Of a stretch of 38,893 nt of DNA, positions 1 through 38,893 are shown one piece after another (positions within the stretch are counted from its first letter, which is position 1; every line of letters begins with the position of its first letter). The translations under genes were made by a program, and so were the position numbers. The notes under the pieces are model-generated. The model was not told the DNA's origin and ran no database searches. It was given only the letters and a program-made list of their open reading frames with translations. Source of the DNA: Microcaldota archaeon (GTDB lineage: Archaea > Micrarchaeota > Micrarchaeia > Anstonellales > J096); contig JALWQW010000023.1 in assembly GCA_026982895.1 (NCBI GenBank), forward strand, positions 1-38,893. The letters run 5' to 3'.

Positions 1-2
1 AG

Positions 3-158
3 AGATTACCTTTGGCATATATATTATCCAAGCTATATGGAATCGAGGGTTTCTGGTGGGCCTTCCCTTTAAGTAATATTGTAGGCGCAGGGATCGCCAT
101 CTATTTATTCATTAAGATTTGGAAGAAATTAAAGTTCCCAAGTAGCATTAACGCCTAA
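3..158 (+). CDS. C-terminal end of a polytopic membrane protein, MATE efflux-like (5'-truncated by window edge)
   Basis: Open frame from base 3: RLPLAYILSKLYGIEGFWWAFPLSNIVGAGIAIYLFIKIWKKLKFPSSINA*. Final-helix pattern is MatE-like. Not in the supplied ORF track because there is no start in the window. Confidence 0.6.
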   Translation, partial: RLPLAYILSKLYGIEGFWWAFPLSNIVGAGIAIYLFIKIWKKLKFPSSINA

Positions 159-1466
159 CTTCAAGAGAAGACGCTCGTCTTCCTCTGGAATCTCGCCCAA
201 TGTGTGTAGCTCGCTGCCTAAGAGCTTTGATTTTTGCTCCTTTGAAAGCTCTCTTGAAAGTGATTTTAATGATGCTGCAGGTTTCCCAACAAATCTTTCC
301 AAAGCTAAAAGATAAGCTTTTGGACCTTTAGCTGTATATACTCTACCATTAACCTGCAACGCAGCCCCATTAAGTTTTCTGGCCTTTTCCACGACTTGCC
401 TCTCGGCAAGCTTTATTTTGAGCCTTTTCATCAAAGCCAATACACGCTTATAAGCTGTGTCAGAGAGTTCTCGCCTAACGAACATAGCCTTGTATCTGAA
501 ATAGCGCCTAATTATTTCAGCCCTAGCAGCCTTCTCACACAATGCTCTCTTACCCCTCTTAATAGAGAAGCCAACCCTATTAACGCCCATATCCGTCGGC
601 GAAAGATAGTGGGCCCGCATATAGTTAGTGGGTGAGGTTATCTTCTCTATTAGGCGGCGGAGGAGAGGAAAAGCTTCAATATCTCTGTTATAATTCACAG
701 CTTTTTTATTATAGGCTTCCTCATAGAAAGGGTCATAAGCGTTGTAGTCGCCTATATCAGCGGTGGCAGCCTCGTAAGCAACATTCACAGCACTGTTTAA
801 CGGCAGGTTCCAAATAGGAAAAGTTTCAAGCTTCGCGTATCCTGAATCTTCACCCCTTAAATAATCTTGATAGACGGCCATCAACGCAGTTGCCATCTTA
901 CCTGAATTAGGCCCTGGCGCTGTAACAACGACGATGTCGCTCTCCGTCTTGATATAAGGTTTCTTGCCAAAGCCTCTCGTCGAAAGGATATTCTTAAACG
1001 CTCTTGGATAGCCCTTTATAGGGTATGTGTAGTAAATGCTGTAACCTTCTCGTCTAAGCCGCGCAGCTAAGGCCTTCGCCTTTTTTTGTCCCTCAAAAAA
1101 GCTTATAACAACGGTGTTTACAGAAAAGCCCTTCTTCTCCAAATCAGTGAGCATCTCTTCTGCGAACTCCGTGTAAGATAGGGATAGACTGCCTGTCGGC
1201 TTATCGTTCTCGATATAGCGGGTATTGATGACCGGTAAAAATTCCATGCTTTTCTTTTTTGTTAAACCCTTCAAGACTTTTAACTTTACATCAGTGTTAT
1301 AGCCAGGTAGAACACGAGCCGCATGATAATCCATTATAAGCTTCCCGCCAAACTCCAAGTAAAGTTTATGAAAGTTCTCTGCTCTCTCAGACAAAGCCCT
1401 TATCTCCTCGCGAATGTATTTGTCATTATCAAAACATATTTTGCTTTCAAAAGGTAAGACAACCAC
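129..1466 (-). CDS. DUF1846 / UPF0371 family protein
   Basis: Motifs TESDIVVVTAPGPNSGKMATALMAVYQDYLRG, GYAKLETFPIWNLPLNSAVNVAYEAATADIGDYN. Confidence 0.88.
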   Translation of the reverse strand: MVVLPFESKICFDNDKYIREEIRALSERAENFHKLYLEFGGKLIMDYHAARVLPGYNTDVKLKVLKGLTKKKSMEFLPVINTRYIENDKPTGSLSLSYTEFAEEMLTDLEKKGFSVNTVVISFFEGQKKAKALAARLRREGYSIYYTYPIKGYPRAFKNILSTRGFGKKPYIKTESDIVVVTAPGPNSGKMATALMAVYQDYLRGEDSGYAKLETFPIWNLPLNSAVNVAYEAATADIGDYNAYDPFYEEAYNKKAVNYNRDIEAFPLLRRLIEKITSPTNYMRAHYLSPTDMGVNRVGFSIKRGKRALCEKAARAEIIRRYFRYKAMFVRRELSDTAYKRVLALMKRLKIKLAERQVVEKARKLNGAALQVNGRVYTAKGPKAYLLALERFVGKPAASLKSLSRELSKEQKSKLLGSELHTLGEIPEEDERLLLKLGVNATWEL

Positions 1467-1510
1467 GATAAAGAAAGGGAAGAAAGATTATTAATACTAG
1501 TGGATGACAC

Positions 1511-1798
1511 TCATTTCAACAATTGGCGCATCTCTGATTTATACAATTCAAAATTTATAGAGAAGTGGATTAGGATAAGAAAAGCCATTAAAAATCCTGT
1601 GACGGTGTGTAATTTTTCTAAGCTTTCCTTGCCTAAACCAAAAAAGGCCCAGCCAGTAGCTTTTGCAATCCTTCCAATAGGCGCTAGATGAAGGCCTATG
1701 CCTGTAAAAATTACTATAAGAGTCACCACAATGAGGAGGGTCGTAAGGACCGCTCTAACCTTAATAATATTTATTTTCCCCAGCATTATTCCACCCAT
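1511..1798 (-). CDS. Small membrane protein, DUF4405/cytochrome b561-like helices
   Basis: Two hydrophobic helices with His in GIGLHLAP, LEKLHTVTGF and LIHFSINF. Confidence 0.5.
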   Translation of the reverse strand: MGGIMLGKINIIKVRAVLTTLLIVVTLIVIFTGIGLHLAPIGRIAKATGWAFFGLGKESLEKLHTVTGFLMAFLILIHFSINFELYKSEMRQLLK

Positions 1799-1802
1799 AT
1801 AA

Positions 1803-2537
1803 TTATACTTTTTTCTTCCTTCCTAACGATGCGCCGCCTGCTAAAGCAACTAAGCCTGCTGAACCAAAGCAAACACCATCACTCTCTTCTCCTCCAGCGG
1901 ACTCGTCTTTTGGCGGAGCACTGCACTTACCATTCTCACATGAACCCCAGCCTTTTTCTTGACAATAGGCATCGCTCTTGCAGCTGTATAAATCAGCCTT
2001 TAAATCAGTGTCGAGATTTTCCATCTCCTCGCCATCTAGTGTAAACGAAGGTTCTTTCTTTGAAACATCGCTTTCATAATCTTCATAAGAGAGATTAATC
2101 GCTGCATCCGCCGTCAGGAGAGCACTAATATTGTCGCTTTCATCTAAATATTCCTGAAGGGGCTTAACCCAAACAACCTTCCAATCACCTTGCGTATAAT
2201 GTAAAAGCATAACATAATCCAATTGATAAGTTATATCTTCTGCGCCTGAAATGGAAGCATTGAGCGTGTATTTAGCCAAAGCATAGTCGCCATCTTGAGT
2301 ATAGTGAAAATTCCTTATGGAAAAATAATCTGTGTCATAATTATCCCATATTTTTTGAATAATAGTTTTCATGGAGGATATATCGTCTGCTGTATACTCC
2401 GATAAATCCATTGTAGAGAGGAATCTGTCCATATTCTCATCAGCACTTGCCTGATAATAATTATTAACAACGGTTTGAACACTCGCTGCAAAAAACAATC
2501 CGACAGCAAATAAAAGCAATAAAAGTATCTTTTTCAT
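1803..2537 (-). CDS. Secreted protein with NTF2/SnoaL-like domain, short Cys motif and C-terminal hydrophobic plus RKKK tail
   Basis: Signal peptide MKKILLLLLFAVGLFFAASVQT; NTF2-like YYQASADENMDRFLSTM...YTQGDWKVVWVKPLQ; C-terminus VCFGSAGLVALAGGASLGRKKKV. Confidence 0.55.
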   Translation of the reverse strand: MKKILLLLLFAVGLFFAASVQTVVNNYYQASADENMDRFLSTMDLSEYTADDISSMKTIIQKIWDNYDTDYFSIRNFHYTQDGDYALAKYTLNASISGAEDITYQLDYVMLLHYTQGDWKVVWVKPLQEYLDESDNISALLTADAAINLSYEDYESDVSKKEPSFTLDGEEMENLDTDLKADLYSCKSDAYCQEKGWGSCENGKCSAPPKDESAGGEESDGVCFGSAGLVALAGGASLGRKKKV

Positions 2538-4520
2538 TTAATCACCCTCAAAGCCTAAATATTGCATTTTGAAATCATAAAAGTAATCAGCCCTATTGCC
2601 GTCTTCATCTTCAACAACCACATAGAAGGCATAATCTGCTGTTCTATTTTTAGCGTTGGCTATTCTTTCCTTAGCAGCCAAATCTTTTAGCTTGCCTTGC
2701 ATAGAACCCACCAAGCCATCAGCCAAATCTTGCGTAATATCCGCGGCTTGTCCTATTACAGGAACTTCATCCACAACTAAGCTTACAGCCCCTATAGTTG
2801 CTTTGCCGCCTTCTAATGCAAAGTCTAATGAGCGATACGCCATTTCCTTGTATGTCTTAGCATTAACAACACCATCTATTCCCTGGGCCATATTTTTCAT
2901 ATTACCCCACAAACCAGTCACTCCTTTATACCACTTGATGCCAGGCGCCACATATCCAAAGAACTTAGCTGCTTTTCCAGCCAATTTCTCGCCAGCGTAT
3001 TCAGCACCTTTCTCAGCACTGGTAAGTGCAACGCTTGTCGCTGTGCCCGTCAAAACACCAGTCATCTCCCTCGCCATTATAATTTCATCTTTGTTTAAGC
3101 CACGAGCGGGGCTCATCCATTGAACAACCTCATTCTTCTTATCTGAATCGAATAAAATAACATTATTGCTTGAAGCTGGCCTAAAGCGAGATTCAGATTT
3201 CCACTGCCCGCCATAGTTGCGAAGGTAATATTTGAAATGAGAACTGTCGGGGTCGTCAACTTGAATATAAACATTGTGCAATGCGTAAGCTTTAGCAGGA
3301 TTAGGAGATATCTTAACAGAAGTTATTTTGGGCATAGGCGATTGAAGCATAATTTGTGCGTTTGTCTGCGTAGACCAATCGTCGCTGTCATCGTGTTTTG
3401 AAGCAGTTACAGTAACATCGAGTGTTAATGGAAAATCGTCGTAATACATGCTTTTTATTTCTTTTATGGAGGGCAATTTTAGCGTGCCTACATATTCTCC
3501 ATTGGCATCTGTATATCTAATGGCATCTCTGAAGCCCCATTTCCCTAAAACACCTGTGTTGTGTGGGTCGTCTATTCTTATGTGCAATTTAGCCCCTTTA
3601 ACGACAGTTCCATTGTCATAGCGTAAATCCACCTGTATCCTATCCTGGGCGTTGTCCTTCAACAAAACAGCAGGTTTCTCTATAGTTAAATATATATTCG
3701 GCGCCTCTGTGTTGACAACCTTTTCATTACATTTATTTGAAGAGGCATTGCAGCCATTATCACACTCAAATGTGTAATAGTAGCACTGACCATCCTCGCT
3801 GTTGCAATAACCATCATAATAATAAGTGCCATCTTCGCAATAATACTCTTTGCATTCAACATTAGCGCATTTATCACCTTCATTTCCTTGTTCAGCGCAT
3901 GCAGTCCCTTCTGCATTACAACCATTTTGGCATTTAACTGCTTTATAATTACATTGGCCACTATACTCATCGAACTCTCCTTGATAGTAGTAAGTGCTAA
4001 CGCCTGTATTCGAGTCATATAAACAACGATCTTCACAGTATGCATCATAATTACTATCTCCAGTGTCACCTATATCCCCACCACCATAAGCAGGAGTGGT
4101 ATCCTCTTCGTCAGATTCAGGGTAATTATAATAGCAAATATCCTGACAACTCTTCAAAGCATTCTTCGCTGCAACCTGCGCCTCCCCTTTACAACAATTT
4201 TGCATGGCGGCGTTCCTTGTACAATCTGTGCCACCAGCTTGTTGGCATTCCCACAATTGGACGACACATCTAGCGTATCTCCCAGATTCACCATTCCATG
4301 TGCCTGTCCTCACCCTAGGACAATTGCTGGATGTGACTGCCTCATAGTATGAGCCGCTGTTTGCCATTTGTATTGCTTCTTTAAGGGCAGCTTCGTATTC
4401 CTGATTACATTCATATAAACATTGATTCAATTGGCTATTGCTGCCAGTATTACTGGTATGAGAAAGGACAAATGAAACGCTAATTAATAGCAATAAAGCT
4501 AAAAGTGGCAAATACTTCAT
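2538..4520 (-). CDS. Large secreted cysteine-rich surface protein
   Basis: Signal peptide; N-terminal Cys-rich region, two Cys/Tyr-rich repeats (CEDRCLYDSNTG...CQNGCNAEGTAC and CKEYYCEDGTYYYDGYC...CDNGCNASSNKC), Ig-like middle, Gly/Ala-rich hydrophobic segment. Confidence 0.65.
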   Translation of the reverse strand: MKYLPLLALLLLISVSFVLSHTSNTGSNSQLNQCLYECNQEYEAALKEAIQMANSGSYYEAVTSSNCPRVRTGTWNGESGRYARCVVQLWECQQAGGTDCTRNAAMQNCCKGEAQVAAKNALKSCQDICYYNYPESDEEDTTPAYGGGDIGDTGDSNYDAYCEDRCLYDSNTGVSTYYYQGEFDEYSGQCNYKAVKCQNGCNAEGTACAEQGNEGDKCANVECKEYYCEDGTYYYDGYCNSEDGQCYYYTFECDNGCNASSNKCNEKVVNTEAPNIYLTIEKPAVLLKDNAQDRIQVDLRYDNGTVVKGAKLHIRIDDPHNTGVLGKWGFRDAIRYTDANGEYVGTLKLPSIKEIKSMYYDDFPLTLDVTVTASKHDDSDDWSTQTNAQIMLQSPMPKITSVKISPNPAKAYALHNVYIQVDDPDSSHFKYYLRNYGGQWKSESRFRPASSNNVILFDSDKKNEVVQWMSPARGLNKDEIIMAREMTGVLTGTATSVALTSAEKGAEYAGEKLAGKAAKFFGYVAPGIKWYKGVTGLWGNMKNMAQGIDGVVNAKTYKEMAYRSLDFALEGGKATIGAVSLVVDEVPVIGQAADITQDLADGLVGSMQGKLKDLAAKERIANAKNRTADYAFYVVVEDEDGNRADYFYDFKMQYLGFEGD

Positions 4521-4582
4521 AAGAAAATTAAAATAGTAATATTAATAAAGGCTTCCGTGAGAGGAGGTGGGTTTCGGTAAAG

Positions 4583-4942
4583 ATGTATCAAGCTATAAAG
4601 GAGGGGGTTAAGGCACAGGTTAATAAAAGGATACAATCAAAGTTAAGCATGTTATCAGAAATCCCAAAAGGCTTCGATAAGGTTAAGGAAAAGCTCGGTG
4701 AGATGAGCGACGCGGAGTTGGCAAGACTCGGTTTAATAGCAGAGCTCGACGCAATAAACCTCTACGAACAGCTGGCAGCGAATGCCAAAGACCCTCTTGT
4801 AAAAAAGATGTTTTTAGACATAGCATATGAAGAGAAAGAGCACCTCGGCGAATTTATGGAGCTCTTAAAGCGCCTCGACCCATCACAAATAAAAGCATTA
4901 GAAGATGGTGCTAATGAAGTAAAGGAAGAAGCAAAGGAGTAA
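4583..4942 (+). CDS. Ferritin-like di-iron protein resembling encapsulin-associated ferritin (EncFtn)
   Basis: AELDAINLYEQLAANAKDPLVKKMFLDIAYEEKEHLGEFMELLKRLDPSQ: single ExxxxxY...ExxH half-ferritin hairpin. Confidence 0.75.
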   Translation: MYQAIKEGVKAQVNKRIQSKLSMLSEIPKGFDKVKEKLGEMSDAELARLGLIAELDAINLYEQLAANAKDPLVKKMFLDIAYEEKEHLGEFMELLKRLDPSQIKALEDGANEVKEEAKE

Positions 4943-4952
4943 AAGGGGAAAT

Positions 4953-5294
4953 ATGAAGATTAGCTCAACAATAAAAAGCGCAGATTGGAAGACAGAGAAA
5001 CACACGCCGATTGTAGAAGTTTTTACTGAAGAAGACATCTATAGAGTAGAAGTAAGCGTTGGCAAGGAGATTCCCCACCCAAATACAGCAGAGCACCATA
5101 TAGCTTGGATAGAGGTTTTCTTTATGGAGGAAGGTAAAGAAACAGCACTGCCTGTCGGTAAAATTCAGTTTACAGGGCATGGCGAGGCTGGCCTTACAGA
5201 GCCACGCGCGACCCTTTACTTCAAAACAGACAAAAAAGGCAAATTTTATGCTCTAGCGTACTGCAATATGCATGGATTATGGGAAAGCCAATGA
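4953..5294 (+). CDS. Superoxide reductase (neelaredoxin/desulfoferrodoxin type)
   Basis: EKHTPIVEV, GKEIPHPNTAEHHIAWIEVFF and YCNMHGLWE metal-site motifs. Confidence 0.92.
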   Translation: MKISSTIKSADWKTEKHTPIVEVFTEEDIYRVEVSVGKEIPHPNTAEHHIAWIEVFFMEEGKETALPVGKIQFTGHGEAGLTEPRATLYFKTDKKGKFYALAYCNMHGLWESQ

Positions 5295-5340
5295 AGATAA
5301 ACATAAACATTTAAAAACACTTCCTAACACTATAACTATA

Positions 5341-6003
5341 ATGAAATTGCGATTAGAAACACGCTATCAAAAGTTAAATGCAGAGAAGCTTAAAGAGGGC
5401 TTTAAGAAGAGTGGAAAAGAGTTCAAAGAGTATTTAGAGAAGTTAGGAAGGGAAAGAGAATTAAGGGAAAAAGCAGCGATGTTAGAGGACAAGCTGCCAA
5501 AAAATATAAAAGGTATAGTTAAGCCCATCCAAAACATTATCTCTAAAATATCGACATTATACCCAAACGGTGGCCTGTCTGATAGAGCATATAACCTTCT
5601 AAGGTATAAAGCATACAAAGTGCTTAGATACAGCATTATAGAATACGCGCTTGACAATGGCTGCGACCCTACTGGATGCACAGAAGAAGGAGCTATGAAT
5701 TCTGTAGATGTTATGGGAATCAATGAGGAGAGATTCAGAAACCATTTGTACGAAATAATGGAAATCATAAAAGAGTCTCCTATTTACAAAAACGCCAAAA
5801 CATCGAGCGAAAAGGTGCATGTATTCACAGACATGTTTGATTTGGCATTAACGAAAGTAATAGAGCAATATGAAGCTCATGGAATGAAGATTGATGAGAT
5901 ATTACTCGCCATAAAGAAAGCCTACCAAAGTAAGGATGTTAGATGTGTAGAACAGACAGAGAGGAGATTAGATTTAATATTCCAAATAATAAAAGACCTA
6001 TAA
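5341..6003 (+). CDS. Conserved hypothetical helical protein
   Basis: ORF 5272-6003; the start at 5341 (MKLRLETRYQ) avoids overlap with the upstream SOR gene. Confidence 0.6.
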   Translation: MKLRLETRYQKLNAEKLKEGFKKSGKEFKEYLEKLGRERELREKAAMLEDKLPKNIKGIVKPIQNIISKISTLYPNGGLSDRAYNLLRYKAYKVLRYSIIEYALDNGCDPTGCTEEGAMNSVDVMGINEERFRNHLYEIMEIIKESPIYKNAKTSSEKVHVFTDMFDLALTKVIEQYEAHGMKIDEILLAIKKAYQSKDVRCVEQTERRLDLIFQIIKDL

Positions 6004-6034
6004 CAATTAAAATGTTTTCTATTAAAGGAAGGCC

Positions 6035-7900
6035 ATGAGAGCCGTTTTTCTACACAGCAACAAGATAGAGGTAGAGCCCAAAGAGAAGGCTTTGGGAGAC
6101 GCGGATGAGAATGTAGAGGCCTTTGTAGAGGAAGAAGCAGTTGTGGTCTTCACGGCTGTGGAGGAGGGCGATGAAGACATAGACGCCGTCGTCGATGCTC
6201 TCACGACTGAAATAAAAAAATTCACGGAACAGGTTAAAACGACGCGTGTCGTTCTTTATCCTTATGTTCACTTAACTTCAAAACCAGCTCCGCCGAGAGT
6301 TGCCAAAAAATTGCTGAATGTAGCGAGCCTTCGTTTAAAGCAAGAGGGCTTTGAAGTGAAAAAGGCACCCTTCGGATGGTACAAGGCATTCACATTAAGC
6401 GTAAAGGGCCACCCGCTGTCGGAGCTTAGTAGAGAAATTCATGTCGGCGAAAAAAATAAAGAAGAAGAGGAAGAGGTTAGCCAAGCTCTAAAAGATGAGG
6501 AAACAATTAAGAGCGAATTCTACATTTTCGATGGTGAAAAACTCGTCGAGGCAGACAAATTCAACTTTGAGGGACACGACAACTTGAAGAAGTTCATAAC
6601 ATACGAAACGAAAAAAGTCAGGGCTTATGAAAAAGAGCCTCCACATATAGAGCTTATGAAGAAATTGGAGCTCGTCGATTATGAACCCGGAAGCGACCCA
6701 GGAAATCTGCGCTTTTATCCAAAGGGCAAGCTCATAAAGGGCAGCTTGGAGGAGTGGGTTACAAATGTTTGTTTGGACTTCGGCGCGCATGAGGTGGAAA
6801 CGCCAATAATGCTCGACATGGAGCAACCACAGCTGAAAAAATACCTCCATAGGTTCCCCGCAAGGCAGTATATAGTCCTAAGCGAAAAGAAACGCCTCTT
6901 CCTGCGCTTTGCCGCTTGCTTTGGGCAGTTCCTCATAGCCCACGACGCTAACATAAGCTACAAAAACCTGCCATTGAAAATATTCGAGATGACCCGCTAT
7001 TCATTTAGGAGAGAGCAGAGAGGTGAATTAGCAGGGCTTAAAAGGCTGAGAGCCTTTACGATGCCCGACATGCACACCTTCGCCAGAGATGTTGAGCAGG
7101 CGAAAGTTGAATACAAGAGGCAATGGGAGAAGAGCGTCGATATTGTAAAGGCATTGGATTTGTGGGGGCAAAGCGAAATCGGCTTCCGCATAACAAAAGA
7201 CTTCTACGAAAAACACAAGGAATGGCTTCACGAAGTGTTTGGCTATGCTGGCAAACCCGTTTTGGTGGAGATGTGGAACAAGCGCTTCACATACTTCTCA
7301 CTGAAATTCGAGATTAACTTTATAGACGCCATGGAGAAAGCGACAGCATTATCGACAGTGCAGATAGATGTTGAAAATGCAGAGCGTTTTGGCATAACAT
7401 ATACTGACGAGAATGGCGAGAAAAAACACCCACTCATATTGCACGCGAGCCTAAGTGGAGCCATAGAGAGGGTTATGTATGCTCTGCTGGAGAAAGCCGC
7501 TCTTGATATGCAGAAGGGAAAGAAGGGCAGCTTCCCATTATGGTTGGCGCCAACGCAAGTAAGAATAATCCCTGCAAGCTCGGATTATCTAAACAAGGCA
7601 AATGAGCTGGCTGACAAATTAGAGAGCGCAGGTATAAGGGTTGATGTAGATGATAGAGAAGAAAGTGTCAATAAGAGGATTATGCTAGCCGAGAAAGAAT
7701 GGGTGCCCTACATAATGGTATATGGTGAAAAGGAAGAAGGAAAAGAAAAACTGCCTGTAAGGCTTAGGGACGAAGGGAAAACAAATGAATACAGCTTGGA
7801 AGAGTTAATTGGCGAGATAACAAAGAAATGTGAGGGCTTCCCATTGAAGAAGCGCACATACCCACGCTTATTGAGCAAGAGGCCAATATTCAGGGGGTAA
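6035..7900 (+). CDS. thrS: Threonyl-tRNA synthetase, archaeal type
   Basis: Archaeal N-terminal editing domain (HLTSKPAPPRVAKKLL, KAPFGWYKAFTLSVKGHPLSELSR); class II motifs (RYSFRREQRGELAGLKRLRAFTMPDMHTF; ILHASLSGAIERVMYALLE). Confidence 0.96.
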   Translation: MRAVFLHSNKIEVEPKEKALGDADENVEAFVEEEAVVVFTAVEEGDEDIDAVVDALTTEIKKFTEQVKTTRVVLYPYVHLTSKPAPPRVAKKLLNVASLRLKQEGFEVKKAPFGWYKAFTLSVKGHPLSELSREIHVGEKNKEEEEEVSQALKDEETIKSEFYIFDGEKLVEADKFNFEGHDNLKKFITYETKKVRAYEKEPPHIELMKKLELVDYEPGSDPGNLRFYPKGKLIKGSLEEWVTNVCLDFGAHEVETPIMLDMEQPQLKKYLHRFPARQYIVLSEKKRLFLRFAACFGQFLIAHDANISYKNLPLKIFEMTRYSFRREQRGELAGLKRLRAFTMPDMHTFARDVEQAKVEYKRQWEKSVDIVKALDLWGQSEIGFRITKDFYEKHKEWLHEVFGYAGKPVLVEMWNKRFTYFSLKFEINFIDAMEKATALSTVQIDVENAERFGITYTDENGEKKHPLILHASLSGAIERVMYALLEKAALDMQKGKKGSFPLWLAPTQVRIIPASSDYLNKANELADKLESAGIRVDVDDREESVNKRIMLAEKEWVPYIMVYGEKEEGKEKLPVRLRDEGKTNEYSLEELIGEITKKCEGFPLKKRTYPRLLSKRPIFRG

Positions 7901-7901
7901 T

Positions 7902-8189
7902 GTGCTTTTCCTTAAAGAGAAAACAACTTCTATTTTTTTATCTATAAAAAAGGCGTCGAGCCCCCTCCATATATCAGAGATAGCTAGACGGTCTGGGGCG
8001 AGTTATTTATACACAACAAGAACATTGAAGAGATGGGAAGAGTTGGGTTTGGTTAAAATGGAAGGTGCTGGAAAAAAGAAAAGAGTCGTCCTAACAGATA
8101 AAGGCTTGGATATATCAAAAATAATATCGGACTTAAATCAAAAAGAAGAAAAAATAATGGCTGTGCATAAACTGCTAAATAGGGAGTGA
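7902..8189 (+). CDS. Winged-helix (MarR-like) transcriptional regulator
   Basis: HISEIARRSGASYLYTTRTLKRWEELGLVKMEGAGKKKRVVLTDKG; GTG start. Confidence 0.75.
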   Translation: MLFLKEKTTSIFLSIKKASSPLHISEIARRSGASYLYTTRTLKRWEELGLVKMEGAGKKKRVVLTDKGLDISKIISDLNQKEEKIMAVHKLLNRE

Positions 8190-8861
8190 TTACAATGTCA
8201 AGCCATTCTTCCCAATAGTGAAAGGATACACATCCAGGGAGTGGCTCTTCCCTCTTACTTTCATGACACGCAAGTATCTGGAAGCGGTTGTATCTTCGAA
8301 TAGAAAGTCGAGGTGTATCCAATTGTCTGTAAACGCCTCGATTCCCCATTTAGTAGAGGGCATCTCATGAGGTATAAAGTTGGGTGAATCAGATATCAAA
8401 AATGTCGATGTTCCCCAATTTCGCATCCTCTCAACAATTGTTGAAAAGAGCTTGAGCCTTTCGCCATCCTTAGATGTTGATATAGCGAGGGGGAGGACAG
8501 AATCTATAACAACTCTGCCTATATCATACTTGTGAATTATTTCCTTTATAGGGTCTGTTGGAGCCACGAATTGGCCTATTTCATGGGAAGGATAATCCAA
8601 GAGCGTTATTGTGCCTAACTCGAGGTATTCTTCAACATTCCACTGATAACCAGAAAGGCTTAGTAAAATGTCATTCTTCGTCGGCTCCATGGCTATGAAG
8701 AGGCCACGCTCGCCTAATTTAACGCCATTTACAAGGATTTGTGTAGCTAAAGTAGTCTTGCCCACACCAGTAGGCCCACTTATAAGCGTAACAGAGCTTT
8801 CAGGCAATCCACCGCCCAAAGCACCATCCAACTTTCTAATGTTTGTTTTCATCATTCTCAT
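8190..8861 (-). CDS. KaiC/RadA-like RecA-superfamily ATPase
   Basis: LDGALGGGLPESSVTLISGPTGVGKTTLATQILVNG; Walker B region RVVIDSVLPLA. Confidence 0.88.
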   Translation of the reverse strand: MRMMKTNIRKLDGALGGGLPESSVTLISGPTGVGKTTLATQILVNGVKLGERGLFIAMEPTKNDILLSLSGYQWNVEEYLELGTITLLDYPSHEIGQFVAPTDPIKEIIHKYDIGRVVIDSVLPLAISTSKDGERLKLFSTIVERMRNWGTSTFLISDSPNFIPHEMPSTKWGIEAFTDNWIHLDFLFEDTTASRYLRVMKVRGKSHSLDVYPFTIGKNGLTL

Positions 8862-9345
8862 CCCCTCCCTTTAAGAGGTTCTTACCTACTTCAGAATGTG
8901 CCTTTAAAGCCTTTTCTATTTGAGCCCTTTCCTCTGGCGAAAGAGCATGGACATACAACTTTCTCTTCATGTCAAAAAGCACTTCTGAGTAAAATAGAGC
9001 TATCTCCTCTAAATCGTGCTTCGTAAGCTCCACTTTATCAGGTTTTATTATTTCAATGGCCGTTGGCGTATAAGCGCCGACAAATCTATAAAAGGATGGA
9101 ACACTATCGAAGGCAATCACAGACATTATGAAAGTTATATACATATCTTCTTCTTTCTTCGTGGATTCTATTTGAGAAACAGCCATAGCAACGCCTTCAA
9201 CCTGGGAGAGGCCTTTGATGAAGCCAGTTGCTAGATTTTTTGTTCCTTCCTCAGTTTTGCCATGAACATCGAAGTACATTTTAACGAGCATGCCACCATT
9301 TTTTACTATCTCATCCGCCTTCTCCATAAGAGGATTATCTGCCAT
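8836..9345 (-). CDS. Conserved hypothetical protein, partner of the KaiC-like ATPase
   Basis: 169-aa ORF overlapping the downstream KaiC-like gene by 26 bp. Confidence 0.65.
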   Translation of the reverse strand: MADNPLMEKADEIVKNGGMLVKMYFDVHGKTEEGTKNLATGFIKGLSQVEGVAMAVSQIESTKKEEDMYITFIMSVIAFDSVPSFYRFVGAYTPTAIEIIKPDKVELTKHDLEEIALFYSEVLFDMKRKLYVHALSPEERAQIEKALKAHSEVGKNLLKGGDENDENKH

Positions 9346-9377
9346 GTGCCTAATAGGATATATCCTTTAAAAAAACT

Positions 9378-10307
9378 ATGCGTATATGTTGGGCTATGAA
9401 AATAAAGGATGCTTCTTCTTTTGATGATTATATTAACAATTTGGAGGCTATTGGTTTCCAAAGCACTCAAATAGGGAGGGCAGCGAATGTATTGAAGGAT
9501 ATGATGGAATCAGAGGCTGTCAATTATCTGGCGTTTACAGCCAACATAGTGGCATCAGGTATGCGAGGCTTGTTGGCAAAGCTTGTGAAGAGCGATATGT
9601 TTAATGTAGTCATCACCACAGGTGGAGCCATAGAACATGATGTCATGAAAACATTTACAGATTACCAATTAATAGATTTTGCATCGAACGACGCCGAGCT
9701 TCACAGAGAGGACATGAATAGAATAGGGAATGTTGGGGTGAAGAGCGAGAGCTATATTCTATTGGAGAAAGTATGCAAGGAAATCTTTCAAAGGTTGATG
9801 GAAAAGGGTGCGACCAGCCCCTCAGAAATTAGTAGAGCCATGGGCGAATATATAGAGAAGAATGGCAGTGAAGAAGCAAAAGAAAAATCCTTTTTGTATT
9901 GGGCGCTGAAGAATAATGTTAAGGTATATTCGCCGGGTATAACCGATTCTGCGATAGGCTTGCAGGCTTATTTCTTTAAACAGGAACACAGGGAGTTTGC
10001 AATAGATGTGACAGGAGACATGAAAGAACTTGCAGATATAACTTTAAACGCCGATAAAACGGGTGCGCTTATATTAGGTGGAGGGATAAGCAAACACCAC
10101 ACGATAGGGGTAAATCTAATAAGAGGTGGGCTGGATTATGCAGTCTATATAAGCACGGCAACAGAATTCGACGGCTCCTTAAGTGGAGCAAGAAGTAGTG
10201 AAGCGATAAGCTGGGGGAAAATAAAGGAAAAAGCTAGACACATCGATGTTCATTTGGAGGCTAGTGTAGCTCTGCCACTATTGATGAAGAAAGCGGGGCT
10301 TATATGA
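9378..10307 (+). CDS. dys: Deoxyhypusine synthase
   Basis: FTANIVASGMRGLLAKLV, TTGGAIEHD, and EFDGSLSGARSSEAISWGKIKEKA with catalytic Lys; start may be 9396. Confidence 0.95.
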   Translation: MRICWAMKIKDASSFDDYINNLEAIGFQSTQIGRAANVLKDMMESEAVNYLAFTANIVASGMRGLLAKLVKSDMFNVVITTGGAIEHDVMKTFTDYQLIDFASNDAELHREDMNRIGNVGVKSESYILLEKVCKEIFQRLMEKGATSPSEISRAMGEYIEKNGSEEAKEKSFLYWALKNNVKVYSPGITDSAIGLQAYFFKQEHREFAIDVTGDMKELADITLNADKTGALILGGGISKHHTIGVNLIRGGLDYAVYISTATEFDGSLSGARSSEAISWGKIKEKARHIDVHLEASVALPLLMKKAGLI

Positions 10308-11623
10308 GAGAAGAGCTCCTCAAAAAAATAAGCGCAGATGCCAAAAGGGTTAAACAAGCTATAGAGGAGATGAAGGAGCCATTAATTATACATCACTATG
10401 ATGCAGATGGGATAAGCGCCGGCGTGATTGTGGAGGAAGGCGTTAAGGCTATGGGGAAAAACCCACGAATTAAAATGTATGAGGGATTCTCTGATGAGGA
10501 TGCTGAAAAACTCAAAGACGAAGAGTTGATATTAGTCGATTTAGGTTCGCACAGCATAGCCCTCAACGATGTTAAGAAAGCAGTAATTATCGACCACCAT
10601 CAAATAAAAGAAGGGCTCGAGGTGCCTTCGGTAAATCCCTGGTTGTATGGCTTAGACGGAACAAAGGAAGCGAGCTCTTCTACAATGGCATGGATGGTCT
10701 TCAATATAAGAGAGGAGCTTGCACTTGTCGGTGCTGCCGGCGACATACAGACACCTTTCACAGGTATAAACAGGTATGTGCTTGAAGAAAGCGGGGCTTA
10801 TGATATCAAGAGGGATTTAACATTATATGGAAGAACAAAACCCATTACGCAATTCCTTATGAGCATATATGAACCCTACATAAAAGGACTAACGCAGAAT
10901 GCGGGTGAGGTTAGGCGGCTCTTGAAGCGCTTGGGCGTAAAGTTTAAGGATGAGATGACGAAGAAGGAGAAAAGTTACGCTCAACTCAACGACGATGAAA
11001 AACTCCTTATACGGAGCGAGCTTGTGAAGATATTAGCTTATGTGGATGATTTAGATGAAATTGAGGCTGTCGTTGGTGAGGTGTATCTTATAAAAGACAA
11101 ATATAAAGTGCCGAAGAGGGACTTAAGAGAGTTTGCCACACTGCTTAATGCTTGTGGGAGGTATAATTTAGAAGATGTGGGAAGAGGGATAGCCAGAGGT
11201 GAAGCGGCCGCCGTCAAAAGAGGAGAGAAATTATTGGAGCAGCACAGCGCAAATATACGGAGGGCTTTAACCATAAGCAGGGCTCTTATAGAAGAGAGAG
11301 AAGGGTACTTATTTGTGGATGGAAGGGGACGAATAGACCCATCGATTATAGGCATCGTTTGCAGCGCCCTTCAGAGAACAGAAGGACTGCCTGTTATAGG
11401 TATAGCAAAGAGGAGGGATATGGTTAAGATAAGCATGCGCATTGGAGATGGTGAAGTGAATGCTGGAAAATTGATGGCGAAATTAGGGGAAAAATACAAA
11501 GGTGATGGCGGAGGTCATGTAAAGGCTGCCGGCGCAGAGATAAAGGACGAATATGTGGATGCTTTCCTAAAAGATGTTGAAGCTGTCTTAAAGAAGAGTT
11601 TTATAAAGGTTAGCCCTTTATAG
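10304..11623 (+). CDS. DHH-family phosphoesterase (archaeal RecJ-like)
   Basis: HHYDADGISAG, ILVDLGSH, VIIDHHQ and C-terminal GDGGGHVKAAGAEI. Confidence 0.9.
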   Translation: MREELLKKISADAKRVKQAIEEMKEPLIIHHYDADGISAGVIVEEGVKAMGKNPRIKMYEGFSDEDAEKLKDEELILVDLGSHSIALNDVKKAVIIDHHQIKEGLEVPSVNPWLYGLDGTKEASSSTMAWMVFNIREELALVGAAGDIQTPFTGINRYVLEESGAYDIKRDLTLYGRTKPITQFLMSIYEPYIKGLTQNAGEVRRLLKRLGVKFKDEMTKKEKSYAQLNDDEKLLIRSELVKILAYVDDLDEIEAVVGEVYLIKDKYKVPKRDLREFATLLNACGRYNLEDVGRGIARGEAAAVKRGEKLLEQHSANIRRALTISRALIEEREGYLFVDGRGRIDPSIIGIVCSALQRTEGLPVIGIAKRRDMVKISMRIGDGEVNAGKLMAKLGEKYKGDGGGHVKAAGAEIKDEYVDAFLKDVEAVLKKSFIKVSPL

Positions 11624-11626
11624 GAT

Positions 11627-12064
11627 ATGGGAACGCTCACCTTAAAGGGTAAAGCAGGATTCAAGAATAAGAAAAGGGCTTGGGAATCACGAACCGTTAT
11701 GAATGAAATTTTATTGGATAAAAGTTATGATGAGATAGATACAGGAAGGGTTGTCGAATCCATACAGAGTGGTGAGTTAAGGAGGGAGCTCGCGAACGAT
11801 TTGATTGGCACTCTATCTGCGCTGCTGAAGATAATAAGGGTAAGCAGAAGAGAGGAATTCGTAGAGAAAATGTATGAAGAGCTCATGAAAAACGAGGCTT
11901 TGTTAGTCGAGAAAATGGATATGAAAATTGTCGCCGTGTTCCTACACGATATAGCGACAAGCCTCAATTGGCTCCCACGAATGAAAGAGCTATTTTTAGA
12001 TGAAGCTGAAAATCTAGATAAAGGAGAGAAATTAGAGCGGGCTCGAGGGGATTCGAACCCCTGA
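11627..12064 (+). CDS. Conserved hypothetical protein
   Basis: 145-aa ORF directly following the DHH gene; its 3' end overlaps the antisense tRNA-Lys gene. Confidence 0.6.
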   Translation: MGTLTLKGKAGFKNKKRAWESRTVMNEILLDKSYDEIDTGRVVESIQSGELRRELANDLIGTLSALLKIIRVSRREEFVEKMYEELMKNEALLVEKMDMKIVAVFLHDIATSLNWLPRMKELFLDEAENLDKGEKLERARGDSNP

Positions 12065-12112
12065 CCCCCCGGTTAAGAGCCGGGTGCTCTAACCAGGCTG
12101 AGCTACGAGCCC
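12038..12112 (-). tRNA. tRNA-Lys (anticodon CUU)
   Basis: Reverse complement GGGCTCGTAGCTCAGCCTGGTTAGAGCACCCGGCTCTTAACCGGGGGGTCAGGGGTTCGAATCCCCTCGAGCCCG folds as a full cloverleaf; loop CUCUUAA gives CUU. Confidence 0.95.
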
Positions 12113-12201
12113 TTCTCCCATCTATTTCCGAGAAACTTTTTTAAAGGGCCATTAAAAGAAAGGGAGGAAAAGCCTTAAAAATCGTTGCCGCAGAAATATA
12201 A

Positions 12202-12209
12202 AGGAGGTG
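12202..12209 (+). promoter_or_regulatory. Shine-Dalgarno for the Hsp20 gene
   Basis: AGGAGGTG 5' of ATG at 12215. Confidence 0.7.
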
Positions 12210-12214
12210 AGATA

Positions 12215-12775
12215 ATGACGAAGAAAAAACCAAGAATAGACCCCTTTTTCGAAATTTTTGAACAGATGAGAAGAGAAATGGAGGATATGATGAGAGGCTT
12301 CATGAGCTTCGACGATGATATTTTTGAAGAACTGTCGAAGAATAAAGGCAAAAGCAAGGTTTATGGCGTTCATATTACTGTAGGACCAGATGGCAAGCCC
12401 ATCGTAAAAGAGTTTGGGAATGTGCCCAGGAAAACAGTGGAAACTATAAACGAAGAGTCGGATGAAGACAAGTTGGAGATGGCGGAAGCAAGAGAACCTC
12501 TTGTAGAAACGCATAAAGATGGTGACGAACTTGTAATTGTCGCAGAAGTGCCGGGTGTAAGAAAAGAGGATATCAATTTGGAGTTAGTGGAGGATGATGT
12601 TTTAGAGATAAAGGCAGATACAGAGAAGCACAAATATTACAAAAAGCTGAAGCTTCCTGCTGAAGTGGATGATAAAAGCATTAAAGCGAGTTATAAGAAT
12701 GGCATACTCGAAGTAAGGGTAAAAATAAGGAAAGAGAAGAAGGCTAAAAGGAAGAAGCACATAAAAGTAGAGTGA
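12215..12775 (+). CDS. Small heat-shock protein Hsp20/alpha-crystallin family
   Basis: HKDGDELVIVAEVPGVRKEDINLELVEDDVLEIKA...YKNGILEVRV; preferred start ATG 12215 (ORF opens at 12185). Confidence 0.92.
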   Translation: MTKKKPRIDPFFEIFEQMRREMEDMMRGFMSFDDDIFEELSKNKGKSKVYGVHITVGPDGKPIVKEFGNVPRKTVETINEESDEDKLEMAEAREPLVETHKDGDELVIVAEVPGVRKEDINLELVEDDVLEIKADTEKHKYYKKLKLPAEVDDKSIKASYKNGILEVRVKIRKEKKAKRKKHIKVE

Positions 12776-12779
12776 TTAA

Positions 12780-14528
12780 GTGAAGTATATCCGCTCGCCC
12801 ATCGTCTCTGTGTTAGGCCATGTCGACCATGGCAAGACAAAGATACTCGATAGAATAAGGGGAAGCAATGTTGTTGAGAAGGAGCCTGGCAGAATAACTC
12901 AAATGGTCGGTGCGAGTTTGATAAAAAGAGAAACTATTGAAAAACTGGGCGGCGAGATAAGGGATGTCCTTAAATTCGAGCTACATATCCCGGGCCTGCT
13001 CTTCATAGATACGCCTGGGCATGAGGTTTTTACCAGCCTGAGAGAGCGTGGAGGGAGTATAGCGGATATTGCGATATTAGTGGTAGACATCATGCAAGGC
13101 ATACAGCCGCAAACGATAGAGAGTATCGAGCTATTGAAGGAATATAAAACACCATTTGTCGTGGCTGCCAATAAAATTGATTTATTGGATGGATGGAAGG
13201 AAACGAAACGGAACAGCGTTCTTTTGGCTATGAAAGAGCAAAGGCAGGATGTCCAGCAGAAGCTTGATGAAAAGATTTACGAGCTCATGGGGCAACTGTC
13301 AGAGTATGGCTTCAATAGCGAATTATTCACTAGAGTAAGGGATTTCACAAAAGAGATAAGCATAGTGCCTGTATCGGCTATGACAGGAGAGGGCATATCA
13401 GAGCTTCTCCTATTAGTAGCGGGGCTAAGCGAAAAGTACTTGAAGGATAAATTGTACATAGGTGAGAGCGAAAAACCACAAGGGACTGTCATGGAAGTGA
13501 AAGAAGAAAGGGGCTTGGGAATCACTGTTGACGCTTTACTGTACGACGGTGTCTTGAAGGAAGGTGATAAAGTATATTTCATGACAAAAGAAAAGGTTGT
13601 TGAGAGAAGAGTGCGCGCCATCTTAATACCAAATGTTTCAAGCAACAACCCAAAAGAGAAATATAAGCGCGTCAAGAATGTCGCTGCTGCCGCTGGTGTG
13701 AAAATAGCAGCCCCAAATTTAGAAGGTGTTTTAGCAGGCTCACCCTTCGGAGGAGAGAAGAAGGAATTAGAAGCTGAATTAAAGAGCCTTATATTTACAA
13801 AAGAAGGGAGCGAGGGAGTTGTAGCAAAAGCAGATTCACTAGGTAGTGCAGAAGCGCTTGTGCGTTTGTTGGAGAGGGAAAAAATACCTGTATCTAGGTT
13901 GGAAATAGGCCATGTAACAAAGGAAGATATCATGTTCGCTTCTACAATGAAGGAGGCAAAACACAGGGTTATTTTGGCGTTCAATTTGACACCCTCGAGA
14001 GAGATGATTGAAGAGAGTAAAAAATTAGGTGTAAAGATTATAGCGTCAGATATCATATATAAATTGCCAGAGAATTATGATGAATATGTAAAGGAACTTG
14101 GACAGGCGCTCACTGAGAAGATGTTAGAGAGGATTCCGGCTCCTGCGAAAATAGAAGCGCTGCCAGGTTTCTTTTTTAGGCTGAGCAAGCCCGCTGTATT
14201 TGGCGTTCGCGTATTAAAAGGAACGCTTAGAAGCGGTGTATATCTGATGGGTGAGGATGGCGAAGTTATAGGGCAAATAAAGAGCATACAAGAAGATAAA
14301 CAAAGCATTAGAAGCGCTGAAGAGGGGAAGGAAGTGGCGATAAGTGTGGAAGGGGCTATTCTTAAAAAAGATATTAATGAAGGCGACACACTCTATGTCT
14401 ATTTAAACAAAAATGAAATTGAAGCCTGGAAGAAGAGCGGGCTTTTGGATGAAGAGAATCAAGAACTATTAAAAGAAATTGAAAAAATAACAACTAAATA
14501 CCGTTTAAATAAAGCCCGTGGGCGATGA
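12780..14528 (+). CDS. infB: Translation initiation factor IF-2 (aIF5B)
   Basis: SVLGHVDHGKTKILDRIRGSNV, DTPGHEVF, NKID; GTG start; no intein. Confidence 0.96.
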   Translation: MKYIRSPIVSVLGHVDHGKTKILDRIRGSNVVEKEPGRITQMVGASLIKRETIEKLGGEIRDVLKFELHIPGLLFIDTPGHEVFTSLRERGGSIADIAILVVDIMQGIQPQTIESIELLKEYKTPFVVAANKIDLLDGWKETKRNSVLLAMKEQRQDVQQKLDEKIYELMGQLSEYGFNSELFTRVRDFTKEISIVPVSAMTGEGISELLLLVAGLSEKYLKDKLYIGESEKPQGTVMEVKEERGLGITVDALLYDGVLKEGDKVYFMTKEKVVERRVRAILIPNVSSNNPKEKYKRVKNVAAAAGVKIAAPNLEGVLAGSPFGGEKKELEAELKSLIFTKEGSEGVVAKADSLGSAEALVRLLEREKIPVSRLEIGHVTKEDIMFASTMKEAKHRVILAFNLTPSREMIEESKKLGVKIIASDIIYKLPENYDEYVKELGQALTEKMLERIPAPAKIEALPGFFFRLSKPAVFGVRVLKGTLRSGVYLMGEDGEVIGQIKSIQEDKQSIRSAEEGKEVAISVEGAILKKDINEGDTLYVYLNKNEIEAWKKSGLLDEENQELLKEIEKITTKYRLNKARGR

Positions 14529-14583
14529 TAAAGTAGCCAGCGCCGGAGAGCCCGACGCTGGCAAGGTAGCCAGTCCCCCCACC
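14527..14583 (-). ncRNA. Putative small structured RNA
   Basis: Minus strand: TATA-like CCTATAAAAGG at 14602-14612, GGGTGGGGGG about 25 nt downstream, then an 11-bp stem GCCAGCGUCGG-GCUCU-CCGGCGCUGGC (14536-14562) and a U-rich end. Confidence 0.35.
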
Positions 14584-14601
14584 CTAAAATAGAGTGGCAC
14601 C

Positions 14602-14612
14602 CTTTTATAGGC
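14602..14612 (-). promoter_or_regulatory. TATA-box-like element for the putative minus-strand RNA
   Basis: CCTATAAAAGG on the minus strand. Confidence 0.4.
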
Positions 14613-14723
14613 CAAGGGCATTTATAAAGTTATGCCTAACAGTTTTAAAAGGTTGTGGTTTGAGTATGTAAAGAACGCCATAGATAGGCATTGATTTTTA
14701 AAACCCTCTTTGTAAAAATAAGC

Positions 14724-14906
14724 ATGGCCAAAAAAATAATTGGGGAAGAGCTCATAAAAGCCCATCCCTATGAGAGAAAGGCTGCAGGAGATAAAATGCC
14801 ATTGATGCTTGCAGAGGGACTACCAGAAATCCAAGCTGTGAAGACCGTGAGGTTTAAAGATAAAGTAAGTGGCAGCGCTAAGATATATAAAATGTCCAAG
14901 GAGTAG
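14724..14906 (+). CDS. Conserved hypothetical small basic protein (60 aa)
   Basis: MAKKIIGEELIKAHPYERKAAGDKMPLMLAEGLPEIQAVKTVRFKDKVSGSAKIYKMSKE; TTTTTAAAA TATA-like box about 25 nt upstream. Confidence 0.55.
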   Translation: MAKKIIGEELIKAHPYERKAAGDKMPLMLAEGLPEIQAVKTVRFKDKVSGSAKIYKMSKE

Positions 14907-14951
14907 ATTTATAAAGCGTTGGGCAGTATATACGGCAGTGGGTGGTATTAA

Positions 14952-15530
14952 ATGTACAGAGTAGTAACTGTAAAAGAAAAATTGCGTGTTCCTCCGTCGC
15001 TGTTTAGACGGGAGAAAAATGAGGCTGTGAAAGAGGTTGTTGCGGAGGAATATGTTCAAAAAGTCGATAAGAATTTAGGTTATATACTTGCTGTAGTGGA
15101 TGCCAAGACAAAGGGAAAAGGATTTGTGGCACCCGGCGACCCCAATGTTTATTATGACACTGAATATAGCTTATTGACATTCACGCTCGATGTGAATGAA
15201 GTGGTTGTAGGTGTGATAAGGGATGTTATAGAGTTCGGAGCCTTTGTGAATATAGGGCCCTTTGAAGCTTTACTCCACATATCCCAAATTGGAAGGGAAA
15301 AGTTCAGCTTCGACAAGAAGAGCAAGGTCTTAGCCAACAGAGATAAAAGCAAAGTATTGAAAAAAGGTGATGTTATCATAGCTAAGGTCTCAACGGTTAG
15401 TATGAAGGGAACTGCGAGTGAAGTTAAGATAGGTTTGACTATGAGAGATTCAGGTCTTGGCAAGATGGAGTGGCTAACTGCTAAAGACGAAAAGAAAGGA
15501 TCTTCTAAGAAAGGAGGGAAGAAGAAATGA
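14952..15530 (+). CDS. rpoE1: DNA-directed RNA polymerase subunit E' (Rpo7)
   Basis: MYRVVTVKEKLRVPPSLF... and S1-like domain VVGVIRDVIEFGAFVNIGPFEALLHISQI. Confidence 0.95.
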   Translation: MYRVVTVKEKLRVPPSLFRREKNEAVKEVVAEEYVQKVDKNLGYILAVVDAKTKGKGFVAPGDPNVYYDTEYSLLTFTLDVNEVVVGVIRDVIEFGAFVNIGPFEALLHISQIGREKFSFDKKSKVLANRDKSKVLKKGDVIIAKVSTVSMKGTASEVKIGLTMRDSGLGKMEWLTAKDEKKGSSKKGGKKK

Positions 15531-15709
15531 AAGCCTGCAAGCAATGTAAAGCCCTTGTTAAAAATTCAAACAAATGCCCTGTGTGTGGCAGTGAGGATTT
15601 AACAGAGAAATGGTATGGGCTTGTTGTCATACTCAATCCCGAGAAGAGCGAGCTCGCTAAGCTTCTTAATATAAATGTAGCTGGCGAGTACGCATTACAG
15701 CTAGAGTGA
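15527..15709 (+). CDS. spt4: Transcription elongation factor Spt4 / RNAP subunit E''
   Basis: CKQCKALVKNSNKCPVCGSEDLTEKWYGLVVILNPEKSELAKLLNINVAGEYAL. Confidence 0.93.
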   Translation: MKACKQCKALVKNSNKCPVCGSEDLTEKWYGLVVILNPEKSELAKLLNINVAGEYALQLE

Positions 15710-15718
15710 GGTGTTCAT

Positions 15719-15958
15719 ATGGGAAGAGGAAGCGAACCTTATGTAACTTGCGAAAAATGCAAAAGAGTAGTGCCGAGGAGCAAAGCAGTAGAAGTAATAA
15801 AAGGACAGAGATATGACTTAGGAGAACAAAAGGATGTCGTCATGGATTTGACGGGAAAAGTAGTTTATTACTGCATAAGCTGCGCTAAACACTTGAAGAT
15901 TTTTGAGAAGAAGAAAAGACAAGCGGCCAGAAGGCGTGAGAGGAAGGGGGGGTTATGA
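15719..15958 (+). CDS. Zinc-binding protein resembling ribosomal protein eS26
   Basis: VTCEKCKRVVPRSKAVEV...YYCISCAKHLKIFEKKKRQAARRRER: CxxC/CxxC layout with basic tail. Confidence 0.6.
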   Translation: MGRGSEPYVTCEKCKRVVPRSKAVEVIKGQRYDLGEQKDVVMDLTGKVVYYCISCAKHLKIFEKKKRQAARRRERKGGL

Positions 15959-16761
15959 AGACCCTTCTCCTCAGCTTACTTTTGATTACTTCTTTTTTCG
16001 CAGCGACAGTTGAGATTATTAAGCCATTGGGAACGCATGTGGAGGACAATGGCACGATTTATATCGGAAAAATAGGTCCAGGACAGCCAGTAGCAATAGA
16101 CATCCTTAAACGCGTAGAAGGATATAGCAAAAAGGGATATGGAAATTATGATAGGGCCTTTGTAACAGAAATCCCAGAAGGATGGATGAGCAAAGATTCT
16201 AAGCTCTTTGATAATCCAATGGAGGTCGTCGTTACTGCGCCTGAAAATGCTAGTGAAGGGAATTATAGCTTTAAAATAAGCCTGTATGATTGGGAGCACA
16301 TCGAGGCTCTTCCTAACTTTACAATAAATGCCATAGTGAGCGTAACAGAAGATATATTCTCCGCAGATGTGCCAAAGAGCGTTTATGTTGTGGGGCCTAA
16401 ACAGCCAGCCCGTGTTAGGGTCTTCGTGTTCAACAAGGGAAATATTGGAAGCGTCTTCATTGTAAAAATGAAACTGCCAGACAAAGAGGAAGTTAAGGAG
16501 GTTTTTGTTCCTGCCGGGCACAGCGCACACATCATTTTCGAAACAGAATTCGAGGATGAGAATGTTTATGACGGTTACATAGAGGTGGAGCCCGAGTACT
16601 GCCCACGCTTGAAGAAGCTTTATCCTCTGCACTTCACAGTCGTCGGCAGTTTTCTTGGAGATTTGCAGGCTAGCGGAAGAGGCATTCTCCTCCTCTTCGT
16701 CCCCTTCCAGCCTATTTATGACTTGGCGTATTTGGTTGGGGTAGGGGTTGGTGGAGGGTGA
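15955..16761 (+). CDS. Secreted/membrane protein with NEW3-like beta domains
   Basis: Signal peptide MKTLLLSLLLITSFFAATVEI; VTAPENASEGNYSFKISLYD; hydrophobic, unusual Gly-rich C-terminus. Confidence 0.6.
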   Translation: MKTLLLSLLLITSFFAATVEIIKPLGTHVEDNGTIYIGKIGPGQPVAIDILKRVEGYSKKGYGNYDRAFVTEIPEGWMSKDSKLFDNPMEVVVTAPENASEGNYSFKISLYDWEHIEALPNFTINAIVSVTEDIFSADVPKSVYVVGPKQPARVRVFVFNKGNIGSVFIVKMKLPDKEEVKEVFVPAGHSAHIIFETEFEDENVYDGYIEVEPEYCPRLKKLYPLHFTVVGSFLGDLQASGRGILLLFVPFQPIYDLAYLVGVGVGGG

Positions 16762-16915
16762 AGGAGAAGGAATGGGAGGGTGTTTTCTGGCCTTGCATCT
16801 CTATAACTAAATTGTATGAGAGGCTGTGGGGGGTTGATGAGAGTGGATCACCCAACACCGCAATACTAACAGTAGATCAGGGAAATTTAAAAAAGGTGAG
16901 GGGCAATATGATATC

Positions 16916-17833
16916 ATGGAGTGGATCAGAAGAGCAATAAACACCTTTGTAGTTGCAAACAGAGTAGCCTCAAAGAAGAGGGACTTAATATTACTGCTTA
17001 TTACAATGGTCAAGATGGGGATTAGAGGAAGAAAGTGCAGAGAGATTGACGAAATCAAGATTCACTTAAAAAATGGGATTGTCCTACCTATATGCGGAAA
17101 AGGAATCTCTTTATTCACAATTAGTTATACAACGCCCAAAAAACTGCTCAGCCTCTCCAGAGTAAATAAAGTCAAAGATGGGTATGAATATATATTTCTC
17201 CATCGAGGATTAAAATACGTCACAGATAATCCAGGGACATGGCTCGCTGAAAATTTGCATGATGATTACATTTTACCTATATCAAATTACATAACAAAAA
17301 AAGATCCCCTCATAGTAGATGTTGGAGGTTATAAAGGAGATACTTTAGTATTATTCAAAGCACTATGGGCAAAGAGCAAACTGATAATATATGAACCCCT
17401 CAAGGAGAACACTTCATACATAAAAAGAAATATTGATATGAATCACTTAGAAAAAATGGTCGTCCTAAATAAGGGAGTATGCGATAGAAATGGAGAAAAA
17501 ATAGTCTATACAGAGGCTCCAAAAGGGGATCCTAGTTTTGGCAGAATAAAAAACAACCATAATATTACTACTTACCTTATAAAGTGTACGACGTTCAGAG
17601 AAGTGCTTAGAGTTAAGCCAGATGTCGTTAAAATCGACTGTGAAGGTTGCGAACAATACTTGCTTAATGAGAAAGTGAAAGACCTAAGAAAGGCTCAAAT
17701 ATACATAATGGAAATTCATGATAAAAGGTTGAATGAAAAGATAGTAAGAAAACTCATGGAAGCAGGATATACCCCACACTTTCTCAAGAAGACGCGTGGA
17801 GGAGATCATATGTGGCTATTTACCAAAAATTAA
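16916..17833 (+). CDS. FkbM family methyltransferase
   Basis: LIVDVGGYKGDTLVLFKAL, IYEPLKENTSYIKRNI, VKIDCEGCEQYLL. Confidence 0.9.
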   Translation: MEWIRRAINTFVVANRVASKKRDLILLLITMVKMGIRGRKCREIDEIKIHLKNGIVLPICGKGISLFTISYTTPKKLLSLSRVNKVKDGYEYIFLHRGLKYVTDNPGTWLAENLHDDYILPISNYITKKDPLIVDVGGYKGDTLVLFKALWAKSKLIIYEPLKENTSYIKRNIDMNHLEKMVVLNKGVCDRNGEKIVYTEAPKGDPSFGRIKNNHNITTYLIKCTTFREVLRVKPDVVKIDCEGCEQYLLNEKVKDLRKAQIYIMEIHDKRLNEKIVRKLMEAGYTPHFLKKTRGGDHMWLFTKN

Positions 17834-17843
17834 AATCTTCTAA

Positions 17844-18962
17844 CTATAATATCCCCTCAATAATATCCACAATCCTCTTCGTGTTATTAGTATCGATAAA
17901 GGAGTAGTAAATTTCACGTAGGATCTTCCTTTTTTCTTTCCATATATCTTGTTTCAAGACTTTCTCAATAGCAAGTAGAAGATTCCCTTCTCTTACAATA
18001 GGGCCCCCAAGCCAACTTTCTAGAGGCTCTAGAGCAAACCCCACTTGGGAAGTATACTCTTCTAGGTCAGGGACATAGTGAAGGAGAGGTCTATCCAACA
18101 CCCACCACTGAAGGGCGAGAGAGGAGTAGTCTGTAATTAGGACATTACTTACCATCATAAGATCATAAATGCTGAGGCCGTAAGATTTCAAATCTTTGTC
18201 CCAGATAAGAAAGATGTGTGGAAAGCCTTCCAAAGAAAAAAACTCTTTAGGTATGTTCCTGTGAAGCTTTACGATGAAGCAAGTATTTCCCAAATCCTCC
18301 ACTTCACAGACCTGAGATACAAAACTTTTCACAACCTTTTCCAGTATTCCAGAGGATTTTCGCCATGTAGGAACGTATAATATTACATTTTCACAGTCTT
18401 TCAAACCCAGCTTTTTCATCAGCTCTTTTTTAGTTACCTCATCCATAACACTATTTCCTAAAAGATAATCAACATAAGGCCTCCCAGTTATTTTAACTTT
18501 ATTTATAGGTAGGCCATACTCATATGCTATTATAATTTGGGTAAGTGGTGATTCACATATATGGTAGTTCATTAGTCTCGCCTGATAGATGTCGGCTAGT
18601 TTTTTCAGAGAGGTGGGTTTTCTTTCTAAATTACCAGTAGCCTTGAAAGGACATCCATGATCAATATATATCCACTTTTGGCCAAGTGGCTTGAACTTAA
18701 AGTGAAAGTGAGTGTGTACAACAACCTTCGCCTTAATTATCTTGAAGACATCATCATCCTTGTCAACATTATACATTTCTACAGGGATATTCCTCCTCTT
18801 TAGTTCGAGAAAAATTAACTTTACATTTGGAAAGTTTTCTTCTCCAACTAATAAGACACCTCTTTTTGGAAGAATACTACCAATAATAGCAGCTATGAGC
18901 ATCCTAAACCACAATCCTAGCTTATTTATTCTCTCAAGGAACCAGTGAATATCTGAATTCAT
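17844..18962 (-). CDS. CDP-glycerol glycerophosphotransferase (TagB/TarF)-like transferase
   Basis: YIDHGCPFKATG, NVILYVPTWRKSSG, DLMMVSNVLITDYSSLALQWWVLDRPLLHYVPDLEEYTSQVGF. Confidence 0.82.
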   Translation of the reverse strand: MNSDIHWFLERINKLGLWFRMLIAAIIGSILPKRGVLLVGEENFPNVKLIFLELKRRNIPVEMYNVDKDDDVFKIIKAKVVVHTHFHFKFKPLGQKWIYIDHGCPFKATGNLERKPTSLKKLADIYQARLMNYHICESPLTQIIIAYEYGLPINKVKITGRPYVDYLLGNSVMDEVTKKELMKKLGLKDCENVILYVPTWRKSSGILEKVVKSFVSQVCEVEDLGNTCFIVKLHRNIPKEFFSLEGFPHIFLIWDKDLKSYGLSIYDLMMVSNVLITDYSSLALQWWVLDRPLLHYVPDLEEYTSQVGFALEPLESWLGGPIVREGNLLLAIEKVLKQDIWKEKRKILREIYYSFIDTNNTKRIVDIIEGIL

Positions 18963-19014
18963 AACGACAATAGAACAGTAAAGATTTATAAAATCAGGCC
19001 ATTGTAATCTACTT

Positions 19015-19722
19015 ATGATTGGTTATATCCTTGCAGGAGGGGCAGGAAGAAGAATGGGAGCAATACCTAAATACTTGCTCCCTGTGATGGAAAAACCCTT
19101 TATTGAATGGCACAGCACCTTTATGAAAAAGGTGTGCGAAAGATGGTACATAGGTATAGATAAGCAGTGGATTAAATTCATTCATTATCCTAACCATGTT
19201 ATTGAGGTCAATACCTCTGATAGATACACTAAATATGGGCCCACTCTCAAAGAGTTACTCTTCACCACCACCCCAAAGACTTCGATCATATGGGTTATGG
19301 GGGATCATTATATTGACTATCACAGTTCTTTTTTTGAATCCCTCTCCTGGTCATTTTCAGAGGACTTTGTGATATTTATAGATTCAAAGCCCCCCATAGC
19401 AGGACCCTCCGCACATAGTATGTTCCTTTTTGATGAGGAGGGAAACGTTAGCGCATATGGAAAAAATTTAGAAAAGTGGTCAGCATTAGATACTGGACTA
19501 TTCTACGCTGGGCCTAAATTAATAAATTTTATCAAAAAGCTAGATGGAGATTTTGATACTAGAGACATTCTGAATGTGGCCATAAAAGAAAGTCTAATTA
19601 TAAGATATATAGACTTTGCAGGAAAGGTATTGTGGTTCGGAGCAAACACTCCCGAGGAATATGTGAGGGGATTATCAAAACTCCTCTTTAATATTTCTAA
19701 TTATCCCTCTCGCCACGGATGA
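19015..19722 (+). CDS. Nucleotidyltransferase, candidate CTP:inositol-1-phosphate cytidylyltransferase
   Basis: YILAGGAGRRMGAIPKYLLPVMEKPFIEW; AYGKNLEKWSALDTGLFYAGPKLI resembles the K-x-L-x-x-(W/Y)-x-A-(V/L)-D-T-G-(V/L)-F pattern of IPCT-like enzymes; convergent with INO1. Confidence 0.72.
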   Translation: MIGYILAGGAGRRMGAIPKYLLPVMEKPFIEWHSTFMKKVCERWYIGIDKQWIKFIHYPNHVIEVNTSDRYTKYGPTLKELLFTTTPKTSIIWVMGDHYIDYHSSFFESLSWSFSEDFVIFIDSKPPIAGPSAHSMFLFDEEGNVSAYGKNLEKWSALDTGLFYAGPKLINFIKKLDGDFDTRDILNVAIKESLIIRYIDFAGKVLWFGANTPEEYVRGLSKLLFNISNYPSRHG

Positions 19723-20800
19723 ACGCTTCTACAGCAGCTGCAGCTTCAGCATCGCTCATCTGCTGGGGAGGATGCTTCATAAGATAGGCGCTGGCGGAAT
19801 AGATAGGCCCTCCTATACCCCTATCCAAGGCTAGTTGGGCTAAGCGAATAGCCTCTATACTTGTGCCTCCGCTGTTTGCTTTGTCATCTACATCCAAGCG
19901 AAGCTCCATATTGAAAGGCACGTCTGCAAACATCCTGCCTTCTATGCGGATATATGCTATTTTCTCATTTCCTAAGAAAGGGACATAATCGCTCGGACCT
20001 ATATGAATATCTCTAGCATCCAATATCTCCTTCATTTGACTTTGGACAGCTTCTGTTTTGCTTATTTTTTTACTCTTTAGACGAGATCTCTCTAACATGT
20101 TTGCAAAATCAGTATTACCGCCAAAATTTAATTGATAGGTTCTATCTATAACAGCACCTCTCTTTGTCACGAGCCATGTGAGAATCCTATGTACTATAGT
20201 CGCACCAACCTGACTTTTTATATCATCTCCTATGATAGGCAAACCTTTATCCTTGAATTTACTAGCCCACACAGGATCAGAAGCTATAAATGTTGGGATA
20301 TTGTTAACAAAAGCTGCCCCACTCTCCAAAGCAACTTCCGCCCAAAATTTACTAGCCTTCTCACTACCCACAGGTAAATAATTTACAATAATATTAGCAC
20401 CACTAGCCTTTATTTCATCTACAATTAGAGTTTTTACCTCATCCAAGGGTTTACCATTGAAAGCATCCACAGGTTGGAACATCTCCTTAACATAAGAACC
20501 AACACCATCTAATACAGGGGATGGCCTCACTTCTACATCTAATCCTTCTACTTCCTTCACCCATTTAACCATATTAGGCTCACTATATATAGCATTTCTT
20601 AAAGGTTTACCCACCTTATATTTTCCTACATCATAAGCGGCTACCCACTCTATATCATAAATGGAATAACCCTCTATAACATCATGCATTAAACCAATTT
20701 TCTCTGCTTCAGGATGTTCTTTATAGTATTGAATGCCTTCCACTAATCCTGCAAAACAATTCCCTACACCAATAACAGCCGCTTTAATTTTCTTTGCCAT
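19697..20800 (-). CDS. ino1: Myo-inositol-1-phosphate synthase
   Basis: VIGVGNCFAGLVEGIQYY, NYLPVGSEKASKFWAEVALESGAAFVNNIPTFIASDPVWASKF, GDDIKSQVGATIVHRIL, NFGGNTDFANML. Confidence 0.94.
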   Translation of the reverse strand: MAKKIKAAVIGVGNCFAGLVEGIQYYKEHPEAEKIGLMHDVIEGYSIYDIEWVAAYDVGKYKVGKPLRNAIYSEPNMVKWVKEVEGLDVEVRPSPVLDGVGSYVKEMFQPVDAFNGKPLDEVKTLIVDEIKASGANIIVNYLPVGSEKASKFWAEVALESGAAFVNNIPTFIASDPVWASKFKDKGLPIIGDDIKSQVGATIVHRILTWLVTKRGAVIDRTYQLNFGGNTDFANMLERSRLKSKKISKTEAVQSQMKEILDARDIHIGPSDYVPFLGNEKIAYIRIEGRMFADVPFNMELRLDVDDKANSGGTSIEAIRLAQLALDRGIGGPIYSASAYLMKHPPQQMSDAEAAAAVEAFIRGERDN

Positions 20801-21123
20801 AACCTCACCTAAAGAGTCACTCGCAATCTAAGCTATTGTCACATAAACAATTAAAAAGCATATCGGTTAAGAGATGCTATAGGAACATTCTAATAACTAT
20901 AAATACAAAAAATAAAAACTAAAATCCCACACAAAAAACACCGAAATGGGATACTTATATATCAACATAGATTTAAACGCTCGCCATTGAAGATATAGCT
21001 AGAAAAAGGCTAACTAGGTGATACAACAAACGGCTAAAAACATTCCTTAGAGAGTTGTGTTGCTTAATCATCTCATCATCTAAGAAGCAATCATTTTTTA
21101 ACCCTTTTATTTATTATTGATTT

Positions 21124-21363
21124 GTGTCAAAACTTCTCCTCATCACACAGTACTTCCCTCCCGACATAGGCGGAGCAACCACGAGAGTTTATACATTTTT
21201 CAGAGAATTAAAGGAGAAGGGCAAGGTCATACTCACACCATATAGGAGCCCACAGAATAAAAGGTTTTTTATCGTCAATTCCAAAATATTTAGCTACCTT
21301 TTTCCACTTTACCAACAACCTTACCAGATAGTACATCTAACTAGGAAAACTAATATACTCTAA
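21124..21363 (+). pseudogene. N-terminal fragment of a GT4 glycosyltransferase
   Basis: LLLITQYFPPDIGGATTRVYTFFRELKEKGKVIL matches a GT-B N-terminus but stops after 79 aa; no catalytic domain follows. Confidence 0.6.
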
Positions 21364-21538
21364 ACTTCCTATATGCCACCATATATGCCAAAGCAAGTAC
21401 ATAAGTAATAAGTTCAGAGTCTCTAATTCAATAGTCCATCAAAGAAGTCTGATAAAGCTCCAATAGAACCCTTAATTTATTTGGGATCCTATCCAACAAG
21501 CCCTATGGAGAACCCATTAGAACATCAATCCTACCTTA

Positions 21539-22744
21539 TTACCTTAAAATACGAATGAGAGAGTCCACATAAAAGCGTAGATTACCAATGTTAACACGAC
21601 GATACTTTCCAAGAATGTACAGAGTATAAATTGAGACAAAAAAGGAGAAAAGGAGGATAAAGGGAATAAGAAGAATCGCTAACAAAAAGAGAAAGAGAGT
21701 CCGAGCTTTCCTTTTTACATTCACTCTATACAAATAGAAGGTGAAGGGCCTTCCAAAGAGAAGATTCGAAGCAAGGAGGATATTCGAAATGAGAACCTTC
21801 TGTACAGGAGAGTGTGAAAAATGCGCCCTTTCTCTCACTCTCTCAATTTCTATCAAATCATCCCCACTTTCAAACCTAGGAGGCTTTTTAAGAGTAAAGA
21901 GCGCTTTAATGAAGGTGAGAAAGTCCGACTTGTAAAACACGACGCTATGGAAAATATTGTAGGACAAGAGGAGAACAGCACGGACAAAGAAGTAAATCTT
22001 TTTAATAATACTCCCTACATCTAAAGCCCTCGCTAAGTACATCCTCCAACAACCCAACACATAACTGAGATGTTTATTTCTATAGACTACTCTCTCGAAA
22101 ACTGTCTGGTTATTGAGTGGATGGTCCACCACAAGAGCAGTATTAATCTTAAACAATGCCTTTTCCTTCAGCCGAAAAATGATGTCTAAATCCTCGCATG
22201 CACCCAAAAAGAAGGGATTATAGAATCCAACAGACTCGAATATATCTGTGCATATACAACCAAATTGGTTTATATTTCCCACCACTAAATCATTGAAAGT
22301 CAAATTTTCTTTTGACAGTCTCCTAGGAATGCATATACCCTGCCCCTCACATGTCTTTAACGCTCTCTCTAAGAAATCTCTACTCAGCATAACGGCATCA
22401 ACATCCGCAATAAACAGATACTTGTACCTCTCCAAGTAGGCATAGAGGCTACCGACGAAGAAGGCAACAGAAACGCCGAGGGGGCAACGCTCTTCTAAGA
22501 CGACCACTTGCACTTCAGAAGGCAAATCCTCTAAGGGGATAGCAAGGTCATTTCTCTTCACAATGATAAGGTCATAATCGTTGAACGTCTGCTCCTTGAG
22601 GCTTTTAACAAACTGGGACCAAAACTTTAAGTCCCCCAAAGGAGTAAAGAGAGCCACCTTCCGCTTTTCCTTGCGTGTATCCATTTCCTTCCTAACTAAG
22701 TGGGAAAGCAGCATATCCTTAACCTTTTCCAGTGAAGCCTTCAC
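21539..22744 (-). CDS. GT2 family glycosyltransferase with C-terminal membrane helices
   Basis: VALFTPLGDLKFWSQFVKSLKEQTFNDYDLIIV, FIADVDAVMLSRDFLERAL, GACEDLDIIFRLKEKALF. Confidence 0.82.
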   Translation of the reverse strand: MKASLEKVKDMLLSHLVRKEMDTRKEKRKVALFTPLGDLKFWSQFVKSLKEQTFNDYDLIIVKRNDLAIPLEDLPSEVQVVVLEERCPLGVSVAFFVGSLYAYLERYKYLFIADVDAVMLSRDFLERALKTCEGQGICIPRRLSKENLTFNDLVVGNINQFGCICTDIFESVGFYNPFFLGACEDLDIIFRLKEKALFKINTALVVDHPLNNQTVFERVVYRNKHLSYVLGCWRMYLARALDVGSIIKKIYFFVRAVLLLSYNIFHSVVFYKSDFLTFIKALFTLKKPPRFESGDDLIEIERVRERAHFSHSPVQKVLISNILLASNLLFGRPFTFYLYRVNVKRKARTLFLFLLAILLIPFILLFSFFVSIYTLYILGKYRRVNIGNLRFYVDSLIRILR

Positions 22745-23525
22745 TTATCTCACCCACAAAGGTATCGACCTCGTCCCAAGTGCTAAACTCCATATCACAG
22801 AGTCTCTTCAACTTTTCAGTAGAAACTTCCAACTTCACTATCTTTTCCCCCTCACTGTTCAACTGAATACCATAACGCTTAGCCACCTCCCCAAGCACCA
22901 CAGGATCTCTTGCAGCTACATTAACCACTTCATTCACCACCCCTTTCTTTATAAGACAGGAGATAACCGTTCCCACAGAGTAAGTGCGGATAAAGGGGAG
23001 GTGAGACCTCGATGAAAGAAAGAGCTTTTTTAGATAAAAGATGTCATAGATAGGCCCCTTCCACATATTCTCTCCTACCATCCCAGCTAAACGCAATATG
23101 AGCCATCGCCGAGTGTACCTCCTAACAATCAGCTCAGAAAGATACTTGGAAGCCCCATATTGGGAAAGTTGCTCTAAGAAGATAAGTTGCTCCTCACTAG
23201 TACTTTCCTTCCTCTTCTCTGGATAGACTTCAACAGAAGAAATATGAACAAAAAGACTATAGTCCAGCTTCTTCATAAAATCCACAACGCTGCACACATT
23301 CCGGCGAAGATCTTCAGGAGGATCCTTCTCCGCCAATCTCTTGTCTGAGCTCCCATTAGCATTAATTACTACATCAAAATAACCTATATGGTCCTTAGTA
23401 AAATCCTTGTGTGTAAGGGAAACGAGTTCAAACTCCTTCTCCAATACCCTCCGCACGCCAGAGCCCACAAAACCTCCAGCCCCTATGAGAGCGACCCTCA
23501 TGGTTCCACATGCTCCAAAAACCAC
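22719..23525 (-). CDS. NAD-dependent epimerase/dehydratase (SDR)
   Basis: VALIGAGGFVGSGVRRVL; HISSVEVYP; YGASKYLSELIVRRY. Confidence 0.82.
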   Translation of the reverse strand: MVFGACGTMRVALIGAGGFVGSGVRRVLEKEFELVSLTHKDFTKDHIGYFDVVINANGSSDKRLAEKDPPEDLRRNVCSVVDFMKKLDYSLFVHISSVEVYPEKRKESTSEEQLIFLEQLSQYGASKYLSELIVRRYTRRWLILRLAGMVGENMWKGPIYDIFYLKKLFLSSRSHLPFIRTYSVGTVISCLIKKGVVNEVVNVAARDPVVLGEVAKRYGIQLNSEGEKIVKLEVSTEKLKRLCDMEFSTWDEVDTFVGEISEGFTGKG

Positions 23526-24415
23526 TTATACGTGAGCTCTAACCCTTTTCTCAGACCAACGTGAGGCTCAAAGCCCAGCACATTTCTCATACGACTTACA
23601 TCGAAGATCTTAACCATGTGCCCATCAGGTTTGGATGTGTCCCACACAACCTCACCTTCAAAGCCGACAACCTCTTTTATAATTTCCACCAACTCCTTTA
23701 TAGAAATACCTCTCCCTGAGGAGATATTTATGGGCAAGTCTCCGTCATAATCTAGACCCTTCATCAATGCCCTAGCCACATCACCCACATAGATAAAATC
23801 TCTTGTAGGTTTACCAGTCCCCCACACTATTACACTATTTTTTCCCTGCATCTTAGCTTCATGAAACCTTCGGATGAGAGCGGGAATCACATGAGAGTGT
23901 AAAGGATGAAAGTTATCATGAGGTCCATAAGCATTGCCAGGAACGAAAGCCACCCATTTAACACCATACTGCCTCCTATAAGCTAAGAGTTGGAGGTAAC
24001 TAGTAGCTTTAGCAATGGAATAAAACATAGCATTCTCATCAGGCTTTCCTTCGAAGAGATACTCCTCCTTTATAGGGTTGGGGACATTCTTCCCATAAGA
24101 GCAACCACAGAAGGTGTAGATGAGCTTCTCTACTCCATACCTCCTAGCTGCTTCCAGAAAATTGGTGTTTATAGCGAGGTTGGTATAAATAAAGTCTGCG
24201 GGATAAGTTTTGTTAGCTAGAATACCGCCTACCTTAGCAGCGAGATGATACACTACATCAGGATCAGCCTCTCTCAGCAGATCCTCGGCATCTGACATCT
24301 TGGTTAAGTCATACTTCTCCTTCCCTACAGTCACTACATCCCATCCCTTCTCCTTTAGGAGAGGGACCAAGTTAGAGCCAATGAAACCCATGCCTCCAGT
24401 AATAAGCACCCTCAT
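23498..24415 (-). CDS. NAD-dependent epimerase/reductase, GDP-L-fucose synthase-like
   Basis: VLITGGMGFIGSNLVPLL, YHLAAKVGGILANKTYPADFIYTNLAI, GCSYGKNVPNPIKEEYLFEGKPDE, YSIAKA. Confidence 0.85.
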   Translation of the reverse strand: MRVLITGGMGFIGSNLVPLLKEKGWDVVTVGKEKYDLTKMSDAEDLLREADPDVVYHLAAKVGGILANKTYPADFIYTNLAINTNFLEAARRYGVEKLIYTFCGCSYGKNVPNPIKEEYLFEGKPDENAMFYSIAKATSYLQLLAYRRQYGVKWVAFVPGNAYGPHDNFHPLHSHVIPALIRRFHEAKMQGKNSVIVWGTGKPTRDFIYVGDVARALMKGLDYDGDLPINISSGRGISIKELVEIIKEVVGFEGEVVWDTSKPDGHMVKIFDVSRMRNVLGFEPHVGLRKGLELTYKWFLEHVEP

Positions 24416-24424
24416 CTTTACCCC

Positions 24425-25366
24425 TCAATAGTTCCTAAACCTATAGTCTCTTAAAGCAATATATCCTCTAACCAATTCCTCAATACCGTCATCTAAGGAG
24501 TAGTTAAACTTAAAACCGGTGGAAAGAATCTTCTCGTTAGAGATGATGTAGTTTCTCTTATCAAGATCCTCCGTGAAATCATCGAAGATGATCTTGAAAT
24601 CAACCTTCTCCTTGATCTTCAGGGCAAGCTCCTCCTTAGAGATGTTATAGTCAGGATGCCCCACATTGTATATGTTGTTCTTCATCCGCTCCCAATTACG
24701 CATAGTCCAGAGAAAGGCATTGGCCGCATCTCTCAGATGGAGGAAATTTCGCTTAAACTTCCTCTCATAGATAACCAAAACACCCTCATTGACGGCCTTA
24801 TAAACAAAGTTGTTCACTAAAAGATCCGTTCTCATTCTAGGAGAGAAACCAAAGAGCGTGGCAAATCTAAAGCACACGCAGTTGCCTGCTTCTCGCAAAC
24901 TTCTCTCAGCAGCAACCTTACTCTTCGCATACGTAGAAATAGGGTAAAGCTCATCTTCTTCGGTGTAGAGGCGCTTACTCTCAGTTACACCATAGCCACT
25001 GTTCGTGCTAGGGAAGATGATCTTAGCATCTCCTTGATACTTTATAATTGTATTAATAGCTCCTTTATTCACCATCCATGTCAACTCAGGCTTCAACTCT
25101 GAGGATGGAAAGCCCACTATGGCTGCAAGAGGAATAATAAAATCGAAGCGCTCCTTTCCCAGCAAATCTTTCATAAACTTCTCGTTGGTTACATCACCAT
25201 AGATAAACCTAAAATTCCTCTTATGGAATAGATTGAAGTGAGGTGTTTGAAAGTACATGAGGTTGTCCAGAGCCCACACTTCATAACCCTGTGAAACCAG
25301 CAGCTCTGTAATAATACTGCCTAAATATCCAGCACTACCCGTTATTAAGACTTTATCTCCAGCCAT
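24425..25366 (-). CDS. NAD-dependent epimerase/dehydratase (SDR)
   Basis: VLITGSAGYLGSIITELLVSQGYEVWALDNLMYF; YAKSKVAAER; PLAAIVGFPSSELKPELTWMVN. Confidence 0.85.
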   Translation of the reverse strand: MAGDKVLITGSAGYLGSIITELLVSQGYEVWALDNLMYFQTPHFNLFHKRNFRFIYGDVTNEKFMKDLLGKERFDFIIPLAAIVGFPSSELKPELTWMVNKGAINTIIKYQGDAKIIFPSTNSGYGVTESKRLYTEEDELYPISTYAKSKVAAERSLREAGNCVCFRFATLFGFSPRMRTDLLVNNFVYKAVNEGVLVIYERKFKRNFLHLRDAANAFLWTMRNWERMKNNIYNVGHPDYNISKEELALKIKEKVDFKIIFDDFTEDLDKRNYIISNEKILSTGFKFNYSLDDGIEELVRGYIALRDYRFRNY

Positions 25367-25541
25367 TTTATCATCCTGCTTAGAGTTGGGAATTTGTCGA
25401 AAATGTTTAAATGTTTATGCCTAGCAGCACTCTAATCAAACCTTTCCCTTAATATGTTTGAAGAGGAAGCAGTATAGTTTATAGTATGATCATAACTCTA
25501 CTTTCCAGAAGGAATTAAAATCCTCTCCCTCAAAAACCCTC

Positions 25542-26102
25542 ATGAACATCATCAAAGAGTATATAGAAGTAGCCCAGAGGTGTAGTGAAGAATGCCAACG
25601 TTTTATAGAAGCAGCGGCTCAAAAGATAACTGAGACCCTACAGAAGGGCAAGAAAGTGCTTATATGTGGAAATGGTGGAAGTGCAGCAGATGCCCAGCAC
25701 TTCGCCGCTGAGCTCCAGGGCAAATTCCTCCTCAATAGAAAACCTCTGGCAGCCATCGCACTGACTACTAATACATCTACTCTAACAGCAATAGGCAACG
25801 ACTTTGGCTTTGAGGAGGTCTTCGAGAGGCAGGTGGAAGGCCTAGGCCAAGAAGGCGACATCCTAGTAGGTCTCTCCACATCCGGCAACTCAGAAAACGT
25901 GATAAAAGCTATGAAGAGGGCTAAAGAGAAAGGCCTACACAGCATAGCCTTCCTAGGCAGAGATGGCGGGAAGATGAAGGGTGTGGCAGACATAGAAATC
26001 ATCATCCCCTCAGAAAAGACATACCTCATCCAAGAATTCCATGAGATCCTCTATCACAGAATATGCAAACGAGTAGAAGAATCGATTTTTAAAGAGTCAT
26101 GA
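25542..26102 (+). CDS. gmhA: Sedoheptulose-7-phosphate isomerase
   Basis: LICGNGGSAADAQHFAAELQGKFLLNRKPLAAIALTTNTSTLTAIGNDFGFEEVFERQVEGLGQEGDILVGLSTSGNSENVIKA. Confidence 0.95.
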   Translation: MNIIKEYIEVAQRCSEECQRFIEAAAQKITETLQKGKKVLICGNGGSAADAQHFAAELQGKFLLNRKPLAAIALTTNTSTLTAIGNDFGFEEVFERQVEGLGQEGDILVGLSTSGNSENVIKAMKRAKEKGLHSIAFLGRDGGKMKGVADIEIIIPSEKTYLIQEFHEILYHRICKRVEESIFKES

Positions 26103-26115
26103 GAATAATAGTTAT

Positions 26116-26787
26116 ATGGATCTACTCATTCTTGCAGGGGGATTGGGAACTCGATTAGGCGATCTAACGAAGAACATACCAAAGCCTCTCATATCTGTAA
26201 ATGAGAAGCCTTTCATAGATTATGTGATAAAGGTTAATGGAGAATTTTTCGAGAGGATCTTCCTATCTATAGGTTACAAAAAGGAGTTATTTTATGATAG
26301 AGCTTGGCCTTCGAAAATAAGATTTATAGAAGAAAACGAACCTCTAGGGACAGGAGGTGCTATAATAAATGCACTTCCGAAGCTAAGCGACACCTTTGTA
26401 GTGGCAAATGGGGACACGATGATTTACCCTTACCATATAGAAAGGTTTTTGGAAGAATGTAAACTTAACTGCATTTATATTGTAGAGGAAGAAGCATCTG
26501 AAAAAGGCACCATTGAATTGGATGGGGAGCAAGTAGCTGCTTTTAAAGAAAAAAAAGAATCTGGAAGAAAATGGGTATATGCTGGTGTCGCCATGTTAAA
26601 CAGGGACTCATTAGAAGGTTTTTTAGACGCCCCTACACCACTCTCATTAGAAAAAACAATATTCCCAAAACTAGCAGAAAAAGAGCAACTCTACGCTTTT
26701 AAATCAAAGGGTACAATATATGATATTGGGACTTATAAGGGTTTAGACTCTTTTAAGAGGTGGGTGTATGATCATAAAAAAGGATGA
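26116..26787 (+). CDS. hddC: D-glycero-D-manno-heptose-1-phosphate guanylyltransferase-like nucleotidyltransferase
   Basis: LILAGGLGTRLGDLTKNIPKPLISVNEKPFIDYVI, EENEPLGTGGAIINALP; gene context between gmhA and hddA. Confidence 0.85.
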   Translation: MDLLILAGGLGTRLGDLTKNIPKPLISVNEKPFIDYVIKVNGEFFERIFLSIGYKKELFYDRAWPSKIRFIEENEPLGTGGAIINALPKLSDTFVVANGDTMIYPYHIERFLEECKLNCIYIVEEEASEKGTIELDGEQVAAFKEKKESGRKWVYAGVAMLNRDSLEGFLDAPTPLSLEKTIFPKLAEKEQLYAFKSKGTIYDIGTYKGLDSFKRWVYDHKKG

Positions 26788-27835
26788 GATAATCAAAGCA
26801 AGAGCTCCCTGCAGGATAGGTTTGGCGGGAGGAGGTACAGACATACCTGAATTCTTTAGAGATTATGGTGGAACTGTACTAAACATTGGCATTAATGTCT
26901 ACTCCTATGTAAGTATAAAGAAAATTGATGAGCCAAAAACCCGCATTATCTCTGATGATTGGGGTATTGTTAGAGATATTAAAGACCTTACATTAGAATT
27001 TGATATGAATATGGAGAATAATGTTGATATTGTTAAAGGCGCAATGAAAGTAACTGGGGTAAATCCACAAGAGGGCTTAGAGATACATATACATACAACT
27101 GCTAAAAGGAATTCGGGTTTGGCAGGTTCATCGGCTTTAGCTGCGGCTCTTCTTGCAGCTTTTTACGAGCTAAAAGGAGCCTATTTGATTAAAGAAAAGT
27201 TATATCGAGAAGTTTATCACCTTGAAAGGACACTGTTGAGGAGATATGGTGGATACCAAGACCAAATCGCCGCTACATATGGAGGTCTGAATTACATCAC
27301 TTTCGGATATGATGGAAAAGAAGATATAATTGTGAATTATCCCTTATTTCTTCAAAAAGAGTTAAGGGCAGAACTTCACTCAAGCCTTCTCTTATTTGAG
27401 ACGCCAGTATTCAGGAAGGAGTTTGCACATAAAATAGAGGAAAAGAAGATGAAAGAAAGCACAAGTTCAGAAGACAAAATAAAAGCATTGAATTTGATAA
27501 AAGGAAAAGCAATAGAGATGAAAGATGCTCTTCAAGAAGGAGATATGAGAAAATTAGGTGAGCTTCTCCATGAAAGTTGGATGGCTAAGCGCTCTTTGCC
27601 ATATGTGGCTAATGAGCAAATAGATGAATTATATAAAGCTGGGATGGATGCTGGAGCATATGGTGGAAAATTGTCTGGTGCTGGTGGTGGTGGTTTTATT
27701 TTTTACATAGTTCCCACAAATAGGCGCAGACATGTTATTGATGTCCTTGAAGAGAAAGGAGCAAAATATGTAAATTTTGAGTTTGACTGGGAAGGTGTAA
27801 TGACGTGGAGGATTACAGAAAAACCAAGAATCTAA
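26768..27835 (+). CDS. hddA: D-glycero-D-manno-heptose-7-phosphate kinase (GHMP family)
   Basis: KARAPCRIGLAGGGTDIPEFFRDYGGTVLN, NSGLAGSSALAAALLAAFYELKG, KLSGAGGGGFIFYIV. Confidence 0.88.
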   Translation: MIIKKDEIIKARAPCRIGLAGGGTDIPEFFRDYGGTVLNIGINVYSYVSIKKIDEPKTRIISDDWGIVRDIKDLTLEFDMNMENNVDIVKGAMKVTGVNPQEGLEIHIHTTAKRNSGLAGSSALAAALLAAFYELKGAYLIKEKLYREVYHLERTLLRRYGGYQDQIAATYGGLNYITFGYDGKEDIIVNYPLFLQKELRAELHSSLLLFETPVFRKEFAHKIEEKKMKESTSSEDKIKALNLIKGKAIEMKDALQEGDMRKLGELLHESWMAKRSLPYVANEQIDELYKAGMDAGAYGGKLSGAGGGGFIFYIVPTNRRRHVIDVLEEKGAKYVNFEFDWEGVMTWRITEKPRI

Positions 27836-29037
27836 TATACCTTTGCCAGAAATTTCCTTCACCCACGAGAGGTGATGGAAAAAGAATTCTCCAACATCTT
27901 GAGATGTTTAGCGAGTGGTTTAACATTACTCTGGTAACATTTACTGAGCCTGAGAAAGAGCTCGACTTAAAACTCGTGAAACAATTTACAGGGAATATCT
28001 TAATTTTAAGAGGTAGCCACAAATATAAGAAGGCAAAAGATGCGATCAGACGGAAGGATATTTTAGCAACAATTAAACTGCTGCCTGATATATTATGGAG
28101 TATATTAAGAGGTATTCCTCCTGAAGTAGATTATTATGTTAACACATCTGAAATAGGACAACTTAAAAAGAAGTTTAGTGGTGAAGATGTTGATTTGTTA
28201 TTTGTAAATGTTAGTAGAGTAGCAGAAGTAGGGAAGGAAATAAGAGCAAACTTAAAAATTTTAGATTATACTGATGCAATTTCTCTTAACCTTAACACGG
28301 AATGTAAGGTTGAGAAAAATCTTTTGTGGAAAGTAGGTTATTGTTTAGAGAGCATCCTAATGAACCAGTATGAGCATAATGTAATTAAATATTATGACAA
28401 AGCAGTTTTTATTTCAAAAAGAGATGCACAGTACGCTTTAGGGAGCAATATCAACAGTAAAGTCAGCATAATCCCAAATTACATTAAAGAAATTTCACTT
28501 CTCCCTAAGTTGGGAAAGGACATCATATTTCTTGGAAGAATGGATTATCCCCCTAATGTGGATGGTGTTATATGGTTCTCTAAGAAGATAATGCCTGTTT
28601 TAAGGGAAAAATGCGAAGATAATATCAAGTTTTATATTGTTGGTGCTTCTCCTTTAGAAGCGGTAAAAAAACTTCATAATGGGAAGGATATTATAGTAAC
28701 AGGGTATGTGAAGGACATAGATAAATATTTTAAGAAGGCTGCAGTAAGCGTCGCACCTATCCGGTTTGGAGCGGGTATCCAAAATAAAGTTTTAGAAAGT
28801 TTAGCGAGAGGGATACCTATTGTTGCAACGCCAATCGTAGCAGAACCTTTTCCTTTTGATTTGCCTACTGCTGCAAATCCAGAAGAGTTTGTAAAGCTTG
28901 TGTGCCAACTCCATAAAAAATATGCTGGTGGTCCAGGAGATTCATCTCTTGCAAAGCTTGTTTGGAATTATTACAAAAAAGAGGTTGTGAGAAAAAAATG
29001 GATAAGTATATTACTAAAAAAGAGTCTAAGAGATTAG
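27805..29037 (+). CDS. GT4 family glycosyltransferase (resembles TIGR03087/EpsH1-associated transferases)
   Basis: LIYLCQKFPSPTRGDGKRILQHLEMFSEWFNITLVTF; IIFLGRMDYPPNVDGVIWFSKKIMPVL; PIRFGAGIQNKVLESLARGIPIVAT. Confidence 0.85.
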   Translation: MEDYRKTKNLIYLCQKFPSPTRGDGKRILQHLEMFSEWFNITLVTFTEPEKELDLKLVKQFTGNILILRGSHKYKKAKDAIRRKDILATIKLLPDILWSILRGIPPEVDYYVNTSEIGQLKKKFSGEDVDLLFVNVSRVAEVGKEIRANLKILDYTDAISLNLNTECKVEKNLLWKVGYCLESILMNQYEHNVIKYYDKAVFISKRDAQYALGSNINSKVSIIPNYIKEISLLPKLGKDIIFLGRMDYPPNVDGVIWFSKKIMPVLREKCEDNIKFYIVGASPLEAVKKLHNGKDIIVTGYVKDIDKYFKKAAVSVAPIRFGAGIQNKVLESLARGIPIVATPIVAEPFPFDLPTAANPEEFVKLVCQLHKKYAGGPGDSSLAKLVWNYYKKEVVRKKWISILLKKSLRD

Positions 29038-29125
29038 AGAAGGTATAATAAAAATTACTAGTAAGATATAAACAGTCAATAAAACACACGACTAACTTTT
29101 TAACCCTTTTCCTTCCAGAGAAATC

Positions 29126-29416
29126 GTGGAGATATACAAAATAGCGGATGAGCTTCGAGAGGCTGAAAAAGCCATGGAGGAAAACATACAAAAATACTTA
29201 GAGGGCTTGAAGAAAAAAGAGGAATTGGAATTACATAAATATAAGCAAGCTCATGTCATAAAATTAGAGAATATAAACAAAGAATTAAGAGAGAAATATG
29301 ATAGGATGCTCTCAAAAACTAAGAAAAAGGTTGAAGCTGAGTTAAAGAGGAAAAAACGAGCCAGCTTAAAAAAAGCAAGAGAGAGTTTAGAGGAGATGTT
29401 GAAGGAGCTGGGATAA
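29126..29416 (+). CDS. A-type ATPase subunit H-like coiled coil
   Basis: 96-aa charged coiled coil with GTG start directly upstream of subunits E and A. Confidence 0.6.
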   Translation: MEIYKIADELREAEKAMEENIQKYLEGLKKKEELELHKYKQAHVIKLENINKELREKYDRMLSKTKKKVEAELKRKKRASLKKARESLEEMLKELG

Positions 29417-29967
29417 TGATTGTCGGCGACGCTAGCAAATTAAAGGCCCTATTAAAAGAACGAGAAAAGGCTGCAATTAAAGGAATAAGAGAGAAGCATG
29501 AAAGCAGGTTGAAAGATGCAAAAAAGGATATAGAAGACATATACCGAAGGAAAATAGAAGGTGTCAAAAACATGTACAAAGTAAAGGAACAAGCTGCTAA
29601 ACAGCATCTGATGGAGACATACCTCCACAAACGGATGTACGAGGAATATGAAACCTTCTTAAACGAAATAAAAATAAGCATTGAAAAATGGGTCAAGGAT
29701 AAAACAGGTGACGCAAACTACGCTAAAACAAACTTAAAAAGAGCCTATGAGCTCCTCGGAGATATAGAAGAGGTTATATGCAGCGAAGATTTCTTTGGAG
29801 AAGCATTTGCTAGCTCTTCATTATCGGTCACGCGAGTTTATGGAGAAGGCGTTCTCATATTCAAAAGAGGTAAAAAAATATTTGACGCTTCGCCAAAGCA
29901 CCTAGCAGAGGTCTTTGAAGATGAGATAACGAGGGAAGTAATGGATGTGGTAAAATGGGATATATAA
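29416..29967 (+). CDS. A-type ATP synthase subunit E-like
   Basis: Charged helical N-terminus plus alpha/beta C-terminus; position between H and A. Confidence 0.65.
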   Translation: MIVGDASKLKALLKEREKAAIKGIREKHESRLKDAKKDIEDIYRRKIEGVKNMYKVKEQAAKQHLMETYLHKRMYEEYETFLNEIKISIEKWVKDKTGDANYAKTNLKRAYELLGDIEEVICSEDFFGEAFASSSLSVTRVYGEGVLIFKRGKKIFDASPKHLAEVFEDEITREVMDVVKWDI

Positions 29968-31616
29968 CTGGTATTGAGGGATATATTTTAACAGTCAAAG
30001 ATATCGACGCACATCTTTATGATTTAGTTAGAATAGGAGATGAGGGCATCGGCGAAGTTATATCTATAGAAGGAAGGACTTATTTTATTCAAGTCTTCAC
30101 GCCTGTTCAAGGCTTATCTGTTGGAGAGAAAGTCGAGGGGCTAGGAGAACCTTTAACTATCCAATTAGGGCCTCATTTAGCAGGACATTTCTTCGATGGA
30201 TTAGGAGCAAATTTAGAACTCCAGCCCTTTTACAAACCAACTCTTAAGGCTAAGATAACAAAAAGAATTGAGTTTATTCCAAAGGTGAAGAAAGGCAGAA
30301 AAATAAACAAAGGCGCAGTTATAGGGGAAGCTGTCTTAAAAATGGGCAAAGAAGAAAAGCACATTCCTGTGCTAGCACCACCAAATGTTTTTGGCAAGGT
30401 AATAGATATAAAAGGCGGAAAATACAAAATAGATGAACCTGTGGCTGAAATCGGCGTGTTCAAGGTAGCAATGTCCCACCGTTGGCCTATACGAAAGGCA
30501 AGACCATATGTAAAACATGCGTGGGGCAACAATATCCTGCTCACAGGACAGCGCATTATAGACGCATTCCTGCCCGTATTAAAGGGCGGAACGCTCATAA
30601 TACCCGGCGGCTTCGGCTGCGGCAAAACGGTATTCCAGCACAACTTTGCAAAGTTTGCAGATGCCCAAAAGAAAGTATTTGTAGGGTGTGGTGAGAGGGG
30701 AAATGAAATGGCAGATTTTATAGAACAAATGAAGAACGGCGGCGAGCTCTTGGACGCAACGATATTGACAAATACAAGTAACATGCCATTGGTCGCTAGA
30801 GAGGGCAGTGTCTATGCAGGAGTTACGATAGCAGAATACTATCGAGATATGGGGTACAGTGTCTTATTGATGATTGACAGTTTAAGCCGATGGGCAGAAG
30901 CTATTCGTGAAGTTGCGGGTATCATGAAGACACTGCCGGCAGAGGCTGGTTACCCACCTTACTTACAAGCAAGGATGGAAGAATTCTTCAGTAGAGCCGG
31001 CTGTGTAAAAACGCTGAATGGAAAAGAAGGCTGTTTGACAATAAGCTCATCAGTTTCTCCACCAAGTGGAGACTTCAGTGAGCCTGTAACTCAATATGCT
31101 GCGGCTATAGTGGATAACGCTATATTCCTAAACACAGAATTGGCGTACGCCAAGATTTATCCAGCTGTCGATATGGAAATAAGTTTCTCAAAGCACAAAA
31201 ATCAATTAGCCAATTATTGGGACACCATTGATAAAGGAACGGCAAAGGCATTACAGCAACTAGAGTACATAATACATAAAGGCATGGAAGTGGAAAAAAT
31301 AGAGAGGATAGTCGGGGCCGACGCTCTTTCAACAGAGCATAAAATAACCCTGCGCGTATTCAGATTACTGAGAAATGCTGTGCTCATACAAAACGCCTTC
31401 CATCCCATAGATAGATACACAGAACCAAAAAAGCTCGCCGCCATGATAAATATAATAAACCTGTATTATTCCTACTTAATAAATTTATTCAGCAAGGAAC
31501 ACACTTTATCCTTCAAGGAAGATATTGAGGAAGATATGGAAAACCTCGGAACAATGGAAACAGACAAATGCCTATCAAAGGTCAAAGAATTAAGGGGGCG
31601 TTTAGGTTATGTTTGA
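29955..31616 (+). CDS. atpA: A-type ATP synthase subunit A
   Basis: LIIPGGFGCGKTVFQHNFAKFADAQKKVFVGCGERGNEMADFIEQM; DSLSRWAEAIREVAG; SRAGCVKTLNGKEGCLTISSSVSPPSGDFSEPVTQ. Confidence 0.95.
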   Translation: MGYITGIEGYILTVKDIDAHLYDLVRIGDEGIGEVISIEGRTYFIQVFTPVQGLSVGEKVEGLGEPLTIQLGPHLAGHFFDGLGANLELQPFYKPTLKAKITKRIEFIPKVKKGRKINKGAVIGEAVLKMGKEEKHIPVLAPPNVFGKVIDIKGGKYKIDEPVAEIGVFKVAMSHRWPIRKARPYVKHAWGNNILLTGQRIIDAFLPVLKGGTLIIPGGFGCGKTVFQHNFAKFADAQKKVFVGCGERGNEMADFIEQMKNGGELLDATILTNTSNMPLVAREGSVYAGVTIAEYYRDMGYSVLLMIDSLSRWAEAIREVAGIMKTLPAEAGYPPYLQARMEEFFSRAGCVKTLNGKEGCLTISSSVSPPSGDFSEPVTQYAAAIVDNAIFLNTELAYAKIYPAVDMEISFSKHKNQLANYWDTIDKGTAKALQQLEYIIHKGMEVEKIERIVGADALSTEHKITLRVFRLLRNAVLIQNAFHPIDRYTEPKKLAAMINIINLYYSYLINLFSKEHTLSFKEDIEEDMENLGTMETDKCLSKVKELRGRLGYV

Positions 31617-32913
31617 TTGGAGAAAAGCCATAGCGTACGAGAGTCTAACAAGTATAAAAGACCCTGTCGTCGTAGCCAAAGGATTAAATGCCAATTATGG
31701 TGATGTCGTAGTAGTAGAGCTTCAAGAAGGTAGAAGAAGAGGACAAGTCATAGGCATCCATGAAGATATTTATTACATACAGGTGTTTGAGGGCACAGAA
31801 GGTATGAGCGAAGAGGCGAGAATAAGAAACACCTTCAAGCCAATAACTATAGAAGTAAGCGAGCTCATGTTAGGCAGAGTCTTAAGTGGGCTTGGAGAGC
31901 CAAAAGATGGGAAGCCACCCATAAAAGCAGGAAAGGAAAAGGACATCAACGGTTTAATTTTAAGCCCCTATTATAGAGAGGTGCCCCACGAACTGATTGA
32001 AACAGGTATAACCTCTATAGATTTGCTAAATACACTCGTCAAAGGACAAAAAATAGCGATGTTCGCCTCTCCAGGTTTAGCTGTCCTAGAATTACAGATG
32101 CAGATATTAGAGCAAAGTATACTGAATAGCAGTAAAAATTTTGCTGTTGTATTCGCAGGTATAGGTTTATCCCACGACGAAGAGCATTATATCTTCGAAC
32201 AGATAGAGAACTCAGGTATAGGCGAGAGAAGTATCTTATTCCTCAATTCAGATAAAGACCCATCAATGGAAGCCTTGCTTACACCGCGCATAGCATTAAC
32301 AGCCGCTGAATATCTAGCCCACGAGAGAGGCTACGATGTCCTCGTGCTCATGGGAGATATAACCAATTACGCAAATGTTTTGAGAAATCTTGCATCGCAG
32401 AAAGGAGAACTCACAGTTAGAGAGGGATATCCCTCTTATTTATTTACGGACCTCGCTTCCATATATGAACGATGTGGAACATTGCAAGGCAGAAAGGGAA
32501 GTATAACTCAAATGCCATTCCTAACGATGCCTAACGACGACATAACACACCCAGTACCAGACACAACCGGCTACATATCCGAGGGACAATATATACTCAC
32601 GAGAGATATGCTCAATAAAGGCGTAAATCCTCCGATGGATATACTTAATTCACTCTCTAGAATGATGCATTTTGCGGTTACATTAGAGCAGGATAAGGTA
32701 TCAAAACAGGTATATCACACATATGCAGAGGGCAAGAAATTCCAAGACATAGCCAATATGATAGGCATGGATGTTTTAGACGAGCAAGCAAAGAAATTCG
32801 TCAGAATAAAAGAAGAGATGGATGAGAGTCTATTAAGTCAAGGCAAAGATGAGAACAGAACATTAAAGCAGAGCATCGCCATAGCAAAGGAGATTCTCAA
32901 AAAGGCTGCATAG
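31609..32913 (+). CDS. atpB: A-type ATP synthase subunit B (divergent)
   Basis: YPSYLFTDLASIYERCGTLQGRKGSITQMPFLTMPNDDITHPVPDTTGYISEGQYIL. Confidence 0.93.
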   Translation: MFDWRKAIAYESLTSIKDPVVVAKGLNANYGDVVVVELQEGRRRGQVIGIHEDIYYIQVFEGTEGMSEEARIRNTFKPITIEVSELMLGRVLSGLGEPKDGKPPIKAGKEKDINGLILSPYYREVPHELIETGITSIDLLNTLVKGQKIAMFASPGLAVLELQMQILEQSILNSSKNFAVVFAGIGLSHDEEHYIFEQIENSGIGERSILFLNSDKDPSMEALLTPRIALTAAEYLAHERGYDVLVLMGDITNYANVLRNLASQKGELTVREGYPSYLFTDLASIYERCGTLQGRKGSITQMPFLTMPNDDITHPVPDTTGYISEGQYILTRDMLNKGVNPPMDILNSLSRMMHFAVTLEQDKVSKQVYHTYAEGKKFQDIANMIGMDVLDEQAKKFVRIKEEMDESLLSQGKDENRTLKQSIAIAKEILKKAA

Positions 32914-32978
32914 CGGGAAGCAAGTATATTGCGATGTATATGGTAAGGTGTAGAGAATATGAGTTTATTTAAAAACCT

Positions 32979-33029
32979 GCTCAATGCACTGAGCACTTTC
33001 ACTTATTTTTGCTCAATAGAGTGAGCACT
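32979..33029. promoter_or_regulatory. Two tandem palindromic operator-like sites
   Basis: GCTCAATGCACTGAGCACTT (32979-32998) and GCTCAATAGAGTGAGCACTT (33011-33030): each is GCTCA-N6-TGAGC, 32 bp start to start. Confidence 0.5.
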
Positions 33030-33112
33030 TGACATATTTCCTATAGCTTTGAGCTGGAGAGATGCCCAGAAAGGTGTAGCTTTTTATAGATAACCCCACA
33101 AATGTAAAGAGA

Positions 33113-33186
33113 GCCCCCGTGGTTCAGCTTGGATAGAATGTGGGACTGCGGATCCCATGGCCCGGGTTCGAATCCCGGCGGGGGCA
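33113..33186 (+). tRNA. tRNA-Arg (anticodon GCG)
   Basis: GCCCCCG...CGGGGGCA; anticodon arm TGGGA-CTGCGGA-TCCCA; T-arm CCGGGTTCGAATCCCGG; TATA-like TTTTTATAGA upstream. Confidence 0.95.
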
Positions 33187-33200
33187 TTTTCGGTGAAGAG

Positions 33201-34082
33201 ATGAATGGAAAGAACAGCTTGCCTTCTTACATAAAAAAGCGCGTCAGAAGCGTCCTATATAAATTAAAGAAAGAAAGGATGCCCGATTATATAACCATAG
33301 CGATGAGTGGAGGCAAAGATTCATTGGCAGCTGCATACTTCTTAAAAGATTTTGAGGGTGTGTTTGGATATACGCTGGAGGCATTCTTTATTGATTTAGG
33401 CATTGAAGGGTTCAGTAGTGAGAGCAAAGAGGTTGTAAAAGAAGCAACAGAAAAGCTGGGCATAAAACTCCACATTATAAAGCCAGAAAAATCCCTGCCT
33501 CAAATAATAGAAGAAAATTGGGAAAAGATAAAAATGGGCCAAATAAAAATATGTGCAACTTGCGGCCTAATAAAGCGCTACATCATGAATAAATTCTGCT
33601 GGGAAAATTATGGAGAAAAGGGAGTAATAGCCACAGGGCATAATTTAGATGACGAATTGGCATTCATGGTTAGTAATATATATGGGCAGAATGTAGGCTA
33701 TGGATTCAAAGGAAGTGTTGCACTAGGCAACAGCAAAGAAAAACTGTGCTCAAAAATAAAGCCCTTGGCCAAAGTAAGAGAGGCTAAATTAGAGGCATTC
33801 AAAGATGTTTTGCTAAAAAAGGGCTTTCGCACAACAACCAAAGAATGTCTTCTAAAAGACGGCAACACGCAAACAAAACACAAGGCCTTTATACATGCTA
33901 TAGAAGAAATAAGCAAAAAATTTAAGACAAATAATTTTGCCACAGCAACCCTCCATTACATTGAAAAAGCACATAAAAATAAGGAAAAGGATGTTAGCTG
34001 GAGAAAAACCTGTAAGATATGCCACTATCCAACATCATCAAAGGACGGCATATGCTCTTATTGTAAGCTCATGCGTCGATGA
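33201..34082 (+). CDS. TtcA/TtuA-like tRNA sulfurtransferase (PP-loop)
   Basis: ITIAMSGGKDSLAAAYFL, KICATCGLIKRYIMN, GVIATGHNLDDELAF, C-terminal CKICHYPTSSKDGICSYC; start after the tRNA at ATG 33201 (ORF opens inside the tRNA). Confidence 0.88.
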   Translation: MNGKNSLPSYIKKRVRSVLYKLKKERMPDYITIAMSGGKDSLAAAYFLKDFEGVFGYTLEAFFIDLGIEGFSSESKEVVKEATEKLGIKLHIIKPEKSLPQIIEENWEKIKMGQIKICATCGLIKRYIMNKFCWENYGEKGVIATGHNLDDELAFMVSNIYGQNVGYGFKGSVALGNSKEKLCSKIKPLAKVREAKLEAFKDVLLKKGFRTTTKECLLKDGNTQTKHKAFIHAIEEISKKFKTNNFATATLHYIEKAHKNKEKDVSWRKTCKICHYPTSSKDGICSYCKLMRR

Positions 34083-34086
34083 TGAG

Positions 34087-34650
34087 TTAATCAAATTTCT
34101 TGATACCTCTCCACCATGGGCCTTCATATACCAATGCTTTTTCTGTAAGCTCTTTTGAAATATCTAAGAGCAAAGCACGGCGAGCGTTGATAACCCATTC
34201 CATAGCCCTCTTATTTCCTCTTTTATAATAGAAAAGCGCTTGAAAGATAAGGTCTAGAAGGTCAGCATCTTTTACAACCTTAGCCTCTATAGATGCATCT
34301 TCATTTTTAGCAGAGTTATATTCTTCAAGCAAAGCCTTAAACTCCTCCAACTCAGGAACACCATTCAGTATATCATCCATTGCCGCTTCTTCATCCTTCT
34401 TCAAATAACGATTCCAAACTTTATTGATGTCGCCAGTTCTAGATTCCGGCATATCATGAACTATCGCCATAAGAGCGCATCTATCAGGGTTTGCACCAAC
34501 TTTTTTAGCTAAATAATATGCTATAATGGCAGCACGCCAGCTGTGGTCTGCTATACTATCCCCATCTTTTTCGCCGATAAAAACCCAACCGCTACGCTGA
34601 AACTCCTTCAAAGAGCCCAGCTCAAAAAACAACCTTACTGCTTCGTCCAT
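34087..34650 (-). CDS. HD-domain phosphohydrolase (YfbR-like 5'-deoxynucleotidase)
   Basis: SIADHSWRAAIIAYYLA, ALMAIVHDMPESRTGDI, VKDADLLDLIFQAL. Confidence 0.85.
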   Translation of the reverse strand: MDEAVRLFFELGSLKEFQRSGWVFIGEKDGDSIADHSWRAAIIAYYLAKKVGANPDRCALMAIVHDMPESRTGDINKVWNRYLKKDEEAAMDDILNGVPELEEFKALLEEYNSAKNEDASIEAKVVKDADLLDLIFQALFYYKRGNKRAMEWVINARRALLLDISKELTEKALVYEGPWWRGIKKFD

Positions 34651-36206
34651 TTTCCTACCTCCTTTAAAAAGCGTGTAAACACAGGTGAGGGCTTCTCGAA
34701 CTTCGCCGTAAATTCAGGATGCGCCTGCAATCCAATACCGAACCCCCATTTCTGCCTATCATACTCAACGGCCTCTACAAGACCCTTATGATAAGCAGAG
34801 ACGATTAAGCCCTGCTCTTCTAATTTACCCACATAGGTTGGATTTACTTCATATCTATGCCTGTGCCTCTCGACAGCTTCTCTTCCCTCATAAATTTCAG
34901 AGAGTATCGTGCCGGGTTTAACTTCCATTTCATAATCGCCCAAACGGAGCGTGCCTCCCATCTGCTTAACACCTTCCTGCTCGGGTTGAAGGATTATTAC
35001 AGGGTCGGCGCATTTGCCAAGCTCCTCGCTACACGCATCTAAACCAAGAACATTCCTGGCATATTCAACAACCATGAGCTGCATACCAAAGCATATTCCC
35101 AAATAAGGGATATGATTCTTTCGGGCGTATTCTATAGCTTTTATTTTGCCCTCTACCCCTCTATTACCAAAACCACCAGGCACAATTATACCGTCAGCAT
35201 CATGTAAAGGAGAAGTATCTCTCTCAACATTTTCTGCTTCAACATACTTTATCCTTATGTTGAAAGGCACTTCTGTAGATGATATGTGGAGAGCTTCTCT
35301 AAGCGAGGCATAGCTATCGATCTGCTTAGTGTATTTTCCAACAATGGCAATTGTCTTTGTCTCTTGTCTCTCCTCCAAAGCCCTCAATCTATCAGCCCAT
35401 TTGCTTAAATCAGCACTCTTCTCAGGAAGAGAAAAATAATTCTGTATGGCCTTCCATAGGCCTTCTGCCTCTAAGCGAAGAGGCAGCTCATAGACAGTTT
35501 TAAGCTCTGTATCGTTGAAAACATGCTCAACATTGCAGTAAGTCCTCAACTTTTCCCTGACTGTTGCATCTATAGGCTTATCAGAGCGCGTGATTATTAT
35601 ATTTGGTTGTATGCCCATCCCCAACAGCATCTTCGAGGCGTGTTGAGTGGGCTTCGTTTTGAGCTCGCCATATAAATCAGGTAAATAAGTCAATTGAATG
35701 AATAAAACCTCCTCTTCAAGCGAGAGCTGCCTCATAGCTTCTATGAAATAACTATTCTCTATGTCGCCGACAGTTCCTCCCACCTCTATTAAAACAAAAT
35801 CAGCATTCAAATCCTTGGCATAATCCTTAACATATGTTTTTATGTAGTCAGTTACATGAGGAACGAACTGAACATCCCTGCCAAGATAATCTCCCTTTCG
35901 CTCTTTCTCGATGATGCGCTGGAATATCTTTCCACCAGTGAGCGAAGCGCGCTTATTTAAATTCAATCCCAAGAAACGCTCATATGTGCCAAAATCCATA
36001 TCTACCTCAGTCCCGTCGGCAAGAACAAAAACCTCTCCATGCCTAAATGGGTTCATCGTCCCGCAATCAACATTTAAATAGCCATCAAACTTTATCGGCG
36101 CTACAGAGAAACCGCGAGCTTGAAGAACCTTGCCTATAGAAGCAGAGAGTATACCTTTCCCTAACCCAGACATTATCGAACCTAATACAACTATAAAACG
36201 AGGCAT
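34635..36206 (-). CDS. pyrG: CTP synthase
   Basis: FIVVLGSIMSGLGKGILSASIGKVLQARGFSV, DGTEVDMDFGTYERFL, GICFGMQLMVVEYARNVLG. Confidence 0.97.
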   Translation of the reverse strand: MPRFIVVLGSIMSGLGKGILSASIGKVLQARGFSVAPIKFDGYLNVDCGTMNPFRHGEVFVLADGTEVDMDFGTYERFLGLNLNKRASLTGGKIFQRIIEKERKGDYLGRDVQFVPHVTDYIKTYVKDYAKDLNADFVLIEVGGTVGDIENSYFIEAMRQLSLEEEVLFIQLTYLPDLYGELKTKPTQHASKMLLGMGIQPNIIITRSDKPIDATVREKLRTYCNVEHVFNDTELKTVYELPLRLEAEGLWKAIQNYFSLPEKSADLSKWADRLRALEERQETKTIAIVGKYTKQIDSYASLREALHISSTEVPFNIRIKYVEAENVERDTSPLHDADGIIVPGGFGNRGVEGKIKAIEYARKNHIPYLGICFGMQLMVVEYARNVLGLDACSEELGKCADPVIILQPEQEGVKQMGGTLRLGDYEMEVKPGTILSEIYEGREAVERHRHRYEVNPTYVGKLEEQGLIVSAYHKGLVEAVEYDRQKWGFGIGLQAHPEFTAKFEKPSPVFTRFLKEVGKWTKQ

Positions 36207-36243
36207 GTTTAGCTATAATAGGAAATATTTAAAGCATTAAAGG

Positions 36244-37143
36244 TTATTTCAAAAGCTTGGTTATAAAATCCTCCTCCCTTATATTTATCCGTCGGAGTCT
36301 TTCTTCACCTTCGTTATCATAGACCATAATGTTGTAGGCGGCTATAAAACGCGCCAGGAGTATATATAAATCAGCTAAATAGAGAGAATCCACCGCTGTT
36401 CCATATTCATCCAACGGCCTTGCTAAATAGACTGAAATAATCTCCTCTAAAACATCGTGGTCTCTTCTACATATAGGAAATGTGTTGCCTTCAAAATTAT
36501 GATTCAGTATTAGATTCTTGGCCTTCAGTTCCTCCTTATGCTGCTTGGCAAAATGTTTAAGGGCCGAACGGGGAATAATATGGTGTGTCGTTAAATCGAA
36601 ACGGCTGCCACATATAGGACAAAGGGATTTTTTAGACCCCCTTGCAGAAGAGGCAAGTTTCTCATAAAACTCGGGACTAGCGCCGCCATTAAACATTAGA
36701 TAACGCCCGCCACCACGCTCGGCTTTAAATTTTATAAGATGCGTGTTATCAAGACCATTGCTTTTGAGCTCATTCAGAACACGATTGAGATTGCTTTTTA
36801 AGGCCCGAATATGTCCTATGTGATCAAGACCATTCAACACATCAAAATACAAATTGGAGACAAAATATGATTTCAGGCCAAGATAAATGGAAAGCTTCTC
36901 TCCCCTATAATGCTGTTGATAAAAAGAGCCATAAAAAGATACTTGCGGTTCAAATTTCCTAAGAAATGTAAGATATTTGGGTGAAGCATTCTTATCCAAG
37001 AGCGGAAAGACGACTTTCCACTTGGCGATTACCTCATCCCTCAATGCCATATAGTATATTGGCAGTAATCGTTTTAAATCGAGCTGTAGGTGGTTAAAAA
37101 ATGTTTTGATTATTGCACTCTTGCATTGCGATATCTCAAGCAT
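36244..37143 (-). CDS. HNH-nuclease-like protein with zinc-binding Cys pair
   Basis: CPICGSRFDLTTHHIIPRSALKHF...NTFPICRRDHDVLEE; ORF opens at a TTG at 37158, ATG at 37143 preferred. Confidence 0.65.
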   Translation of the reverse strand: MLEISQCKSAIIKTFFNHLQLDLKRLLPIYYMALRDEVIAKWKVVFPLLDKNASPKYLTFLRKFEPQVSFYGSFYQQHYRGEKLSIYLGLKSYFVSNLYFDVLNGLDHIGHIRALKSNLNRVLNELKSNGLDNTHLIKFKAERGGGRYLMFNGGASPEFYEKLASSARGSKKSLCPICGSRFDLTTHHIIPRSALKHFAKQHKEELKAKNLILNHNFEGNTFPICRRDHDVLEEIISVYLARPLDEYGTAVDSLYLADLYILLARFIAAYNIMVYDNEGEERLRRINIREEDFITKLLK

Positions 37144-37212
37144 GGAGAGAACATACAATCGGCTTTTAAAGATTTCGGAGAAGATACATAAAGCTCAAAA
37201 GTGGGTGTTATT

Positions 37213-37599
37213 ATGATATTAAATATAGGCACAAAAGAAGGTAAAACAGCTAAAATAGAATTAGCCAAAGAGAAAGAGGCAGCGATTATCGGAAAGAAGA
37301 TAGGCGACGAAGTAGAAGGCAACGAGATTGGCTTCGGCGGATATGTCTTCAAACTGACAGGTGGAAGCGACGCCAGCGGTTTCCCTATGAGAGAAGGTGT
37401 CCATGGAACAAAAAAGGCGGCTCTTCTCTTAAAAGGTGGAGTGGGTTACAACCCAAAGAGAAAAGGCGAGATGCAGCGCAAAACGATACGAGGGGAAGTT
37501 TACAGTGAAGACATAGTGCAGGTCAATATGGTTGTAGTCAAAGAGGGCCCAGAGCCCCTCGTGAAAGAAGAGAAGAATGACGAGGAAAAGAAAGAGTGA
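37213..37599 (+). CDS. rps6e: 30S ribosomal protein eS6
   Basis: GDEVEGNEIGFGGYVFKLTGGSDASGFPMREGVHGTKKAALLLKGGVGYNPKRKGEMQRKTIRGEVYSEDIVQVNMVV. Confidence 0.95.
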   Translation: MILNIGTKEGKTAKIELAKEKEAAIIGKKIGDEVEGNEIGFGGYVFKLTGGSDASGFPMREGVHGTKKAALLLKGGVGYNPKRKGEMQRKTIRGEVYSEDIVQVNMVVVKEGPEPLVKEEKNDEEKKE

Positions 37600-38800
37600 A
37601 ACCTTGGCTAATAGAAAGCAGCATGCTGAAAAAGTTGTCGTTGGTTTATTAGGCCATGTCGATCATGGTAAAACTACTTTAACGAAGGCGCTAACAGGCA
37701 AATGGACAGACACATACAAAGAAGAGCTCGTTAGAGGCATCAGTATAAAATTAGGTTATGCGGATTTAGGCATTTACAAGTGTGATAATACATACAGCAC
37801 AGACGGAAAATGTGGTGGTAAAGGAAAGGGAGAGCTCATTAAGATTGTCTCTTTTTTAGATGCGCCAGGACACGAATCCCTTATGGCAACAGCAATCTCT
37901 GCTTCAGCTGTCATAGACGGGGCTCTTTTCTTGATAGCAGCTAATGAACCTTGCCCTCAAGAACAGACAAAGGAGCATTTCATGGTCTTGGAAAAATTGG
38001 GCATAAAAAATATCGTGATTGTCCAAACAAAAGTTGATTTGGTAAGCAAAGAAAAAGCCAAGCAGCATTATCAGCAAATAAAGGATTTTGTTAAGGGGAC
38101 TTTCGCCGAGAATGCACCAATTATTCCCATATCCGGGACACACGCTATAAACATAGAACGCGTCATAGAGGCGCTTGTAGAAGAAATTCATCCTCGAGAA
38201 GATGTTAATAGAGATGGCGACCCACTCTTTTATGTCCTAAGGAGCTTCGACATAAATAAGCCTGGCACCCCTATTGAAAAACTCAAAGGCGGAGTTCTGG
38301 GAGGTGTGGTTGCAAGAGGTAGTTTTAAAGAAGGCGACAAGATAGAGATAAGCCCTGGATTGGCCATAGATAAAGAGATGAAGCCCATAAAAACAGAAAT
38401 AGCAAGCATACACACATATGAGGGAAAAACAAAGGAAGCCTCACCAGGAGGAACCGTCGCCATAGGCACATATTTAGACCCGACATACACAAAAGGCGAT
38501 AAATTAGTTGGAAATATAGTCACACTTGAAGGGAAGGCCCCGCCAATCCTAAAGGAGTTAAAGGTTGAATTTGAGCTTATAAAGAGAGAGGATATAGATA
38601 ATCCACCATTCAAAGACCATGAAGTTCTCCTATTAAATGTAGGTCCATCAACAACCGCCGGTGTAATAACCGAATTCAAAAAGAACCACATCTCAATTTC
38701 GCTGAAAAAACCAGTAGCAGCTGAAAAGGGCACGGCTGTAGCAATTCTCCGTCGATTGGGGCAGAGATGGAGATTAGGGGCTATGGGAAAGGTTGCTTAA
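37577..38800 (+). CDS. eif2g: Translation initiation factor aIF2 subunit gamma
   Basis: VVGLLGHVDHGKTTLTKALTGKWTDTYKEELVRGISIKLGYAD, FLDAPGHESLMATAISASAVIDGALFLIAANEPCPQEQT. Confidence 0.96.
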   Translation: MTRKRKSETLANRKQHAEKVVVGLLGHVDHGKTTLTKALTGKWTDTYKEELVRGISIKLGYADLGIYKCDNTYSTDGKCGGKGKGELIKIVSFLDAPGHESLMATAISASAVIDGALFLIAANEPCPQEQTKEHFMVLEKLGIKNIVIVQTKVDLVSKEKAKQHYQQIKDFVKGTFAENAPIIPISGTHAINIERVIEALVEEIHPREDVNRDGDPLFYVLRSFDINKPGTPIEKLKGGVLGGVVARGSFKEGDKIEISPGLAIDKEMKPIKTEIASIHTYEGKTKEASPGGTVAIGTYLDPTYTKGDKLVGNIVTLEGKAPPILKELKVEFELIKREDIDNPPFKDHEVLLLNVGPSTTAGVITEFKKNHISISLKKPVAAEKGTAVAILRRLGQRWRLGAMGKVA

Positions 38801-38893
38801 ACATTCGACCCTTGTTCTCAAGAAACTATTCGAAGAAATAATAGGAAGTTATTTAAAGGTTTAATATAAAAGAGCATTGTGGTTAGCGAATAC

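What the first reader, a model, noticed from the sequence alone, without database searches (positions are those of the whole stretch)
4583..5294. Stand-alone encapsulin-type ferritin paired with superoxide reductase, no shell gene nearby
The 119-aa protein carries the half-ferritin hairpin AELDAINLYEQLAANAKDPLVKKMFLDIAYEEKEHLGEFMELLKRLDPSQ. From memory this strongly resembles the N-terminal ferritin-like domain fused to the Pyrococcus furiosus encapsulin (AELDAINLYEQM...REEKAHVGEFMALL). Here it is unfused, has an extra N-terminal amphipathic extension of about 40 aa, lies 10 bp upstream of a superoxide reductase gene, and has no HK97-fold shell gene in the window. This could be a shell-free iron-oxidising/superoxide-detoxifying module, or cargo for an encapsulin encoded elsewhere.
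Basis: partly seen in the sequence, partly recalled or inferred. Interest (0 to 1): 0.66.

Follow-up and report, generated by a model that had tools for sequence, protein, structure and literature searches.

The report
Shell-free encapsulin-type ferritin with SOR
A tiny-genome archaeon carries the iron-oxidising protein that normally works inside a protein shell (encapsulin), but it has no shell gene and pairs the protein in an operon with a superoxide-removing enzyme; the same protein type also turns up, unnoticed, in tailed phages.

Summary
ORF 4583-4942 is an EncFtn: top sequence and fold hits are the P. furiosus encapsulin ferritin domain, and all ferroxidase residues are present. A complete-looking superoxide reductase (SOR) follows after 10 bp. 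Three corrections. (1) The N-terminal 'extension' is 22 aa and occurs in none of 15 orthologs, which start at the next Met (4649). (2) No encapsulin exceeds its cut-off in any of 301 genomes of the phylum, of which 14 carry this EncFtn type, so 'cargo for a shell elsewhere' is very unlikely. (3) The pairing with SOR is conserved: 5 of 16 loci, overlapping by 4 bp in three, with two origins on the tree; peroxiredoxin or rubrerythrin sits directly upstream in four loci. Best reading: a cytosolic shell-free EncFtn ferroxidase working with SOR against superoxide, peroxide and free Fe2+ in a cell without canonical ferritin or rubredoxin. How oxidised iron stays soluble is unknown, and a peroxidase role is a live rival. 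Shell-less short EncFtns are already known, so this is a new variant of a known kind. By-product: about 30 distinct EncFtn-like proteins on viral contigs with no known PHROG family, several with T4-type capsid-targeting-like leaders.

The parts
4583..4942 (+). Stand-alone EncFtn-type ferritin gene, longest ORF (119 aa)
4649..4942 (+). Core EncFtn (97 aa) from the start codon that all orthologs use (MLSEIP...)
   Evidence: collinear with P. furiosus MLSINP...
4583..4648 (+). 22-codon upstream extension, lineage-specific or a start miscall; AF2 makes it a helix with block-mean pLDDT 67-86
   Evidence: absent from 15 orthologs; model
4562..4569 (+). Shine-Dalgarno-like AGGAGGTG, 13 nt before ATG 4583
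4742..4744 (+). Codon of ferroxidase ligand Glu32 (core numbering)
   Evidence: invariant column in A1 and in phage relatives; Glu32 in R. rubrum EncFtn
4763..4765 (+). Codon of Tyr39 near the di-iron site
4832..4834 (+). Codon of ferroxidase ligand Glu62
4841..4843 (+). Codon of ferroxidase ligand His65 (ExxH)
4953..5294 (+). 1Fe superoxide reductase (neelaredoxin type), 113 aa; E15-K16 motif, ligands His17, His42, His48, Cys104, His107
   Evidence: Pfam Desulfoferrodox 3.4e-32; TIGR00332 above cut-off; solved SORs 2hvb 1.1e-45 and 1do6 2e-38; motif positions
4521..4582 (.). 62-bp divergent intergenic region between the EncFtn-SOR pair and a secreted-looking protein gene on the minus strand

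Best explanation
The locus encodes a cytosolic, shell-free EncFtn and a superoxide reductase, made as one two-gene unit. SHOWN by sequence: EncFtn family, complete di-iron ligand set, complete SOR active site, no encapsulin, conserved gene pair. INFERRED: the EncFtn core forms the helix-hairpin dimers and D5 ring seen in its relatives; SOR reduces superoxide to H2O2; the EncFtn di-iron sites oxidise Fe2+ with that H2O2 (or O2), removing both Fenton reactants at once, much as Dps does, without being a large iron store. Ferric iron probably stays bound in small amounts on the ring, or is passed on or re-reduced and exported; the genome holds a rubrerythrin-VIT1 iron-transporter-like gene and no canonical ferritin over cut-off.
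For: EncFtn identity: 1.7e-20; EncFtns rank above rubrerythrins and other ferritin-like chains; fold; EncB_fam best NCBIfam model. Ligands Glu32/Tyr39/Glu62/His65 invariant, the metal-site residues of R. rubrum EncFtn, where mutation of Glu32, Glu62 and His65 affects assembly and activity (PMC5012862). No shell. Conserved coupling to SOR: adjacent in window, G003, L009, L010 and G021, with -4, -4, -4 and 0 bp spacing outside the window; co-occurrence 6 of 14 EncFtn genomes versus 18 of 287 others, Fisher p=2.7e-4. Peroxide-removing partners next door: peroxiredoxin in L009, L010, G010; rubrerythrin in G021. No canonical ferritin over cut-off in G000, G001, G301, G302; Rbr-VIT1 fusion in own genome.
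Against: Isolated R. rubrum EncFtn oxidises iron slowly, precipitates with excess iron and does not store it without the shell (PMC5012862), so a shell-free EncFtn has an unsolved iron-disposal problem. Eleven of 16 EncFtn loci are not next to SOR. The Fisher test ignores shared ancestry; the tree gives only about two independent pairings. H2O2 as oxidant is untested here, and the ferroxidase mechanism of EncFtns is stated to be unknown. G003, G021, G031 and G101 have canonical ferritin too.
Confidence: 0.6

Rival explanations
1. Rubrerythrin-like peroxidase: the symmetric di-iron site reduces the H2O2 made by SOR with electrons from ferredoxin or another donor, without storing iron.
For: E-x6-Y ... 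ExxH pattern resembles erythrins (own knowledge); rubredoxin-free Rbr-like peroxidases exist (ferriperoxin, PMC3317640); H2O2 is the product of the neighbour SOR; in G021 EncFtn sits between rubrerythrin and desulfoferrodoxin.
Against: Sequence and fold are nearer EncFtn ferroxidases than rubrerythrins; three other loci place a peroxiredoxin next to it, and the own genome has a peroxiredoxin, so a peroxidase is already present; no rubredoxin in 14 of 16 EncFtn genomes.
Confidence: 0.25
2. Cargo of an encapsulin that the 88%-complete assembly misses, or of the host's encapsulin.
For: Nearest characterised relative is fused to an encapsulin shell; own assembly incomplete.
Against: 0 of 301 phylum genomes over cut-off, including all 14 that carry this EncFtn, plus 0 of 2; no C-terminal targeting peptide of the known types in any ortholog.
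Confidence: 0.04
3. Degenerate fragment of a fused EncFtn-encapsulin, kept by drift.
For: High similarity to the fused domain.
Against: Intact in 16 genomes, with 48-82% identity to the window protein and invariant ligands; no shell remnant downstream; same short length everywhere.
Confidence: 0.02
4. Small iron chaperone or buffer that binds Fe2+/Fe3+ and metallates the neighbouring SOR (an Fe enzyme).
For: Tight gene coupling with an iron enzyme in five loci; the R. rubrum EncFtn ring binds up to about 48 Fe.
Against: Most EncFtn loci lack an adjacent SOR, and the conserved Glu/Glu/His/Tyr set is that of a redox centre.
Confidence: 0.09

Closest known systems
Pyrococcus furiosus fusion EncFtn domain (PFC_05175; PDB 5n5e, 2e0z)
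   Same: 51% identity over the core; same start (MLSxxP), helices, di-iron ligands and C-terminal GxxEV motif
   Different: The P. furiosus domain is the N-terminus of an encapsulin shell protein; here it is free-standing in a genome and phylum without shells, and paired with SOR
Short bacterial EncFtns, 's-FLP' (Nitrosomonas europaea NE0167, PDB 3k6c)
   Same: About 95 aa, no clear targeting peptide, shell association unknown; the existing precedent for a free EncFtn (PMC11202242)
   Different: Distant in sequence; bacterial; no SOR pairing reported in the papers read
Encapsulated ferritins with targeting peptide (R. rubrum Rru_A0973, H. ochraceum, M. xanthus EncB/EncC)
   Same: Fold and ligands; Glu32, Tyr39, Glu62, His65 numbering coincides with R. 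rubrum
   Different: They carry a C-terminal targeting peptide and are housed in a shell
Rubrerythrin / ferriperoxin (Rbr-like peroxidases)
   Same: Di-iron four-helix chemistry, E-x6-Y and ExxH motifs, SOR neighbourhood
   Different: Those are complete four-helix bundles per chain or domain-swapped pair; here half a bundle, closest to EncFtn
Neelaredoxin-type 1Fe superoxide reductase (Pyrococcus)
   Same: Gene 2 has the full ligand set and EK motif
   Different: No rubredoxin gene found in the own genome, so its electron donor is unknown

Membership tests
EncFtn (encapsulated-ferritin) family | Sequence similarity to EncFtn above other ferritin-like proteins | tested here: met
   EncFtn chains rank first by sequence and fold (in one search the P. 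furiosus hit is partly by construction; it is not)
EncFtn family | Curated NCBIfam threshold (EncB_fam, 90 bits) | tested here: not met
   78.7-79.5 bits for the window protein: best model but below cut-off; Pfam PF22277 EncFtn-like is above its cut-off (33.5 vs 27)
EncFtn family | Glu32, Glu62, His65 (ExxH) and Tyr39 | tested here: met
   invariant in the 10 rows of A1 and in the phage relatives
EncFtn family | Two main helices, no complete four-helix bundle in one chain | tested here: met
   AF2 model helices 43-67, 71-98, 100-118, mean pLDDT 89
EncFtn family | D5 decamer and ferroxidase activity | not testable with these tools
   needs protein; only monomer prediction available
Encapsulin cargo (FLP-TP) | C-terminal targeting peptide | tested here: not met
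   C-termini end a few residues after GxxEV in all orthologs; consensus from PMC11202242
Encapsulin cargo (FLP-TP) | Encapsulin gene in the genome | tested here: not met
   with positive controls ringing in 3 named genomes
Fusion-FLP encapsulin | Shell domain fused C-terminally | tested here: not met
   stop at 4942 followed by SOR
s-FLP (short EncFtn without targeting peptide) | About 95 aa, EncFtn fold, no targeting peptide | tested here: met
   97-aa core; class described in PMC11202242
Rubrerythrin | Four-helix di-iron domain plus rubredoxin-like domain | tested here: not met
   half bundle only; no rubredoxin domain; the PF02915 hit also occurs on true EncFtn
Superoxide reductase (1Fe) | His4Cys iron site and EK motif | tested here: met
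   E15 K16, H17, H42, H48, C104, H107

The most novel reading that the evidence does not exclude
The P. furiosus-type EncFtn is a shell-independent enzyme module. In these archaea it forms, with SOR, a two-step pathway in which SOR's H2O2 is consumed by shell-free EncFtn-catalysed Fe2+ oxidation. The same module has been recruited as an encapsulin fusion in Thermococcales and as a head-targeted internal protein in T4-like phages, whose HK97-fold capsids would play the part of the encapsulin shell.
Probability: 0.25. Interest if true: 0.75.

Novelty: new variant of a known kind. Interest (0 to 1): 0.5.

Why it matters
EncFtn is described as an enzyme that cannot handle its ferric product without an encapsulin shell. 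A clade of archaea that keeps the enzyme conserved, has no shell, and ties it to superoxide reductase makes the question 'what does EncFtn do without a shell' directly testable, and suggests that the enzyme is a detoxifier first and a storage device only when housed. It also offers a stand-alone relative of the fused archaeal form for asking which came first.

Tried and rejected
Ordinary rubrerythrin fragment: rejected, the Pfam hit does not discriminate. Encapsulin elsewhere: rejected; weak sub-cut-off PF04454 matches in G020, G280 and G281 are fragments of 54-69 positions. N-terminal targeting peptide: not supported. Direct search of viral contigs with the single protein found nothing; with the alignment it found the phage set. 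No match in plasmid or INPHARED phage records. Literature: no paper in the held library joins encapsulin with superoxide reductase and ferritin, or encapsulin with DPANN. One Pfam call failed on coordinates and was redone. The tree cannot say whether the fused or the free form is older: the P. furiosus row sits in an unresolved fork. The phage-leader regular expression was chosen after seeing some leaders, so its p-value is only indicative.

Full report
WHAT IS THERE. The window lies in a 1.01-Mb, 88%-complete archaeal genome. Its named relatives are Micrarchaeota/Diapherotrites genomes; NCBI now places Candidatus Micrarchaeia under Microcaldota. ORF 4583-4942 (119 aa) is followed 10 bp later by ORF 4953-5294 (113 aa). 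The second is a 1Fe superoxide reductase with E15-K16, H17, H42, H48, C104 and H107 present. The first matches the EncFtn domain of P. furiosus encapsulin best (1.7e-20), then M. xanthus EncB/EncC, N. europaea NE0167 and others; generic ferritin-like chains come lower. Its AlphaFold model (mean pLDDT 89) matches 5n5e at rmsd 0.8 over 72 columns, then EncB, EncC, NE0167 and R. rubrum EncFtn.

RUBRERYTHRIN OR ENCFTN. Pfam's Rubrerythrin model scores a little above EncFtn-like on the window protein (39.3 vs 33.5 bits). The control settles it: the genuine P. furiosus EncFtn behaves the same (35.9 vs 29.3). NCBIfam's EncB_fam is matched by every member tested, though the window protein stays below that model's curated cut-off (79 vs 90). 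With the start at 4649 the ligands fall at Glu32, Tyr39, Glu62 and His65, the very numbers of R. rubrum EncFtn, and all are invariant.

THE N-TERMINUS. Orthologs start at the position of window Met23 (4649), with M[ML]S.IP or close to it, like P. furiosus MLSINP. In G001, of the same genus, an in-frame TAA lies just upstream; G021 also has a stop just upstream. In the window a perfect AGGAGGTG lies 13 nt before 4583 and nothing comparable before 4649. The 22-residue extension is therefore a miscall or specific to this lineage; it is not a conserved targeting element.

NO SHELL. PF04454 gives nothing over its cut-off in the own genome, in 59 relatives, in 301 genomes of the phylum, or in the two genomes behind L009/L010, with positive controls ringing. 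In the same 301 genomes the EncFtn profile finds 14 close orthologs (E<1e-30) and a second, weaker set. Three of four members of the weaker set that I tested score 100 bits or more with PF22277, so short EncFtn-like proteins without shells are more common in this phylum than this one gene.

THE SOR PAIR IS CONSERVED. EncFtn and SOR are adjacent in the window, G003, L009, L010 and G021; overlaps are 4 bp in three of them and the genes abut in G021. Flanking genes differ, except that peroxiredoxin precedes the pair in L009 and L010; it also precedes EncFtn in G010, and rubrerythrin precedes it in G021. SOR occurs in 24 of 301 genomes and in 6 of the 14 EncFtn genomes (odds ratio 11, p=2.7e-4, not corrected for ancestry). 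On the tree four of the five pairs fall in one well-supported clade of five and the fifth (G021, a desulfoferrodoxin-type SOR) lies apart, so there are about two independent origins. In G001, inside that clade, the pair is broken: its SOR match is a partial one about 50 kb away. Related clusters without EncFtn: peroxiredoxin beside SOR in G031 and a PF00210 ferritin beside SOR in G101.

CELL CONTEXT. The own genome has no canonical ferritin over cut-off, no rubredoxin found, one peroxiredoxin, and a rubrerythrin-VIT1 fusion resembling iron transporters. G003, G021, G031 and G101 do have canonical ferritin, so EncFtn is not simply a ferritin substitute.

MECHANISM. Established: SOR yields H2O2 (own knowledge of the enzyme family); R. 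rubrum EncFtn is a ferroxidase whose isolated ring binds tens of iron ions and precipitates with excess (PMC5012862). Inferred: SOR's product and free Fe2+ are removed together at the EncFtn di-iron sites. The weak step is the fate of ferric iron without a shell. A peroxidase role like that of rubredoxin-free ferriperoxin (PMC3317640) is the chief rival.

COMPARISON AND NOVELTY. Short EncFtns lacking a targeting peptide are a described class, mostly bacterial, of unclear encapsulation (PMC11202242); fused forms are archaeal (PMC8346489). What is new here is an archaeal, fusion-type EncFtn standing free in shell-less genomes with a conserved SOR partner. I found no description of it in the held library, which lacks most subscription papers. 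I therefore call it a new variant of a known kind.

PHAGE RELATIVES (noticed on the way). Alignment-based scans of IMG/VR gave 26 and 40 loci, partly overlapping, with EncFtn-like proteins 35-59% identical to P. furiosus and most with the same ligand positions. Neighbours tested include baseplate wedge, tail sheath, sheath stabiliser, tail tube, ribonucleotide reductase and clamp loader genes. They match no PHROG well and, for the two tested, no INPHARED record. Several have a 10-25-residue leader ending in [LI]xE just before the core (MKKTLNFDDFLNE|TLSTIPG; MDKLLFEELNRFRQLNE|ITSAVP; MKKIKETLNE|IFVG), and in some contigs unrelated neighbours carry very similar leaders. T4 internal head proteins use a 10-residue capsid-targeting sequence that gp21 cuts after L/I-x-E (PMC9026906). 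A leader pattern is five times commoner at N-termini than at internal Met in these contigs (24/430 vs 18/1604; pattern chosen after the fact). They are thus candidate internal head proteins: EncFtn inside an HK97-fold capsid, a parallel to the encapsulin. This is a lead, not a result about the window.

Noticed in passing
L074-L137 (e.g. L100:10001-10315, L110:7077-7439, L121:9959-10285, L129:9980-10303): EncFtn-like proteins on IMG/VR tailed-phage contigs, several with T4-type capsid-targeting-like leaders ending in [LI]xE right before the EncFtn core; leaders shared with unrelated neighbouring ORFs in some contigs. Candidate virion-internal ferroxidases.
   Followed up: partly
L123:8849-11626, L116:8180-10249, L122:5006-6112: EncFtn-like domain inside larger phage proteins: with a NUDIX domain (925 and 689 aa) and fused to DUF2213 (369 aa, cut at the contig end).
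   Followed up: partly
L059, L063, L042, L060 (genomes G218, G192, G189, G289): A second group of short EncFtn-like proteins in the same phylum; three of the four tested score 100 bits or more with Pfam EncFtn-like PF22277 (L060 44 bits), also without any encapsulin.
   Followed up: partly
L018:1468-2337 (own genome, contig C6): Rubrerythrin domain fused to a VIT1 membrane transporter, a candidate iron/manganese exporter.
   Followed up: no
G101:C12:28293-29293: A PF00210-type ferritin gene beside a superoxide reductase gene, so SOR recurs next to ferritin-family proteins of another kind.
   Followed up: no
G031:C23:56122-57056: Peroxiredoxin gene next to a superoxide reductase gene; the EncFtn of this genome is elsewhere, near genes that look like a metal ABC transporter and a Fur-like regulator.
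   Followed up: no
L057:2749-3093, L058:123-467: Intermediate EncFtn-like protein (two genomes with the same local sequence) convergent with a gene whose protein looks like a cytochrome b.
   Followed up: no
window 2538-4520 (-): 660-aa secreted-looking protein with Cys-rich stretches, no Pfam hit, divergent from the EncFtn-SOR pair.
   Followed up: no
window 5341-6003 (+): 220-aa protein of unknown family directly after SOR; not found next to EncFtn in the relatives read.
   Followed up: no
PDB 9viw_A residues 230-302: A 306-aa chain named 'Bacterioferritin' matches the EncFtn core in its C-terminal part.
   Followed up: no
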